A DNA stretch of 64,000 nucleotides, from the NCBI RefSeq assembly GCF_012070395.1, contig NZ_JAAFYS010000001.1, positions 1,280,001 to 1,344,000 of the forward strand. Direction: 5' to 3'. This stretch comes from Pseudoroseicyclus tamaricis (GTDB lineage Bacteria > Pseudomonadota > Alphaproteobacteria > Rhodobacterales > Rhodobacteraceae). This document shows positions 1 through 64,000 of the stretch, piece by piece; positions within the stretch are counted from its first letter, which is position 1; the number at the start of each line of letters is the position of its first letter. The notes beneath the pieces are model-generated. The model saw nothing but the letters and a program-made list of their open reading frames with translations, made no database searches and had not been told where the DNA came from. The translations under genes and the position numbers were made by a program.

Positions 1-153
1 CACGTTCACGTCGGCGAAATCCACGCCCATGAAGTTGAGCACGCCGGCGACGCGGGAGGAGAAGCCGCATTGCGGCATCGACTTGGTGCCCTTCATGAAG
101 AGCACCACGTCGTTTGCGTCGATTGTCGTCTTGATCTGGTCCTGAGCGGTCAT
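1..153 (-). CDS. grxD: Monothiol glutaredoxin, Grx4 family (partial, C-terminus outside window)
   Basis: This is the first ~51 residues of a CGFS-type monothiol glutaredoxin; the rest lies beyond the left edge. The frame reads MTAQDQIKTTIDANDVVLFM, then a KGT segment and a CGFS active site (Cys about residue 24), the signature of the family that carries [2Fe-2S] clusters for Fe-S protein maturation and iron sensing. The start at 153 is preceded by GGAG in the message; an in-frame ATG four codons upstream (165) is an alternative. The neighbour on the same strand encodes BolA, the known binding partner of CGFS glutaredoxins, so both family and context support the call. Confidence 0.93.
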   Translation of the reverse strand, partial: MTAQDQIKTTIDANDVVLFMKGTKSMPQCGFSSRVAGVLNFMGVDFADVNV

Positions 154-210
154 GTCCGTCTCCATTCGCCCCGTCCGGCGGGGCCTGTGCGTGAAAAGGT
201 CGCCCGCGGG

Positions 211-447
211 TCAGTCCGGGGCGCGTGTCGTCAGCGCCAGCGCGTGCAGCTCGCCCTGCGCGCCGTCCATCTTGCCCGCGAGGGCGGCGTAGACGGCGCG
301 CTGCTGCTGCACGCGGTTCATCCCCCGGAAGCTCTCGTCCACCACCTGCGCGGCGAAATGGGCGCCGTCGTCGCCCTCCACCGTGACCTGGGCGTCGGGA
401 AAGCTCTTGCGGATCAGGCTTTCGATTTCATGGGCTGTGATCGGCAT
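211..447 (-). CDS. bolA: BolA family protein
   Basis: A 78-residue protein starting MPITAHEIESLIRKSFPDA. The length and the pattern (N-terminal helix, 'VxVEGDDGAHF', then 'ESFRGMNRVQQQRAVYAAL') match the small BolA/IbaG class, whose conserved Cys/His-containing groove binds [2Fe-2S] clusters together with a CGFS glutaredoxin. The reading frame extends upstream to 474, but the MPITAHEI start at 447 fits family length best. It is transcribed toward grxD, about 60 bp away, and lies downstream of purL on the same strand; this order is common in Rhodobacterales. The role in Fe-S trafficking or stress response is inferred from the family and from grxD. Confidence 0.9.
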   Translation of the reverse strand: MPITAHEIESLIRKSFPDAQVTVEGDDGAHFAAQVVDESFRGMNRVQQQRAVYAALAGKMDGAQGELHALALTTRAPD

Positions 448-534
448 CGGGGTGTCCTCGCGGGCGCCTTGCATTCGGGCTGGAATCTAGGCTCGGTGGG
501 CGGGAGTCGCAAGGTGGCGGGCGGAGGAGACGGG

Positions 535-1095
535 ATGGCAGGGGGATCGGGCACGCAGCTCATCCGGCGGATGGCACCGGGGGAGGAGGTCCTGCGGACC
601 GAGCGGATGATCCTGCGCGCCCCCCGCCCGGAGGATCTGGACAGGCTCGCCGCCTTCTATGCCGACGAGGATGTGCGCCGCCATTTCCCGAACTTCACCC
701 GCACCCGCGAGCAGACGGCCGCCGAGATGGACTGGTCCATGGCCGGCGGCCACGCCTCGCACCCCGGCTACACGCTCTGGGCCGCCACCTGGCGCGACAG
801 CGGCGAGTTGATCGGCCGGGGCGGGATCCTGGTGGTCGAGATCGACGGCGTCGAGGAGATCGAGCTGGCGTGGATGCTGGACAAGCCGTGGTGGGGCCGG
901 GGCCTCGGCCGGGAGATGGGAGAGGGCCTGCGAGACCTCGGCTTCGCCGCCGGGCACGAGAGGCTCATCGCGCTGGTCGACCTGCCCAACCATGCCTCCG
1001 CCGCCACCGCCCGCAGCATCGGCATGAGCCGCGAGCGGGAGGTGGACCTCCACGGCCTCTGCCACCTCTTCGCCATCGAGCGCCCGGCCGTCTGA
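535..1095 (+). CDS. GNAT family N-acetyltransferase
   Basis: A 186-residue acetyltransferase of the RimJ/RimL-like GNAT group. Family features: an opening 'RTERMILRAPRPEDLDRLAAF', the central 'IELAWMLDKPWWGRGLGREM' with the acetyl-CoA pyrophosphate-binding loop (RGLGRE), and the closing 'NHASAATARSIGMSREREVD', typical of RimJ-like proteins. The ATG at 535 follows a strong GGAGGAGA ribosome-binding site; the longer upstream frame overlaps bolA antisense and is not needed. The gene lies between leftward bolA and leftward purL and seems to be its own unit. The substrate cannot be told from sequence. Confidence 0.88.
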   Translation: MAGGSGTQLIRRMAPGEEVLRTERMILRAPRPEDLDRLAAFYADEDVRRHFPNFTRTREQTAAEMDWSMAGGHASHPGYTLWAATWRDSGELIGRGGILVVEIDGVEEIELAWMLDKPWWGRGLGREMGEGLRDLGFAAGHERLIALVDLPNHASAATARSIGMSREREVDLHGLCHLFAIERPAV

Positions 1096-1110
1096 GGCCG
1101 GCGCGCCCGC

Positions 1111-3270
<2,160 letters not shown>

Positions 3271-3373
3271 GGATGTCTCCCCTTGCGGCGCCGCCTCTCT
3301 AGCCGAGCCTCGGGGGCGGGAAAAGTCCGCCCGGACCGATCAGCGGCGCCGGCGCGCGAGAGGGAGCTTCGCT

Positions 3374-3528
3374 GCCTCCGGCGGAGGTATTTTGGGCCAG
3401 ATGAAACAGGCGATCCGCGCCCTACGCGCCGCCCGCTCGGGACCCGGGGGGGCGCCCCGGTCCCTCCGGCCCCCTCTTCATCTGGCCAAAAATACCCTCG
3501 GGGGGCTCCGGGGGGCTGGCCCCCCGGT
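3374..3528. repeat. Inverted intergenic repeat with G/C hairpin
   Basis: The 267-bp gap between purL and the VOC gene holds an inverted pair. About 3387-3405 reads GTATTTTGGGCCAGATGAA and about 3478-3495 reads TTCATCTGGCCAAAAATAC, both flanked by G-rich sequence. A separate perfect hairpin at 3508-3527 (CCGGGGGG-CTGG-CCCCCCGG) could end transcription from the left or the right. Sequences of this 'tattTTGGCCAGATGAA' type recur between genes in many Rhodobacteraceae (from memory). No gene is visible here. Confidence 0.6.
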
Positions 3529-3537
3529 CCTGCCCTC

Positions 3538-3951
3538 TCACCCCGCGCTGCCGTCTCCGGCCTCGTCCTGCTCCGTCGTGACCATCCAGCGGATGCCGTA
3601 GCGATCCGTCAGCGAGCCGAAACCGGGGGAGAAGAAGTTCTCCTCCCACCCCATCCGCACTTCGCCGCCTTCGGAGAGCGCGTCGAACCAGCCCTTCGTC
3701 TCCGCGATGTCGGGGCTGGAGACCATGATGGAGCTGCCCTCCATGGGCGGGGTGGTGCCGTCGAAATCGTCGGCCCCGGCCAGCATGCCGCCGCCGAGGT
3801 GCACCTCGGCATGCATCGTGTAGCCGGGCTGGCCCATGTCGCCGGCCGGGTAGAGCACCGGCTCCGGCGCGCCGAAGATGCCGGCATAGAAGCGCATCGC
3901 CGCTTCGCACTGGCCGTCCTTGAAGAACACGTAAGGGGTGGGGGTGGGCAT
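3538..3951 (-). CDS. VOC family protein, PhnB-like (glyoxalase/bleomycin resistance fold)
   Basis: A 137-residue protein starting MPTPTPYVFFKDGQCEAAMR. The pattern 'FYAGIFG', 'MHAEVHLGGGMLAGAD', 'FDALSEGGEVRMGWEENFFSPGFGSLTDRYGIRWMV' is the classic PhnB/YjdN-like subgroup of the vicinal oxygen chelate superfamily. The upstream in-frame extension to 4044 is rejected because it adds residues absent from the family and GGGAGAGACAG precedes this ATG. These proteins are commonly uncharacterised; YjdN itself is not needed for C-P lyase. It is a single gene with no operon partner. The substrate is unknown. Confidence 0.85.
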   Translation of the reverse strand: MPTPTPYVFFKDGQCEAAMRFYAGIFGAPEPVLYPAGDMGQPGYTMHAEVHLGGGMLAGADDFDGTTPPMEGSSIMVSSPDIAETKGWFDALSEGGEVRMGWEENFFSPGFGSLTDRYGIRWMVTTEQDEAGDGSAG

Positions 3952-4093
3952 CTGGTCTGTCTCTCCCTCTGGGGTCGGGGCCAGTCTGGCGGAATTTAGG
4001 TTGATGTAAACCTGAATCTCTCCTCTCGCGCCCTGCTTGACCACCCGCCCCCCGCCGCCGTAGATGCGGGCGTTTCACGCTAAGGAGGCGAGC

Positions 4094-5191
4094 ATGGGCT
4101 TTCGCATGGGGATCGTCGGGCTGCCGAATGTCGGCAAGTCGACCCTGTTCAACGCGCTGACGAAGACGGCCTCCGCCCAGGCGGCGAACTTCCCCTTCTG
4201 CACCATCGAGCCGAATGTCGGCGAGGTCGCGGTGCCCGACCCGCGGCTCGAGGTGCTGGCGAAGATCGCCGGCTCCAAGCAGATCATCCCCACCCGCATG
4301 ACCTTTGTGGACATCGCCGGGCTGGTGAAGGGCGCGAGCAAAGGGGAGGGGCTCGGCAACCAGTTCCTCGCCAACATCCGCGAGACGGATGCCATCGCCC
4401 ACGTGCTGCGCTGCTTCGAGGACGGCGACGTCACGCACGTAGAGGGGCGGGTCGACCCGATCGCTGATGCCGAGGTCATCGAGACCGAGCTGATGATCGC
4501 GGATCTGGAGAGCGTCGAGCGGCGCCGCGCCAACCTCGTGCGCAAGCTCAAGGGCAACGACAAGGAGGCGAAGGATCAGGACCGCCTGCTCGCCGCCGCC
4601 CAGGAGGCGCTGGAGGGTGGCCGCCCCGCCCGCACGATCGAGGTGGCCGAGGAGGACCGCAAGGCCTGGACGATGCTGCAGCTGATCACCGCCAAGCCCG
4701 TGCTCTACGTCTGCAACGTCGAGGAGGGCGCCGCTGCGACGGGCAATGCCCAGTCCGCCCGGGTCGCCGAGATGGCGGCGGCGGAGGGCAATTCCCACGT
4801 CGTTATCTCCGCCCGCATCGAGGAGGAGATCGCCCAGCTGGAGGACGAGGAGCAGGCGATGTTCCTCGAAGAGATGGGGCTGGAGGAGGCGGGGCTCGAC
4901 CGACTCATCCGCGCCGGCCACCAGCTCTTGAATCTGCAGACCTACTTCACGGTCGGCCCCAAGGAGACCCGCGCCTGGACGATCCCCGTCGGCTGCCACG
5001 CCCCGCAGGCGGCGGGCGTGATCCACGGCGATTTCGAGAAGGGCTTCATCCGCGCCGAGACCATCGCCTACGACGACTACGTCGCCGGCGGTGGCGAGCA
5101 GGGCGCAAAGGAGGCGGGCAAGATGCGCGCCGAGGGCAAGGGCTACGTCGTCAAGGACGGCGACGTGATGCACTTCCTGTTCAATACGTAA
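4094..5191 (+). CDS. ychF: Ribosome-binding ATPase YchF (Obg-like GTPase family)
   Basis: A 365-residue member of the universally conserved YchF/Ola1 group, which hydrolyses ATP and associates with ribosomes and the proteasome/thioredoxin-linked stress response. The P-loop is GLPNVGKS (residues 9-16), followed by '[17 protein letters not shown]', the switch '[20 protein letters not shown]', and the YchF-specific 'NVEEG' in place of NKxD, which relaxes base specificity toward ATP. The C-terminal TGS domain ends '[19 protein letters not shown]', the standard terminus. ATG 4094 follows AAGGAGG at 4082-4088. Confidence 0.97.
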
Positions 5192-5634
5192 GGATCGGGG
5201 TTCGCGGTCGTCTCCGGTTGAGGCGGTGGCGGTGGGTTGAAAACCCACCCCACCCTACGCGGCGCCGGCGGCCGGCGCGCTCTCGTAGGGTGGGTTTGTA
5301 ACCCACCTTCCCCACGCCGCCGCTCTGTCGCCCGCCCGGTACGCGCCAAAGGCGCAGGGCGAGCGCCTGCCCGTCCCCACGGGCTGACGCTCTGGCTGGG
5401 CTTGGTGCTCAGTGGGCCACGGGGAGGTGGGCCACGGGGAGGTCCCTGGCTGGCATAAAGCACACCAGCGGCGCCGTCGAAGCGCCACCCCACGGGCCGG
5501 CGCTCGCCCTGCGCCTGCGGACCGTGGCACATTTGGCCGGCGCGGGTAGGTCGTGCCAGGTTTCGCCCGCCCTTCGCTCAAGAAACGAAAGGGGCGGCAC
5601 CTGTGAGCCGCCCCCACGCCTTCCCGATCTGCCC
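5192..5634. repeat. Non-coding stretch with nested inverted repeats and a 15-bp tandem repeat
   Basis: This 443-bp gap has no supportable gene. Three structures are visible. First, two hairpin units, GGTGGGTT-GAA-AACCCACC (5231-5249) and GGTGGGTT-TGT-AACCCACC (5289-5307), are joined by an outer inverted pair CCACCCTACG / CGTAGGGTGG (5250-5259, 5284-5293); this GTAGGGTGGGTT...AACCCACC element is widely dispersed in bacterial genomes (from memory). Second, a 24-bp inverted pair with one mismatch lies at 5351-5374 and 5492-5515. Third, GTGGGCCACGGGGAG is repeated exactly in tandem at 5412-5441. It looks like a landing site for dispersed repeats between two convergent genes. Confidence 0.7.
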
Positions 5635-6948
5635 TCACTCGGCGGTCAGGAACTCCGCCACGTCCAGCAGGATCATCTCGTTGTCATCCGCCACGCCCTC
5701 TTCGCGGCCGACCGAGAAGGGGTAGTTGTTGTCGTTGGCGACGACGATGGTCGTCTCGTCCACCCGGTCGACATCCTCGATGGTCACGAAGGGGAAGGTG
5801 AAGACGCCGTCCACAGAGCCGCGGGGGGCGAGGCCCTCGGGGTCCTGGATGTTCATCAGGTCGATATAGGCGATCTTGCGCAACACGCCGTTCTCGTCGG
5901 CCTCCTCGAGATCCACAAGGTAGATGCGCTTGAACTCCGCCGGCGTCTCCGCCCAGCCGTCGCGCGCGTCGCCGGTGCCATTGTCGCGCTCGATGATCAG
6001 CGCGCGGGTTCCCTCGATGATGTTGAAGTCGCCGATGGCGTGGCCGGCATCCTCCAGCGGGTAGTAGCGGGTGCGGTCGCCCCAGCCATTCCCCTCCGTG
6101 TCGTACTCGAAGATGCGCAGCACGGGCCGGCCGGAGACCTCCTCCGCCGCGCCGGTCGCCGCGTCGAAGACCGGCTTCTCCAGCAGCGGGTAGAGCGTCG
6201 TGCCGTCCTCGGAGAGCGCCATGCCCTCGTAGCCGCCGGAGCGCTGCGACATCATCGCGGGCAGGGTGCCGCCGGGGTTCGGCATGGAGAGGAAGGCGTT
6301 GTCCGGCCCCTGGATCAGCTCGCCCGCCGGCTCGGTGGCGATGACCTGCAGGACGCGGCCCGTGCTGTCCGTCTCGATCAGCCAGGGCCCGAACTCGTCG
6401 CCGAGCCAGTAGTGGTCGCCGACCGGCTGGATGGATTCGAGGTCGAAATCCGCCCCCGTCAGGTAGCGGCTTTCGGTCGTCTCGGCGATGATCGGGAAGG
6501 GCACGACCATGTCGGGATCGTGCAGGCGGATGGTCTCCTCGACGTTCACCGCACCGGCCTCCCAGTCGACGGAGACGATGTTGAACATCAAGATCACGTC
6601 GGCGGAGTTCGCCTTGGAGCCGAAGCCGTTGTCCGTCAGCACGAGGAAGCGGTCATCGCCGAGCGAGCGGATCCCGGAGAAGCCCTGCAGAGGCTGGCCC
6701 TCGAAGGGGCGCGAGAGGCCGGTCACCTCATCGGTGATCGCCCCCGGCTCCTCCACCCGCGCGCCGGCGGTGAAGCGTCCGGAGCGCTGGAAGTAGGCGG
6801 GCGCATCCTCGGGCGCATCGAGGAAGGTGGCCCCGGGCAGCTGGGCATGGGCGGTCAGCGTGGCGGGGAACTCCCGCGCCTCCTGCGCGAGGGCAGGGGC
6901 GGCGGCCGTGCCGAGCAGGGCGGCGAGGAGGGTGGTGCGAAGGGACAT
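5635..6948 (-). CDS. Esterase-like activity of phytase family protein (exported)
   Basis: A 437-residue protein beginning with a clear Sec signal peptide (MSLRTTLLAALLGTAAAPALA, cleavage after ALA-QEA). The mature part carries the pattern of the 'esterase-like activity of phytase' family (PF13449): 'GLSRPFEGQPLQGFSGIRSLGDDRFLVLTDNGFGSK' near the start, 'LGDEFGPWLIETD', 'GYEGMALSEDGTTLYPLLEK' and 'ALIIERDNGTGD', consistent with a beta-propeller. Members are periplasmic or secreted and linked to phosphoester hydrolysis, but most are untested. The chosen ATG at 6948 follows GGAGACG; an ATG four codons upstream overlaps that ribosome-binding site. It appears monocistronic. Confidence 0.85.
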   Translation of the reverse strand: MSLRTTLLAALLGTAAAPALAQEAREFPATLTAHAQLPGATFLDAPEDAPAYFQRSGRFTAGARVEEPGAITDEVTGLSRPFEGQPLQGFSGIRSLGDDRFLVLTDNGFGSKANSADVILMFNIVSVDWEAGAVNVEETIRLHDPDMVVPFPIIAETTESRYLTGADFDLESIQPVGDHYWLGDEFGPWLIETDSTGRVLQVIATEPAGELIQGPDNAFLSMPNPGGTLPAMMSQRSGGYEGMALSEDGTTLYPLLEKPVFDAATGAAEEVSGRPVLRIFEYDTEGNGWGDRTRYYPLEDAGHAIGDFNIIEGTRALIIERDNGTGDARDGWAETPAEFKRIYLVDLEEADENGVLRKIAYIDLMNIQDPEGLAPRGSVDGVFTFPFVTIEDVDRVDETTIVVANDNNYPFSVGREEGVADDNEMILLDVAEFLTAE

Positions 6949-7157
6949 GTCCGTCTCCATGGGTGCGATATGGCCACCGCTTCCTCCCCGGTGATGACGG
7001 CGCCATGTCAGGCCGCTGAAGCTTTGGTGACTGGGGCGAGGACCGTGGGGTCACGTGGCCGGGCAGGGGGGACGGGCCGGTCCACGGCGCGTGTTTTCGC
7101 CCGGGCGGTGCGAATATCCCTTGTTCCTCTGGTCCGTCGGCTGATAGACCCGCCGGC

Positions 7158-7247
7158 GGAGACGTGGCCGAGTGGTCGAAGGCACACCCCTGCTAAGGGT
7201 GCAGGCGGGAAACCGTCTCGAGGGTTCGAATCCCTTCGTCTCCGCCA
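7158..7247 (+). tRNA. tRNA-Ser (anticodon GCT)
   Basis: A 90-nt tRNA with the long variable arm of class II serine tRNAs. The acceptor stem pairs GGAGACG (7158-7164) with CGTCTCC (7237-7243), followed by discriminator G and an encoded CCA. The anticodon loop in CCCTGCTAAGGG reads GCT, for AGC/AGT codons. The T arm is GAGGGTTCGAATCCCTTC. Serine tRNA 3' ends are frequent integration sites, and an accessory block starts immediately downstream, but I found no duplicated tRNA 3' end and no integrase gene. Confidence 0.97.
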
Positions 7248-7273
7248 CTTGCCCCCGAGAAAGCGTTCTCCCG

Positions 7274-7295
7274 ATCCGGCTGCGGCCGGATTTTT
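7274..7295 (+). terminator. Rho-independent terminator of tRNA-Ser
   Basis: ATCCGGC-TGCG-GCCGGAT forms a perfect 7-bp stem with a 4-nt loop and runs directly into TTTT, 27 bp after the tRNA 3' end. Confidence 0.85.
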
Positions 7296-7434
7296 CCGTT
7301 GTTTTCGAGGGTTATGCGGCAGGGGCTGAGCACCGACCCTGTCGCCAGGAGGCCGGGAAGCGGTCTCTCATGGCCGATATTCTCTCGACCTCATGACTGC
7401 GCCAATTTGGTGAATTTCTTGCAAGGCGCTGAAA

Positions 7435-7650
7435 CTAAAGGTCTTCTGGCGTTGATAGGCTAAGCACTTCGACAACAGTGGCGTCCGGTGTGATGGAGCA
7501 TATATCGAACATTTTCCAAGACATAGGACCCGCCTCAAATCGAAGCGGTTCAGCCCAAAGCTGCCGTTCGTAGTGTTCCGGGAGAGCGGCCACGCTACCG
7601 GATCTTACGGAAACTGGCCCAGTCGAACTCGAGGGAGCAAAATGGCACAA
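7435..7650 (-). CDS. Hypothetical small ORF, probable gene remnant
   Basis: A 71-residue frame from an ATG at 7650. The same frame stays open without a start codon up to about 7757 (reading ...GGLRDQPIQFSTTGDINYRGRPSGEGTAATLCHFAP), with an amino-acid make-up that looks like real protein. This suggests the 3' part of a gene whose 5' end was lost or frameshifted. It lies just downstream of the helicase on the same strand, in A+T-richer DNA. I do not recognise the family. It could also be a chance frame; confidence is low. Confidence 0.3.
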   Translation of the reverse strand: MCHFAPSSSTGPVSVRSGSVAALPEHYERQLWAEPLRFEAGPMSWKMFDICSITPDATVVEVLSLSTPEDL

Positions 7651-7787
7651 AGTTGCCGCTGTACCCTCTCCAGATGGACGACCTCTATAGTTAATGTCTC
7701 CTGTTGTTGAGAATTGAATCGGTTGATCTCGGAGTCCGCCGTTCGTTCGGATTGGTCATATGTTTCGGGTTGTTGTCTGCCTATCAT

Positions 7788-10700
7788 CTAGTTGCGAACT
7801 CTGAACGAGCCGCTTTTCCGGCCAACAGAATGTCCATCCATGAACAGGATTTCGCAGTCGGTGCGATCATCGAGGAATGTCTCGGCAAAGTACTTCAGAA
7901 GCCGCGAATCGCGCATTACCTCCAAATCGCCGGGTAGATGATTGATTACCTCTTGGCTCGCCAACACTACGAGCTTGGCACGCGGTCGTGAGGCCATGAC
8001 GTTGAAGCGATTGAGCGACAGAAGAAATTCGTCCTCGTCGGCGATCGCATCAGGATCGCCCAAGGCGTAACTAGCGATGATCACGTCACGCTGCTGGCCC
8101 TGGAAGCGTTCCACAGTATTCACCGCGTTGCGGATGAGCCTGCCATCGTCACCGAGCGGCTCGAATAGGGCCTGCAGCTTGGACACTACCAGCGCCTTGT
8201 GGGCGCGGTGCGGCGTCACCACGCCAACGGCGTCAGTCCAGAAGCTGATCGCAGTATGCAGCCCTGCGCCGCTCGCCTGCGGGTCTCCATCAAGACCGGC
8301 GCCTAGGTGACCCCGAAGCGTCGAGAGGAGCGCCGCCACTGTTTGGGCCTCGAAGTCGTTCCACCGGCTGCTTCGTCCTTCCGGATAGATGAAGGCCGAA
8401 ATGGGCTGGCTGGGCTCCGGCAGCCGGGCGAACTCGGTGCCGAACGCGAGATTTCCGGGCCAGTTCGCCGGCGCCGCCGCAGGGAACGGCGTCTCCAGCC
8501 GCATACGCAGATCCGGGTAGCGGGCTGTAAGACCGGCCGGATAGCCGGCGAAGCGCCCGAAGCCGACGATCGTGCTGTTCGAACGGTAGTTCTCCAGCAG
8601 GTCCTTCGAGGTCACTCGCCTATGGTCCGCCACAAAGTCGTAGACGGAACCAAGGAGCTTCTCGAGGCCGAGCGGCGCCTGCACCGCTTGGATGGGCGGC
8701 AGTTGCTTGGGATCGCCGACGACGATCGTAGAGCCACCTTCGGCCAGCGGGGCAAGGGTGAGCACGGCGTTGGCCATGTCCATCTGGGATGCTTCGTCGA
8801 TGAGAACCACGTCGAAGAGCGGCTGGGCGACGTTGCCCTTTAGGCCGGCGAACTTGGCCACCTGCTGCGGCGGCGCCGACACGATCGCGGACGTCGTCCC
8901 GGCGGTCAGCAGATCGTGCAGCTCGCGGATGCCGGGCGCATCCTTGTCGTTGAGGAGATTGACGCCCGCCGGAAGGCTCGGAGCGTCCTCCTTCGAACCG
9001 GAACGCAGACGCGCCAGCTGCACCTTGCCTGTCTCCGCCTCTCCTAGCGCCACGATCTGACGGAAGGTGCGCAGCACGACGTTGTCGGTCGCGTCGTAGG
9101 TATTACTCGTCACGAGGATTCGGATCGTCTTGCCGGCGGCGTGAGCTTCCAGCAGCAGCCCGAGCAGAATGGCGCGCAGCGTCTGCGACTTCCCCGTTCC
9201 GGGAGGTCCCCAGATGAGGGCGAGGCGCTTCTCCATCGCTTCCCGCCATGCGTCCCACTGGCTATCGTTGAGCTCGGTGCCGAGGGACTCCAGCGTCGCC
9301 CGTGTTCCGGCGGCATTCCTGCCCGTGGGATTGAGCGCTATCTTTTTTTGTATCCCAGAGCACGTCCGCCACGGGGACATGGGCGGTTGCGGTCTTGGGA
9401 GCCGCTTTCCCGATGACGTTGGCCGTCGGCGTGCCGGCGCTCATCGCCAGGGGCGGGTTACCGATGGCTCTGAGCGCTGTCTCGAGCCGTCCCGTCAGGA
9501 AGTCCTGGACCCGGCGATCGAGGACGACGTCGCGGCGCAGGTCAAGCGTGGATTCGATCCGTCTCAAATAGGCGTCGACCTCGGGCTTGAAGTATATTGC
9601 GATGAGACGAGCGTCGCGATCGATGGCGAGCAGCTGCGTCGCCGTCAGGGTTCCCGGCGAGCCAAATTCCCTGATCCAGACCGGCAGGTCGGAGGCGAGC
9701 GGTATGTCGCCGGTGAACTCGCCAATCCGGCGCGAATAGAAATCCGGTACGGAAGCGGGAGAGAGCGAGCAGAGGAAGTCGCCCTCCTCGAACTTGGCTT
9801 CGCGGGATCCCTCGGCGAGCGTGTAGATCCGCACCCCGGGGCGCGGCGTGATGCCGAGCGTCGATGCGGCGGCTGCCAGATCGGCTCCCGTCAGCTCCAC
9901 CTCCAGCCGCGCGGCGAGATACTTCGCCTCCCGCTCGTGGATGGGCATGGCCAAGGAAATGCCGTGCTCCAGGCTGACGACCTGCGCGTTGAGTCGAGCG
10001 AAGGCGTACCAGATCTGCCCGTCGGCACTCACCCTCTGAAGCGATGACGGCGGCTTGATCTCCGTGATTTTGGGCGCGCGGCTACGCAGCTGGCCCTGGA
10101 GGTCGAGGCGCAGGCGCCACATGATGGAATGAAGCGCGTGCAGCTTCATCGTCACCGTCGAACGCAGCTGCGTGACCTGCTGGCTCCATGGACGGGGCTG
10201 GCCCATGCGGGTCCAGATCTCGTGCGGCCGCTCCGACGGGACCTGATCAGACAGCGGATCCTCAAAGATCACCGGCACGCGGAACTCGAACGGCCTCGAG
10301 CCCGGTTTCGGTGGCGGCGCATAAGTCCGTGCCAGTCCGAGCAGCGAGTAGTAATGGGGGATGGGTGCCGCCACGAGTGCCTGCACCGCGTTGCGGACGA
10401 TCGTGATTGGCGCATTCACCGAGCGAAGCTTCGCGTTCTCGATGATCTCCTCCGGTGGGAACAGCCATGCCAGCTTTTTCAGACTGCCGTCAGCCAAGAC
10501 GTGCTGAAGGTTGCGGCCGATTACACGCAGCATGTGCTCGTAGGTGACGCTGTCCCAGATGTAAATCTGAACCGTCGCATCCGCCTTGGCCTTCGTGGCA
10601 TCTGAGAGCGCCCTTTCAACATAGGCGAGAAAGCTCATCAGCTCACGGGTCTCGCTCTGGACGCTTCGGGTGTCGTTCACGAAGACCTGCGCCTGGATCT

Positions 10701-11532
10701 TTTCCCGCTGTCCGCTGGCGAACGAGTGACCGCCGACGCCGAAGGCTAGGGTCAGGCCGCTGCCGACGTCGAAGTCGGCCGAAAGATAGAGATTAAGATC
10801 CGCCCTGTTCGGAATGACGGCCGACGTGCCCGAACCGGCGGGGATGTCGCTGCTGCCGGTCGCCAACGACTGCGCGCGGCCCGAGACGACCGTCCGCGTT
10901 GCGCGCAGCTTGGGATGGCAATCAAAGGCCACGTCGTCGGCCTGCAAAGGTGCCAGCGATACGGTGGTATTGATGTTGCGGTCGCCGAGCGCGCGCCGAG
11001 CGCCACGAGGAAGGAAGGCGATGGAACTAAGGTGTCCCTGCGCCTTCGCCATCGGCATGCAGTGGTCAGGATGCTCAGGGGTGGTCGCGCTCCACACGTA
11101 GCCAAGGTATTCGCAGCCGCTGCAGCCGGTACCCACGTGCCAGTCGAGAGCCTTCCGAGGGCTGGCCAGCGCCTCGGCGAGTTCCACGTTGAAGAAGTGC
11201 CTGAGGCGCGGCGAGAAGACGTCAATTTCGAGCGTCTCGATGTCATCGTTCAGGGCGGCGGCCAGCTCGTCGGCTGTCGGCGTCATCCCCGACTTGCTTC
11301 GCTCCGCCTGGAGCCTGACGATCGCTGCGGCGTCGTGCGATCCCGGCCAGATAGCCGCCTCGGCGACGACGGCATATCGGTCAGCGCTTGCCGCGGCTTG
11401 ACCTCTGATCTGTGGGTGGATCGTTTCGTGGATGCGCTGGCCGATGTCTGTCGTCGACCTTGGAGGATCGGCGGGTGGTTTGACATTGAGAAGGCCACTG
11501 AACTGCTCGATCCAGTCCTCGGGCGAGTTCAC
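7788..11532 (-). pseudogene. Dna2/TM0106-like nuclease-helicase, N-terminally truncated and frameshifted
   Basis: Two overlapping frames form one protein of about 1247 residues once a single A is removed from an A7 run (T7 at 9343-9349 on the + strand). The first part (residues ~1-729) has three cysteines, C137, C140 and C158, in a 'WHVGTGCSGCEYLG' context like the C-terminal Fe-S cysteines of Cas4/Dna2/TM0106 RecB-like nucleases. The second part is a complete SF1 Upf1/Dna2 helicase core: Walker A GPPGTGKS (~775-782), DEAS (~912-915), GDPKQLPP (~939-946), a C-terminal 'ERFQGQQRDV' and a 'MASRPRAKLVV' motif VI. The upstream PD-(D/E)XK nuclease half and the first cluster cysteine are missing; the frame opens with GTG exactly where phage tail sequence begins. 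The family includes DNA repair and phage-defence enzymes. The shift could be mutation, sequencing error or slippage. Confidence 0.75.
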
Positions 11533-14500
11533 CTACGCGACGCAGGCGATCCGCAAGACTGATGGTGGCGCGACAGTGCCCGAGAACATGAACGCGCTGG
11601 CCGCCTCCACCGACATGGTGGAGGCGCTGGACCGGCTGCAGGCGATGGCGCCTGCGATCGAGAGCGTCAGCCTCGTCGTCGCCTGGGTCGGCGACGACCT
11701 GCGCGCGGGGTCCTGCAAGGTGCGGCCGGGCGTCGAGGTCTCGGTTAAGTCGACCTCACCCGCCAGCTGGTCGGTCAATGGTGTCAGCCGCGGCGATGCA
11801 TTCCTCGTCAGCCGCGACGACCAGGACCGCCCGGTCTATGGCGGCACGCCCTCCGACTTCGCCGTGGTACGGGCGATCCAGGAGATGAAGGCGCGCGGGC
11901 TGCGCGTCACCTTCTACCCGTTCATCCTGATGGACGTGCCGCCCGGCAACACGCTGCCGAACCAGTATTCCGACAACGCCGCAGAGACCGGCCAGCCCGC
12001 GTTCCCCTGGCGCGGCCGGATTACCTGTTCGCCTGCAGCGGGGTTCGCCGGAACCGTGGACAAGACCGCCACGGCCGCCGCGCAGGTGGCGGCGCTGTTC
12101 GGGGCGGCGACACCTGCGAACTTCAGTGTCTCGGGCGAGAGCGTCAGCTGGATCGGCACGCCCGGCGACTGGGGCCTGCGGCGCATAGTGCTGCACTACG
12201 CCCATCTCTGCGCGGCAGCAGGCGGGGTCGATGCGTTCCTGATCGGCACCGAAATGCCCGTCCTGACGACCATCCGCTCGGGCGCGTCCACCTATCCGGC
12301 GGTGCAGGCCTATCGGGATCTTCTCGCGGATGTGCGCTCTATCCTCGGGGCCGGGACCAGGATCGGCTATGCCGCAGACTGGTCGGAGTATTTCGGGCAC
12401 CAGCCGGGCGACGGCTCGGACGACGTGTTCTTCCACCTCGATCCGCTCTGGGCCGATCCGGAGATCGATTTCGTCGGGATCGACAACTACATGCAGCTCT
12501 CCGACTGGCGCGACGGGTTCGAGCATGCGGACGCGGCCGAGGGCTGGCGCGCGATCTACGACCGCGCCTATCTGCAAACCAACATCGCGGGCGGCGAAGG
12601 CTTCAACTGGTTCTATGCCAGCGCGGCCGATCGGAGCGCGCAGGTGCGGACCTCGATCACGGATGGCGCGGCGGCCAAGCCGTGGGTCTTTCGCTACAAG
12701 GATTTGCGCGCCTAGTGGTCGAACGCGCACTACAACCGCCCGGGCGGGGTGGAGAGCGGCACGCCGACGGCGTGGGCGCCGCAATCCAAGCCGATCTGGT
12801 TCACCGAGCTCGGCTGTCCCGCCATCGACCGCGGCACCAACCAGCCGAACGTCTTCTTCGACCCGAAGTCGTCCGAGAGCTTCACGCCGCATTTCTCGCG
12901 GGGCTGGCGGGACGACGCTATTCAGCGCGCCTATGTCGAAGCGACCTACCTCTTCTGGGGCGAGGCCGCGAACAACCCGGTGTCCTCGGTCTACGGCGGC
13001 CGCATGGTGCATGTGCCCGAATGAGCCGCCTGGACCTGGGACGCGCGGCCGTACCCATTCTTTCCGGCGCTGACCGCCGTCTGGACCGATGGCCCCAACT
13101 GGCGGCTCGGCCACTGGCTGACCGGATGGCTCGGGTCAGTGTCTCTAGCCGCGCTCGTCCGGCACCTCTGTCTGCGCGCCGGGCTGCCGGAGGATCGGAT
13201 CGACGTCACCGGCCTCTGGGGCGCGGTCGAGGGCTATGCCATCACGGCGCTGGAAAGCCCGCGCACCTCGATCACCACGCTGGCGCGGCATTTCGGGTGC
13301 GACGCCGTCGAGACCGACGGCGTGATCCGTTTCGTCATGCTTGCGCGAGCGGCGGTGGCGAGCATCGCGCCTGACGATCTGGTGGCCCCTCGCGAGGGCG
13401 ACGTGCTGGAACTTACGCTGGGCCAGGAGACGGAACTGCCGCAGCCGCTGAAGTGGCAAGTCGCCCGAGCGGACGAGGACTACGACGCCGCCCTCGTCGA
13501 GGACCGACGCATCACGGTGGACACGACGCGGATCGCGTCCGAGAGCTTTCCGATGGCGGTGCCGCCAGAGGAAGCCGAGCGGCGCTGCCGCCGTGCCCTG
13601 ATGGAGGCGTAGGTGGGTCGCGAGGCGGCGGCATTCCGTCTGCCGCCCTCGCGGCTCGCGCTCGATCCGGCCGACGCGATCCGGCTGGAGCAAGATGGGC
13701 GGCTGGTCGATCTGCGGCTCGTCTCCATCGCCGACGCGGAGGCGCGCGGCATGGAGGCGGTGCGCCAGGACCGAGCGACTTCCGATCTGCCGCCCGGCGA
13801 TCCCCGCGCCGCCTCGCTGACACTCGCCGTTGTCTTCGGCGCGCCGGAAGCGGTGCTGATGGACCTGCCGCAACTGACCGAGGACCAGCCCGCGCATCGG
13901 CCGCTGGCCGCCGCGCACGCGGTTCCTTGGCCGGGCGAGATGGCGGTGTTCCGCAGTCCCTCGACCGATGGCTTCGAGCTGCTGACCACGTTCGGCAGTC
14001 GCGCCCGGCTCGGAGTTCTGGTCTCGGACTTCTACGCGGGCCCCACGTCGCGCTCTCGGCAATGCGCTGGTGGTCGATCTGCTGACCGGCACGCTGGAGA
14101 GCGTCGAGGACCTGACCCTATTCGGCGGAGCGAACGCCCTGGCCATCGAGAGCGCGCCCGGCGTCTGGGAGATCGTCCAGGCGGGCGCGGCTGAGCTGCT
14201 GGCGCCCGGCCGCTATAGACTGACGCGGCTTCTGCGCGGCCAACGCGGCACGGAAGGCGCGATGGGTAACCCTGGGCCGGTTGGCGCCCGCGTCGTGGTG
14301 CTCGACGACAGCCTCGCCACGCTGCCAATCGCCGAGGCCGATCTCGGCATCCCCTGGAACTGGCGCATCGGCCCGGCGAGCTGTTCGGTCAGCGACGAGA
14401 CCTATGTCGCGCAGCCGTGCCGCACGCCGCGTACGCCCGGCGATCTGACGATCCGCTGGACGCGTCGGTCCCGCGCGCTCGCGGCCGACAGCTGGAGGCG

Positions 14501-14736
14501 GGCTTGAGGTGCCGCTGGCCGAGGAACTGGAAGCCTACGAGGTCGAGATCCTCGACGGCGCCACCGTGAAGCGGGTGCTGAGCACCGCCACCACCAGCGC
14601 GGTCTACACCGCCGCGCAACAGACCGCCGACTGGGGCGCACCGCTCGGTCCCGGCGACACGCTCGACATCCGCATCTTCCAGCTCTCCGCCCTCGTCGGG
14701 CGGGGCACGCCCAAGACCGTCACGCTACTATTCTGA
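11519..14736 (+). pseudogene. GTA/phage baseplate 'megatron' (gp15-like) tail protein, decayed fragment
   Basis: Joined across lesions this reads as the C-terminal two thirds of a GTA-type multidomain tail hub. It begins mid-protein at 'GEFTYATQAIRK' and continues through 'AVSLVVAWVGDDLR'-like sequence into a TIM-barrel-like region ('VTFYPFILMD', 'GTEMPVLTTIR', 'FVGIDNYMQLSDWRDG', 'IWFTELGCPAIDRG') and a phage-tail_3-like part ('WAWDARPYP'-type motif). Lesions: TAG at 12713, TGA at 13022 and TAG at 13610, all in frame; a frameshift near 14045-14065; and two single-G losses near 14502-14515. The 5' part is absent: the helicase fragment abuts directly. Family: RcGTA rcc01698-like (GTA_TIM). It cannot make a full product and is a relic of a prophage or second GTA-like cluster. 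Confidence 0.85.
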
Positions 14737-14746
14737 AGGCCATCCC

Positions 14747-16657
14747 ATGTCCGACGCCACGACTCATCTGCTGCTGCCCTACATCCTGGCGGCGCAGGCC
14801 CAGAAGCATGTCACCCACAACGAGGCGCTGCGGATCCTCGATGGGCTCATCCAGCTTTCCGTGCTCGACCGCGATCTGACAGCGCCGCCCAGCAGCCCCA
14901 CCGATGGCGATCGCTACATCGTCGGCTCGGGCGCGACGGGCGATTGGGCCGGCTGGGATCTGAACGTCGCGCTCTGGACGGACGGCGCCTGGCTGCGTCT
15001 GCCGCCCCGGACCGGCTGGCGGGCGTGGGTCGAGGACGAGGAACTGCTGCACGTCTGGACCGGCACTGCCTGTGAGGTCGTAGGCGAGCCGAGCGACATC
15101 TCGGATGCCGTCTTCAGCCTGATCAACGAGGCCGACGCCACAAAGAAGGCGGTCTTCTCGCTCTCCGGTATCAGCGCCGGCACGACCCGCAGTTACACGC
15201 TGCCGAACACCTCGTAGGAAATGGCGATCCTGGCGGGAACCCAGACCTTCACCGGCAACAAAACCTTCTCGGGCACGCTCACGGCCTCCGGCACCGTGAC
15301 GGTCTCGGGCGCGTCCGCAACCATCGGCACGGCGACCTACGGCATGGGCATAGGGGCGACGACCACCGGCCTCACCAAGACCGTGAACCTTGGCACCGGC
15401 GGTGCGTCGGGGTCGAACACGGTCGTCAACATCGGCCCGGCAACTCCGGCGCGAACGGCACGACGGTGGTCAACACGCCGACCGTCACCTTCGCCAATGC
15501 CGTCACGCAGGTCGGCATGCCACAGGCGAACCTCACCTCGCAGCTTCTGGGCCTCGGCGGCGGGACGGCCGACAGCTACAACCGGCTCTCGGTCGACACG
15601 CCCGCGGTGCTCCTGAACAACGCCGGCGCCGGGATCGAGGCGACGGTGAACAAGGCCGCAGCCGGGAACGACGCTGCCTTCGCCTTCAAGACCGGCTTTT
15701 CGGCCCGGGCGCTGATGGGACTTCTCAGCAGCGACGATTTCAGCTTCAAGGTCAGCCCGGACGGTTTGGCCTTCGATGGGGCGATCCGCATCGACTGCAG
15801 CAGCGGCCGGGTCGAGATGCCCGAGCCCGTCGTGCTTCCGGCGATGAGCGCCGTTCCCGCGCCGCCGCCGACCGGCAAGATCGTCCTCTATGCCCGCGAC
15901 CGCGCCGGGGGGGGGGGGCTCGACGTTCAGCGCCCCTCGGGACGGTTCTTCCCGCTGCAGCCGCTTTTCGGGATGAACCGGATCGCGACCTGGGCGCCGT
16001 CCTCGGGCACGACCGTCAACACCAACGGCATGCCGCGCACCGCCGTCGGCACGGTCGCGACGCCGACACTCGCCACCAACAACCTTTCGACCTCAATGCG
16101 CCGCTGGCGCGTTACCCGCGCCGCCACCGCCGACGCGGCGGCCGAGGAACGCTCGGCCGGCTGGGTCTGCTGGCACGGCAATGACGATGGGCTGGGCGGC
16201 TTCACCTATGTGAACCGACTTTCGCTCGTGACCTTGCAGGCGATCGGCATGGGGTTCTTCGGCCTCTACGGATCGACGGCGGCGCTGGCCACGACCCTGA
16301 CGTTGTCGGCCATGGTGAACTGCATCGGCATCGGCTTCCAGCGCGGCACCCACGAACTGGCAGTTGGTGCAGAACGATGCCTCGGGTGCACCGACACTCG
16401 CCGATCTCGGGGCGAGTTTTCCGGTGGCGAGCACGACGAACGTTCTGACCCTCACGCTTCTCGCCGCTCCGAACAGCAGCGAGATCGGCGTCCGGGTGGT
16501 CGAGAAGGTCAGCGGGGCGGTGGTCGAGGCCTTGCTCGACACCGACATTCCCGCAGCTGCGCAACTCCTGAGCCCGCGCAACTACATGAACAACGGCGCC
16601 ACGGCGGCGGCGGTCGCCTACGATTGCTCAGCCGTCTATGTGGAGACGGATTACTAG
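14747..16657 (+). pseudogene. DUF2793 phage tail/fibre protein, decayed
   Basis: It starts MSDATTHLLLPYILAAQAQK followed by 'HVTHNEALRILDGLIQLSVLDRDL', the hallmark of DUF2793 proteins that follow megatron in GTA and phage tail clusters; GAAGG precedes the ATG. The body has low-complexity T/G/S-rich fibre sequence ('GTQTFTGNKTFSGTLTASGTVTVSG'-type). It is broken by an in-frame TAG at 15215, a one-G loss at about 15436 and a probable two-base loss at about 16350; the last part ends '...SAVYVETDY' at 16657. A G10 run sits at 15907-15916 but keeps frame. Same decay state as the megatron fragment 11 bp upstream, so one inactivated tail module. Confidence 0.82.
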
Positions 16658-16972
16658 CCAAGTCGACCGAACCATCGTTGAACAGGCTCTCCAACTCAGA
16701 CCGCCCGGATCATTTCTTGCTTTGTGGTTTGCAGAAAGAATGCCACCTTAGGGTGACGCATCAAAATTTGTGCCATGCCTGCAACCCTCCGTACGTACCA
16801 TCAACGCAAGCTTTTATCTAAGGCTTTTGGCTTGCTGTCTGCTTGCCCCCTTGGGCCTCGCATCGAAGTTGGTATTGCCTTAGAGCTATATGGCGATCAG
16901 ATGATCCCCCCAAAAGATACTTCCCCTTCTTGTCGATCACCCAAAAGAAATTAGGGGGTATAACGAAGCGAG
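16658..16972. other. Non-coding boundary between tail relic and kinase cassette
   Basis: A 315-bp stretch visibly richer in A+T than the tail relic on its left. It marks the junction to the foreign-looking cassette and should hold its promoter, but I see no clear -35/-10 pair. AGGGGG at 16953-16958 is a possible, rather distant ribosome-binding site for the next gene. No gene seen. Confidence 0.5.
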
Positions 16973-19795
16973 ATGCCAGTAGTACTTGATTCTGGAATAC
17001 TTGACGCGCATCCAGTGCGTAACGTGGCGCTCTCACAGATTCAAAGTGCGTGCGCACATCAAGCCGGCATACAAGTCGCGACTTTTCGATCAAACTCCGT
17101 GGAAATCATTCGGGATTACTTAGATCATCTTGGCCTCAGAGTTCCATGTGAAACCACAGACTATACGGAATTTCTTGAGCTTTTCAGTTCCGATATCGAG
17201 AAGTGGAAGGAGTTTTCTGAAAACATCTTCGTGAAAGTCGCGCTGCAAAGCCCATCTTTTCCTCACCTTCTCTTTCGTCTGATGATGAATCACTATGCAG
17301 CAAGAGCACACTATGCGATAGCACTACTTTACCTTTTCTCGGACAAGGACAAGACGCGCACCTGGCGAATTCTGGGTGCAAACTTTCCATTGATGCTGCG
17401 GGCCGCCGCCGACAAGGAGCTCATATATGTGTTTGGACCTACACTTGTAGACCTGGGTAATCGAGAAGCGGAAAGATTGGCGTCCCTTCAGAGTGTTGTT
17501 GTTTACGAAGTTCAGCGACTGGCCGATGCAACATCTCAACTGCGAGGCAAGTATAGTGGACTGCTTTGCACAACTGAAGAGATAATTAGAAATGCTTTTG
17601 CAAGGCCAAAGATATCGCAATCTCAGTTGGAAAGTGAATGCTTGATTGGCTCTTGCGTGCTGAAGAGCGCGAGGATGAACGAGGTCTCAAAGCAATACGA
17701 GTCAGTGCCGCCAACTTTTTATAGCAAGCTTGCAGCCTCATTGTATCTTGTTTGCACCGAAAAGCGGAACGCTTGCTTCGCCTTCCGATCCTTCTCAGGG
17801 GTGAGCGATATTCGCAAGAGAGTTGTAAGCGTCCAGGCGAATACTCTGGAAATTTCGGTATCCGAGCATGGGCCAGGTGCTCTTCCGGTTGAGGATACGG
17901 CACGCGCCAGAGCGCTTTCTGGATTTACAAATTGGTCCGTCTTCATCGCCGAGTCAATTAACATGTTAATAAACTGGCTCCAGTATCACGCAAGCGCAGA
18001 CCCGGACGGTGAGGGTGGGGTTGACTTCGGTCGACGGCTTGCGAGGTACTTGGCCTATCCATTCAATGCAGATGAATGTAATATCTACCGGAGCGCCCCC
18101 AAGCATGGTGCGATTTCTTTGGAGGCCTATGCGCAATATTCTCGAAGCGCAATACCCCCAGGCCGATCTCGACTGATTGCTGAGGAAGTAGTTCGAATCT
18201 CGAAAGGTCCGTTCCCAAAGCGGTCAATCGTTGCGCGCGCCAGCTTTCTTAATGCAGAACAGTATTGCGTACTGTTTGAGCAAGCAAGTGGTGCGGCAAT
18301 CCCGGAAGATCAGGTTTTATGTTTTCCAAATGGACATGAGGATTCAGATTGGGGGAGGTCTGCTTGCGCGATACCTATTCGTTTTTCCGGCTTAAGTTGG
18401 GGTGTCATTGAATTTGTGAGTGTGATGCCTCATGCCTTTCGAGAGACCGTCCGATCGAAAATCGAGGGAGTGATAAGCGTCTTTGCGCCACATGTTTTGC
18501 AACGAGAGATTTTTGGCGGCGTTCGAGAACTGAGCAGAACAATGATGAGCACCCGGACGATTGGTGATAGGAAGGGTGACCTTGCCGCTGTTTTTCAGAA
18601 CCTGCTTTGCGCCAGATCGCTGTCGATCTTCTCTTTCAAGAAGGGCGAAAGGCCCGAACTATTCGTTCAGAGGGGTTGGTCTGATATCGAGAATATTCTG
18701 GACGCCAAAGTCAACGCCGAGCGCACGCTTTCGGCAATAATAGCACAGTTCGCTGATGAAGGTGTCGACTTTCGGTGGCTCAACGATGCTCTCGGACCCG
18801 AGCCACGCCTTTCCGCCCTTCGTGGGCGCAACCCGGAGCGAGTGCTACTTGCAAGGGTTCTTTGGAGAATAGCTGAGGGTTTAGGACATGCCGCGATTGC
18901 ATTAATCGAGTTTCAACATCGACCGGTTCAGGCGGAAAATTGGCAATCCTTGGTAAAGTTCGTGTGTCAAGCTACTGGGAATACCATCGGAGGTATCTAT
19001 AGCAAAGAAACATGGGATATTGAGTTACGCTTACGTTCTGCGCATGAGTTGAAGAAGTCGGCGAAGGGTCTGGCTTCCTCCAACGAAAAGTTGAGCAAAC
19101 TTATCGAGAGGCTTGAACGAGGTCCTGACCAAAGAACCTTGCAAAAAGTTCGCACGGTGATGACCGATTATCGAAGATACTCGGCGAGCGTTGACAGGAT
19201 GACCTATGCATTGGAAAACACCGCGTATGATCCATCGACAATCGAACCGCGTTTCGGCCTTGCGGGGTCCGCAGTTGATAGGTGGGTTGCGACAGGAAGA
19301 TCTTCGATCGATATCAGAGATGTAATAAATCACGCCTTCTACGGGGCTAGCGAAGCTTTCACAGATAGAAACATACTTCTTCCTGAGTTCGTCAGTCTTC
19401 CCAAGTTAGAGGCGTATGTCGAAGAATGGTGTCTGCAAGAGGTTCTATTGTCACTGTCACAGAATGCTCAGAAGTACGCTGCGCCGAATACTGCGATATT
19501 GATTTCAGAAAAGTCTACCAACAACCTCGGCTTAAGGATCTCGAACATCGGTCCGCGGCTCGACGAAGACGAAGAGCATCGAGTCTTCAACGACCAAGCT
19601 CGAGGCAGACGAGTCGTCGCGCTTGGTATCGAGGGCTCCGGCTACGGGTTGCATTATGCGCAAGAGATGGCTCGGAAGTACATGGGTTGTGACCTCGATC
19701 ACTTCCAAACCGAGCTAGATAAGGGCCGCGACGCCGAGCTAACGTGGCATCACTTCACGCTTGTGTTGCCGCGACGACTCGTTAAGAAATTATGA
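16973..19795 (+). CDS. Soluble GAF/HATPase sensor-kinase-like protein of RES-linked cassette
   Basis: A 940-residue protein without signal peptide or convincing membrane segments. Residues 1-400 match nothing I recognise. A GAF-like fold is suggested at ~415-510 ('SACAIPIRFSGLSWGVIEFVSV') and a second at ~530-675 ('ARVLWRIAEGLGHAAIALIEF'). A possible phospho-acceptor helix has H691 in 'SAHELKKSAKGL'. The C-terminus is a GHKL ATPase: N box 'EVLLSLSQNAQKYA' (N831), G1-like 'RISNIGP' (857-861) and G2 'GSGYGL' (888-893). It is followed 18 bp later by a receiver-antitoxin gene and then a RES toxin, so I infer it is the kinase of a cytoplasmic signalling pathway that controls the toxin. The N-terminal region may be the sensor. 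Base composition is lower in G+C than the host genes. Confidence 0.8.
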   Translation: MPVVLDSGILDAHPVRNVALSQIQSACAHQAGIQVATFRSNSVEIIRDYLDHLGLRVPCETTDYTEFLELFSSDIEKWKEFSENIFVKVALQSPSFPHLLFRLMMNHYAARAHYAIALLYLFSDKDKTRTWRILGANFPLMLRAAADKELIYVFGPTLVDLGNREAERLASLQSVVVYEVQRLADATSQLRGKYSGLLCTTEEIIRNAFARPKISQSQLESECLIGSCVLKSARMNEVSKQYESVPPTFYSKLAASLYLVCTEKRNACFAFRSFSGVSDIRKRVVSVQANTLEISVSEHGPGALPVEDTARARALSGFTNWSVFIAESINMLINWLQYHASADPDGEGGVDFGRRLARYLAYPFNADECNIYRSAPKHGAISLEAYAQYSRSAIPPGRSRLIAEEVVRISKGPFPKRSIVARASFLNAEQYCVLFEQASGAAIPEDQVLCFPNGHEDSDWGRSACAIPIRFSGLSWGVIEFVSVMPHAFRETVRSKIEGVISVFAPHVLQREIFGGVRELSRTMMSTRTIGDRKGDLAAVFQNLLCARSLSIFSFKKGERPELFVQRGWSDIENILDAKVNAERTLSAIIAQFADEGVDFRWLNDALGPEPRLSALRGRNPERVLLARVLWRIAEGLGHAAIALIEFQHRPVQAENWQSLVKFVCQATGNTIGGIYSKETWDIELRLRSAHELKKSAKGLASSNEKLSKLIERLERGPDQRTLQKVRTVMTDYRRYSASVDRMTYALENTAYDPSTIEPRFGLAGSAVDRWVATGRSSIDIRDVINHAFYGASEAFTDRNILLPEFVSLPKLEAYVEEWCLQEVLLSLSQNAQKYAAPNTAILISEKSTNNLGLRISNIGPRLDEDEEHRVFNDQARGRRVVALGIEGSGYGLHYAQEMARKYMGCDLDHFQTELDKGRDAELTWHHFTLVLPRRLVKKL

Positions 19796-19813
19796 CAGGA
19801 TTGGAGGCCCGGT

Positions 19814-20610
19814 ATGCTTCAGAGCGTTCATTCGACTGACCAGCAGAAGTTATGTCGGATCCTTGTGTTTGATGACAACGAAACCTTCGATTATCTTAAT
19901 GACTTCACAGCTTACGGCTGCACGTTTGCGAAGTGCGCTAGCTTCGCGGAACTTGACCGCGAGCTGTCGAGGGACGGCGGAAGCTCAGATGAGTATGTGC
20001 TCGGTGTCTTCGATGTTTTCTGCGATATTGCGGAGGACTTCGGTTTCCTTGGCAGGGATGACATCAAGCTTGAACCGGCCCGCTGCGGTCCGCAACTGGT
20101 TGGAGAAGTCTTACCAAGCTTGGGTTTTGATTTCAGACAGAAGCCCTTGATACTGTTCTCTAGCCATGAGGGAGTCGGCGGGACCGCTGAGGTCCGCAAT
20201 GATGAAAATCGGCCTGTTTCAATGCCAGTGATTTCGAGAGAGAAGATTGCAGAGCAGATCGCTCGGAAGATGGCGGAAATTGGCGTGGGATTTGGGGGGC
20301 AGGCGACATTGGCGGTATTGATGGTGATGTTTTTTCACCATCTGAGTACAAAGATATTTATTTAAGCTTGGCGGCCAGACTCCAACTTACTGACGACGAA
20401 GTTCGCCGATTTTTGGGAATTATTAACAAGGATGTTTCTGTAGATCAGGTATTTCGTTCAGTTACTCTCGCAAATGAGAAGATTGATCTACTGGTTGAGG
20501 TTGTAGCTCATATGGATATATTTCTGCGAGAGGATGAATTTAGAGATTTCCTGGAAACAAGATGTCGTTCGCTTCCAGGCGGTTTACCTCTTGAGTACCT
20601 GCTAGGGTGA
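19814..20610 (+). pseudogene. Receiver domain fused to Xre/MbcA/ParS-type antitoxin domain (frameshift at G6)
   Basis: Two frames join into one 265-residue protein if one G is added to the G6 run at about 20294-20299. Residues 1-~160 look like a divergent response-regulator receiver: 'CRILVFDDNETF' (D20, D21), 'YVLGVFDVFC' with candidate phospho-acceptor D67, and 'PLILFSSHEG' (S116/S117). After the junction the other frame reads 'SPSEYKDIYLSLAARLQLTDDEVRRFLGI' (helix-turn-helix-like) and 'KIDLLVEVVAHMDIF', ending 'FLETRCRSLPGGLPLEYLLG', the pattern of the MbcA/ParS/Xre toxin-binding domain (DUF2384: W-L-x-x-P-N-x-x-L-G-G-x-x-P-L-E-L-L). A RES toxin follows. As written the 183-residue product lacks the antitoxin domain, unless a TTG at 20368 starts it separately. 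Mutation, sequencing error or programmed frameshift are all open. The gene lies 18 bp after the kinase. Confidence 0.72.
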
Positions 20611-20675
20611 ACTGCCGATCTGGTTAACCTCAGGGCGGAATTGGAGTCCATTAACGGCGGGGCATTGCTCTAGTC

Positions 20676-21239
20676 ATGATGGACGATTATTGCTGCATTA
20701 TTAGTAATAAGCCTAAAGCAAGATGCGTCGCTTCCGATGTATTTTACACGGACCGAGGCGCTCAGAGTTTTGCTGATCAAATTCCTTCATCGATTCCGAA
20801 AGAAAAGCTGGATGAGTATCTTCGTCGGAGGCGGCGCAGCTACGCGAACAGTGATAGAGATAGAATTATTCGTAATGTGAGCTGGGGGTTCGACAAAGTT
20901 GCCTTGGGGCAGACTGTAGGGGAAGGCCGATTCAATTCGAAACATGAGGCGGCGCTATATACAGCAAGAGATGCTCAGACCGCAATGAAAGAGCGGCTCC
21001 ACTACGTCAAGGAAGGGAGCAAGCCGTTTGACTACGTTGTATTTGCAATTTTTGCGTCAGCTAAGATGGTCGATATTCGGAAGGGTAGTGGCAACAGTTT
21101 ATGCCTGGTGGTTGCCGACAACCATCAAGAATGTCAGCGATTTGCGTCAGATGTACGAGAAAAGTATGCGATGTCGACCGGCATAATTCCCGACTCTGTG
21201 CGAGATCCGGGTGGAGCATGTTGCACGTTTTTTACTTAG
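20676..21239 (+). CDS. RES domain toxin (predicted NAD+-degrading)
   Basis: A 187-residue protein with the RES family signature in order: 'GEGRFNSKHEAALYTARDAQTAMKERL' gives the conserved Arg (R85), Tyr (Y95) and Glu (E106), and the C-terminal 'IIPDSVRDPGGACCTFF' gives the conserved Ser (S174). Characterised RES toxins (for example MbcT of M. tuberculosis and the Pseudomonas RES-Xre pair) consume NAD+ and are neutralised by an Xre/MbcA-type antitoxin. Here the antitoxin-like domain sits at the C-terminus of the receiver protein 65 bp upstream. The gene is intact. The start is MM at 20676; the ribosome-binding site is weak, which may keep toxin levels low. Base composition matches the kinase gene, so the three genes probably moved together. 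Confidence 0.85.
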   Translation: MMDDYCCIISNKPKARCVASDVFYTDRGAQSFADQIPSSIPKEKLDEYLRRRRRSYANSDRDRIIRNVSWGFDKVALGQTVGEGRFNSKHEAALYTARDAQTAMKERLHYVKEGSKPFDYVVFAIFASAKMVDIRKGSGNSLCLVVADNHQECQRFASDVREKYAMSTGIIPDSVRDPGGACCTFFT

Positions 21240-21420
21240 TCGGCGTTGCTCCTGATTGCGTCATCTCCGTTGGTGTTGAGACTTAATTGCGCCAGTTTGA
21301 CGATGTTTGAAACATGGAGAAGGTTGGGCGTCAGGCCCATCACCTCCCCCACCCACCATTTATGTTGATTGGCGCTCGGTGCTGTTCATTCCGTGGTATG
21401 AAACCAGGTATAGGCATGGC

Positions 21421-21546
21421 CTAGGCTCAGGACCCATTGATCAAGACGGCGGTGCGTGATTCAGCCTTCGCCAGAAGGAGGCTGACGATGAGCGAACTTT
21501 ACTGGCTGAGCGACGCGCAGATAGATCGGCTGCGGCCTACTTTCCT
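21421..21546 (+). mobile_element. Partial IS5-family element, 5' end only
   Basis: About 126 bp identical in plan to the start of the neighbouring full-length element but in opposite orientation. It has the terminal repeat CTAGGCTCAGGACCCATT (21421-21438), then the transposase N-terminus (MSELYWLSDAQIDRLRPTF from 21488) and stops abruptly where the next element begins. It cannot encode a transposase. With the next element it forms an inverted arrangement with the same 18-bp terminal sequence at both outer ends. Confidence 0.75.
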
Positions 21547-22375
21547 CGGCTCAGGACTCATAGCCAATAGATTGCGGTCGCGGCGAGTGCGATGGCCGAG
21601 AGGAAGGCCTTGGGGCATCGGTCGTAGCGAGTGACGACACGACGCCAATCCTTGATGCGGCCAAACATGATCTTGATACGATGGTGCCTGCGGTATCTTC
21701 GCTTGTCGTATCTAATCGGCTCCCTGCGCGACTTTCGCGACGGAATGCAGGCCCGAACCTTGCTTTCCGACAGAGAGTTATAGAACCAGTCGGCGTCGTA
21801 GCCGCGGTCGGCGAAAAGCCAGTCCGGTTGCGGAAAGCCGCTCTGGAGCGCGAGCGCGCGCTTGTAGTCGCTGACCTGGCCGGCGGTCACGAAAAGGCGG
21901 ACAGGACGGCCCTCGCGGTCGGTGACGGCATGGAGCTTGGTGTTCATGCCGCCCTTGTTCCTGCCGATCAGGCGGCCACGTACCCCTTTCGAGCTTGCAG
22001 GCTCGAGGCCGTGCGGTGCGCCTCCAGATAGGTCGCGTCGATCATGATCGTCCGGCAATCGGTCTACTCGGCGGCGAGCCCATGATCCGGGCGAACACGT
22101 CCGTGCGGCTCCATCTGATCCAGTTATTGTAGAGCGTCTTGTGCGGACCGTATTCGCGGGGGCGTCCCGCCATCGCAAGCCATTGAGATTGATGAAGATA
22201 ATGCCGCTGAGGACGCGCTTGCCGTCCACACGGGGTCGCCCATGGGGTTAGGAAAGTAGGCCGCAGCCGCTCCATCTGTGCGTCGCTCAGCCAGTAAAGA
22301 TCGCTCATCGTCAGCCTCCTTCTGGCGAAGGCTGAATCACGCATCGCCGTCTTGATCAATGGGTCCTGAGCCTAG
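21545..22375 (-). mobile_element. Full-length but degenerate IS5-family (IS427-like) element
   Basis: An ~830-bp element bounded by imperfect terminal repeats: CTCGGCTCAGGACTCAT at its left (21545-21561), and ATGGGTCCTGAGCCTAG (22359-22375), the reverse complement of CTAGGCTCAGGACCCAT, at its right. It contains one transposase gene on the minus strand, broken by frameshifts. Size, ends and transposase type fit the IS427 group of the IS5 family. No clear target duplication can be named because the left end abuts a second partial copy. Confidence 0.8.
21558..22305 (-). pseudogene. IS5-family (DDE) transposase, frameshifted
   Basis: Pieces of one IS5-type transposase appear in two frames. One has 'MSDLYWLSDAQMERLRPTF' from 22305 and later 'EYGPHKTLYNNWIRWS'. 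The other has 'DGKRVLSGIIFINLNGLRWRDAP' and the C-terminal half 'NKGGMNTKLHAVTDREGRPVRLF', then 'LFADRGYDADWF' (with the DDE Asp region) and 'KIMFGRIKDWRRVVTRYDR' (with the Glu region), ending 'AIALAATAIYWL'. Several small indels separate the frames in the N-terminal half, so no functional protein is expected. Confidence 0.82.
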
Positions 22376-22451
22376 GGCCGGCTAGCGAGAGCGAGGCACA
22401 CAAGGCACGAGCGACTGCGTTGCGCCACCCACCCGCCGCCGCCGCCCCCCT

Positions 22452-23366
22452 TCAACCATCCCGCCCCGCGCCCTCCGGCCCCACCCGGGGCAGCCCGTGC
22501 TCCCCGCTCAGTTCGGCCAGAACCTCGTGCAGGCGCGAGATGATTTCGGCGCGGGGGGAGGAGGTGCGTTCGACGATGCCGATCTGGCGGGTGGCCTGGG
22601 GGGTGCCGAAGGGCAGGCGGATGAGGCCGGCGTCCTCGGGGCCAGCGAGCGCGACATGGGGGACGACGGAGATGCCGAGGCCCTGGCGGACGCAGGTGAC
22701 GATGGAGCTGACCGTGTCGATCTCCGCCACGTCCTGCGTCACCACGCCGAGGCGCGACAGCTCGGTGTCGATCAGGTTCGCCAGCGGTACCGCGCTCTTG
22801 AAACGCACGTAGGGGCGGGTGTTGAGGAGGCGGAGGATGTCGCGGTCCTCCGTGCCCTCGGGCGCGATCAGCCAGAGGGGCTCGCGCAGGAAAGGGCTCC
22901 AGCGCAGCGCGTTCGGCATGCCCATGTGCTCGGCCACCACCGCCGCGTCGAGACGGCCGGAGGCGACGTCGGCGATGAGGGTGGAGGAGAGCGAGATGCG
23001 CAGGCTGGTCTTCAGCCGAGGGTAACGCTCGCGCATGTGGACGAGCGCGGTGGGGAGCAGGTTGAGGGCGCTGGAGCGGACGGACCCGATCATCAGCGTG
23101 CCCGCCATCTGGTCTCCGCGGAGCGCGGTCTTCGTGTCGTCCTCCAGAAGCAGGATCTGGCGGGCCAGCTCCAGCACCTGGCTGCCCGGCGCCGTCAGTT
23201 TGGGCGGGCGCGAGGTCCGGTCGAAGAGCTTGACGCCAAGCTCCTGTTCCAGCGCATGAATCTGCTGGCTGACGGCCGAGGGGGTCAGGCCGACGACATC
23301 GGCGGCCATGGCGAATGTCCCATGCGTGGCAATCGCGGAGAGGGTCTTCAGCTGGCGCGTGTCCAT
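22452..23366 (-). CDS. LysR-family transcriptional regulator
   Basis: A 304-residue LysR regulator. The N-terminal winged helix-turn-helix reads 'MDTRQLKTLSAIATHGTFAMAADVVGLTPSAVSQQI', followed by 'LEQELGVKLFDRTSRPPKLT' and a two-lobed co-inducer domain ('MAGTLMIGSVRSSALNLLPTAL', 'GLGISVVPHVALAGP'). It is divergent from the D-hydroxyacid dehydrogenase / RraA-like / TctCBA operon with a 181-bp shared upstream region, so it is the likely regulator of that operon, responding to its transported acid. An ATG start at 23366 fits the family N-terminus. Confidence 0.93.
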   Translation of the reverse strand: MDTRQLKTLSAIATHGTFAMAADVVGLTPSAVSQQIHALEQELGVKLFDRTSRPPKLTAPGSQVLELARQILLLEDDTKTALRGDQMAGTLMIGSVRSSALNLLPTALVHMRERYPRLKTSLRISLSSTLIADVASGRLDAAVVAEHMGMPNALRWSPFLREPLWLIAPEGTEDRDILRLLNTRPYVRFKSAVPLANLIDTELSRLGVVTQDVAEIDTVSSIVTCVRQGLGISVVPHVALAGPEDAGLIRLPFGTPQATRQIGIVERTSSPRAEIISRLHEVLAELSGEHGLPRVGPEGAGRDG

Positions 23367-23547
23367 GGCTTCATCCAGTTTTTCTTAATCATCTCTCCAG
23401 AATTACGCGCTTTTGTGCAGATGCGCTATCCCTTACGCAAGTGGGCGGAGGAATGCCGCGCCGGTCTGAGGAGCCCGTCGCGGACTTCACAAACGATAGA
23501 CCTGCCCCTGGCCGGATTCTCCGGGCCCAGGCCACGAGAGGCTTGCC
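23367..23547. promoter_or_regulatory. Divergent regulatory region for LysR and hydroxyacid/TTT operon
   Basis: The 181-bp gap must carry both promoters. Two dyads of LysR-like spacing are visible: TAAT-N12-ATTA (23386-23405) and TGCG-N10-CGCA (23422-23439). Either could be the regulator binding site; neither is proven. GAGAGGC at 23530s precedes the dehydrogenase ATG at 23548. Confidence 0.35.
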
Positions 23548-24561
23548 ATGAGCAACACTATCCTTGTCACCGGACCCGATCTGCACCCCTCCGCGGTGGA
23601 GATCGTCAAGGCGCGCGGGTTCTCGACCGCTCACACGCCTGCCTACGCCGACAGTGCCAATATCATCGAACTCCTCGCCGAGACGGGCGCGCAGGGCATC
23701 GTCTCGCGCATGGGGCGGATCGATGCCGAGGTGATGGACAGTGCGCCGGGGCTGAAGGTCATCTCCAAGCACGGCGTGGGCGTCGACAACATCGATCTTG
23801 AGGCCGCCGCCCAGCGGGGCATCCCCGTGATCGTGGCGACGGGCGCCAATGCCGTTTCCGTCGCCGAGCACGCCATCGCGCTGCTGCTGACGGCATCGAA
23901 GCGCATCCTGCCGCTGGACGCCGGGCTGCGCGCGGGGCGCTGGGAGAAGCCGGGCTTCTCCGGGCTGGAGCTCGCCGGCTCGACCATCGGGCTCATGGGC
24001 ATCGGCTCCATTGCCCGCGCGACGGCGCGGATGGCGCAGGGGCTGGGGCTGAAGGTCGTGGCCTATGACCCCTATGCCGACCCCGCCCAGTTCGAGGCGA
24101 TCGGCGCCGGGCGCTGCGAGAGCTTCGAAGAGCTGGCGAGCCGGTCCAACATCCTCAGTCTGCATTGCCCGCTGACCGACCAGACCCGCGGCATCGTCAA
24201 TGCCGAGGCGCTGGCGCGGATGCCCGAGGGCTCCTTCGTCATCAACACGGCCCGCGGCGGGCTGATCGACGAGGCGGCGCTTGTCGCTGCCGTGCAGTCG
24301 GGACACATCGCCGGCGCCGGGCTCGACAGCTTCGCCACCGAGCCTCCGGGCGAGGGGCACCCGTTCTTCGCCGAGCCGCGCATCGTGGTGACGCCCCATA
24401 TCGGCGGGGTCACGGCCGAGGCCAATGCCCGCGTCGGCCGCAATGCCGTGGAAGGCATCTTTTCCGTGCTCGACGGCGCGCCGCTGCCGCCCGAGCGCAT
24501 CATCAACCGCAAGCTGCTGACGCTCGCCGACAAGCCGCTGCCCGCCATGGAGACCCTGTGA
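23548..24561 (+). CDS. D-2-hydroxyacid dehydrogenase (NAD(P)-dependent)
   Basis: A 337-residue member of the D-isomer-specific 2-hydroxyacid dehydrogenase family, close to phosphoglycerate dehydrogenase in layout. The N-terminal catalytic part has 'LKVISKHGVGVDNID'. The Rossmann domain has 'IGLMGIGSIARATARMAQGLGLKVVAYDPY'. The catalytic triad lies in 'NTARGGLIDEAAL' (Arg), 'SFATEPP' (Glu) and 'VVTPHIGG' (His). It is the first gene of an operon with an RraA-like aldolase (TGATG overlap) and a TTT importer, so it probably oxidises or reduces the acid imported by TctABC. The exact substrate is unknown. Confidence 0.9.
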   Translation: MSNTILVTGPDLHPSAVEIVKARGFSTAHTPAYADSANIIELLAETGAQGIVSRMGRIDAEVMDSAPGLKVISKHGVGVDNIDLEAAAQRGIPVIVATGANAVSVAEHAIALLLTASKRILPLDAGLRAGRWEKPGFSGLELAGSTIGLMGIGSIARATARMAQGLGLKVVAYDPYADPAQFEAIGAGRCESFEELASRSNILSLHCPLTDQTRGIVNAEALARMPEGSFVINTARGGLIDEAALVAAVQSGHIAGAGLDSFATEPPGEGHPFFAEPRIVVTPHIGGVTAEANARVGRNAVEGIFSVLDGAPLPPERIINRKLLTLADKPLPAMETL

Positions 24562-25238
24562 TGACCGTTGGATTCCGCATCCTCAAGCGCACCGAGACCG
24601 CCAGCAAGGAGCTGGTGGAGGCCTTCGCCAAGCTCCCGGTGGCGAACGTCTCCGACGCCATGTCGCGCATGACGGCCGCCGGCCCGTCGCTGCGGCCGAT
24701 GCACGCCTCCGGCGGCATGGCCGGCGTGGCGGTGACGGTGAAGGCGCGGCCGGGGGACAACCTGATGCTGCACAAGGCCATCGACATGGCCGTGCCGGGC
24801 GACGTGATCGTCGTCGACGCGGGCGGTGACTGCACCAACGCGCTGATGGGCGAGCTGATGCTGGCCCATGCCATCAACCGCGGCGTGGTCGGCTTCGTCA
24901 TCGACGGCGCGATCCGCGATGTCGATGCCTTCGTGGAGACCAACCTGCCGACCTTCGCCGCGGGCGTGACCCACCGCGGACCCTACAAGGACGGCCCGGG
25001 CGAGATCAACGTGCCGATCAGCCTCGGCGGCATGGTCATCAACCCCGGCGACATCGTGATCGGCGACGCCGATGGCGTGCTTGCCGTGCCGATGGCCGAT
25101 GCCGAAGAGATCCTGCGCAAGACCGAAGCCAAGCAGGAGGCCGAGACGCGCCAGATGGAAGCGATCAAGGCCGGCAAGAACGACCGCACCTGGGTGGACG
25201 CCGCGCTGACGAAGCTCGGCTGCGCGCTGCCCGAGTAA
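24561..25238 (+). CDS. RraA-like / 4-hydroxy-4-methyl-2-oxoglutarate aldolase family protein
   Basis: A 225-residue protein of the RraA/HMG aldolase fold. Key segments: 'VANVSDAMSRM', 'GVAVTVKARPGDNLMLHKAI', 'DVIVVDAGGDCTNALMGELM', 'VVGFVIDGAIRDVDAF' (the G-x-x-R-D metal/pyruvate site) and 'GDIVIGDADGVLAVP'. Related enzymes cleave 4-carboxy-4-hydroxy-2-oxoadipate or similar hydroxy-oxo acids to pyruvate. The ATG overlaps the dehydrogenase stop (TGATG), indicating coupling. With the upstream hydroxyacid dehydrogenase and the downstream importer it suggests catabolism of a hydroxy or branched dicarboxylic acid. The ribonuclease-regulator role of E. coli RraA is unlikely here. Confidence 0.88.
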   Translation: MTVGFRILKRTETASKELVEAFAKLPVANVSDAMSRMTAAGPSLRPMHASGGMAGVAVTVKARPGDNLMLHKAIDMAVPGDVIVVDAGGDCTNALMGELMLAHAINRGVVGFVIDGAIRDVDAFVETNLPTFAAGVTHRGPYKDGPGEINVPISLGGMVINPGDIVIGDADGVLAVPMADAEEILRKTEAKQEAETRQMEAIKAGKNDRTWVDAALTKLGCALPE

Positions 25239-25268
25239 GACAATCCCAAGCATGCAACGGAGGAAAAC

Positions 25269-26225
25269 ATGCTGAAACTCGCCCTCAACACCACCCTCGC
25301 GGGCACGCTCGCCCTCGCTGCCGGCGCTGCCATGGCGCAGGACTACCCCGATGAGCCCATCGAGGTCATCGTGGGCTACGATGCCGGCGGCGGCACCGAT
25401 GTGATGGCCCGCACCGCGGCGCCCTTCATCGAGAAGTACCTCGGCGACGGCGCCAGCCTCATCGTGCGCAACATGCCCGGCGCCAGCGGCCAGATCGGCA
25501 TCACCGAGGTCGCCAATTCCGACCCCGATGGCTACACGATCGGCACGTTCAACCTGCCCGGCATGATGGCCCGCACGCTCGACCGTGAAGCCGGCTACGA
25601 CCGTGAGAGCTTCACCTACCTCGCCAACGTCGTGAACGACCCCAACGTGATCGTCACCCCGCTGAACAGCGATATCGACACCATCGACAAGCTGATCGCG
25701 GAAGCGACCGAGAACCCCGGCGCCGTCACCGTCGGCATGTCGAGCCTCGGCGGCGATGACCACTTCATGCTGATCAAGCTGCAGGAGATGACGGGCGCCG
25801 AGTTCACCATCGTGCCCTTCTCCGGCTCCGCGCCGGCGCGGACGGCCCTGATGGGCGGCCACGTGAGCATGGGCATCCTCAACATCTCCGAGGTTGCCGA
25901 ATTCCAGGAAGAGCTGAACGTGCTGGGCGTCGCCCAGGCCGAGCGCTCGCGCTTCGCCCCCGACCTGCCGACCTTCCGCGAGCAGGGCGTCGATCTGGTG
26001 AACGGCTCCATGCGCGGCTTCGTCGCCCCGGCCGGCCTGCCCGAAGACGTCGAGGCCCAGCTTCTCGAAGCCTTCAACCAGCTCGCCGACGACGAAGAGT
26101 TCATGGATGCCATGGCCGCGACGGCGAACCCCGTCGAAGTGGTCACCGGCGAAGACTTCCGCGCCCTGACCTCGGATCTCTACGATCTGGCCGAAGGCGT
26201 CTGGAACGAGACGCCCTGGAACTGA
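25269..26225 (+). CDS. tctC: Tripartite tricarboxylate transporter substrate-binding protein TctC
   Basis: A 318-residue periplasmic binding protein with signal peptide 'MLKLALNTTLAGTLALAAGAAMAQD'. The Bug/TctC signature is present: 'EVIVGYDAGGGTDVMARTAAPFIEKYLG', 'VRNMPGASGQIGITEVANSDPDGYTIG' and 'VAPAGLPEDV'. AACGGAGGAA precedes the ATG. It forms the TTT importer with the downstream TctB and TctA. The gap to tctB contains two strong hairpins, which could raise binding protein over membrane subunit levels. The ligand is inferred to be an organic acid handled by the upstream enzymes. Confidence 0.94.
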   Translation: MLKLALNTTLAGTLALAAGAAMAQDYPDEPIEVIVGYDAGGGTDVMARTAAPFIEKYLGDGASLIVRNMPGASGQIGITEVANSDPDGYTIGTFNLPGMMARTLDREAGYDRESFTYLANVVNDPNVIVTPLNSDIDTIDKLIAEATENPGAVTVGMSSLGGDDHFMLIKLQEMTGAEFTIVPFSGSAPARTALMGGHVSMGILNISEVAEFQEELNVLGVAQAERSRFAPDLPTFREQGVDLVNGSMRGFVAPAGLPEDVEAQLLEAFNQLADDEEFMDAMAATANPVEVVTGEDFRALTSDLYDLAEGVWNETPWN

Positions 26226-26231
26226 TGTCTC

Positions 26232-26286
26232 CGGCCCCCTGAGCGGGGCCGGGGTGAGCCGGGGGCAGCGATGTGCTGCCCCCGGC
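26232..26286 (+). terminator. Tandem hairpins between tctC and tctB (attenuator or mRNA stabiliser)
   Basis: CCGGCCCC-CTGAGC-GGGGCCGG (26232-26253) is followed by a 12-bp perfect stem GCCGGGGGCAGC-GATGT-GCTGCCCCCGGC (26259-26286) and then GCTTTCG without a full U-run. Placement right after the binding-protein gene suggests partial termination or 3' end protection of the tctC message. Confidence 0.6.
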
Positions 26287-26320
26287 GCTTTCGCACATTC
26301 CCCCCCGTGAGGCGCCAAAC

Positions 26321-26797
26321 ATGTCCGCACAACCTTCCTCGCGACTGACCCGGCCGGAGACGATCACCGCGATCGGCATCGTGATCATCGCCGGTGCGCT
26401 GCTCATTCCCGCTGCCGGGCTGCGCCCGATCTCGGCCCTGCTACCGGTCGCTATGCTCGTCGGCCTGATCATCCTGTCGGTCTTCCTGCTCATCGCCGAC
26501 CAGCGCAAGGCGACGCTCGAGCAAAAGGGAGAGCGCGAGCCGGCCGGTCCGCTCAGCGACTCGCCGAAGCGCGCCCTCGGGGCCTTCGCCCTCATCGTGC
26601 TCTACGCGCTCGCCGTCGACGTCGCCGGTTTCTACGCCAGCACCATCGTGATGCTGCCGCTGGTGACCTACACCTTCGGCTACCGCTCGCTGCCGCGCAT
26701 CGCGCTGGCCACCGTGATCGTCGTCGGGGCGATCTACCTCATTTTCTCGGTCGGGATGTCGCAGAACTTCCCCACCGGCATGCTCTGGGAGTCGTAA
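26321..26797 (+). CDS. tctB: Tripartite tricarboxylate transporter small membrane subunit TctB
   Basis: A 158-residue protein with four predicted hydrophobic segments: residues ~13-32 ('ETITAIGIVIIAGALLIPAAG'), ~38-58, ~88-112 and ~125-148. It ends '...MSQNFPTGMLWES', a typical TctB terminus. It sits between TctC and TctA, with 3 bp to the tctA start. The ATG at 26321 is chosen over an upstream in-frame ATG because it begins the conserved N-terminus. Confidence 0.9.
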   Translation: MSAQPSSRLTRPETITAIGIVIIAGALLIPAAGLRPISALLPVAMLVGLIILSVFLLIADQRKATLEQKGEREPAGPLSDSPKRALGAFALIVLYALAVDVAGFYASTIVMLPLVTYTFGYRSLPRIALATVIVVGAIYLIFSVGMSQNFPTGMLWES

Positions 26798-26800
26798 GCG

Positions 26801-28309
26801 ATGTATGGCGACCTTCTGAGTGCGCTGCCCGAGGTTATCGGGTTCACCAATTTCGCGGCCGTGGTCATCGGCGTCATCGCCGGGATCGTCGTCGGCGCCA
26901 TGCCGGGCCTCAGCGCCACCATGGCGATCTCGGTGCTGGTGCCCTTCACCTTCGGGCTGGAGCCGCTCGTCGCGCTCGGCATGATGGCGGGCATCTACAA
27001 CGGCGCCATGTATGGCGGCGCGATCCCCGCCGTCCTGCTGCGCATCCCCGGCACGCCGGCGGCCGTGGCGACCACGTTCGACGGCTACCCGATGGCCCAG
27101 AAGGGGCAGGGCGGGCTGGCGCTGCAGGTGGCGGTGGTCTCCTCCTCCATCGGCGGCATCGCCTCGGCCTTCGCGCTGATGCTGCTGGCACCGCCGCTCA
27201 GCAAGGTCACGCTACTCTTCGGCCCGTCGGAAGTGTTCTGGGTGGCCGTCTTCGGCCTCGCCTCGATCATCTTCCTGCTCGGCGGCAACGTCGTGAAGGG
27301 CCTGATCAGCGCCTGCTTCGGGGTGTTCGTCTCCGTCATCGGCTCCGACCCGATCTACGGCTCCGACCGCTTCACCTTCGGCCAGCTTGAGCTGCTCGAC
27401 GGCATCTCCATCGTCATCCTGCTCGTGGGTCTCTACGCCCTGCCGCCGGTGATCGACCTGCTGGAGACGCCGCTCAAGACCGACGGCGTCAGCAGCTCCA
27501 AGCTCGGGACGGACCCGATCTGGAAGTCGCTGCCCTCGATGAAGGGCTACTGGAAGACGTGGCTGCGCGGCTCCATCATCGGGATCTGGATCGGCATCCT
27601 GCCCGGCGCCGGGGGGTCGATGGCGGCCTTCATGAGCTACAACGAGGCGCGCCGCACCTCGAAGAACCCGCAGGACTGGGGCGAGGGGGAGCCCGAGGGC
27701 GTCGCCGCCTCCGAGGTCGCCAACAACGCCGACACCGCCTCGGCGCTGATCCCGGCGCTGACGCTCGGCATCCCCGGCACCGCCGTGGCCGCCGTCATGC
27801 TGGGGGGCCTGCTCATCCACGGGCTGCAGCCGGGGCCGATGCTCTTCCGCGAGAACCCGACCATCGTGTTCGGCTTCATGTGGCAGTTCCTCTTCGGCGC
27901 CATCCTTCTGGTGCTGCTCGGCGGCTCGCTGGCCACCAACAGCTTCGCGAGGCTCCTGAACCTGCCGCGCCCGCTCCTTGGCTCGGTCATCATCATGCTG
28001 ATGCTGATCGGCGTCTATTCGATCCACGGGCGGATGTTCGACGTCTACCTGATGCTCGGCTTCGGCGCGATTGGCTGGGTGATGGACAAGCTGAAGTTCC
28101 CGCTGCCGCCGGTCGTGCTGGGCCTCATCCTCGGCGCCTTCGCCGAAGAGAACCTGCGTCTCGCCCTCAGGATCGGCCGCGGAGACTGGACGCACCTGTT
28201 CTCGAACGTCACGAGCCAGATCCTCGTGGCGCTGACGGTGGCCGTCGTCGTGGGGCCGATCATCAAGCGGCGCGTCTTCGACAGGCGCAAGAAGGACAAG
28301 GCTGCCTGA
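26801..28309 (+). CDS. tctA: Tripartite tricarboxylate transporter large permease TctA
   Basis: A 502-residue multi-span permease of the TctA family. Conserved segments include 'GVIAGIVVGAMPGLSATMAISVLVPFTFGL', 'MYGGAIPAVLLRIPGTPAAVATTFDGYPMAQKGQGGLAL', 'GILPGAGGSMAAFMSYNEARRTSK' and 'ALTLGIPGTAVAAVMLGGLLIHGLQPGP'. These are the hallmark Gly/Pro-rich motifs of the secondary, Na+/H+-driven TTT transporters. It completes the operon and is followed by a terminator at 28330. Confidence 0.96.
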   Translation: MYGDLLSALPEVIGFTNFAAVVIGVIAGIVVGAMPGLSATMAISVLVPFTFGLEPLVALGMMAGIYNGAMYGGAIPAVLLRIPGTPAAVATTFDGYPMAQKGQGGLALQVAVVSSSIGGIASAFALMLLAPPLSKVTLLFGPSEVFWVAVFGLASIIFLLGGNVVKGLISACFGVFVSVIGSDPIYGSDRFTFGQLELLDGISIVILLVGLYALPPVIDLLETPLKTDGVSSSKLGTDPIWKSLPSMKGYWKTWLRGSIIGIWIGILPGAGGSMAAFMSYNEARRTSKNPQDWGEGEPEGVAASEVANNADTASALIPALTLGIPGTAVAAVMLGGLLIHGLQPGPMLFRENPTIVFGFMWQFLFGAILLVLLGGSLATNSFARLLNLPRPLLGSVIIMLMLIGVYSIHGRMFDVYLMLGFGAIGWVMDKLKFPLPPVVLGLILGAFAEENLRLALRIGRGDWTHLFSNVTSQILVALTVAVVVGPIIKRRVFDRRKKDKAA

Positions 28310-28329
28310 CAACACCGCCATGAGCCAAC

Positions 28330-28353
28330 AAGGGGGCCCTCGGGGGCCCCCTT
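28330..28353 (+). terminator. Terminator after tctA
   Basis: AAGGGGGCC-CTCGGG-GGCCCCCTT forms a perfect 9-bp stem 20 bp after the tctA stop, closing with TTCGCC. It likely ends the TTT operon and insulates the MFS gene. Confidence 0.75.
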
Positions 28354-28375
28354 CGCCATTTCAACCGAGGGGCCC

Positions 28376-29578
28376 ATGCGCCTTCTGCTGCACCGCGATC
28401 TCGCGCTCTACCTTGCCGGCAACTTCGCTTCGATCACCGGCACATGGGCGCAGCGCGTCGTCGTCTTCTGGCTGGCCTGGGAGCTGACGGAATCCCCCTC
28501 GATCCTCGGCGTGCTGGCGGCGCTGGAGCTTCTGCCCTCGATCGTCTTCGCCCCGCTCGCCGGCACATGGGCCGACCGCCGCCCTGCCGCCCGGCTGGCC
28601 CGAGACGTGCAGGCCGCCTCGATGCTGCCGCCGCTGGCGCTGCTGGCCGTGGCCCTGATGGGAGAGCCCGGGCTGCCGGCGCTGGTGATCGTCACGCTCG
28701 CGACAGGCGTGCTGAACGGGCTCGACCATCCGCTGCGGCTGCTGCTTGTGGGGCGCGTGGCGCCGAAGGGGCAGGTCTCGGGCGCGGTGGCGTGGAACTC
28801 GGCGGCCTTCAACGTCGGCCGCATGATCGGCCCGGCGCTCGGCGGCTGGGCCATCTCCGCCGGCCAGCCGGAGTGGATCTTCGGCTACAACGCGCTGTCC
28901 TACCTCGGCTTCGTCGTCGTCCTGACCATCGTGGGCCGGCACATGGCGGCGACGGAGCCGGGCGCCGCCTCGCGCGGCCAGGCGAGCTGGCGCGGCCTCC
29001 TGCGAGCCTTCCCCCGCGACGTGCTGCTGCTCTTCGTGCTCTTCGCCGCCACGGCCGGCCTGCTCCGCCCGATCTTCGAACTCCTGCCGAGCTTCGCCGA
29101 CAGCTTCAGCGGCGGGGTGGAGGCCGGCCCGGCGAGCGGGGCAGGGGCCTTCTCGCTGCTCACCACGGCGCAGGCCGCCGGGGCGCTCGTGGGGGCACTG
29201 GCGGCGTCGGTCCTTTTCGCGCGGTTCGGCAACCGACGAGTCGCCATCGGCATGGCCTTCGTCGCCGCGCTCTCGGCGCTCGCCTTCGTCGCCACCCCCA
29301 ACCTGCCGCTGGCGGTGCTGGCGGTGGCGGTCATGTCAGGCGCGACGCTCGGCAATGGGATCGCCACGCAAGTCGACCTGCAGACGACACTCGACGAGAG
29401 CGTCCGTGGCCGCGCGCTCGCGCTCTACACGATGACGTTCCGCGGCCTTCCGGCGCTCGGCGCGCTGTTGCTCGGTGTGCTGGGGGAGGCGCTCAGCGTC
29501 CATCTCGCCGCCGCGCACTCCGCGCTCGTGCTGCTGGCGGTCTGGGCAGTGCTGACGCTGCGCATCCGGCGCCACTGA
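28376..29578 (+). CDS. MFS transporter (MFS_3/enterobactin-exporter-like)
   Basis: A 400-residue major facilitator with about 11-12 hydrophobic segments. The opening 'RDLALYLAGNFASITGTWAQRVVVFWLAWELT' and 'LLPSIVFAPLAGTWADR' (the motif-A-like G-x-x-A-D-R loop) are typical of the MFS_3 group of drug and siderophore exporters. The internal 'RGRALALYTMTFRGLPALGALLLGVLGE' repeats the pseudo-symmetric motif. The start at ATG 28376 lies 23 bp after a terminator, so it needs its own promoter, or reads through. The substrate is unknown. Confidence 0.87.
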   Translation: MRLLLHRDLALYLAGNFASITGTWAQRVVVFWLAWELTESPSILGVLAALELLPSIVFAPLAGTWADRRPAARLARDVQAASMLPPLALLAVALMGEPGLPALVIVTLATGVLNGLDHPLRLLLVGRVAPKGQVSGAVAWNSAAFNVGRMIGPALGGWAISAGQPEWIFGYNALSYLGFVVVLTIVGRHMAATEPGAASRGQASWRGLLRAFPRDVLLLFVLFAATAGLLRPIFELLPSFADSFSGGVEAGPASGAGAFSLLTTAQAAGALVGALAASVLFARFGNRRVAIGMAFVAALSALAFVATPNLPLAVLAVAVMSGATLGNGIATQVDLQTTLDESVRGRALALYTMTFRGLPALGALLLGVLGEALSVHLAAAHSALVLLAVWAVLTLRIRRH

Positions 29579-29599
29579 GGGCGCCGCCGGCGGGCGCCC

Positions 29600-30484
29600 A
29601 TCATCTCGCTCCAATAGGCCATACGGTCGACCGACTCGCGCCACAGGTTGACGGTGGCGATGTGGCACGGCGCACCGACGCCGCCCATGTAGGAGCCCAT
29701 GTGCTCCTCGCCTTACCTGGTGAGCGGGATCATCAGCGAGACGGTGCCGGCGTGTGGCCGGGCGTCACGAGGGCGGTCAGCGTGGTATCGCCGAGCGTGA
29801 TCTCCATCCCGTCGGTGATGACGAAGTCATTCTCGTCACGCTCGGGGATCTCGCCGGCGATCGTCGCAAGCTGGTAATCTGCTTCGGACATGCCGACGGA
29901 GGCACCGGTCAGCTCTTTGAGATACTCAAGGCTGCCCGTGTGGTCGAAGTGGCCATGCGAGATGATGATGATCTCGATGTCCTGCGGGTCGAGACCCATG
30001 CGCATCATGTTGCCGACCGTGAAGCCCTCGGCCTGTTCCGCGTGTCGAGCAGGATGATGCCTTCGCTGGTGTCGAACGCCCAGATGGTATTGGCGTCGTT
30101 GCCGATGGAATAGACGTTGTCGAACACTCCGAGCGGCACGCGATATTCCGCGTTCAGCGCGGTGCCGCCATGCGGGTTCTTGCACTGGTAGAACAGCGTC
30201 GGGACCCGGTTGCCGTCAGCGGCGACGGCGGCGAGGCTGGCATATTCGAGGGCGGCGGGCGCGGTGTAGCCGCTGGTCTCGACCATCTCCTCGACAGTGT
30301 TGATCTCGGGGCGGCCACCGTTGGGCGTGTCCTCGTGGCCTTCCCAGACATCGCCCGGGCGCTGCGGCGAGAGCGGCGTGTTCTCCGGGTAGGGTGGGAT
30401 GTCGTCCTGCGCGAAGCCGAGCGTGCCCTGCAGGGCGAGGGTGGCGATGCCGGTTGCGAGGGCCAATTTGTTCTTGATGGTCAT
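29600..30484 (-). pseudogene. Metallo-beta-lactamase-fold hydrolase, exported, frameshifted
   Basis: The gene starts at 30484 with a signal peptide (MTIKNKLALATGIATLALQG...FAQ) and shows 'FDNVYSIGNDANTIWAFDTSEGIILLDT'. A shift near 30040 moves the frame to '...GFTVGNMMRMGLDPQDIEIIIISHGHFDHTGSLEYL', containing the zinc motif H-x-H-x-D-H, and 'LVTPGHTP'. A second shift at about 29755 leads to 'GTVSLMIPLT' and 'GSYMGGVGAPCHIATVNLW' in a third frame. Fold and leader resemble subclass B3-like periplasmic MBL proteins, but beta-lactamase activity is not implied. The 3' end runs into the convergent MFS gene stop. Multiple frames make a functional product unlikely. Confidence 0.78.
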
Positions 30485-31263
30485 AGGATATTCCAGCCGC
30501 TGGGGCTGTCCTCCTCCTAGGTGTCTGCGCCGTGTCCGGGGCGATGGTCCGACGAGCGAGCAAACGTCGACGGGGCCGGCGACGCGGACGTCGCCGGAAT
30601 GGACGGCCATGCATGCCGCGGCCGTCTCGAACCGCCCGGCGAGGGGGACGTGTCAGATTCTGATCTGTTGCTTGAAACCGAGCTGCCCGTGGGCGGTCTG
30701 TCTCTTCCTGCAGGGGAGGATGGCATGAAGCGCTTGTGCCGCGAAGCGGAAATATCTGTTAATTAGGTTAATGACAGCTGCATAAAATGCCGTTCGATGG
30801 TCTGAAACGCGAGGCCTAGGAGCACAATTTCTGCGTCCGACGCCAGTATATGCGTGCAGTCTTGCAGTCGGTTGTTGCCTCGGGGGCGGCCATATCGAGG
30901 CGCCCGGGCTTGTGGACCTCTACTCAAAAAGTTGATCCTGCTCGGGGTGAGCCACTTGGGCCGGAGACTGCGCATGGGCGCATCGGTTTGGTTGGCTGGG
31001 TCTGTCTGCTGCTGTAGATCTTGCCTTCCAAATGAAGGCCTCTCTACTGTGACCCGGCACACAAGTGAATCGTAGCCCTGCGTTTCGGACGCGGGCTGCA
31101 GACGATATCGCTGCGTACCGGGCGCGCTCACGAGCACCGTGGACCCGAAGTCGCTTGGAGACCCCCCTGACCTTTCAGTAGGCCCTCTGTAATGTTGACG
31201 ACGCTAGGGAAATAGATGCGAGCGGCGACCCGCGCCCGATACTCCACTCGCAGAATAACTCCA
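30485..31263. other. Long gap without recognisable gene
   Basis: A 779-bp stretch between the broken MBL gene and the creatininase operon. Short frames on both strands (for example 30763-31137 minus) have no family features and no ribosome-binding sites, so I call none. The sequence is somewhat less G+C-rich than its surroundings; it may hold further decayed material next to the pseudogene. Confidence 0.5.
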
Positions 31264-32151
31264 TCACAACTCGGCGCGGCTGTAGTCTTCCGTGCCGCTC
31301 AGGTCGTGGCGGATCACATCGACGAGCCAGCCCGTCATCAGGTCATAGACCAACTCGCCGCGTTCGGCGGTGGCGAGCTGTGGGTCTCCGGTGATGCCGC
31401 TTTTGAACCCTTCGAAATAGGGCTCTGCCATCTTGTACCGACCGACGCCGCCGCCGAGGTAGGGGAGGTTGTCGGCGTCGGGACGGTCGTCGCGGGGGGT
31501 GGGGTGCCAGGGCTCCGCGAGGTGCATCCGGCACAGATGGGGGGCGGTGGCCAGCATGCGGCAGGTCTCGCCTTCTCCGCCGTGACCGTCCTGCGCCTTG
31601 GCTTCCATGTACTTGGAGTAGCGCGGGCGGGCGCCGACGAGCCAGTTAAGGGTGACCACGTTCGCCTCCGTCGTCTCGCATAGCTTCTTCGCCACGATCT
31701 GCATCGGGGCGTCGCTCTCGGCATGAAAGCCGAGAAAGTAGAGCCGGCGAAACCCCTGTTCGATGATCTCGCGGCCGATCTCCTCCAGCACCAGCATGAA
31801 GGTCTGGGCGGAGAAGTTGACGTTGCCGGGCAGCTTGATCGGCGTTTCGCTCAGAAAGCCGCGCGGCCCGAAGGGGATGGCCGGCCCGACGATGGCAGGA
31901 TGGCCTTCGGCGTGCAGCTTGGCGACGGTCCGGCGGGCAAGTTCGATCCCCTGCATCGTGTCGGCGCCCAGAGGCAGATGACCGCCATGTTGCTCTGTCG
32001 CGCCGAGCGAAATGAGGATGACGGCATTGTCCTCGATCGCCTTGCCGACTTCGATGGAGGTCATCTCGTCGAAGTACGGCACCATCCGGTGGTCAGGGGC
32101 CGATGTAGAGGTCGTGGTCGTGTCACTGGTGGGTGTCGAAGAGCCAGTCAT
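31264..32151 (-). CDS. Creatininase family protein (second copy)
   Basis: A 295-residue member of the creatininase family (amidohydrolases acting on creatinine and related cyclic amides, and mycofactocin MftE-like peptidases). The metal-site pattern is visible: 'LISLGATEQHGGHLPLGADTMQG' (Glu, His and Asp ligands) and 'GGEGETCRMLA' (Glu). The N-terminal 20 residues are a Ser/Thr-rich extension. The start overlaps the stop of the preceding creatininase gene (ATGA). It is similar to that neighbour throughout, so the pair arose by duplication or forms a heteromer. Note 'GFHAESD' where creatininases usually have 'NGHGGN', so this is a divergent subgroup. Confidence 0.88.
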   Translation of the reverse strand: MTGSSTPTSDTTTTSTSAPDHRMVPYFDEMTSIEVGKAIEDNAVILISLGATEQHGGHLPLGADTMQGIELARRTVAKLHAEGHPAIVGPAIPFGPRGFLSETPIKLPGNVNFSAQTFMLVLEEIGREIIEQGFRRLYFLGFHAESDAPMQIVAKKLCETTEANVVTLNWLVGARPRYSKYMEAKAQDGHGGEGETCRMLATAPHLCRMHLAEPWHPTPRDDRPDADNLPYLGGGVGRYKMAEPYFEGFKSGITGDPQLATAERGELVYDLMTGWLVDVIRHDLSGTEDYSRAEL

Positions 32152-32993
32152 GCCGAGCGCCTCCACATGGCGTATTCCTTGCGAATGACGTCGCAGATCC
32201 ACTCGTTCACCACCTTGTAGTAGGCTTCGCCGGTTTCGGCGGTCGCATAGTCGGGATCGCCCCAGAGGCCGTCCTCGAATCCCTCGAAGACTTCGGGAGG
32301 ATACTTGTAGCGACCGATGGCACCGCCGAGGTAGGGCATCCGGTCCTGGCGTGCCGGATCGGTGGGCAGAGCGGGGCGGTAGCTGACGCATTTGTCCATC
32401 CGCACGAGGTGCGGGGCAGAAGCCAGCATCCGGGCCGTTTCGCCTTCGCCGGCGTGCCCCTGTGAGCCGGGGGCCAGCTTGATCTTGCCGTAGTCCGGTT
32501 GGGCGCCGATCAGCCATTGCACGGTCAGGACGGATGCATCGGTTTCCTCGGACACCTCTTTGGCGACGAGCTGCAGGACGGGGTCGCTCTCGGCGTGGCC
32601 GCAGATGAGGTAGATCACCTTGAAGCCCTGGCGGACGAGCTCCAGGCAGATGTCCTTGGACAGGGCATGCAAGGTGGCGTGCGAGACGTAGATCGAGCCG
32701 GAGAAATCCCGCGGGCTCTCGCTCTGAACGGCCGAGGGGCCAAAGGGCACGGCTGGTCCGACGAGCAGGGGAACGCCTTCGGGATTGAGAGTGGCTGCGG
32801 CGCGGCGGGCGATGTCGACGCTCTGGTAGGTGTCGGTGCCGAGCGGCAGGTGGCCGGCGTGCTGTTCCGTCGCGCCGAAGGGCACCACGACATGCGCGCC
32901 GGCTTCAGCGGCTGCGGCGACATCGGGCGATGTCAGCTCGTCGAAGATCGGGATGTCACGCCAGTCGCCGGAATCGGGATAGGGGAAGCTCAT
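32148..32993 (-). CDS. Creatininase family protein (first copy)
   Basis: A 281-residue creatininase-fold protein. It has 'VVPFGATEQHAGHLPLGTDTYQSVDIARR' with the metal ligands, 'LICGHAESDPVLQLVAKE' and 'GHAGEGETARMLASAPHLVRM'. It begins MSFPYPDSGDWRDIPIFDELTSPDV at 32993, overlapping the amidohydrolase stop (ATGA). As in the next gene, the usual 'GHGGN' is 'GHAESD'. Being inside an operon with a ureohydrolase, an amidohydrolase and a PotABCD-type importer, it likely opens a cyclic amide or guanidine-derived ring. Creatinine is a possible but unproven substrate. Confidence 0.88.
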   Translation of the reverse strand: MSFPYPDSGDWRDIPIFDELTSPDVAAAAEAGAHVVVPFGATEQHAGHLPLGTDTYQSVDIARRAAATLNPEGVPLLVGPAVPFGPSAVQSESPRDFSGSIYVSHATLHALSKDICLELVRQGFKVIYLICGHAESDPVLQLVAKEVSEETDASVLTVQWLIGAQPDYGKIKLAPGSQGHAGEGETARMLASAPHLVRMDKCVSYRPALPTDPARQDRMPYLGGAIGRYKYPPEVFEGFEDGLWGDPDYATAETGEAYYKVVNEWICDVIRKEYAMWRRSA

Positions 32994-34531
32994 GTCTCTG
33001 TCCTCGTGTCTTGAAGGGCTTTTGCCGCTGGACCGGTGGTGGGCGGCAGCGGTGCCGCCCCGGCCTGCGGATGGGGGGAGAACGCCGCGCAGAACTGGCC
33101 GATGACCGGCTGCAGCTTGCGAAACAGCGCCTTGTTGTCGGCGTTCAGCGTATCGAGACGGGCGACCGCATCGGTGACCTGCCGCTGCAGGCGGGCCAGG
33201 TCGACGGTCATCAGCCTGCGGTCGCGCACGATCATGTGGCCGTCGATCATCACGTGGCGGACGGCAGTGGCATCCTCTGCCTGCACCAGCTGCATGGTTA
33301 CGTTGCGCAGAGGCATCCAGTGCACCCAGCCGAGATCGAGAAATACGATGTCGGCGGCGTAGCCGACATCGAGCTTGCCGATCCCATGCATGCCGAGCGC
33401 CTTCGCCCCGCCTTCGGTGGCGGCGCGGGCGGCTTCGGCGCTGGTCACCCAATCTTCCGCGTTGGGCGACTGGACGTGGGACATGTACCCGGCGAGTCGC
33501 GTCACCTCGTACATGTTCTGATGATCGCCGCAGGAGGCACTGTCGGTGCCGAGCGCGACGTTCATCCCGGCGTCCAGCAGGCGGCGCATGCGCGGCAACC
33601 CGGAGCCGAGACGCAGGTTGGAGCTGGGATTGAGCACCGCCGTCGCGCCGGCCTCAGCCAGAAGGGCGATGTCTGTGTCGTTCAGCCACACGGCGTGGGC
33701 GACGGAGAGGTTCGGGCCGAGGAAGCCCACATCGGCCAAGTGTTCGGTCAGTGACCGGCCCCAACGTTCGCGGGCGGTCACCTCCTGGATGCGGCTTTCG
33801 GAAAGATGTGTCTGAATCGGCAGACCGCGGTCGCGGGCCAGCCGCGCGGCGCCCGAGAGGAATTCGTCGCTGCACAGGAGCGGGACGGTGGGCCCGAGCG
33901 CGAAGGCGACCTGATCGCGGTCGAACGGCCAGGCGTCGTCGATTGCGGCAAGGCGGGACAGGAGGGCCTCGGAGCTCGGCGCGGTCCAAGGCGTGATCTC
34001 GGCGCGTAATTCCTCAGGTATGGCCTCGATCAGGCCCGGGATGGAGGAGAGGAAACTGCCGTCGGCCACCATAGGCGCCATGACGGCGCGCATTCCGACG
34101 TCGCTGTAGGCGCGGCCGGCCGTCGCCATCCCCTCGTAGGACGCGGTGGGGAATTCCCAGAACAGGTCGTAACAGGCGGTGCAGCCTTTCAGGACCATCT
34201 CGGCAGCGCCGATCAGCGTGGACAGATACTTGTCTTCGTGGCTGCGGTTGCCGTTCAGCCAGAAGCTCCCGGCCAGCAATGTCTCCAGCGTCAGGTCATC
34301 GGTCAGCGCGCGCGAATAATGCCCGTGGCCGTGTGTGTGCCCGTTGACGAGGCCGGGATGCAGCAGGCATCCGGCCGCGTCGATCTGCTCGCAGTCTTCG
34401 GGGGCTTCCATGCCCGGTGCGCCGATCAAGGCGATCTTGCCATCGCGCACGAGGATGTCGGCAGGGGGGGCAGTATCCGCGCCGGGACGCAGAATCCGCC
34501 CGCCGCGGATGACGCAGGTTCGAGAGGCCAT
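32990..34531 (-). CDS. Amidohydrolase, chlorohydrolase/deaminase-like (TrzN/SsnA/AtzB group)
   Basis: A 513-residue metal-dependent hydrolase. The N-terminal 'LHPGLVNGHTHGHGHYSRAL' provides the H-x-H metal motif; 'PIQTHLSESRIQEVTARERWG' provides a His ligand with the H-x-x-E pattern of the cytosine deaminase/chlorohydrolase group; and 'NVALGTDSASCGDHQNMYE' gives the Asp ligand. The C-terminal beta-sandwich is 'LDVGYAADIVFLDL'. Such enzymes deaminate or dechlorinate N-heterocycles. It overlaps the creatininase gene downstream. ATG 34531 is chosen at 'MASRTCVIRGGRIL'. The C-terminal ~40-residue Pro/Ala-rich tail is unusual. The inferred role is removal of an amino or imino group from the imported compound. 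Confidence 0.88.
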   Translation of the reverse strand: MASRTCVIRGGRILRPGADTAPPADILVRDGKIALIGAPGMEAPEDCEQIDAAGCLLHPGLVNGHTHGHGHYSRALTDDLTLETLLAGSFWLNGNRSHEDKYLSTLIGAAEMVLKGCTACYDLFWEFPTASYEGMATAGRAYSDVGMRAVMAPMVADGSFLSSIPGLIEAIPEELRAEITPWTAPSSEALLSRLAAIDDAWPFDRDQVAFALGPTVPLLCSDEFLSGAARLARDRGLPIQTHLSESRIQEVTARERWGRSLTEHLADVGFLGPNLSVAHAVWLNDTDIALLAEAGATAVLNPSSNLRLGSGLPRMRRLLDAGMNVALGTDSASCGDHQNMYEVTRLAGYMSHVQSPNAEDWVTSAEAARAATEGGAKALGMHGIGKLDVGYAADIVFLDLGWVHWMPLRNVTMQLVQAEDATAVRHVMIDGHMIVRDRRLMTVDLARLQRQVTDAVARLDTLNADNKALFRKLQPVIGQFCAAFSPHPQAGAAPLPPTTGPAAKALQDTRTET

Positions 34532-34604
34532 CAGTCGACAGCCCCTGCGAGAAAGGGGCGGGCGCCAGCCCGGCACCATTTGGCTGAGCCGGCGTCCGCG
34601 AAGG

Positions 34605-35723
34605 TCACGAGATGGTCTCGATGTAGCGGTTGAGGACTTCGGCCGAATTCTCGGCGTACCACTCGGCATCGGCCGAGATCTGCTTGGCGAAGTTCTCCGG
34701 CGAGCCGGGGTCGAGCGGTTTCAGCTCGTCGGGCACCATCGAGGCGGCTTCGGGATTGACTGGGCCATTGCCGAGCAGCTCGAACAGGACGACCTGCGCC
34801 GCCGGGTCCTGGGTCGAGGCGATGAATTCGAACACGGCGCTTCCCGCCGGGTTCCCCTTCATCACGATCCAGGCGCCGGGCCAGACGATGCCCTGTTTGT
34901 AGGTGAACTCGATCTCGGCGTCGGTCTCGCGCCGGACGACGCTGGCGCGGGTGTTGAACACGTTGCCCATGACCACTTCACGGTCACGGAAGAGCTGCTG
35001 GCTTTCAGAGCCGGAGCCCCAGAAGATCGTGTTCTCCTTGATCTCGGCGATCTTGGCGAGCGCCCGGTCGACGTCAAGCGGGTAGAGGTCTTCCGGCGCG
35101 ACGCCGTCGGCCATCAGGGCGCTCTCGAGCTGGCCGTCGATGTGGCGGCGCAGGGTGCGGGTGCCGGGGTAGTCGGCGAGGTTCCAGACATCGGCCCAGC
35201 CGGCAGGCTCCCAGTCGGGGAAGACTGTGGTGTCCCAGCTGATCACGTTCGAGAAGATGTAGTTGCCGATGCCCCACTGGCCGGCATGCTCCGGGCGCAC
35301 CTTGCTGCGATCGACGATCGTGTAATCGATCTCTTCCAGCAGCCCCTGACGGCCGAGCTCCAGCGACGCAGGCATGTTGCGGTCGGCGACGTCCCACGTC
35401 ACTGCGCCGCTCTCGACCATGCTCTTGACGGCGCCCGACGAGGGGCCCGAGCCGTCGACGTAGACGGAGTATTCCGGGTCTGCCTGCATGAAGGGGTCAG
35501 CGAAGGCCTCGGTCATCGCCGTGACTGCGTCGCCGCCCCAGTTGACGAGGACGATCTCGCGGCCCTGCGCGAGAGCCGGCGTCACGCGGAAGGCGGTGGA
35601 TGACACGCCGAGCGCGGCCAGCACGGTCATGAACGTGCGCCGATTGACGAGCTTGCCGTCGGTCATCTCGCGGAAGCGCTCGACACGGGTTTCGGTATCG
35701 CTTGAGAGTCTTCTGTTCTTCAT
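34605..35723 (-). CDS. PotD-like ABC transporter substrate-binding protein (Tat signal)
   Basis: A 372-residue binding protein. The N-terminus has a twin-arginine motif, 'NRRTFMTVLAALGVSSTAFRVTPALAQ', about 28 residues in, suggesting Tat export. The mature part 'EIVLVNWGGDAVTAMTEAFADPFM' and 'WDVADRNMPASLELGRQGLLEEIDYTIVDRSKVRP' matches the spermidine/putrescine-type (PotD/YdcS) class. It is part of the leftward operon with two PotB/PotC-type permeases and a PotA-like ATPase upstream. The start at 35723 follows GGACGG. The ligand is likely a polyamine-like or guanidino compound. Confidence 0.9.
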   Translation of the reverse strand: MKNRRLSSDTETRVERFREMTDGKLVNRRTFMTVLAALGVSSTAFRVTPALAQGREIVLVNWGGDAVTAMTEAFADPFMQADPEYSVYVDGSGPSSGAVKSMVESGAVTWDVADRNMPASLELGRQGLLEEIDYTIVDRSKVRPEHAGQWGIGNYIFSNVISWDTTVFPDWEPAGWADVWNLADYPGTRTLRRHIDGQLESALMADGVAPEDLYPLDVDRALAKIAEIKENTIFWGSGSESQQLFRDREVVMGNVFNTRASVVRRETDAEIEFTYKQGIVWPGAWIVMKGNPAGSAVFEFIASTQDPAAQVVLFELLGNGPVNPEAASMVPDELKPLDPGSPENFAKQISADAEWYAENSAEVLNRYIETIS

Positions 35724-35763
35724 GATTTCCGTCCTGCTTGAGTGGTGGGTCATGGTCTTAGGG

Positions 35764-36852
35764 TCATCTGTCGTCGCGTACGATGCAGCCCGCATCGGGC
35801 GGCCAGTGGAGGCGCAAGGCCTGCCCTTCCCGCGGCTCGAACGCGGCCTGCCATGTGGGGAGCTGCACGTGAAATTCGCCCAGATCGGTTGCGACCCGGC
35901 AGGTGACGCTTGCGCCGAGATAGCTCCAGGCGGTCAGGCATCCGGGCAATCCGGGGCCACTGCCGCTGTCGACTGTCACGGCGATCTTCTCGGGGCGGAT
36001 TGCCAAAATCACGGGGTTCCCCTCGGCCGGGATGTCGGCCCCGGGCGGCAGATCCAGAACATGGGGGCCGGCCACCACAGCCGGTGTGCCGTTACGGCCG
36101 GAGACCCGGCCCTCGACGTAGTTGCTGCGGCCTAGGAAGCTGGCGATGAAGTGGGTCTTGGGCCTCTCGTAGAGCGCGCTCGGCGCCCCTGACTGAACGA
36201 CCTCGCCGCCCCTGATGATTGCGATCTGGTCGGACATGGACAGCGCCTCTTCCTGATCGTGCGTGACGTAGACGAAGGTCAGGCCGAGGCGGGCGTGCAA
36301 TGCCTTCAGCTCCCACTGCAGGTCGGCCCGCAGCGACTTGTCCAGCGCCGACAGCGGCTCGTCGAGCAAAAGCACCTGCGGTTCGAACACCAGCGCGCGG
36401 GCGAGGGCGACCCGCTGTTGCTGGCCCCCGGAGAGCTGGCGCGGATACCGGTCGGCGAGGTGCCCGAGCTGGACGAGGTCGAGCGCGCGCTTCACACGCT
36501 CCTGGACTTCGGCGCGGGGGCGACGGCGAAGCTTCAGCGCGAAGGCGACGTTGCCGGCCACGGTCAGGTGCGGAAAAAGGGCATATCCCTGAAACACCAT
36601 GCCGAACTCGCGCTTCTCCGGCGGCATCGCGATGATGTCGCGGCCGTTCGCGAGTATGCGCCCTGCATCGGGCCGGGTGAATCCGGCGATCGACATCAGA
36701 AGCGTGGTCTTGCCGGACCCGGAGGGTCCCAGAAGCGTCGTGAAGCTACCCGCGGGAATGTCGAGGCTGACGTCCTTCAGCGCGTAGGTTTCGCCATATT
36801 GCTTGACCACTCTTTGGATCATCACGCCGCTGGGGGCCTGGGTCTCGGTCAT
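35764..36852 (-). CDS. PotA-like ABC transporter ATP-binding protein
   Basis: A 362-residue ATPase. It has Walker A 'LLGPSGSGKTTLL', Q loop 'FGMVFQGYALFPHLTV', signature 'LSGGQQQRVALARAL', Walker B 'VLLLDEPLSALD' and H loop 'YVTHDQEEA', plus a C-terminal TOBE-like part ('NPVILAIRPEKIAVT'). The start at 36852 is preceded by GGAG; a longer form starting at 36924 would overlap the permease stop (ATGA) and is possible. Energises import through the two permeases immediately upstream. Confidence 0.93.
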   Translation of the reverse strand: MTETQAPSGVMIQRVVKQYGETYALKDVSLDIPAGSFTTLLGPSGSGKTTLLMSIAGFTRPDAGRILANGRDIIAMPPEKREFGMVFQGYALFPHLTVAGNVAFALKLRRRPRAEVQERVKRALDLVQLGHLADRYPRQLSGGQQQRVALARALVFEPQVLLLDEPLSALDKSLRADLQWELKALHARLGLTFVYVTHDQEEALSMSDQIAIIRGGEVVQSGAPSALYERPKTHFIASFLGRSNYVEGRVSGRNGTPAVVAGPHVLDLPPGADIPAEGNPVILAIRPEKIAVTVDSGSGPGLPGCLTAWSYLGASVTCRVATDLGEFHVQLPTWQAAFEPREGQALRLHWPPDAGCIVRDDR

Positions 36853-36920
36853 GTCGGGATCTCCATGGTCCGCTTGAGCGCGGGGCGTCGGGTCAGGGTG
36901 GTTCTGCCGCTGATGTTGGT

Positions 36921-37733
36921 TCATGCTGCCCCCCTGATGCGGGCGGCCATGCGGCGGTCCCAGAGCATTTTCCCCAGCACGGCGATGATGGTGGCAAGGA
37001 TCAGCACGACGCCGATCGCGGCCACGGCCGGAGAGATGTTGTCCTGGATGCCGTCCCAGATCTGGCGCGGCAGGGTGTAGACGTTGCGCTGCGTCAGGAA
37101 GAGCGCGACGACGATCTCGTCCCAGGAGATGGCGAAGGCGAAGACGCCTCCGGCCAGCACGCCGGGCCAGATGTTCGGCAGGATGGTCAGGCGCATGGCC
37201 GTCAACGGGCCGGCGCCGAGGCTGCGCGCGGCCTGCTCGAGGCGCGGGTCGAAGTTCGACAGCACCGCCGAAACGGAGATCACGACGAAGGGGATGCCTT
37301 TCATCGTGTGGGCGAGGATGAGGCCGACGTAGCTGTCGATCATGCCGAAATCGACCCAGACGCGATACATCCCGAGCGCATGCACGATCGGCGGGACGAT
37401 CATCGGTGTCAGGGCAAGAATGCGGATGGTCTCACCGAGCGCCGAAGACAGCTTCCAGCAGCCAATCGCGCAGATCGTGCCGAGGCAGATAGCGAGGCTC
37501 GATGCCCCGAGGGCGACGATGGCGCTGTCGATGATCCCCTTGCGCCACATGCGGTCGGTGAACAGCGTCTCGTAGTGGCGCAGCGAATATTCGCCCTCGG
37601 GCAGCGACAGGTAGCGCTCCGGCGTGAATGAGATCGGGATCACCACCAGCAACGGGAGGATCAGGAAGGCGATCAGCGTCCAGGCGATGCAGAGGGTGAA
37701 GGCAAAGCCGAAGTTGGCGCGGAGTCTGTCCAT
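36921..37733 (-). CDS. PotC-like ABC transporter permease
   Basis: A 270-residue permease with six hydrophobic segments. The conserved EAA loop appears as 'LEQAARSLGAGPLTAMRLTILPNIWPGVLAGGVFAFAISWDE', and 'LALTPMIVPPIVHALGMYRVW' is typical of PotC/YdcV. It begins one base after the stop of the other permease. Confidence 0.93.
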   Translation of the reverse strand: MDRLRANFGFAFTLCIAWTLIAFLILPLLVVIPISFTPERYLSLPEGEYSLRHYETLFTDRMWRKGIIDSAIVALGASSLAICLGTICAIGCWKLSSALGETIRILALTPMIVPPIVHALGMYRVWVDFGMIDSYVGLILAHTMKGIPFVVISVSAVLSNFDPRLEQAARSLGAGPLTAMRLTILPNIWPGVLAGGVFAFAISWDEIVVALFLTQRNVYTLPRQIWDGIQDNISPAVAAIGVVLILATIIAVLGKMLWDRRMAARIRGAA

Positions 37734-37734
37734 C

Positions 37735-38613
37735 TCAGGCCGCTCCGAACATGTTGCGAAACTTCACGATGCGTCCCAGCACGATCAGCAGCGTGAAGAC
37801 GACGAACAGCATGCTGGACGCGAGCGCGGTGCCCTGTCCCCAGGCGAGCGTCTCGTTCACCTGCAGCGCGATGTACTCCGCCACCATCGTGGTGCGTCCG
37901 CCGCCCAGCAGGGCCGGGGTGATGTAGAAGCCGATCGAGAAGATGAAGACGAGAATGCCGGCGCTGATGAGGCCCGGCAGGCTCAGCGGCAGGAAGACAC
38001 GCCAGAACGCGCCGAAGGGCGAGGCGCCGAGGCCACGTGCGGCGGGCACATAGCGCGTGTCGATGGTGCGCATGTTCGCCATCAGCGGCAGCACCGCGTA
38101 GGGGATCATGTAGTGCACCATGCCGAGGATGACGCCGAAGGGGTTGCGGATGAAGCGGATCGGGTCGTCGATCAGGCCGATGGCCTGCAGCGTTTCGTTC
38201 ACCATCCCCCGGGTTTGCAGCAGGGCGATCCAGGCAAAAGCGCGGATCAGGATCGACACCCAGAACGACAACAGCACGGCAAGCAGCATCCAGCTTTGCC
38301 AGCGCCCCGTCGCGTGGACGATCGCGTATGCAAGGAGATAGCCGAGCATCAGCGAGATGCTCGAGGAGACGACGCAGATCCACAGCGTGGTGGACAGCAC
38401 CTTCCGCACCGGCGAGCTGGTGAAGATATCGATGTAGTTGCCGAAGCCCGGCGTCGGCTCGGTCACCGAGATCAGCAGCACGCGGATAAGCGGGTAGAAG
38501 TAGAAGACCGAGAGCACGGCGATCGGCAGCAGAGCCATCGCCCAGACCGTGACCTGCGTGCGATCCATCCGGGGCAGGTTCGGCGCGGCGGCGATTTGCG
38601 AGGCGTCGCTCAT
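37735..38613 (-). CDS. PotB-like ABC transporter permease
   Basis: A 292-residue permease with N-terminal 'VWAMALLPIAVLSVFYFYPLIRVLLISVTEPT', 'FWVSILIRAFAWIALLQTRGMVNETL' and the EAA loop 'PAARGLGASPFGAFWRVFLPLSLPGLISAGILVFIFSIGFYITPALLGG', all typical of PotB/YdcU. The start overlaps the ureohydrolase stop (ATGA), so enzyme and transporter are translationally coupled. Confidence 0.93.
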   Translation of the reverse strand: MSDASQIAAAPNLPRMDRTQVTVWAMALLPIAVLSVFYFYPLIRVLLISVTEPTPGFGNYIDIFTSSPVRKVLSTTLWICVVSSSISLMLGYLLAYAIVHATGRWQSWMLLAVLLSFWVSILIRAFAWIALLQTRGMVNETLQAIGLIDDPIRFIRNPFGVILGMVHYMIPYAVLPLMANMRTIDTRYVPAARGLGASPFGAFWRVFLPLSLPGLISAGILVFIFSIGFYITPALLGGGRTTMVAEYIALQVNETLAWGQGTALASSMLFVVFTLLIVLGRIVKFRNMFGAA

Positions 38614-39671
38614 GCGCTTTTGCGTCCGGCGGCTTGCGAGAAGCACATCAGGCTGGCGAGTTCGAACAGCACCTGCGCGCCGGCCTGGGCCGTGTTGGTC
38701 GTGGCATCGTATTGCGGTGCGACCTCTACGATATCCGCGCCGATCAGGTTCAGCCCCTTCATGCCGCGCAGAAGGGCCAGGGCCTCGCGGGTCGTCAGGC
38801 CGCCCACCTCGGGCGTCCCCGTTCCCGGGGCGAAAGCTGGATCGAGGCTGTCGATATCGAAGGAGAGGTAGGTGGGGCCGTCCCCGACGATGTCGCGCGC
38901 CCGGGCGATGAGGCCCGGCAGGCCCGCGTCGGTTATCTCCTCGGCGTGGATCACGGTCATCCCGGAATCCGCGCTGAACTCCCAAAGATATTCCGACGAG
39001 CCGCGGATCCCGATCTGAATGGTGCGCTGCGGATCGAGCACACCGTCGAGCACCGCGTTTCGGAACGGCCCGCCGTGGTGGAACTTGGTGCCGTCGAACG
39101 GCCCGGACGTGTCGCAATGGGCGTCGATATGGATCATGCCGACCGGTCGGGTCCGGCCCAGAGCCTTCATGATCGGATGCGTGATCGAATGGTCGCCGCC
39201 GACGGAGATGGGCACCACGCCCGCCTCGGCAATCTTGTCGACCCAGGCCTCGATATCCTCGTGACATTCCTCGAGGCGATACCGACCGCGAAATGGCACG
39301 TCGCCGATATCGGCCATGGCGAGATCGCCGACCGGGACACAATCGAGCACGTGGTTGTAAGGGCCGATCCGCTCGATCGTGCGCAATGCGCGGGGTCCGA
39401 AACGGGACCCGGGCCGGTTCGTGACGCCGAGATCCATGGGGATGCCGAGGAGCGCCACATCGAGGCCGCTGAAGTCCGGGTTGACCGGATCGACCGTGCG
39501 GGCAGGGGCGGAGAGGAACGTGGGCTGGCCCGCGAAAGGGGGCACGCGGGTGCCGCTCGCCGAGAACAAGGTCTTGGCCACACGGGCGAACCTCGGGTCC
39601 TCGATGTCGCCGCCCGTCCTGTCTGCGTATTTGGCACGGAGCCGGGCGAGGTTGTCAGCGCCGTCCTTCAC
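38610..39671 (-). CDS. Ureohydrolase family protein (agmatinase/guanidino-acid hydrolase-like)
   Basis: A 353-residue protein of the arginase/agmatinase superfamily, which uses a di-manganese site to split guanidino groups into urea and an amine. Metal-binding motifs: 'ISVGGDHSITHP', 'MIHIDAHCDTSGPF' (D-A-H-x-D) and 'YLSFDIDSLDPAFAPGTGTPEVGG'. An N-terminal extension of ~65 residues precedes the core, as in guanidinobutyrase/guanidinopropionase-like enzymes. GTG start at 39671, with GGGAGGGA upstream. It is first in the leftward operon. The combination with creatininases suggests a guanidino acid rather than agmatine, but this is inference. Confidence 0.87.
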   Translation of the reverse strand: MKDGADNLARLRAKYADRTGGDIEDPRFARVAKTLFSASGTRVPPFAGQPTFLSAPARTVDPVNPDFSGLDVALLGIPMDLGVTNRPGSRFGPRALRTIERIGPYNHVLDCVPVGDLAMADIGDVPFRGRYRLEECHEDIEAWVDKIAEAGVVPISVGGDHSITHPIMKALGRTRPVGMIHIDAHCDTSGPFDGTKFHHGGPFRNAVLDGVLDPQRTIQIGIRGSSEYLWEFSADSGMTVIHAEEITDAGLPGLIARARDIVGDGPTYLSFDIDSLDPAFAPGTGTPEVGGLTTREALALLRGMKGLNLIGADIVEVAPQYDATTNTAQAGAQVLFELASLMCFSQAAGRKSA

Positions 39672-40073
39672 AGGAATCCCTCCCGCATCGTCGTCGCCGG
39701 AGCGCCTGATGAGGCAGGATGTGCTGCCGCTATGTTGGGCATCGTGGGATTGTGGGACGTCGGCATGATGGCTCCGGCAGAGGTCTGTCCCTCAGGCTGG
39801 AAGCAAAGGTTCCGCCGCTTCAATATCGCAGAGGCGGGGCATTTATTTGGATTCCGCGATGCGAGGACCGGGCGCTCATGGGCGCGCCAGATAATCGGGC
39901 AGGGGGCTTCGAAAGCCGCCGATGAAGCGGGCATTTGGAGAATGCGCCCGAATTGCACAGCTCGCCCCGCCGTGTCCATGCCGAGCGCGGCGCTGTGCCC
40001 TCTATCTTGAGGACGTTCGGCCGCGCCACGCTTTTGAGGCGCGTTCCCGGTCTGTCACCAAGGATAGAGATTG
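39672..40073. promoter_or_regulatory. Divergent upstream region of LysR and the guanidino/creatininase operon
   Basis: A 402-bp gap with no supportable gene. It must contain the promoter of the leftward operon and that of the rightward LysR gene; frames within it lack family features. I see no unambiguous T-N11-A box. Confidence 0.4.
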
Positions 40074-41018
40074 ATGAACCAGCCCAACGTTGGTCAGCGC
40101 TTGTTTTACAAGGATTTCCGGCTGCTTCGATTGTTCACGCAGATCGTCCGATATGGCGGCTTTGCCCAGGCGCAGGCCGCGCTGAACCTTGGTCAATCCA
40201 CCGTCTCCAACCAGATGGCCGAGCTGGAACAACAACTTGGCTTGCGCCTCTGCCATCGGGGCCGGGGGGGATTCCGGCTGACAGAGGAGGGCGAGAAGGT
40301 CTTCCAGGAGACGATGAAGCTGTTCGAGGCTGTCGGTGGCTTCGAGGCCCAGATCGCCGGCCTCCGGGACGGTCTGGTGGGCGATCTGACGATCCACGTG
40401 GTCGACCACGTGTCAAGCAACCCCGCCAGCCCCCTGCCGGATGCAATCGACGCCTTCACCCGCGAAGCGCCGGAGGCGCGGCTTCACATCCACGTCGACA
40501 CTCCCGACAACATCGAGCTCTCGGTCCTGAACGGCAGCTGCGACGTGGGAATTGGATCTTTTTTCCACCACGGCGGCAGTCTCAGCTACGATTGGCTCTT
40601 CGACGAGCGTCAACTTCTCGTCTGCGGGCGGCGGCATCCCCTTTCCGCGCGCTCAGGCTCCGAATTGAACCTCGCCGAGATCGGCAAACATCCCTTCGTT
40701 TCGCGCAGCTATTTTCACCAGCAGCTTGCCAAAGACACCGAGCCCGCGGGCTTCGCCGCTCATATGGAGGCGGTGGCCCTCCTCATCCTGTCAGGGCGGT
40801 ACGTTGGTTACCTCCCCGACCACCAGGCCGAGCCCTGGGTACGGCGCGGCGAGATGTCGGTGCTGCTTCCGGATGAGATGGGATACACGGCCCGCTTCGA
40901 GGTCGTGACGCGGGTGGATGGGGTGAGGTCAGCCCTGGTGGACAAGTTCACGGATTGCCTTGCCGCAGTTCGTCGCGGCAGCGGTGACGAAACGCAGCTC
41001 GTTGCAGAGTTGTCTTGA
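40074..41018 (+). CDS. LysR-family transcriptional regulator
   Basis: A 314-residue LysR protein: 'DFRLLRLFTQIVRYGGFAQAQAALNLGQSTVSNQMAELEQQLGLRLCHRGRGGFRLTEEG' is the winged helix-turn-helix, followed by a substrate-binding domain ('LNGSCDVGIGSFF', 'LLILSGRYVGYLPDHQAEPW'). It starts at ATG 40074 after AAGGATAGAG. Divergent from the ureohydrolase/creatininase operon, it is the likely activator of that operon. Confidence 0.92.
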   Translation: MNQPNVGQRLFYKDFRLLRLFTQIVRYGGFAQAQAALNLGQSTVSNQMAELEQQLGLRLCHRGRGGFRLTEEGEKVFQETMKLFEAVGGFEAQIAGLRDGLVGDLTIHVVDHVSSNPASPLPDAIDAFTREAPEARLHIHVDTPDNIELSVLNGSCDVGIGSFFHHGGSLSYDWLFDERQLLVCGRRHPLSARSGSELNLAEIGKHPFVSRSYFHQQLAKDTEPAGFAAHMEAVALLILSGRYVGYLPDHQAEPWVRRGEMSVLLPDEMGYTARFEVVTRVDGVRSALVDKFTDCLAAVRRGSGDETQLVAELS

Positions 41019-41149
41019 GCCTAGGAACACTTATGCCTTGCAATATACGGCGTCATGAAACCCGAGCTGCTCCTCCGCCATCGTAGTGGATTTTGTTGAA
41101 CGCCCACCCCTCGTCCGTCTAGATCTCGACTGCCGACATCTCCCCGGCC

Positions 41150-42160
41150 TCACCTACCAGCCGTGCTGCTCCGGATCACCAGGTCCGGCTTCAGGACGAT
41201 CCGCTTCGTCGCATCCGCGCTCGTGTTGATCCGGTCGAGCATCAGCTCGGCGGCGGCTTGCGCGATCTGCTCGGCCGGGTAGTTCACGCTGGAGAGGGGA
41301 GGGGCTGCGGCTTCGGCGTATTCGACGTTGTCGTAGCCGAAGACCGAGACGTCGGTGGGGACGTCGATGCCGTTCTCCTGGCACCAGCGCAGGCCCCCCA
41401 TCGCGATCCGGTCGGTGGAGGCGAGGACCGCCGTCGGCGGGTCGGGGAGGGTGAGCAGGTGCGCCATCGCGGCATAGCCTTGCGAGATCCCGTGACCGCC
41501 GGGGCCGACGATGAGGGCCGGGTCGACCTCGATCCCGGCCTCCGCCAGGGCCTGCCGGTAGCCGTCGATCTTCTCGGCATTGCCCGTCGCGCGCTCGCTG
41601 TCGATCAGGCCGATCCGGCGGTGACCGAGATCGATCAGGTGGCGCGCCGCGAGGGCGCTGCCGTGCTGCTCGTCGATGGTCACCACGTCGAGCCCCTCGA
41701 CCTCCTTGCCGGCGAGCAGGATGACCGGCATCCCGGAGGCGGCGAGCCGGCGGATGCCGTCGAGGTGGCGGCGGTGGTTGGGGTAGACGAGCACCCCGTC
41801 CACCTGGCGGGAGCGGAAGGTGGCGAGCGCGCGCTCCTCCTCCTCGCCGTCGCCGTTGGAGGCGGCGAGGAGGGTGACGTAGCCCTTCGCCTTCAGCTCG
41901 ATTTCCAGCTTCTGGGCGACCTGCGTGAGGACGGGGCTCGTCATGTCGGTCAGCAGCAGGCCCACCGTCATGTTGCGCCGGGTCACGAGGGACTGCGCGG
42001 CGTGGTTCGGCGTATAATCGAGGGCGCGGGCGGATTCGAGGATGCGCTCGCGGGTGCTCTGCCCGACGCGGGGCGAGCCGCGCAGGGCGAGCGAGACGGT
42101 GTTCACCGAGACGCCGGTCCGCTCCGCGATGTCCTTGAGTGTCGCCACCTGATCCCCCAT
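41150..42160 (-). CDS. LacI-family transcriptional regulator
   Basis: A 336-residue LacI regulator with helix-turn-helix 'ATLKDIAERTGVSVNTVSLALRGSPRVGQSTRERI', hinge 'YTPNHAAQSL' and a periplasmic-binding-protein-like sensor domain ('NMTVGLLLTDMTSPVLTQV', 'LASTDRIAMGGLRWCQENGIDVP', 'VFGYDNVEYAEAAAPPLSSVN'). It is transcribed leftward after the aldo/keto reductase (11-bp gap). A perfect palindrome with the central CG typical of LacI operators lies upstream of the reductase and the divergent ABC operon, so it is probably their repressor. Confidence 0.94.
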   Translation of the reverse strand: MGDQVATLKDIAERTGVSVNTVSLALRGSPRVGQSTRERILESARALDYTPNHAAQSLVTRRNMTVGLLLTDMTSPVLTQVAQKLEIELKAKGYVTLLAASNGDGEEEERALATFRSRQVDGVLVYPNHRRHLDGIRRLAASGMPVILLAGKEVEGLDVVTIDEQHGSALAARHLIDLGHRRIGLIDSERATGNAEKIDGYRQALAEAGIEVDPALIVGPGGHGISQGYAAMAHLLTLPDPPTAVLASTDRIAMGGLRWCQENGIDVPTDVSVFGYDNVEYAEAAAPPLSSVNYPAEQIAQAAAELMLDRINTSADATKRIVLKPDLVIRSSTAGR

Positions 42161-42171
42161 CGCACGTCAGG

Positions 42172-42981
42172 TCAGTCCCAGTCGGGCCCCCAATCCGGGT
42201 CGATGCTGCGTTGGCCCCGGTCGAGGCCCTCGATCCGGTCTATCTCACCTTCCGTCAGCTGAATGTCTAGCGCGCCGAAGTTCGCCTTGATGCGCTCCGC
42301 CTTGCCGGAGGTCGGGATGGCCGCGTAGCCGCGCGAGAGCTCGAAGGCGAGCGCGACCTGCTCGGGCGTGGCGCCGTGCGCCTCGGCGATCTCGCGCATC
42401 ACCGGATCCTCCCCGATCCGGCCGTGGGCAATCGGCTGATAGCAGGTGACGGTGACCCCGCGGGCGGTGCAGTGATCGGCGAGCTTGCGGTTGCGGAAGA
42501 GGGGATTGAGCTCGACCTGGTTGGTGAGGAGCGGCACGCCGCCGAGGATCTCCAGCGCCTCGTCGAGAAGCGCGATGGTGAAGTTGGAGACCCCGATGTT
42601 GCGGGCGAGGCCGCGCTCGCGCGCCTCCGCCAGCTGCGGGATGTAGTCGGAGAGCGGCCGCTCCCCGTTCGGGGCCGGCCAGTGGATCAGGGCGAGATCG
42701 ACCTGCTCGAGCCCCAGCGCCTCGCAGCTGCGCTCCAGGGACGGGATCAGCGCGCCGGGGCCGAAGTTGGCGGGGCGGACCTTGGTGGTGACGAAGACCT
42801 CGCCGCGGGGCAGGCCCGAGCGGCGCATCGCCTCTCCGACCTCTGCCTCGGTGTCGTAATCCTGCGCGGTGTCGAGGTGGCGGTAGCCCGTCTCCAGCGC
42901 GCAGCCGATGGCGTCGATGCCTTCGGCGCCCTTGCGCCCGTAGGTGCCGAAGCCCAGCGGCGGCATGTCCATCCCTTGCAT
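42172..42981 (-). CDS. Aldo/keto reductase
   Basis: A 269-residue NADPH-dependent aldo/keto reductase. It has 'GFGTYGRKGAEGIDAIGCALETGYRHLDTAQDYDTEAEVGEAM' with catalytic Asp and Tyr, 'VTTKV' with the Lys, 'DLALIHWPAP' with the His, and 'NIGVSNF' and 'VELNPLF' of the barrel. The ATG at 42981 follows GGGAGGGAAGAG; the longer upstream frame crosses the regulatory region. It precedes lacI on the same strand and is divergent from the sugar ABC operon, so it likely reduces or oxidises the imported sugar. Confidence 0.92.
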   Translation of the reverse strand: MQGMDMPPLGFGTYGRKGAEGIDAIGCALETGYRHLDTAQDYDTEAEVGEAMRRSGLPRGEVFVTTKVRPANFGPGALIPSLERSCEALGLEQVDLALIHWPAPNGERPLSDYIPQLAEARERGLARNIGVSNFTIALLDEALEILGGVPLLTNQVELNPLFRNRKLADHCTARGVTVTCYQPIAHGRIGEDPVMREIAEAHGATPEQVALAFELSRGYAAIPTSGKAERIKANFGALDIQLTEGEIDRIEGLDRGQRSIDPDWGPDWD

Positions 42982-43051
42982 CTCTTCCCTCCCTGTCCGC
43001 CACGCCCGGGCGGTCCGCATTTGTTGTTGACGCAACGCGAATCCTATCTCA

Positions 43052-43067
43052 GTATTAACGTTAATAC
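43052..43067. promoter_or_regulatory. LacI-type operator palindrome
   Basis: GTATTAACGTTAATAC is a perfect 16-bp palindrome with a central CG, as in LacI/GalR-family operators. It lies 59 bp before the ABC permease ATG and 70 bp from the divergent reductase start. A TTGACG (43027-43032) just upstream could be the -35 of the rightward promoter, which would place the operator over the -10 region. Confidence 0.7.
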
Positions 43068-43126
43068 AACGCAGCAACAGCGCTGCGAGTGCAGGGTCGA
43101 GGAGGGCCCGGCACGAGGGAGGAGCC

Positions 43127-44017
43127 ATGACGATCCGTTGGACGCGGATCGCCCCGCAGATCGCGTTGACGCCGGCCGTAGCGGTGACGGCAGTCGCGTT
43201 CGTCGGGTCGATCCTATGGACGATATACCTGTCTTTCACCCGGTCCCGCCGGGTGCCAGACTACGCCATCGACTGGACCGAATGGTCCCGCCAATACGAC
43301 CGGTTGTTCCAGGACGCTGGCTGGTCCACGGCCCTGTGGAACCTCGTCACGCTCGGCCTCGGCTCGGCGCTGGCGATCGTCTTCGGCTTCATCCTTGCCG
43401 CGATGATCGACCGTGAGAAGCGGGGGGAGGCATTGTTCCGCACCGTCTTCCTCTACCCGCTGGCGGTGTCGCTGATCGTGACGGGCGTGGCGTGGCGCTG
43501 GATCCTCAACCCCACGATGGGGCTGGAGGCGACGCTGCACCGATGGGGCTGGGAGTGGGTCGATTTCAACTGGCTGGCCCAGGGCGATACCGCGATGTAC
43601 GCGATCATCCTTGCCTCGATCTGGCAATCCTCCGGCTTCTACATGGCGCTGATGATCGCGGGGCTGAAATCCATCAATTCCGAGATCTGGTCGGCCGCGC
43701 GCCTCGACGGGGTGAGCCTGCCGCGGCTCTATATCGAGATCATCATCCCGATGATGAAGTTCACCTTCCTGACCTGCGCCATCCTGCTCTCGCTCGGCGT
43801 CATCAAGGCCTATGACATCGTGCTCGCCATGACGAACGGCGGGCCGGGGCAGTCGACCTGGGTGCCGGCGTACTTCGTCATCAACGCGCTCAGCCAGAAG
43901 CAGAACCTCGGCTATGCCAGCGCCGCGGCGGTGATGATGCTCGGCATCACGCTCCTCGTCTTCCTGCCGCTGGTGATGCTCACCGCCTGGCAGAACGGCC
44001 GGAGGGAGGCGAGATGA
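43127..44017 (+). CDS. Carbohydrate ABC transporter permease (MalF/UgpA type)
   Basis: A 296-residue permease with six hydrophobic segments. It has the EAA loop 'WSAARLDGVSLPRLYIEIIIPMMKFTFLTCAILLSLGVIKAYDIVLAMTNGGPG' and the characteristic 'AMTNGGPGQSTWVPAYFVI' of CUT1 sugar importers. First gene of the operon, directly after the palindrome. Stop overlaps the next start (ATGA). Confidence 0.93.
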   Translation: MTIRWTRIAPQIALTPAVAVTAVAFVGSILWTIYLSFTRSRRVPDYAIDWTEWSRQYDRLFQDAGWSTALWNLVTLGLGSALAIVFGFILAAMIDREKRGEALFRTVFLYPLAVSLIVTGVAWRWILNPTMGLEATLHRWGWEWVDFNWLAQGDTAMYAIILASIWQSSGFYMALMIAGLKSINSEIWSAARLDGVSLPRLYIEIIIPMMKFTFLTCAILLSLGVIKAYDIVLAMTNGGPGQSTWVPAYFVINALSQKQNLGYASAAAVMMLGITLLVFLPLVMLTAWQNGRREAR

Positions 44018-44940
44018 CCCAGCTCGACGTCACCGAGGCCGCCGCCGGCGCCACCGTCGTCCGCAACCAGGCGCGCGTTCGCCGCCGGAAGGGCCTGAAC
44101 GGCCGGTCCATCGCCGTCCTCGTGTTCCTGACCATGTGCGCGCTGTTCTTCTGCGTACCGCTCTACGTGGTGCTGACGACCTCGCTCAAGACGATGGAGG
44201 AGATCCGGCAGGGCCAGATCTTCGCCCTGCCGGAGACATGGACGCTGGAGGCCTGGAACTTCGCCTGGAACGACGCCTGCTCGGGCATCACCTGCGAGGG
44301 GCTGAAGGTCGGCTTCTGGAACTCGGTCCGCATCCTCGTCCCCTCGCTGATCCTGTCGATCACGCTCGCCATGGTGACCGGCTACGCGCTGGCCCTCTGG
44401 GAGGTGAAGTGGGCGGGGACGTTCCTGTTCCTCCTTTTCCTCTGCGCCTTCGTGCCGCTGCAGATCATCATGTTCCCGCTGATCGCGATCACGCGGACGA
44501 TGGGCGTCTACGGCACGATCATGGGGGTGGCGGTCGTCCACTCCGTCATGGCGATGCCCGTCCTCACGCTGATCTTCCGCAACTTCTACAAGGACATCCC
44601 GCGAGAGATCATGAACGCCGCGATCATGGATAGCGGCTCGTTCTGGAAAATCTTCGTGGAGATCATCCTGCCCATGTCGGGCAACATCCTGATCGTCGTG
44701 CTGATCCTGCAGATCACCAACGTATGGAACGACTACCTCGTCGGCGTCACCTTCGGCGGCTTCAACACCCAGCCGATGACAGTGAACCTCGCCAACATGG
44801 TCACCGTCTCCACCGGTACCGCCACCTACAACGTCGACATGGCGGCGGCGCTGCTCACCGCGATCCCCCCGCTCGTCATCTACTTCATGGTGGGCAAGTT
44901 CTTCGTCGCCGGCATCACCGCCGGCGCCATCAAGGGATAG
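44014..44940 (+). CDS. Carbohydrate ABC transporter permease (MalG/UgpE type)
   Basis: A 308-residue permease. A polar N-terminus of ~35 residues is followed by 'IAVLVFLTMCALFFCVPLYVVLTTSLKTMEEI', the EAA loop 'EIMNAAIMDSGSFWKIFVEIILPMSGNILIVVLILQITNVWNDYL' and a C-terminal 'MVGKFFVAGITAGAIKG', the conserved end of MalG-type permeases. Four bp to the ATPase gene. Confidence 0.94.
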   Translation: MTQLDVTEAAAGATVVRNQARVRRRKGLNGRSIAVLVFLTMCALFFCVPLYVVLTTSLKTMEEIRQGQIFALPETWTLEAWNFAWNDACSGITCEGLKVGFWNSVRILVPSLILSITLAMVTGYALALWEVKWAGTFLFLLFLCAFVPLQIIMFPLIAITRTMGVYGTIMGVAVVHSVMAMPVLTLIFRNFYKDIPREIMNAAIMDSGSFWKIFVEIILPMSGNILIVVLILQITNVWNDYLVGVTFGGFNTQPMTVNLANMVTVSTGTATYNVDMAAALLTAIPPLVIYFMVGKFFVAGITAGAIKG

Positions 44941-44944
44941 ACAG

Positions 44945-46045
44945 ATGCCCCGCGTTTCCTTCGAGCATATCGTCAAGTCCTACGGCGGACTGAACATCCT
45001 TGAGGATCTCAACCTCAGCGTCGATCACGGGGAGTTCCTCGTCCTGCTCGGGCCCTCGGGTTGCGGCAAGACCACGCTGCTCAACCTGCTCGCCGGGCTG
45101 ACCGACGTGACCGACGGCCGCATCATGATCGGCGAGCGCGACGTCACCGAGCTCGACCCCAAGGACAGGGGGCTGGCGATGGTCTTCCAGTCCTACGCGC
45201 TCTACCCGACGAAATCGGTGCGCGGGAACCTCAAGTTCGGCCTCTCCGCCGCGAAGCTGCCGCGAGAGGAGGTGGCGCGGCGGGTCGACTGGGCGGCGAA
45301 GCTGCTGCAGATCGAGCCGCTGATGGACCGCCGGCCGAGCCAGCTTTCGGGCGGGCAGCGCCAGCGCGTCGCCATCGGCCGGGCGCTCGTCAAGCATGCC
45401 GACGTGCTGCTCTTCGACGAGCCGCTGTCGAACCTCGACGCCAAGCTGCGCACCGAGATGAGGCTGGAGATCATGCGCCTGCATGACGAGCTGAACCCGA
45501 CGGTGGTCTACGTCACCCACGACCAGATCGAGGCGATGACGATGGCGACCCGGATCGCCGTGATGAACGGCGGTGTCATCCAGCAGTTCGGCACGCCCGA
45601 CGAGGTTTACGAGACGCCTGCCAACCTGTTCGTCGCCGGCTTCATCGGCGCGCCGGCGATGAACCTCAAGAAGGGCCACATCGCCAAGGCGAATGGCGGC
45701 GTCGCGGGCGTCTTCGAGACCGGGGAGCGCATCGTCCTCGACGATTACGCCTTCGCCCGCGCCCCGGAGGAGGGGGCGCCGGTGGTGATCGGCCTGCGTC
45801 CCGAGCATTTCGGGGCTCCGAACGCGCCGATCGGCGATGCGGCGGGGCGCTTCGAGCTGCCGCTGCAGCACACCGAGCGCACGGGGTCGGATGCGACCGG
45901 CTACCTGCACTGGGGCGACGGGCTGCTGTCGCACCGGGTGGAGCCCGGCGACGCCGCCCGCCTGCGCCCGGGCGAGAAGATCAGCGTCGCCTTCCCGAGA
46001 GGAAAGGCGAACCTGTTCGACGCCGCGTCCGGAGAGCGGCTCTGA
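44945..46045 (+). CDS. Carbohydrate ABC transporter ATP-binding protein (UgpC/MalK type)
   Basis: A 366-residue MalK-like ATPase: Walker A 'LLGPSGCGKTTLLNLLAGL', Q loop 'AMVFQSYALYPTKSV', signature 'LSGGQRQRVAIGRAL', Walker B 'VLLFDEPLSNLDAKLR', H loop 'YVTHDQIEAMTMA', and a TOBE regulatory domain ('PVVIGLRPEHFGAPN' onward). It couples to the two upstream permeases. Confidence 0.95.
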   Translation: MPRVSFEHIVKSYGGLNILEDLNLSVDHGEFLVLLGPSGCGKTTLLNLLAGLTDVTDGRIMIGERDVTELDPKDRGLAMVFQSYALYPTKSVRGNLKFGLSAAKLPREEVARRVDWAAKLLQIEPLMDRRPSQLSGGQRQRVAIGRALVKHADVLLFDEPLSNLDAKLRTEMRLEIMRLHDELNPTVVYVTHDQIEAMTMATRIAVMNGGVIQQFGTPDEVYETPANLFVAGFIGAPAMNLKKGHIAKANGGVAGVFETGERIVLDDYAFARAPEEGAPVVIGLRPEHFGAPNAPIGDAAGRFELPLQHTERTGSDATGYLHWGDGLLSHRVEPGDAARLRPGEKISVAFPRGKANLFDAASGERL

Positions 46046-46134
46046 GAGGGATGCCGCTCCTCGCGGGCGGCTCTGACGATCGACGCCGCTTGAGGAGAGC
46101 GGCGGTGACTTCATCGAAAGGGAGGAGACCCAAG

Positions 46135-47385
46135 ATGACGACCAAGACCCGACTGACCGGCCTCACTGCCGCCCTACTATGCGGCACGGCCATTGCCCCG
46201 GCTGCCATGGCCGAGGAGGTGATCGTCTTCCACAACTGGTCCTCGGGGCCGGAAGTGGCGGCGCTGAATGTCCTCAAGGACAACTTCGAGGCGATGGGCC
46301 ACACGTGGACCGACATCGCGATCCCGCATGACACCGGCTCGAACGTGAGCCTGCTCAACCTCGTGACGGGGGGCAATCCGCCCAACGTCTTCCTCGAATC
46401 CAGCCCAGGCTTCTACCGCGACCTCGCCGACATGGGCATGGCCCGGCCCCTGACCGAATGGTACGAGGAGAACGGCTACCTCGAGCATCTGCCATCCTCC
46501 GTGATCGAGAGCATCACCGTCGACGGCGAGATCATGAAGGTCCCGACCGCGATCCACATCGACGGCATGGTCTACTACAACATGGACGTGGCCGAGCAGG
46601 TGGGCGTCGATCCGACCTCCTGGACCTCGCTCGACGACATGTTCGCCGACTTCGACATGATCCGCGAGCAGGGCGTCGTGCCCATCGCCCTCGGCGCGCA
46701 GCAATGGCAGATCGGCTACCTGACGCATGCCATCGCCGCCTCCGTCGCGGGGCCGGAGTTCTACAACGCCATCTACGGCGGCGAGGTGAACCCCGACGTC
46801 ATCGACAGCGAGGAGATGCGCACGACGCTCGAATGGCTGCGGCGCTTCCAGGAGGCGGCGGACGAAGGCTCCGTCAACCGCGACTGGAACGTGACCACCA
46901 ACATGGTCATCACCGGCGACGCCTTGATGCAGATCCACGGTGACTGGATGAAGGGCGAATGGACCGCCGCAGGCCTGACGGCCGGCGAGGACTTCGGCTG
47001 CATGCAGATCCCCGGTGCCATCGCCATCCCCGTGACGGTCGATGCCTGGGGCGTGCTGGGCGACCAGTCGGAAGAGATGGACGCGGCCGAGCTCGACTTC
47101 GCCTCCGTCGTCCTCGACCCCGAGGTGCAGGCCCAGTTCGCGGCCGAGAAGGGCTCCACCCCCGTCCGCCTCGATGCGGCCGGTGAGATCGATGCCTGCA
47201 GCGAGGCCGTCCTCGGCTACCTCGAGGATCCCGATCACCAGGTGGCGAACCCGCACACGATGGTCGACGCTGACTGGCAGTCCTCCCTCTGGGACGTGCT
47301 CTTCAACTTCTGGAGCGACCCGGAGATGACCGCCGACGAGGCCATCGAGCAGATGCAGACGAACTACGACCTGATCCTCGGCTGA
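46135..47385 (+). CDS. Carbohydrate ABC transporter substrate-binding protein
   Basis: A 416-residue extracellular binding protein with signal peptide 'MTTKTRLTGLTAALLCGTAIAPAAMAEE'. The mature part 'VIVFHNWSSGPEVAALNVLKDNFEAMGHTW', 'NPPNVFLESSPGFYRDLADMGMARPLTEWYEENG' and 'PTAIHIDGMVYYNMDVAEQVGVD' match the CUT1 glucose/oligosaccharide class. The ATG follows GGGAGGAG at 46120-46127. It is the last transporter gene, whereas in most such operons the binding protein comes first; it has its own strong ribosome-binding site. Confidence 0.92.
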   Translation: MTTKTRLTGLTAALLCGTAIAPAAMAEEVIVFHNWSSGPEVAALNVLKDNFEAMGHTWTDIAIPHDTGSNVSLLNLVTGGNPPNVFLESSPGFYRDLADMGMARPLTEWYEENGYLEHLPSSVIESITVDGEIMKVPTAIHIDGMVYYNMDVAEQVGVDPTSWTSLDDMFADFDMIREQGVVPIALGAQQWQIGYLTHAIAASVAGPEFYNAIYGGEVNPDVIDSEEMRTTLEWLRRFQEAADEGSVNRDWNVTTNMVITGDALMQIHGDWMKGEWTAAGLTAGEDFGCMQIPGAIAIPVTVDAWGVLGDQSEEMDAAELDFASVVLDPEVQAQFAAEKGSTPVRLDAAGEIDACSEAVLGYLEDPDHQVANPHTMVDADWQSSLWDVLFNFWSDPEMTADEAIEQMQTNYDLILG

Positions 47386-47483
47386 CGCCGGGGGTCCTGT
47401 GCCGGGCGGTGGGCTCCCGCCGCCGCCCGGCCCTCTCTCTCCCTCCGCCGCCGTCCCGCGCGGCCCCCAGGATTGGACCTTCC

Positions 47484-47969
47484 ATGATCGACAAACGACT
47501 CCTCGACGAAGACGAGGTGATGCAGATCTGCTTCGTCACCCACGACGCCGAGGCCTCCGCCCGCTGGTTCGCCGACCTTACCGGCAAGGAGATGCCCCCC
47601 GAGGGCAGGGCGGCCGAACCCGAGGAGGCGCAGGCGATCTACAACGGCCAGCCGGCCCGCGTCGGCTGCACCATCCGCATGTTCGCCTTCGGCAACATCG
47701 ACGTGGAATTCCTGCAGCCCGGCCCCGAGAAGAGCGCCTGGCGCGACCTGCTGGAGGAGAAGGGCCCCGGCTGCCACCACATCGCCTTCCGCACGCGGAA
47801 CCTGACGAAGCGCAATGCCTATCTCGAGGAGAAGGGCCACCGCCTGCTCCAGCGCGGCGAGTTCGACGGCAGCCACGGCCGCTACGCCTATTACGACACG
47901 GTCAAGGACCTCGGCGTGATGGTCGAGCTTCTGGAGTTCGACAAGGACAAGGAGCCGCAGGGCTCATGA
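47484..47969 (+). CDS. VOC family protein
   Basis: A 161-residue vicinal oxygen chelate protein: 'VMQICFVTHDAEASARWFADLTGKEMP', 'DVEFLQPGPEKSAWRDLLEEKGPGCHHIAFRTRNLTK' and 'YYDTVKDLGVMVELLEF'. The pattern of His and Glu ligands resembles methylmalonyl-CoA epimerase/4-hydroxyphenylpyruvate dioxygenase-like members. Its stop overlaps the isomerase start. Probably an epimerase, isomerase or lyase acting on the imported sugar's derivative; function not established. Confidence 0.85.
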   Translation: MIDKRLLDEDEVMQICFVTHDAEASARWFADLTGKEMPPEGRAAEPEEAQAIYNGQPARVGCTIRMFAFGNIDVEFLQPGPEKSAWRDLLEEKGPGCHHIAFRTRNLTKRNAYLEEKGHRLLQRGEFDGSHGRYAYYDTVKDLGVMVELLEFDKDKEPQGS

Positions 47970-48739
47970 GCTATCCCCTGGCCTACCAGCTTTACTCCTC
48001 GCGCAACTTCCCCCCGCTGGGGGACCAGCTGCCAGAGCTTGCCGCCATGGGCTACGACGCCATCGAGCCATGGCTGCCGGCTTACGAGGCCGACCCGGCC
48101 GGTTTCGGCCGGCAGGTCCGGGCGGCGGGGATGCGGATCATCGGCTTTCACATGCCGCTGGACGGTCTGGCCGCCGATCCCGAGCGCTGGTGCGACATCG
48201 CCGAGGCGATGGAGGCCGAGGTGCTGATCCCGCCCTTCGTCCCGGCGGAGGAGCGCCAGCCGAAGCCCGAGTTCTGGCGCGGCGTGGGCGAGAGGCTGGC
48301 CCGCGGGGCGGAGGTGGCGGAACGGCGGGGCCTCACCGTCGCCTGGCACAACCACGACTTCGAATATGCACCCCTGCCGGACGGCACCCGCCCCATCGAG
48401 CACATCCTCGGCGTCTCCGATGCCGTGAAGTTCGAGATCGATTGCGGCTGGATCGTCCGCGGCGGCGCCGACCCGGCTGAGGAGCTGCGGCGCTACGCCG
48501 ACCGCATCGTCGCCATCCAGCTCAAGGACACCGCTGGCCCCGATGGCATGGGAACGGAGGATGGCTGGCGGGCCACCGGCGACGGGATCATCGACTGGGA
48601 GGCCCTCGTGCCGCTGATGAAGGAGACCGCCGCGACTCACGTCGTCGCCGAGCACGACAACCCCGCCGACTGGCGTGCCTTCGCCGCGCGCTCGGCGGAT
48701 CACATGCGCCGCCTCGGCCTCGCCGCCGGCGCCGCCTGA
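47966..48739 (+). CDS. Sugar phosphate isomerase/epimerase (AP endonuclease 2-like TIM barrel)
   Basis: A 257-residue TIM barrel: 'LAYQLYSSRNFPPLGDQLPELAAMGYDAIEPWLP', 'TVAWHNHDFEY', 'VKFEIDCGWIVRGGADPAEELRRYADRIVAIQLKD' and 'HVVAEHDNP', which carry the Glu/Asp/His metal ligands of xylose-isomerase-like enzymes (IolE/IolI/ketose epimerase group). ATGA overlap with the VOC gene. Likely acts on the sugar brought in by the upstream transporter. Confidence 0.88.
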   Translation: MSYPLAYQLYSSRNFPPLGDQLPELAAMGYDAIEPWLPAYEADPAGFGRQVRAAGMRIIGFHMPLDGLAADPERWCDIAEAMEAEVLIPPFVPAEERQPKPEFWRGVGERLARGAEVAERRGLTVAWHNHDFEYAPLPDGTRPIEHILGVSDAVKFEIDCGWIVRGGADPAEELRRYADRIVAIQLKDTAGPDGMGTEDGWRATGDGIIDWEALVPLMKETAATHVVAEHDNPADWRAFAARSADHMRRLGLAAGAA

Positions 48740-48754
48740 ACAGGAGCCGATCCG

Positions 48755-49303
48755 ATGGAGACCGAACGCCATACGTCGCGCCCGGAGGGGCACGTCCCCA
48801 ACAGCCGCTTTCCCCTGTTGATCCACCGCGGCGCCATTCCCGGCGGCGGGGCAGGGGCCGTGCGGGAGGTCTTTCGCCGCAACGGCTGGACGAACAACTG
48901 GGACTATCCGGGCATCTACGACTACGCCCATTACCACTCGACGACCCACGAGGCGCTGGGCGTCGCAGCGGGCTGGATCGAGCTGGAGCTCTCGGTCTCC
49001 GGCGGCATCCGCGTCAGGCTGGAGGTCGGCGATGTCGTGGTGATGCCGGCGGGGGTGTCTCACGCCATGGTCGGCGGCAGCGATGACGTGCTGTTCGTCG
49101 GCGGCTATCCCGAGGGCCGTGACTGGGACAACATGCGCGGCGACCGGCTCGACGATCTCGCCGCGCGGGAGGCCGCCAAGCGCATCATGATGCTGCCCAT
49201 CCCCGCCCGCGACCCGGTCACCGGCGCGGCGATGGACGACTGGATCGACGCGCCATCGAGCGTCGATGCCGATCTCAACGATTTCCGCGACGGGCTGGGG
49301 TGA
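48755..49303 (+). CDS. Cupin domain protein, YjlB-like
   Basis: A 182-residue cupin. Metal motif 1 is 'YAHYHSTTHEALGVAAG' (H-x-H-x(3)-H-E) and motif 2 is 'GDVVVMPAGVSHAMVGG', as in the uncharacterised YjlB group. It may be a sugar isomerase or oxygenase-like enzyme; the role in this operon is unknown. ATG 48755, 15 bp after the isomerase, follows AGGAGC. Confidence 0.85.
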   Translation: METERHTSRPEGHVPNSRFPLLIHRGAIPGGGAGAVREVFRRNGWTNNWDYPGIYDYAHYHSTTHEALGVAAGWIELELSVSGGIRVRLEVGDVVVMPAGVSHAMVGGSDDVLFVGGYPEGRDWDNMRGDRLDDLAAREAAKRIMMLPIPARDPVTGAAMDDWIDAPSSVDADLNDFRDGLG

Positions 49304-49356
49304 ACGACCGTCCGGCGGCCCGCGTTTTCGATCAACCCAAAAGACAGGAGGCCGCC

Positions 49357-49779
49357 ATGGCCCTGAAACTCAAGCAACTCGCGCATGTCTGCATCTTCGC
49401 CCGCGACGTCGAGGAGACACGCCGCTTCTACGAGGACGTGCTCGGCATGAAGACCGTCTTCAACTTCACCCGCGAGGGCCATCTCTTCGGCTTCTACCTC
49501 GATGCCGGTAACCGCACCTTCGTGGAGGTCTTCGAGAACGCCTCCGCGGAGTACAGCGGCAAGAACCAGATCAACCACCTGTGCCTCGAAGTCGAGGATC
49601 TGGAGGAGGCGGTCGCCCATATCCGCACGCAGGGCATCGAGCCGACCGCGCCGAAGAAGGGCGTCGACGAGACGTGGCAGGCGTGGATCGACGATCCGAA
49701 CGGCGTGAAGATCGAGCTCTTCCAGTACACCGACGCGAGCGTGCAGTTCACCGGCGGTGACGTCGAGGCCGACTGGTAG
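49357..49779 (+). CDS. VOC family protein (second in operon)
   Basis: A 140-residue glyoxalase-fold protein: 'LAHVCIFARDVEETRRFYEDVLGMKTVFNFTREGHLFGFYLDAGNRTFVEVFE', 'INHLCLEVEDLEEAVAHIRTQGIEP' and 'AWIDDPNGVKIELFQYT' give a canonical H/E...H/E metal pattern. Preceded by ACAGGAGG. It is dissimilar to the VOC protein at the start of this gene group, so not a recent duplicate. Last gene before a terminator. Confidence 0.88.
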   Translation: MALKLKQLAHVCIFARDVEETRRFYEDVLGMKTVFNFTREGHLFGFYLDAGNRTFVEVFENASAEYSGKNQINHLCLEVEDLEEAVAHIRTQGIEPTAPKKGVDETWQAWIDDPNGVKIELFQYTDASVQFTGGDVEADW

Positions 49780-49800
49780 GAGCCGTCCGCCACCGGAGGA

Positions 49801-49821
49801 GGCCCGCCTGGGACGCGGGCC
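49801..49821 (+). terminator. Terminator of sugar operon
   Basis: GGCCCGC-CTGGGAC-GCGGGCC followed by TTCTTCCCC, 21 bp after the last VOC gene. Confidence 0.8.
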
Positions 49822-49867
49822 TTCTTCCCCAAAGGCCCCGAGAGTCCCTCGGGGCGCCGGCTGCAGC

Positions 49868-50809
49868 CTAGAGCGACACCTCGTAGGGCAGGGGGCGCCC
49901 GTCGAAGTAGGCGGTGAGGTTGTCCAGCGTCATCTGCGCCATCGCCCCGCGCGCCTCCACCGTGCCCGAGGCATGGTGCGGGTAGCAGGTGACGTTCGGC
50001 AGGCCCGTCAGCGCCGCATCGGGCGTCGGCTCATCGTGGAATACGTCGAGCCCCGCCGCCCCGAGCGTGCCGTCCGTCAGCGCGGCGATCAGCGCCGCCT
50101 CGTCCACCACCGAGCCGCGCCCGACATTGACGAGGATGCCCTCCGGCCCCTGCGCCGCCATCACCTCGGCGCCGATCATGTGGCGTGTCGCGTCCCCGCC
50201 GGGCAGGCAGACGATCAGGTCGCCCGCCCACTTGGCCAGCTCCGTCAGGTCATCGAAATGGCGCCCCGGCGCGTCCGGCTTCTCGGTTCGTGAGAAATAG
50301 CCGATCTCCTTGCCAAAGCCCTCGGCCCGCCGCGCTACCGCGGCCCCGATCCGCCCCATCCCCGCGATGCCGAGCCGGCCGCCGGTGAAGCTGTGGAGCA
50401 GCGGGTAGGAGCCATCGGCCCAGTCGCCCGAGGTGACATGGGCATGGGCGCGAGGCAGATCGCGCCGAGCCGCCATCAGCAGCAGGATGGCAGTGTCGGC
50501 CACGTCATCCTCCAGCGCCGGGGAGACATTGCCCATGCGGATGCCCCGGCGCTTCAGGGCGGCGGTGTCGATGCGGTCATAGCCGGCCGAGGAGCAGGTG
50601 ACGAATTCGAGCTTCGGCAGCCGCTCCAGCAGCGCCTCGTCCACTGCCTTGCCGCCATCGGTGACGATCCCGCGGATACTCCCGCCGGCGTCATCGAGCA
50701 CAGCCTCCCGGTCGTCGGCGTCGAAGAGCCGGTGCACGGTGAAGCGGTCCTCCAGCTCCGCCTGCAGGTGAGGGGGCAGGGAGGTGAGGCAAAGGATGTC
50801 GGCCGTCAT
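49868..50809 (-). CDS. 2-hydroxyacid dehydrogenase (GhrB/hydroxypyruvate reductase-like)
   Basis: A 313-residue D-2-hydroxyacid dehydrogenase: 'LEFVTCSSAGYDRIDTAALKRRGIRMGNVSPALEDDVADTAILLL', Rossmann 'LGIAGMGRIGAAVARRAEGFGKEIGYFSR', 'VNVGRGSVVDEAAL' (Arg), 'DVFHDEPTP' (Glu) and 'CYPHHASGTVE' (His). The second 'HH' matches glyoxylate/hydroxypyruvate reductases. Convergent with the sugar operon and preceded by AAGGAATG. Independent gene. Confidence 0.9.
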   Translation of the reverse strand: MTADILCLTSLPPHLQAELEDRFTVHRLFDADDREAVLDDAGGSIRGIVTDGGKAVDEALLERLPKLEFVTCSSAGYDRIDTAALKRRGIRMGNVSPALEDDVADTAILLLMAARRDLPRAHAHVTSGDWADGSYPLLHSFTGGRLGIAGMGRIGAAVARRAEGFGKEIGYFSRTEKPDAPGRHFDDLTELAKWAGDLIVCLPGGDATRHMIGAEVMAAQGPEGILVNVGRGSVVDEAALIAALTDGTLGAAGLDVFHDEPTPDAALTGLPNVTCYPHHASGTVEARGAMAQMTLDNLTAYFDGRPLPYEVSL

Positions 50810-51284
50810 GTCATTCCTTCTCGGACGAAGCGGCGCTCAGGCGGCGCCGGGAATGCCCTCTGTATGGCAGGTCTGCCGCCCGGCCGTAACGCCGGTTGTC
50901 GCGACGATCGCCCGATGTGTTCAAGCCGCCCAAGGGCGTGGCGGCGTCGAGCCAAGGATAGGCCGGATGACCGGTCCCTGCCACCAGCCTCTCCGCCGTG
51001 CCGGTGCCTGACCCCGATCTGGAACGGGCCAGCGCGGGGGAGGCTCGGGAGTGCTCGCCGCAACAGAGTCGGCCTCTCTGGACGGCGCGACAGGCCCTCC
51101 CCGAGACCCCGGTGCGCCCGCCCTGGCACCAGCGGATTCACACTGCCTAAAAGTGAGCCTAATCGCCCGATTTTGCCTCTTTGATACTCAAAGTCGCGCC
51201 CCTCCCTCCCGCCTCGCCTTGACCGCGCGCGGCGGGAGGCGTGGCGTCTAGCTCCGACGGAACGATCTGCTGCAGGACGAATTC
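50810..51284. other. Gap without recognisable gene
   Basis: 475 bp between the leftward dehydrogenase and the rightward SDR operon. Frames here (for example 50806-51141 minus) are Arg/Pro/Gly-rich and lack family features. It should contain the promoter of the SDR-nucleoside operon; no clear regulatory palindrome is seen. Confidence 0.45.
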
Positions 51285-52109
51285 ATGGGCGAATACAAGA
51301 CACTCCGATCCGACCACCGACTGGCGGAGCGGGCCGCGCCCGTTCCCCGGCGTCACTCCGGACGGGCCCTGCTGGTCACCGGCGGCGCCAGCGGCATCGG
51401 GCGCGCCGTGGCCGAGAGACTGATCGCCGAGGGCGCCAGCGTGATGATCGCCGATCTGCCGTCCGACCGCCTGACCGGCACCGCCGAGGAGATCGGCGCG
51501 CATTCCGTCGCCTGTGATGTGGCTGACCCCGAGGCCATCGCCGCCGCCATGGCCGAGGTCGCCGCCAGGCTCGGCCCCCTCGACGGCCTCGTGAACTGCG
51601 CCGCCATCGTGCGCCATTCCGACCCGCTGGCGATCCCGCGCGAGGACTGGGAGCTGCAGTACAAGGTCAACGTCTTCGGCGCCTACGAGATGGCCGTCGC
51701 CGCCGCCAAGATGATGATCGACGCCGGCAAGCCCGGCGCCATCGTCACCCTCGCCTCCGAGGCGGGCAAGAAGGGCCATCTCGACAGCCTCGCCTATTCC
51801 AGCTCCAAGGCCGCCGTCATCTCGTGGACGCGCATCCTCGCCGCCCGGCTGGCGCCGCATGACATCAACGTCAATTGCGTCTGCCCCGGCGGGGTCGCGA
51901 CGCCGATGCTGCGGCAGGTGGCGGAGGATTACAGCAAGGTCACGGGTGAGGACCCCGAGGCCGTCTTCTCGCAGATGACCATGCCCCAGCTCGGCCGCCA
52001 CATCGCGCCCGCCGAGGTGGCCGCCGTCATCTCGTTCCTGCTGACGGACGACGCCATGCTCGTGCGCGGGCAGGCCATCAACGCCGATGCCGGCGATACG
52101 CCCTATTGA
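51285..52109 (+). CDS. Short-chain dehydrogenase/reductase
   Basis: A 274-residue SDR with NAD(P) motif 'TGGASGIGRAV' (about residues 32-42), 'CDVAD', 'NCAA' and a catalytic 'YSSSK' (Y-x-x-x-K) plus upstream Ser in 'LASEAGKK'. The first ~27 residues are an extra basic leader before the Rossmann start. It is 34 bp upstream of the BMP-type binding protein and likely co-transcribed, suggesting it acts on the compound released by the nucleoside hydrolase, for example a sugar or polyol, but this is inference. Confidence 0.88.
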   Translation: MGEYKTLRSDHRLAERAAPVPRRHSGRALLVTGGASGIGRAVAERLIAEGASVMIADLPSDRLTGTAEEIGAHSVACDVADPEAIAAAMAEVAARLGPLDGLVNCAAIVRHSDPLAIPREDWELQYKVNVFGAYEMAVAAAKMMIDAGKPGAIVTLASEAGKKGHLDSLAYSSSKAAVISWTRILAARLAPHDINVNCVCPGGVATPMLRQVAEDYSKVTGEDPEAVFSQMTMPQLGRHIAPAEVAAVISFLLTDDAMLVRGQAINADAGDTPY

Positions 52110-52143
52110 CCCCCTCAAAGGCCCACTCACAAGGATACCCCTG

Positions 52144-53145
52144 ATGAAATTCCCCCTCGCTGCCGCCTCCCTCCTCGCCCTCTCCGCGCCCGTCTCCGCG
52201 CAGGAGTACCAGTCGATCATCTACGTCTCGCCCAACCCGGTAGGCATCAACGACTTCCTGCAGCTCGGCGCCGACGGCACGATGCGCATCGCCGAGGAGA
52301 TGGGGCTCGACGCCAAGATATTCGAAAGCTCCGACCCCACGGTGAAGCTGCAGAACCTCGAGGCCGCCGCGCAGGAGGCCGACATCGTCGTCGCCATCAC
52401 CTTCGAGTTCGACGAGATCCTCGCCGACGTGGCGCGTGACTATCCCGAGACGCAGTTCCTGCAGGTCGACAGCTGCACGCCCGATGCGCCCGAGAACGTG
52501 CATTGCTCGGTCTTCCGCGAATACGAGACGGCCTTCCTTGCCGGCGCCGTCGCGGCGCTGACCTCCGAGACGGGCACGATCGGCGCCATCGGCGCGCTCG
52601 ATATCCCCTTCATCCACCGCTACACCGACGCTTTCATCGCCGGCGCCGAGCATGTGATGCCCGAGATCGAGGTGGCGCCGACGCTCTGGATCGGCGGCGA
52701 CAATCCCTTCGCCGATCCCGCGCGCGGCCAGCAGCGGGCCACGATCATGGCTTCGGGCGGCGCCGACCGCATCCTGACGGCGGCCTCGGGCACCAATGGC
52801 GGTGTCTTCCGCGCGCTGGAGGATTTCCCGGGCGCGGCGGGCTTCGGGGTGGATATCAACCAGTGCCTGCAGGCCCCGGGCGTGGTGATGGATAACATCG
52901 AGAAGAACACCGACATCGTCGTCGAAATGGGCGTGCGCGGCATCATCGAGGGCACCCAGCCCGCCATCGTGGCGCTGGGCCTTGCCGACGAGGGCATGAC
53001 GCTGACCAGCCTCAAGCCCGGCGTCGAGGACAGCGAGTGCCTCATCGCGAATTACCCTGAGGTGATCGAGCAGGTCGCCGCCCTTCGCGACCAGATCGTG
53101 GCGGGCGAGCTGGAGGTCGCCGACCCGATGCAGATGGCCGAGTAA
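52144..53145 (+). CDS. BMP-family ABC transporter substrate-binding protein
   Basis: A 333-residue binding protein with signal peptide 'MKFPLAAASLLALSAPVSAQEY'. The Bmp/PnrA/Med pattern is seen: 'GINDFLQLGADGTMRIAEEMG', 'FEFDEILADVARDYPETQFLQVDS', 'FREYETAFLAGAVAALTSETGTIGAIGALDIPFIHRYTDAFIAGAEHV' and 'GTNGGVFRALEDF'. These proteins bind purine nucleosides or related ligands. It has two Cys in 'DSCTPDAPENVHCSVF' that could form a disulphide. Followed by ATPase, two permeases and a nucleoside hydrolase. Confidence 0.92.
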   Translation: MKFPLAAASLLALSAPVSAQEYQSIIYVSPNPVGINDFLQLGADGTMRIAEEMGLDAKIFESSDPTVKLQNLEAAAQEADIVVAITFEFDEILADVARDYPETQFLQVDSCTPDAPENVHCSVFREYETAFLAGAVAALTSETGTIGAIGALDIPFIHRYTDAFIAGAEHVMPEIEVAPTLWIGGDNPFADPARGQQRATIMASGGADRILTAASGTNGGVFRALEDFPGAAGFGVDINQCLQAPGVVMDNIEKNTDIVVEMGVRGIIEGTQPAIVALGLADEGMTLTSLKPGVEDSECLIANYPEVIEQVAALRDQIVAGELEVADPMQMAE

Positions 53146-53151
53146 GCCGGA

Positions 53152-54663
53152 ATGCAATGGGAGCTCGAGACCATCGGCGTGACCAAGCGCTTCGGCCCGG
53201 TCACGGCCAACGAGGGCGTGGACCTGCGCGTGAAGAAAGGCGAGGTCCATGCCGTAATGGGAGAGAACGGCGCGGGGAAATCCACCTTGATGTCGATGCT
53301 CTACGGGCTCCTCCAGCCGGATGACGGCGAAATCCTCATCGCGGGGCGGCAGGTGCATTTCACCTCCGCCCTCGATGCCATCGGCCACGGGCTCGGCATG
53401 GTCCACCAGGCGTTCCAGCTCTTCGAGGAGCTGACGGTCTGGGAGAACATCGTCATGGGCGCCGAGCCCGCGCGCCGCGGCTTTCTCGACCGGCGCCGCG
53501 CCATCGCCTCTGTCGCTGGGCTGGCCGAACGCTATGACCTGAAGGTCGACGTGACACAGCGGGTGCGCGATCTTTCCGTCGGCATCCGCCAGCGGGTGGA
53601 GATCCTCAAGGCGCTCTACCGCGACGCGCAGATCCTCATCCTCGACGAGCCGACGGCCGTGCTCACCCCGCAGGAGCGCGACGGGCTGTTCGCCGTGATC
53701 CGCGCGCTGAGGGATGACGGCCGCACCATCCTCTTCGTCACCCACAAGCTGCACGAGGTGATGGAGATCACCGACAGCGTCACCGTCCTGCGGCAGGGCC
53801 GCGTGACCGAGCGGATGGCGACGAAGGAGAGCACGCCCGAGGCGATCATCACCGCCATGACCGGCCGCTCGGTCAGCCTCGACGTGGCCAAGGGCCCGGC
53901 GACACCCGGCGAGATTGTGCTGCAGGTCGCGGGCCTCACTGTGGGGCAGGGGCCGAAGCCCGCCGTTGCCGATGTCTCCATCACCGTAAGGGCCGGCGAG
54001 ATCGTCGGCATCGCCGGGGTGGCGGGCAACGGGCAGAGCGAGCTGATCGAGGCCATCGCGGGCCTCCGCCCCGGGTCTGGCCGAGTCACGCTGAAGGGCA
54101 GGGACATCGCCTCCCTCCGCGTGGCCGAGCGCCGCGAGGCCGGCCTTGCCTATATCCCCGAGGATCGCGCGGCCACCGGCACCGCTGCCGGCGCCACCGC
54201 GGCCGAGACGCTGCTGATGGGCCGGCAGGGCGACGCGGCGCTGTCGCGCGGCGGGCTCCTGAACCTCCCAGCCATCTCCGAGCGGGCCCGGCGGCTGATC
54301 GCGCAGAACGACATTCGCATCTCCTCCGAGCGGGCGAAGGTGGGCACCCTTTCCGGCGGCAACCTGCAGAAGGTCGTCATCGCCCGCGAGCTCGATCACG
54401 AGGCGCCGCTGCTCATCGCCGAGCAGCCCACGCGCGGCGTCGACGTGGGCGCCATCGAGGCGATCCACGCCCGCATCGTGGCGGAGCGGGATGCCGGGCG
54501 CGCCGTGCTGCTCGTCTCCGCCGAGATGTCGGAGGTCCTTGGCCTCTCCGACCGCATCCTCGTGATGTACGAGGGCCGCATCCTGGCCGAGCTTCCGGCC
54601 AGCGAGGCGACCGAGGCGCAGCTCGGCCTGCTCATGGCCGGCCGCACGGGCGAGGCCGCGTGA
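53152..54663 (+). CDS. Nucleoside/sugar ABC transporter ATP-binding protein (double ATPase)
   Basis: A 503-residue protein with two ABC domains. The first has '[17 protein letters not shown]', '[20 protein letters not shown]', '[33 protein letters not shown]'. The second has '[17 protein letters not shown]', '[40 protein letters not shown]', with the degenerate second nucleotide site usual for YufO/RbsA-type proteins. Start 6 bp after the binding protein; stop overlaps the permease start. Confidence 0.94.
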
Positions 54664-55703
54664 TGGAGCGCCTGAAGTCCCTCCGCCCCGGCCCCGTGCC
54701 GCTTGCAATCCTCTCCGGCCTCGTCATCGGGGCGCTGATGCTGCTCGTCTCGGGCGACAATCCCCTCGTCGCCTACCGCGAGATCGTCGAGGGCGCCTTT
54801 GCGCCCCGCAACTGGCGCAACACCTTGAGCTGGGCGATCCCGCTCGTCGGCATGTCGCTCGCCGCCGCCATTCCGTTGCGGGGCGGCATGGTGAACCTCG
54901 GGGGCGACGGGCAGATCGTCATCGGCGGCTTCGTCGCCGCCGTGGTGCCCATCTATCTCGCCGATGCCGTGCCGCTGCCGGGGTTCCTTCTCGCCGCCAT
55001 CGCCATCCTCTGCGCCATGCTCGCCTCCGGCCTCTGGGCCGCGCTGGCGGCACTGGGAGAGACGCGGCTCGGCATCCCGATGCTGATCTCCTCGCTGCTT
55101 CTCAGCTACCCCGCCATCGGCCTCACCTCCTGGGCGACGGGCTTTCCCCTCCGCGACACCTCTACCGGCCTCACCCAGACGCGCCCCGTGCCGCCGGGCG
55201 CCGAACTGCCGGAGCTCTTCGGGCCGGTGACCATGGGCCTCGTCCTGTTGACGATCGTCGTCGCCGCGGTGATCTATGTCGACCGGCGCACCGTGCCAGG
55301 CTACGAGCTGCGGATGCGCGGGCTCAACCGGCGGTTCGCCGAATACGGCGGCGTGCGGACCGAGCGGCAGGCGCTGGGCGCGATGTTCGCCAGCGGCGCC
55401 ATCGCCGGGCTCGTCGGCGCCATCGTGGTGCTGGAGGTGCATCACCGCTTCCAGAACGGCGCGCTCGTCTCGCCAAGCTACACCTGGTCGGGGCTGATGG
55501 CGGCGCTGCTGGCCGGCGGCAACCCGGCGCGGGCGGTGCTCGCGGGCTTCTTCTTCGCCGCGCTGCAAACGGGCGGCTTCGCCATGCAGCGCGAGATCCA
55601 GGTGCCGCGCGTGCTGTCGATGGTGCTGCAGGCGATCATCATCCTCTTCGTCTCGCTGCGCTACGGGGTGGGAGGCGGCCGGGGGCCGAAGGACCGGCCA
55701 TGA
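54663..55703 (+). CDS. ABC transporter permease (YufP/RbsC-like)
   Basis: A 346-residue permease: '[24 protein letters not shown]', '[33 protein letters not shown]', '[51 protein letters not shown]' and 'LRYGVGG' are typical of the branched-chain/nucleoside permease group. Overlaps the ATPase stop (TGATG); its own stop overlaps the next permease start. Confidence 0.92.
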
Positions 55704-56605
55704 ACATGCTCAACGCCTACACGGTCAACGCCACCATCGGCGGCATGACCCCCATCCTGCTCGCCGCGCTCGCCGGCGTGCTCTGCGGGCGGGTCGCCGT
55801 CTTCAACATCGCGCTGGAGGGCAAGATCCTCATCGGCGCCTTCTTCGCGATCGTCGGCAGCTATTTCACCGGCTCCGCCCTTGGCGGCGTTCTCTGCGGT
55901 GTGCTGGCGACGATGCTGTTCTCGACGATCCTCGCCTATGGCGTCACGCGGTTTCGCGGTGACAGCATTGTCCTGTGCATCGGGATGAACCTGCTTGCCT
56001 CGGGCCTCACCGCCTATCTGCTCCGCCAGATCTTCGGGCAGGCGGGCGTCTTCTCCGACCCTGCCATCGCCGAGGTCGACCGCATCGTCATCCCCGCGAT
56101 CAACACCATCCCCTGGCTCGGCTGGATCTTCTCGCGGCAGACGCCGATCACCTATCTGTCGTGGCTGCTCGTCATCGTGGTGGCAATCGTGCTCTTCCGC
56201 ACGCCCCTTGGCCTTCGGATGCGCGGCATCGGGCAGAACCCCGAGGCCGCCACCACACTCGGCATAGACGTTGGCCGCACCCGGCGGTGGACGGTGATTG
56301 CCGCGGGCGCGCTTTGCGGGCTGGCCGGGGCGCAGCTCTCCATTGGCACGGTGGGCATCTTCGCCGAGGGCATGAGCGCCGGGCGCGGCTGGATCGCCGT
56401 CGTCGCCGTCATGCTGGCGCGCGACAACCCCATCTGGGCCGCCGCCGTCTGCCTGCTCTTCGCCATCGCCGACACCTTCTCGGTGCAGCTTCAGGCGCAG
56501 GGCCTGCCCAACCAGCTGACCGACGCGGTGCCCTACGTGATCACCCTCGTCGCCCTCGTCATCGGCGCCCTGCGGGGGCGCCGCCGGCGGATGGCCCCCG
56601 TATAG
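55700..56605 (+). CDS. ABC transporter permease (YufQ/NupQ-like)
   Basis: A 301-residue permease: '[58 protein letters not shown]', '[32 protein letters not shown]', '[51 protein letters not shown]'. The '[15 protein letters not shown]' loop is the permease signature. Pairs with the preceding permease as a heterodimer. Confidence 0.93.
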
Positions 56606-56627
56606 CCCTCGTTCAAGAAGAAGACCC

Positions 56628-57572
56628 ATGCCCCAGAAGATCCTGCTGGATGTCGACACCGGCATCGACGACGCGCTCGCCATCTACTACGCGCTCCGCC
56701 ACCCCGAGCTGGAGCCGGTCGGCTTCACCTGCGTCTTCGGCAATACTGATGTCGATATCGCCACGACCAACACGCTGCGCATCCTCGAGCTTGCCGGCCG
56801 TCCCGAGCTGCCCGTCGCCATGGGCGCCGCCCGCTCGCTCCTCTGGCCCTACACGCGCGAGGCGGATTTCGTGCATGGGTCCAACGGCCTCGGCGACGTC
56901 GAGCTGCCCGAGCCCGCCGCGAAGGCGGTGGACGAGCACGCCGCCGATTTCATCATCCGCATGGTGAAGGAGGCTCCCGGTGAGATCGCGCTCTGCCCCG
57001 TCGGCCCGATGACCAACATCGGCCTCGCCCTCGCCAAGGCGCCCGAGATCGCGGGCCTGGTGAAGGAGATTGTGGTCATGGGCTCGACCCTCGCCCATCC
57101 CGGCATCCACGGCGTGGCCCGCCCGATGGTCGACGCCAACTTCCACAACGATCCCGAGGCGGCCCACATCCTCATGCAATCGAGCGCGCCGATCACGCTC
57201 GTCGGCATGGACGCCACGATGACGACGCTGATGTCCCGGGAGATGATGGACGATATCCGCGCCAACGGCACCGAGGCCGGGCGGGTGCTGATGGAGATCA
57301 CCGAGTTCTACGTCCGCTCCTACGAGCAGATGCACCCCGGCATTGCGGGCTGCCCCCTGCACGACCCGCTCGCCGTCGCCGCCTGCCACGCGCCGGACCT
57401 GCTCACCCGCGAGCGCCTGCGCATCGACATCGAGCTCTCCGGCGCCCTCACCCGCGGCCAGGCCATCCCCGACCGCCGCCCCATGGGTCTGGAGCGGGCC
57501 AATTGCGAGGTGGCGACGGGGGTGGACGCGCCGCGCTTCGAGGCAATGTTCCACGAGACGATGCTGATGTGA
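56628..57572 (+). CDS. Nucleoside hydrolase
   Basis: A 314-residue inosine/uridine-preferring nucleoside hydrolase. The N-terminal calcium site 'DVDTGIDDA' (residues 8-16) is the family signature. Further segments: 'PVGPMTNIGLALAKAPEI', 'EIVVMGSTLAHPG', 'ANFHNDPEAAHILMQSSAPITLVGMDAT' and 'CPLHDPLAVAACHAPDL' (the catalytic-site His region). It cleaves the N-glycosidic bond of nucleosides to base plus ribose. Last gene of the operon, which links nucleoside import to salvage or catabolism. Confidence 0.95.
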   Translation: MPQKILLDVDTGIDDALAIYYALRHPELEPVGFTCVFGNTDVDIATTNTLRILELAGRPELPVAMGAARSLLWPYTREADFVHGSNGLGDVELPEPAAKAVDEHAADFIIRMVKEAPGEIALCPVGPMTNIGLALAKAPEIAGLVKEIVVMGSTLAHPGIHGVARPMVDANFHNDPEAAHILMQSSAPITLVGMDATMTTLMSREMMDDIRANGTEAGRVLMEITEFYVRSYEQMHPGIAGCPLHDPLAVAACHAPDLLTRERLRIDIELSGALTRGQAIPDRRPMGLERANCEVATGVDAPRFEAMFHETMLM

Positions 57573-57652
57573 GCAGGGTGGTCCGGGGTGGCGAAGGAGC
57601 GGGGCCTCTCAGCTTCCAACAGGGGAGCTGAACCCGTTCCGATCTTGACCCA

Positions 57653-59005
57653 TCAAGCCATTCCTTCTTGCCTCACATATTCCCTACCAGCCGCACCACG
57701 CCAATCCGCCTGCACTCCAGCCGCCCGACGCTCTCCGGCCAGCTCCGCCGCATGGATGCCCAGCACGACGAGCCCCGGCCAAAGCATGTAGGCCTCGATC
57801 TCCAGGTTCTCGCCGAAGGAGAGCAGCACGATCGTCATGAGGATGCTCAGCGGCAGGCGCCCCCGCGGCCCCTTCGCGGCGTCGACGATGGCGAGCAGGG
57901 TCTGGACGCCCAGCGGCACGAGCAGGGCGAAGAGGCCCACGAGACCCTTCACGAAGAGCAGGCCCCACCAGGTGTGGTGGCTGCCGATGGGCATGTATTC
58001 CACGACATGCGCGCCGGGATGGACCGTGCCATGGCCGAACCAGAAGGCCTCCTCCCGCCAGCGCTCGCCGGCGATGCGCTGCAACGTCTCGCGCACCCGG
58101 GTGCTGTCGGCGCGGGCGCCCTTGAAGGCGGCGACGCCGTCCAGCGCCATCCGCACCAGCGCCGTGCCCACGACCGCCAGCGACGCGGCCAAAGCTGCCA
58201 TCAGCTGCCACGCCCAGCCCTTCAGGAGGAGCGGCAGGAGGCGCGGCCCGATGGTGCAGGCGACGAGGCCGACGAGCCCCATGCGCGACTTCGACAGCAG
58301 GATCATCGCCGTCCCCGCCGCGAGGCCGGTGGCGCGCCAGCGGATGTTCCGCTCCTCCAGCGCGAAGGCGACCTGCACGACGCCGAGAAGCGCGGCGAAG
58401 GGCGACCAGGGGGCGTAGAACTGCCAGCGCGGCGTCCAGCTCGCCGGATCCCAAGTGAAGAAGTAGACCGAGAAGTACTCCGGCCCCGGCCCGCCGATGG
58501 CCTTCAGCGGAGAGGTGAAGATCTTCTCCGGCAGGCCCACGTATGGGGCGGCGAAGAGCACGGGCAGGAGCGCCAGCGTCCACGCCCCCACCACGCATTG
58601 CCCCCGCACGAGGATCTCCCGGCGGATCGGCAGCACCGCCCCGGCGAGGGGAAAGAGCGCGAGCAGCGCCCAGCCCTTGGCCCAGCCGATGGAGGACTTG
58701 ATGGTCTGCTTCAGGCCCAGCCCCCAGTCGACATGGCCGACCCAGAGGGCGACGAGCATCACCAGCATCCCGATGATCCAGAGCCACACCACGCCCGGCA
58801 CCGCCCCCTTCGCCCGCAGCCCCGGGTGGATCGCCGGGCCGAGGTAGAGCGAGAGCATGGCAAGCCCGCCCAGCAGCCAGCCCAGCACCGGGCCCACCAC
58901 GTAGAGGGCGCCGACGAAGTAGAAGGGCCATGTCCAGCGGAGCGCCTTGAAGGCCATGGCCTCCGCCAGGTTCTGCGGGGCGAGGTGGGCGGGCGCGGCG
59001 CTCAT
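57653..59005 (-). CDS. O-antigen ligase/polymerase-like membrane protein
   Basis: A 450-residue integral membrane protein with about ten hydrophobic segments. A central extramembrane stretch (~180-210, 'GPGPEYFSVYFFTWDPASWTPRWQFYAPW') and a second loop ('EEAFWFGHGTVHPGAHVVEYMPIGSHHTWWGLLFVKGLVG', ~330-370) resemble the Wzy/WaaL periplasmic loops, where 'G-x-H...WWGLLF-x-K-G-xG' is the usual motif. The start overlaps the stop of the chain-length protein. Inferred role: polymerisation or ligation of exopolysaccharide repeat units. Confidence 0.82.
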   Translation of the reverse strand: MSAAPAHLAPQNLAEAMAFKALRWTWPFYFVGALYVVGPVLGWLLGGLAMLSLYLGPAIHPGLRAKGAVPGVVWLWIIGMLVMLVALWVGHVDWGLGLKQTIKSSIGWAKGWALLALFPLAGAVLPIRREILVRGQCVVGAWTLALLPVLFAAPYVGLPEKIFTSPLKAIGGPGPEYFSVYFFTWDPASWTPRWQFYAPWSPFAALLGVVQVAFALEERNIRWRATGLAAGTAMILLSKSRMGLVGLVACTIGPRLLPLLLKGWAWQLMAALAASLAVVGTALVRMALDGVAAFKGARADSTRVRETLQRIAGERWREEAFWFGHGTVHPGAHVVEYMPIGSHHTWWGLLFVKGLVGLFALLVPLGVQTLLAIVDAAKGPRGRLPLSILMTIVLLSFGENLEIEAYMLWPGLVVLGIHAAELAGERRAAGVQADWRGAAGREYVRQEGMA

Positions 59006-60480
59006 TCCGCCGGCACCGCGTAGGCGGGGGCCGCGCCGGGCTGCACCGGGTCGTCGGGGATCAGCCTGGTGATCAGCGGGCGGCGGATCCAGCCGAGGAG
59101 GAGGCCCATCATCGCGAAGAGGCTGCCCGCGACGCCGGCGGCGACGGCGAGCTTGCGCTTCGGCGAGGAGGGCTCCACCGGCAGCGAGGGGTCCTCGAGC
59201 ACCTGCACGAGCGGGTAGGAGGCATAGACATCGGTCTTCGTCGTCTCTGCCCGCGCCATGGCCGAGGCGAAGACGGCCTCCGCCACGCGGAAGTCGCGCT
59301 GCATGTCCTCCAGCCGGGCGGCGGGCTCGATGAGGTCGAGCTTGCGGGCCTCGACCGCCGCGAGGCGCTCGGTGAGCACGGCGTGCTCGGCGGCAAGGCC
59401 CGCGCGCTCCGCCTCGGCGGCGACGAGATCGCTGAGGAGGCCGGCGCGGCTGCCGACATGGCTGATGTCGAGCGTGGCGAGCTCCGCCTCGCCCAGACCC
59501 GTGAGCCGGGCGGCGCGGCTCATGGCCTCGGCCTCGGCGGCGGCATAGCCCGAGCGGGCGGCGCGCACGTCGGGGTGGCTCTCGCCGAAGCGGGCGCGGG
59601 CCTGGGAGAGAAGGGCGGCCTGGGCGGACATCTCCTCCGTCAGCGCCGCGAACTCGGTATCGGCGTGCAGCTTCAGGGCAGAGGCGGCGAGGCGCGCATC
59701 GGTTCCGAGGGAGGCCTGCAAGGCGGCCACCGCCTCCGTCCGGTCATCGAGCGTGGCGCCGAGGTCGCTCACCCGCGCGGCGAGCGTCTCCGCCTCCGCC
59801 ACCAGCGCGCCGTACTGCTCGGCGGAGATCAGGCCGGTCTCGCGCTGCAGGCGCGAGATCTCGTCCCGCGTGGCGAGCACGGAGCTGCGGTAATCGTCGA
59901 TGGCTCCGAGGCCGCTTTGCTGCCTCTGGTGCAGCTCGTCCGTCCGCAGCTCCTCGATCTCGGAGAAGAAGGCCTGCAACAGCGCCTCGCCGCGCGCCTG
60001 CGCGTCATCGGGGCTGTTGCCGGTGATGGAGACATGGATGAGCCCGGTCTGGTCGATCAGCTCCACCCGCGGCTGGCCGAAATCGACCCGCCGCATGTCC
60101 ATCTCGCCCGCGGCCGCCGCGACGATGCGGTCGGCGCCGAAGAGGCGCTTGTAGGTTTCCGTCGGGCTGACGGAGCTGCTGGAGAAGGGCGAGCTGGAGT
60201 TGGAGGAGGCCTGCCCGATCTGGTCGAGGTTGACCGAGGCGGAGGACCCGGCGCCCGGCAGGATCAGCGACATGCCCGAGGTGTAGCGCAGCGGCGCCGT
60301 CTTCAGGTAGCCGGTGATCGGCGCCCAGACGCAGACGAGGGCGATGGCGAAGAGCCCCGCGTAGCGCGGCAGGCGGCCGAGATCGTTCGGGCGGCCCCCC
60401 TTGAGGACCCGCCCGAAACTCAGTTGCACGAGCGGCAGGCGCAGCAGGGGCGGAACGAAGGTGCGGCGGGCTTGGGTCAT
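59002..60480 (-). CDS. Polysaccharide chain-length/Wzc-like co-polymerase (no kinase domain)
   Basis: A 492-residue protein with an N-terminal membrane segment (~43-62), a large periplasmic part with long coiled coils (~150-420, rich in Ala/Glu/Arg), and a C-terminal membrane segment (~447-468). It has the Wzz-like 'YTSGMSLILPGAGSSASVNL', 'TETYKRLFGADRIVAAAA' and 'LVQVLEDPSLPVEPSSPKRKLAVAAGVAGSLF' (the P-x-x-P-x-x-P-x-K motif). The C-terminal Tyr-kinase domain found in Wzc is absent; the protein ends shortly after the second membrane segment. Start at ATG 60480 after AAGGAGAG. Confidence 0.87.
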   Translation of the reverse strand: MTQARRTFVPPLLRLPLVQLSFGRVLKGGRPNDLGRLPRYAGLFAIALVCVWAPITGYLKTAPLRYTSGMSLILPGAGSSASVNLDQIGQASSNSSSPFSSSSVSPTETYKRLFGADRIVAAAAGEMDMRRVDFGQPRVELIDQTGLIHVSITGNSPDDAQARGEALLQAFFSEIEELRTDELHQRQQSGLGAIDDYRSSVLATRDEISRLQRETGLISAEQYGALVAEAETLAARVSDLGATLDDRTEAVAALQASLGTDARLAASALKLHADTEFAALTEEMSAQAALLSQARARFGESHPDVRAARSGYAAAEAEAMSRAARLTGLGEAELATLDISHVGSRAGLLSDLVAAEAERAGLAAEHAVLTERLAAVEARKLDLIEPAARLEDMQRDFRVAEAVFASAMARAETTKTDVYASYPLVQVLEDPSLPVEPSSPKRKLAVAAGVAGSLFAMMGLLLGWIRRPLITRLIPDDPVQPGAAPAYAVPAE

Positions 60481-60917
60481 GTGTGCTCTCCTTTGGCCGG
60501 AGAGATACGAGACCTGGGCGATGGGCGCGCCGTCCTGCCGGGTTAGCCGGCCGGCGCCGTGGGATGCCCCGCCTATCCCGACGGGTAGGTCATCGAGGGC
60601 CGGGCAGGATTCCGTCTTTTGAAATCCGCGCTGCAGCTTGAGGTCTTGCACACTGCGTGACGCACTCGATGTCCCAAGGGGGCTTCGGCCGGGTCTTCGG
60701 CCGGGTCTTCTGAGGACGTCGATGGTCGACGTCAACTATGCGGGACGAAGCCGCCGTTCCGCCGCTGGAACGAGCGTCCGCTATGCGAGCCGGATTGTCT
60801 GGGGAGCGTTCCGGCGCCAGACTGTGCATCGTGCCCCTTCCAGAGATATACTAGGACAGCGTCAGTGCTTCACGGCGTGGCTCGGACCCACTGAAACGAT
60901 TTGAATAATGTGAGACG
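60481..60917. other. Gap with a 12-bp tandem repeat
   Basis: 437 bp with no supportable gene. It holds two perfect copies of CTTCGGCCGGGT plus a partial third (60683-60710). An 88-residue frame over this region (60638-60904) only reflects that repeat and has no family features. Confidence 0.5.
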
Positions 60918-61568
60918 ATGGCCAGCCTATTCATACCTTCGCGCAACGCGCTGTTCCTGCATTTGCCCAAGACGGCCGGATACTCGGTCTCGACGGCACT
61001 GGCCGAGGCGTTCCCCGACACCCAATCCTATCCGGTTCGCGACATGTCCCGAGCCGAAAGCGCGGCGAGCTATCTCGGAGAGCGTCTAGACCCCGCCGTC
61101 TTCGCCCGAACATGGAGCTTCTGTTTCGTGCGCAACCCGTGGGACTGGGCGGTGTCTGGCTGGCTGCACGTTACCCGTAACACGGGCGCCTACGGCGATT
61201 CGCCGCCGAGCTTCGCTGAGTTCCTGACAGGTTCGTGGGACCAGGGGCTCAAGAGGAACCCCAACCCGCGCAAGTTCAATTCACCGCAAACCTTCGTCGC
61301 CTACCATACGCAGTTGACCCAGTCCGAGCACTTGGCCGGACGCAATGGGGAAGACCCGGTCCCGCTCGCGTTCTACGCCCGGTTCGAACAGCTGTCCCAG
61401 GACTGGGCGCGCATCTGCGACAGGCTCGGTCGGGCTATTTCGCTCCCGCACCAGAACAAGTCGCAGCGCGGCCACTACACGGACTATTACACGGACCCGC
61501 TTCGCGAGATCGTCGCACGCCGCAACGCCGCCCTAATTGCCCGCTTCGGATATGCGTTCGGTGAATGA
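60918..61568 (+). CDS. Sulfotransferase family protein
   Basis: A 216-residue sulfotransferase-like protein (Sulfotransfer_2 type). The PAPS 5'-phosphosulfate loop is 'LHLPKTAGYSVS' (residues 14-25), and the 3'-phosphate-binding motif is 'FVRNPWDWAVSGW' (~70-82) with the R-x-P...S pattern. The C-terminal 'GHYTDYYTDPLREIVARRNAALIARFGYAF' is the usual tail of this group. It probably sulfates a polysaccharide or lipid; the exopolysaccharide genes around it support the former. No signal peptide. Confidence 0.87.
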   Translation: MASLFIPSRNALFLHLPKTAGYSVSTALAEAFPDTQSYPVRDMSRAESAASYLGERLDPAVFARTWSFCFVRNPWDWAVSGWLHVTRNTGAYGDSPPSFAEFLTGSWDQGLKRNPNPRKFNSPQTFVAYHTQLTQSEHLAGRNGEDPVPLAFYARFEQLSQDWARICDRLGRAISLPHQNKSQRGHYTDYYTDPLREIVARRNAALIARFGYAFGE

Positions 61569-61990
61569 TACCTCGGCGCGTTCGCAGTTGCGGCCGTGGA
61601 GCTTCGCTTAGATCCTTGCCTGGGCACCGCGACGGGGCGATGCTTTCGCATGTCCTGCGCCATTGCGCCGGGTTCGGTATCCTACCGCCTGACCTGCATC
61701 TCGTACTGCCCGCTGAGGATCCTGCCGAGAAACCCGATGGCCGCCTCACCAACACCACTTGGCGTAATCACCTCTTCCCCCTGCCTGCCGTTCGCGTGTG
61801 AGGATCGACAGTGTAGCTTCGAGTCTCGCCAACGCCCTCAGGATGACCGCACATGAGGCGTTGGTAACGGCCGGTCGATGCAGGCTGTCAAAGGCGTGGA
61901 ATGGGCTCTAAGCGGTCATTGGGCGTTCGAACCGCCGGCTGTCTCGTCCTCACCACACAATGCCAAAGCCGAGCACCCGGAAAGCGTAGG
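61569..61990. other. Gap without recognisable gene
   Basis: 422 bp between the sulfotransferase and a convergent response-regulator gene. Frames are short with no ribosome-binding sites or family features. I see no clear terminator hairpin. Confidence 0.4.
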
Positions 61991-62602
61991 TCAGAACAGG
62001 CCCTGGTCGCGAGCGATCATGGCGGCCTGCGTGCGGTTGCTGGCGCCGATCTTGCGGTAGAGCGTCTTCATGTGGAGCTTCACCGTGGGCTCGCGGATGT
62101 CGAGATCGCGGGCGATCTCCTTGTTCGACTTCCCCTCCGTCAGCCCCTGCAGCACCTCGATCTCGCGCTGAGAGAGCTTGTCGGCGAGCGGGTTGGCGAC
62201 CGTCTCCTCCGTGGCGCGCAGGAAGTCGAGGGGCGCGTATTGCTCGCCCATCGCCATGAAGCGGATCGCGTTGACGAGCGACTTGGCCGAGAGCGTCTTG
62301 GGCAGGAAGCCGGCGGCCCCGGCGGCGAGCGTCTGCTCGGCCACCTCGCGGTCGGCGGTGCCGGAGATGATGGCGACGTGGTGCTCCCCCGGCATCTCCA
62401 TGATGCGTGAGAGGCCAGACAGACCGTTCATTCCCGGCATGCCGTAATCGAGGAGGACGAGGGCGAAGGGCTGCTCGGCGACGAGCTTCTCGGCCTCGCT
62501 GAAGTTGGCGGCCGTTTCCGTCTCGAGGTTGGCTTCACTCGCGAGGAACATCACCAGCGTGTCGCGCAGAAGGTCGTGATCGTCGGCAATCAGGATCCGC
62601 AT
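61991..62602 (-). CDS. LuxR-type response regulator (orphan)
   Basis: A 203-residue NarL/FixJ-class regulator. Receiver: 'MRILIADDHD' (D7, D8), phospho-acceptor D52 in 'LVLLDYGMPGMNG' and K102 in 'GFLPKTL'. LuxR helix-turn-helix: 'LSQREIEVLQGLTEGKSNKEIARDLDIREPTVKLHMKTLYRKIG' (~143-187). No partner kinase is in the window. It lies divergent from the WecG-WcaJ fusion gene with a 329-bp intergenic region, so it may control exopolysaccharide synthesis; that is inference from position. Confidence 0.92.
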   Translation of the reverse strand: MRILIADDHDLLRDTLVMFLASEANLETETAANFSEAEKLVAEQPFALVLLDYGMPGMNGLSGLSRIMEMPGEHHVAIISGTADREVAEQTLAAGAAGFLPKTLSAKSLVNAIRFMAMGEQYAPLDFLRATEETVANPLADKLSQREIEVLQGLTEGKSNKEIARDLDIREPTVKLHMKTLYRKIGASNRTQAAMIARDQGLF

Positions 62603-62931
62603 GGGCTTCGTCTCCGTGGTGGAGCGCTGGCGCTCCCGGCGTTCAGTCGGCGTGGGGCTTCATAGCATGGGCGGCCGGTCGCGGCTCGCGGCGCGGACCC
62701 GAAATTACTCAAGATAGTGTCAATAGCAGGGCAGGGGCCATGCGCGACCTACCCACCCGGATAAGGGCGCGCGCCCGATGGGATAGCGCGCGATCCGGCC
62801 GGGGACAGGAGGCTCTCCGGCCGGGGACGGCGCCCCGCCATCCGGGGCCGAGACCTCGCCGGCCGCGCCGTTGAGCGGCGGGCGTCTCCTCCCGCAAGTC
62901 ATTGGAAACGATTGTGAAAGGATCGCCTCCA
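62603..62931. promoter_or_regulatory. Divergent upstream region of LuxR-type regulator and glycosyltransferase gene
   Basis: A 329-bp gap. A perfect 12-bp palindrome GGGCGCGCGCCC lies at 62765-62776. Two direct copies of TCCGGCCGGGGAC (62794-62806, 62816-62828) are 22 bp apart, that is two helical turns, a spacing seen for regulator sites. AAAGGAT at 62917 precedes the glycosyltransferase ATG. Site function is unproven. Confidence 0.4.
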
Positions 62932-64000
62932 ATGAGCTACGTCTCCACCGTCCCCGCCCTCTCCTCAGAGCAGACCCCCGCCCTCCGCGCCGCTCCGCCG
63001 GCCCCCTCGGGCCTCACCCCCGTACGGGTGTTCGGCCTGCCGCTGGTCAGCGCCAGCACCCGCAGCGTGATCGATCATCTGCTCGCGCCGGGCCGGCGCA
63101 GCCGCGTCGCCTTCCTCAACGCGCATTGCGCCAACGTCATGGTCCGCGACAGCGCCTATGAAGACGCGCTGCACACCGCCGACCTCGTGCTGCCCGACGG
63201 CATCGGGGTGGAGCTCGCCGCCCGCATGGCCGGCGACCGCCTCGCCGAGAACCTCAACGGCACCGATTTCGTGCCGGCCCTGCTGGAGGCCGCCGCGGCG
63301 AAGGGCCTCAGCGTCTTCCTCTTCGGCGGCCAGCCGGGCGTGGCCGACGCCGCCGCGCGCAACCTCTGCCTGCGCATCCCGGGCCTGCGTGTCGTCGGCA
63401 CCCGCGATGGCTTCGAGGGGGCGAAGAACGCCTCCGCCGCCGTCGCCGCCATCAATGCCGCGCAGCCCGACATCGTGCTGGTCGCGATGGGCGTGCCGAC
63501 GCAGGACGTCTGGCTCGCCCGCCACGCCGCCCATCTCGATGCGCGCATCACGCTCGGCGTCGGCGCGCTCTTCGATTTCCTCTCCGGCCGCGTCCGCCGG
63601 GCGCCGAAGCTGGTGCGCGCCGCGCGCTGCGAATGGGTCTGGCGGCTGGCGATGGAGCCGCGCCGGATGGCGCGCCGCTACCTCACCGGCAATGCCGCAT
63701 TCCTCGCCCGCGCCGCCGTGCGCGCCTGGGCCGGGCGCGACCGGGCGGCGATGGCCAAGCGGGCGGTGGACCTCTCGCTCTCGGCCATCGCGATGCTCGC
63801 GGCGGCGCCGATCCTGCTGCTCATCGCGGCGGCCATCAAGCTGGAGAGCCGGGGCCCCGTCTTCTTCCGGCAGGTGCGCGTCGGCAAGGATGGTGTGCCC
63901 TTCACCATGCTGAAGTTCCGCTCGATGCATATCGACGCCGAAGCCCGCCGCGCCGCGCTGCTCGCCCAGTCCGACCGGGAAGGCGTCTGCTTCAAGTCCC
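62932..64000 (+). CDS. WecG/TagA/CpsF glycosyltransferase fused to WcaJ-type sugar transferase (partial)
   Basis: An open frame of at least 356 residues reaching the window end. Residues ~30-245 are a GT26 WecG/TagA/CpsF domain: 'VAFLNAHCANVMVRDSAYEDAL', 'ADLVLPDGIGVELAARM', 'LNGTDFVPALLEAAAAKGLSVFLFGGQPGVADAAA', 'DIVLVAMGVPTQDVWLARH' and 'GVGALFDFLSGRVRRAPK'. From ~274 a polyprenyl-phosphate sugar transferase begins: 'KRAVDLSLSAIAMLAAAPILLLIAAAIKLESRGPVFFRQVRVGKDGVPFTMLKFRSM'. The second enzyme starts a repeat unit on undecaprenyl phosphate and the first adds the next sugar, so two successive steps may be joined in one protein. The C-terminus is outside the window. Related fusions exist in annotated genomes (from memory). 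Confidence 0.92.
   Translation, partial: MSYVSTVPALSSEQTPALRAAPPAPSGLTPVRVFGLPLVSASTRSVIDHLLAPGRRSRVAFLNAHCANVMVRDSAYEDALHTADLVLPDGIGVELAARMAGDRLAENLNGTDFVPALLEAAAAKGLSVFLFGGQPGVADAAARNLCLRIPGLRVVGTRDGFEGAKNASAAVAAINAAQPDIVLVAMGVPTQDVWLARHAAHLDARITLGVGALFDFLSGRVRRAPKLVRAARCEWVWRLAMEPRRMARRYLTGNAAFLARAAVRAWAGRDRAAMAKRAVDLSLSAIAMLAAAPILLLIAAAIKLESRGPVFFRQVRVGKDGVPFTMLKFRSMHIDAEARRAALLAQSDREGVCFKS

What the first reader, a model, noticed from the sequence alone, without database searches (positions are those of the whole stretch)
16973..19795. Unrecognised ~400-residue N-terminal sensor region on a soluble kinase
The first 400 residues show no family I can name, yet the frame is intact and hydrophilic, with scattered charged helices ('ETTDYTEFLELFSSDIEKWKEF' region). 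With two GAF-like domains after it, the protein could bind a small internal ligand. The candidate H-box 'SAHELKKSAKGL' is a clear departure from the classical S-H-E-x-R-x-P-L, and the G1 box is 'SNIGP' rather than D-x-G-x-G, so it may be a new kinase subfamily or a non-phosphorylating ATPase.
Basis: inference. Interest (0 to 1): 0.55.

Follow-up and report, generated by a model that had tools for sequence, protein, structure and literature searches.

The report
Kinase-linked antitoxin and NAD-destroying toxin
The odd sensor kinase is the first gene of a three-gene mobile block in which a phosphate-receiving domain appears to be fused to an antitoxin that holds back an NAD-destroying toxin, so a signal sensed by the kinase may decide when the cell poisons itself; the copy here looks partly broken, but a whole copy sits on a marine Salipiger plasmid.

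Summary
In detail: 16973-19795 is an intact, soluble 940-residue kinase-like protein whose first ~330 residues match no family searched. It does not stand alone. It heads a low-GC block (50% against 68% on either side) with a receiver-like gene and a RES-domain toxin gene. A Salipiger profundus plasmid (NZ_CP014803.1) carries the same three genes in the same order: kinase (30% identical over its whole length), a 287-residue gene-2 protein, and RES. Gene 2 is a divergent receiver domain joined to a domain resembling the Xre/ParS antitoxins of RES toxins (weaker evidence). H691, E692, N831, N858 and the GxG box are identical in all three kinases found; N858 replaces the usual Asp. RES keeps its R-E-S triad. 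In this window gene 2 has a frameshift and a stop and RES ends early, so the system is probably inactive here. Best reading: a two-component-gated toxin-antitoxin system, perhaps in phage defence. The architecture rests on homology; phosphotransfer, toxin release and defence are inferred. The N-terminal ligand stays unknown; the kinase structure model failed.

The parts
16973..19795 (+). Soluble sensor histidine-kinase-like protein, 940 aa, first gene of the block
   Evidence: full-length relative in Salipiger profundus, 30.4%
16973..17962 (+). N-terminal region, residues 1-330, no known family; 26.9% identical (87 of 324) to the Salipiger protein; not alignable to the distant relative P0009 (E 0.16)
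17990..18547 (+). First GAF-like domain, residues about 340-525 (38.2% identical to Salipiger)
   Evidence: Pfam GAF E 0.19 here, 4.8e-4 in P0002, 1.5e-4 in P0009
18548..18997 (+).
19043..19045 (+). H691 of the H-box (SAHELKKSAKGL); H and the following E invariant in 3 of 3 kinases of this kind
19433..19738 (+). HATPase_c catalytic domain with N831, SNIG (Asn for Asp) and GSGYGL
19814..20365 (+). Gene 2, first part: divergent receiver (REC) domain; ILVFDD, the Asp of GVFDVF and LFSS kept; the usual REC lysine not found
   Evidence: tblastn of Salipiger gene 2 at 19859-20251; hhalign to 14 response regulators of the same genome E 4.2e-4, probability 34.5, 0 of 300 shuffles as good
20344..20670 (+). 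Gene 2, second part in another frame: Xre/ParS-like antitoxin domain, cut by an in-frame stop at 20608-20610
   Evidence: NCBIfam NF049845 E 0.0022, profile 7-110 of 112 with the stop read as X
20676..21239 (+). RES-domain toxin, 187 aa, R85-E106-S174 triad present; ends about 21 residues before the Salipiger protein
   Evidence: Pfam PF08808 E 1.6e-13

Best explanation
A three-gene, horizontally acquired, two-component-gated toxin-antitoxin system. Gene 1 is a cytosolic sensor histidine kinase with a private N-terminal sensor and at least one GAF-like domain. Gene 2 fuses a divergent receiver domain to a domain related to the antitoxins of RES toxins (Xre/MbcA/ParS type). Gene 3 is a RES toxin that, like its studied relatives, should destroy NAD+. 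In the resting state gene 2 would bind and silence the toxin; when the N-terminal region senses an internal signal (phage infection or another stress), the kinase changes the phosphorylation of the receiver, the antitoxin lets go or occludes less, NAD+ falls and growth stops. Shown: gene order conserved in two genomes, domain identities by homology (the antitoxin part is the weakest), conserved catalytic residues, low-GC block. Inferred: phosphotransfer, direction of the switch, toxin binding, NAD+ loss, role in defence. In this window the module is probably inactive because gene 2 is broken and RES is shortened.
For: Same three genes in the same order in Salipiger profundus pTPRO7, 1 base between genes 1 and 2, 4-base overlap of genes 2 and 3. 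Kinase motifs conserved in 3 of 3. Receiver: hhalign E 4.2e-4, 0 of 300 column shuffles as good. Antitoxin: window piece hits Xre_ParS_antitoxin E 0.025-0.029, and E 0.0022 over 7-110 of 112 when read across the stop; 4 RES-linked antitoxins score 18.4-27.1 bits against 18.1 bits here. RES: PF08808 E 1.6e-13 and 4e-15; R-E-S invariant in 10 of 10. A distant kinase, collinear over 578 columns (hhalign probability 98.5), also precedes a receiver-like gene. The RES toxin NatT degrades NAD+ (PMC11535050, passages).
Against: Only two genomes with all three genes were found. The Salipiger gene-2 C-terminal half does not itself hit the antitoxin model; profile comparison of both copies with 8 RES-linked antitoxins is weak (probability 2.8, 3 of 300 shuffles as good), and with the whole Salipiger protein weaker still (probability 1.6 over 26 columns). 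All antitoxin scores, the real ones included, lie far under the model's cut-off of 90 bits. The receiver match has a probability of only 34.5 and no Pfam hit, the usual receiver lysine was not found in gene 2, and the distant receiver-like gene matches response regulators only weakly (E 0.0083, probability 4.8). A model of the gene-2 C-terminal half (pLDDT 55.5) had no PDB match with E <= 0.001 and no RES antitoxin among its 35 matches. On defence: PADLOC gave only kinase-end matches to one candidate family; NatT, a RES toxin, showed no phage phenotype (PMC11535050, passage); another RES system, GndRX, is described as lacking canonical function (PMC12457610, passage). I did not search the neighbours for defence genes.
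Confidence: 0.6

Rival explanations
1. The kinase works on transcription: gene 2 is a response regulator whose output is an Xre-type DNA-binding domain, and the RES gene is simply one of its targets, as RES antitoxins also repress their own operon (recalled).
For: RES antitoxins are Xre-family proteins with a helix-turn-helix plus a toxin-binding part (PMC12457610, PMC2701414, passages); the NF049845 match covers nearly the whole model (7-110 of 112).
Against: Both copies have a gap where 6 of the 8 aligned antitoxins read WK, in the part that would be the helix-turn-helix (by eye).
Confidence: 0.2
2. A variant of Detocs, the phage-defence system with a histidine kinase (DtcA), a receiver that buffers phosphate (DtcB) and a response regulator-effector (DtcC), with a RES effector in place of the nucleosidase (the effector's nature is recalled).
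For: Three genes with kinase, receiver and an enzyme that would drain a nucleotide cofactor; description of DtcA/B/C read in PMC11728103 (passages).
Against: Here the effector carries no recognised receiver and the receiver carries an antitoxin-like domain; no DtcA sequence was at hand, so kinship was not tested.
Confidence: 0.12
3. Chance neighbours: an orphan kinase-receiver pair beside remnants of an ordinary RES-Xre pair.
For: 8 of 8 other RES loci whose surroundings I looked at have only a small antitoxin-type gene directly before RES and no kinase in the stretch shown; 27 further plasmid hits were not looked at.
Against: Same order and packing in a second genome at about 30-37% identity, and receiver and antitoxin-like parts lie in one intact frame there.
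Confidence: 0.06
4. One reading: a non-phosphorylating ATPase that senses a small internal ligand.
For: G1 box has Asn for the usual Asp; the H-box departs from the classical one.
Against: His, Glu, N-box and GxG conserved in 3 of 3; a receiver-like gene follows in 3 of 3 loci.
Confidence: 0.05

Closest known systems
RES/Xre (MbcTA, ParST, NatRT) type II toxin-antitoxin systems
   Same: RES toxin with R-E-S triad; antitoxin-like domain encoded directly upstream
   Different: The antitoxin-like domain is fused to a receiver domain and preceded by a histidine kinase
Detocs (DtcA/DtcB/DtcC)
   Same: Histidine kinase plus receiver plus a presumed cofactor-draining effector
   Different: Effector is RES without a recognised receiver; receiver joined to an antitoxin-like domain; no separate buffer gene seen
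Classical histidine kinase - response regulator pair
   Same: H-box, HATPase_c, receiver gene in the same operon
   Different: SNIG instead of D-x-G-x-G, AHELxKS instead of HExRxPL, output domain antitoxin-like
cREC domains near NAD+/ADP-ribose enzymes
   Same: Divergent receiver beside an NAD+-using enzyme
   Different: cREC is reported never to occur with a histidine kinase (PMC9503650, PMC7824862, passages); here a kinase is present

Membership tests
Histidine kinase (two-component) | HATPase_c domain with N and G boxes | tested here: met
   PF02518 E 6e-7, 30.3 against cut-off 26.4 bits; N831, GSGYGL; G1 has Asn for Asp
Histidine kinase (two-component) | Phospho-accepting His followed by an acid | tested here: met
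   H691-E692 invariant in 3 of 3; no HisKA-type Pfam hit
Histidine kinase (two-component) | Autophosphorylation | not testable with these tools
   needs protein
Receiver domain | Acid pair, phospho-acceptor Asp, Thr/Ser, Lys | tested here: inconclusive
   DD, D and S conserved in both copies; Lys not found in gene 2; no Pfam hit; hhalign E 4.2e-4, probability 34.5, 0 of 300 shuffles
RES/Xre toxin-antitoxin system | RES domain with R, E, S | tested here: met
RES/Xre toxin-antitoxin system | Xre/MbcA/ParS antitoxin upstream | tested here: inconclusive
   E 0.0022, 18.1 bits, below the 90-bit cut-off that 4 of 4 scanned RES-linked antitoxins also miss; Salipiger half no hit; hhalign 3 of 300 shuffles as good
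RES/Xre toxin-antitoxin system | Toxicity and neutralisation | not testable with these tools
   needs experiment
Detocs | Effector gene that carries a receiver domain (DtcC) with a nucleosidase (recalled) | tested here: not met
   Pfam finds only RES in gene 3 of both copies apart from one sub-threshold hit
Detocs | Kinase kin to DtcA | not tested
   no DtcA sequence at hand

The most novel reading that the evidence does not exclude
A new kind of immune or stress switch: a phosphorelay directly gates a toxin-antitoxin pair. The kinase's unknown N-terminal region senses infection and, through a receiver welded onto the antitoxin, unleashes an NAD+-destroying RES toxin. It would give a RES toxin a defined input, with interchangeable sensors on a shared kinase core (the distant relative keeps core and receiver but has a different N-terminus).
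Probability: 0.35. Interest if true: 0.75.

Novelty: new variant of a known kind. Interest (0 to 1): 0.58.

Why it matters
What triggers RES toxins is an open question: PMC11535050 (passages read) says no RES toxin-antitoxin system has been implicated in immunity and that the role of the family is unresolved. A kinase and receiver wired to the antitoxin would make the input testable by phosphotransfer and phage assays. None of the nine paper searches (open-licence PubMed Central only, listings of at most 20 papers) listed a title or abstract on a kinase/receiver-antitoxin/RES arrangement; I read passages of nine papers, not whole texts.

Tried and rejected
Kinase structure: predicted with a two-row alignment, mean pLDDT 30.8, unusable, so no fold search was made with it. 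Gene-2 C-terminal half folded alone, pLDDT 55.5; the PDB search gave 35 matches with E <= 10, none with E <= 0.001, no RES antitoxin among them.

More relatives: none in genome contigs, viral contigs or phages. With the kinase, 12 of 101 genomes (E <= 0.001) and 6 of 385 (E <= 1e-6) matched, the own genome included; apart from it the listed matches cover only the C-terminal region (residues 663-927). With the N-terminal profile, 1 of 394 family genomes (own) and 4 of 398 phylum genomes (own, the useful G1051, and G980 and G1276; the G980 match lies in a frame that looks like UvrB by recall; G1276 was not examined). The one genome held for the genus is the own. P0009 in 5 genomes of its family: only itself. 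The RES profile in 292 genomes of the order: own plus two; one of these two shows a ParS-like frame beside it, read by eye; for the other I listed only frames of 150 residues or more, too long to show an antitoxin. Gene-2 profile in 385 class genomes: own plus one short match in an 877-residue frame, not followed. Samples overlap, so these numbers do not add up. The distant kinase and its receiver-like gene found nothing among the plasmids, nor did the window block as DNA.

Considered and dropped: a common N-terminal sensor shared with the distant kinase (E 0.16); a programmed frameshift in gene 2 (an in-frame stop is present as well, and the neighbouring GTA-type gene has three in-frame stops and a change of frame, so decay is likelier). 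Promoter and terminator scans gave about as many sites as shuffles. A first receiver alignment with minus-strand loci in the wrong orientation was replaced.

Full report
The finding itself. The frame 16973-19795 codes for 940 residues. Pfam recognises HATPase_c at 821-920 (E 6e-7) and, far below threshold, GAF at 365-491 (E 0.19). No family in Pfam, NCBIfam, PADLOC, PHROGs or the PDB sequences touched residues 1-330 at the limits used. The protein has no membrane span by hydropathy: the maximum 19-residue mean is 1.38.

A true relative. tblastn of 72,556 plasmid records found two matches: KdpD of Comamonas, over residues 686-906 only, and a full-length relative on Salipiger profundus plasmid pTPRO7 (30.4%, E 9e-124). 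By region the identity is 26.9% for 1-330, 38.2% for 340-525, 21.6% for 526-675 and 39.9% for 761-940. H691, E692, N831, K834, Y835, SNIG at 857-860 and GSGxGL are identical in the two. Its N-terminus does not align (E 0.16). Of 28 HATPase_c matches in the window's genome only this one has Asn in the G1 box; by eye, 25 of the other 27 read D-x-G. A similar Asn occurs in 1 of 13 other aligned kinase hits (L014), so Asn alone does not mean a dead enzyme.

The neighbours. Gene 2 begins 18 bases after the kinase, and a RES toxin gene follows. In Salipiger the same order is kept: kinase 12001-14892, hypothetical 14894-15757, RES 15754-16386 of L023. The window block has 50% GC (genes 48-50%) against 68% in 6 kb on either side, and a third-position GC of 0.51 for the kinase against 0.91 for the two genes sampled; the Salipiger genes have 47-50% in flanks of 61-63%. 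Both copies therefore look acquired as a unit.

Gene 2. The intact Salipiger protein has 287 residues and no significant Pfam hit (best ENT, E 0.046). Its first 160 residues and those of the window copy share an acid pair, an Asp at the phospho-acceptor place and a Ser pair, and compare with 14 response regulators of the window's genome at E 4.2e-4, probability 34.5; 0 of 300 column shuffles and not the reversed profile reach that score. The usual lysine was not found. The receiver-like gene behind the distant kinase aligns to gene 2 at E 1.7e-5, probability 78, but to the response regulators only at E 0.0083, probability 4.8; that contig ends 289 bases after the gene, and I recognised no RES frame there by eye. 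The second half of gene 2 is 36% identical between the copies. The window half hits the NCBIfam antitoxin of RES/Xre systems at E 0.025-0.029. Read across the stop as X, the match extends to 7-110 of 112 positions at E 0.0022 and 18.1 bits; four antitoxins that sit before RES toxins on plasmids score 18.4, 22.5, 24.2 and 27.1 bits in the same call (4 of the 8 I had were scanned). Results against: the Salipiger half alone has no hit, profile-to-profile probability is only 2.8 with 3 of 300 shuffles as good, likewise 3 of 300 with a trimmed version, the whole Salipiger protein gives probability 1.6 over 26 columns, all antitoxins miss the curated cut-off of 90 bits, and a single-sequence model (pLDDT 55.5) matched no RES antitoxin in the PDB.

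RES. PF08808 matches at E 1.6e-13 (window) and 4e-15 (Salipiger). In an alignment with 8 plasmid RES toxins, R85, E106 and S174 are invariant in 10 of 10; R-E-S is named as the putative catalytic triad in PMC12457610 (passage). The RES toxin NatT degrades NAD+ (PMC11535050, passages); that paper argues against a role of NatT in phage defence, and PMC12457610 describes a RES system, GndRX, without canonical function. Eight of the 35 other plasmid RES hits (limit E 1) were inspected: all 8 have a small gene directly upstream, annotated as an MbcA/ParS/Xre or Xre-like antitoxin in 7 and as hypothetical in one, which hits the antitoxin model (22.5 bits); none has a kinase in the stretch shown (flanks 1.5 to 6 kb).

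State of this copy. Salipiger gene 2 maps to 19859-20251 in one frame and to 20344-20670 in another, with a stop at 20608-20610 inside the second piece; the RES frame ends about 21 residues before the Salipiger one. The adjoining GTA-type gene (GTA_TIM, Phage-tail_3, Rcc01698_C; 11432-14507) has three in-frame stops, at 12713, 13022 and 13610, and its last domain lies in another frame. This points to local decay; sequencing error is not excluded. The kinase frame itself is whole. I take the module to be inactive here.

Mechanism. Best supported: sensor kinase, receiver-antitoxin, RES toxin, that is, a two-component-gated toxin-antitoxin system. Architecture and homology are shown to the degree given above; phosphotransfer, direction of the switch, toxin binding and any role against phages are inferred. 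In NatR-NatT the antitoxin's C-terminal helix extends into the toxin's active-site groove (PMC11535050, passage), which suggests how a phosphorylated receiver could move an antitoxin; this is analogy.

Literature. Nine searches of the open-licence library listed no title or abstract on such an arrangement. Passages were read in PMC12457610, PMC13092281 (a figure legend that names HATPase and REC among predicted defence domains), PMC7159879, PMC2701414, PMC11728103, PMC9503650, PMC11535050, PMC12189002 and PMC7824862. The nucleosidase nature of the Detocs effector is recalled.

Verdict. The interest lies less in the unknown N-terminus than in what the kinase is wired to.

Noticed in passing
window 21420-22376: IS5-like element (DUF4096 and DDE transposase parts in two frames, minus strand) just after the RES gene, with 127-base inverted arms 21420-21546 and 22250-22376, 96% complementary; longer than usual terminal repeats, perhaps an inverted fragment of a second copy.
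   Followed up: partly
window 11432-14507: Gene of the gene-transfer-agent type (GTA_TIM, Phage-tail_3, Rcc01698_C domains) with three in-frame stops and a change of frame: probably decaying.
   Followed up: partly
   Followed up: partly
L032 5336-7074: Salipiger profundus pTPRO5 carries an ordinary ParS-RES pair and a ParD-ParE pair side by side, so the strain has both ordinary and kinase-linked RES loci.
   Followed up: no
L014 1501-1773: A kinase of another genome with SNWGPG in the G1 box: the Asn-for-Asp variant is not confined to this family.
   Followed up: no
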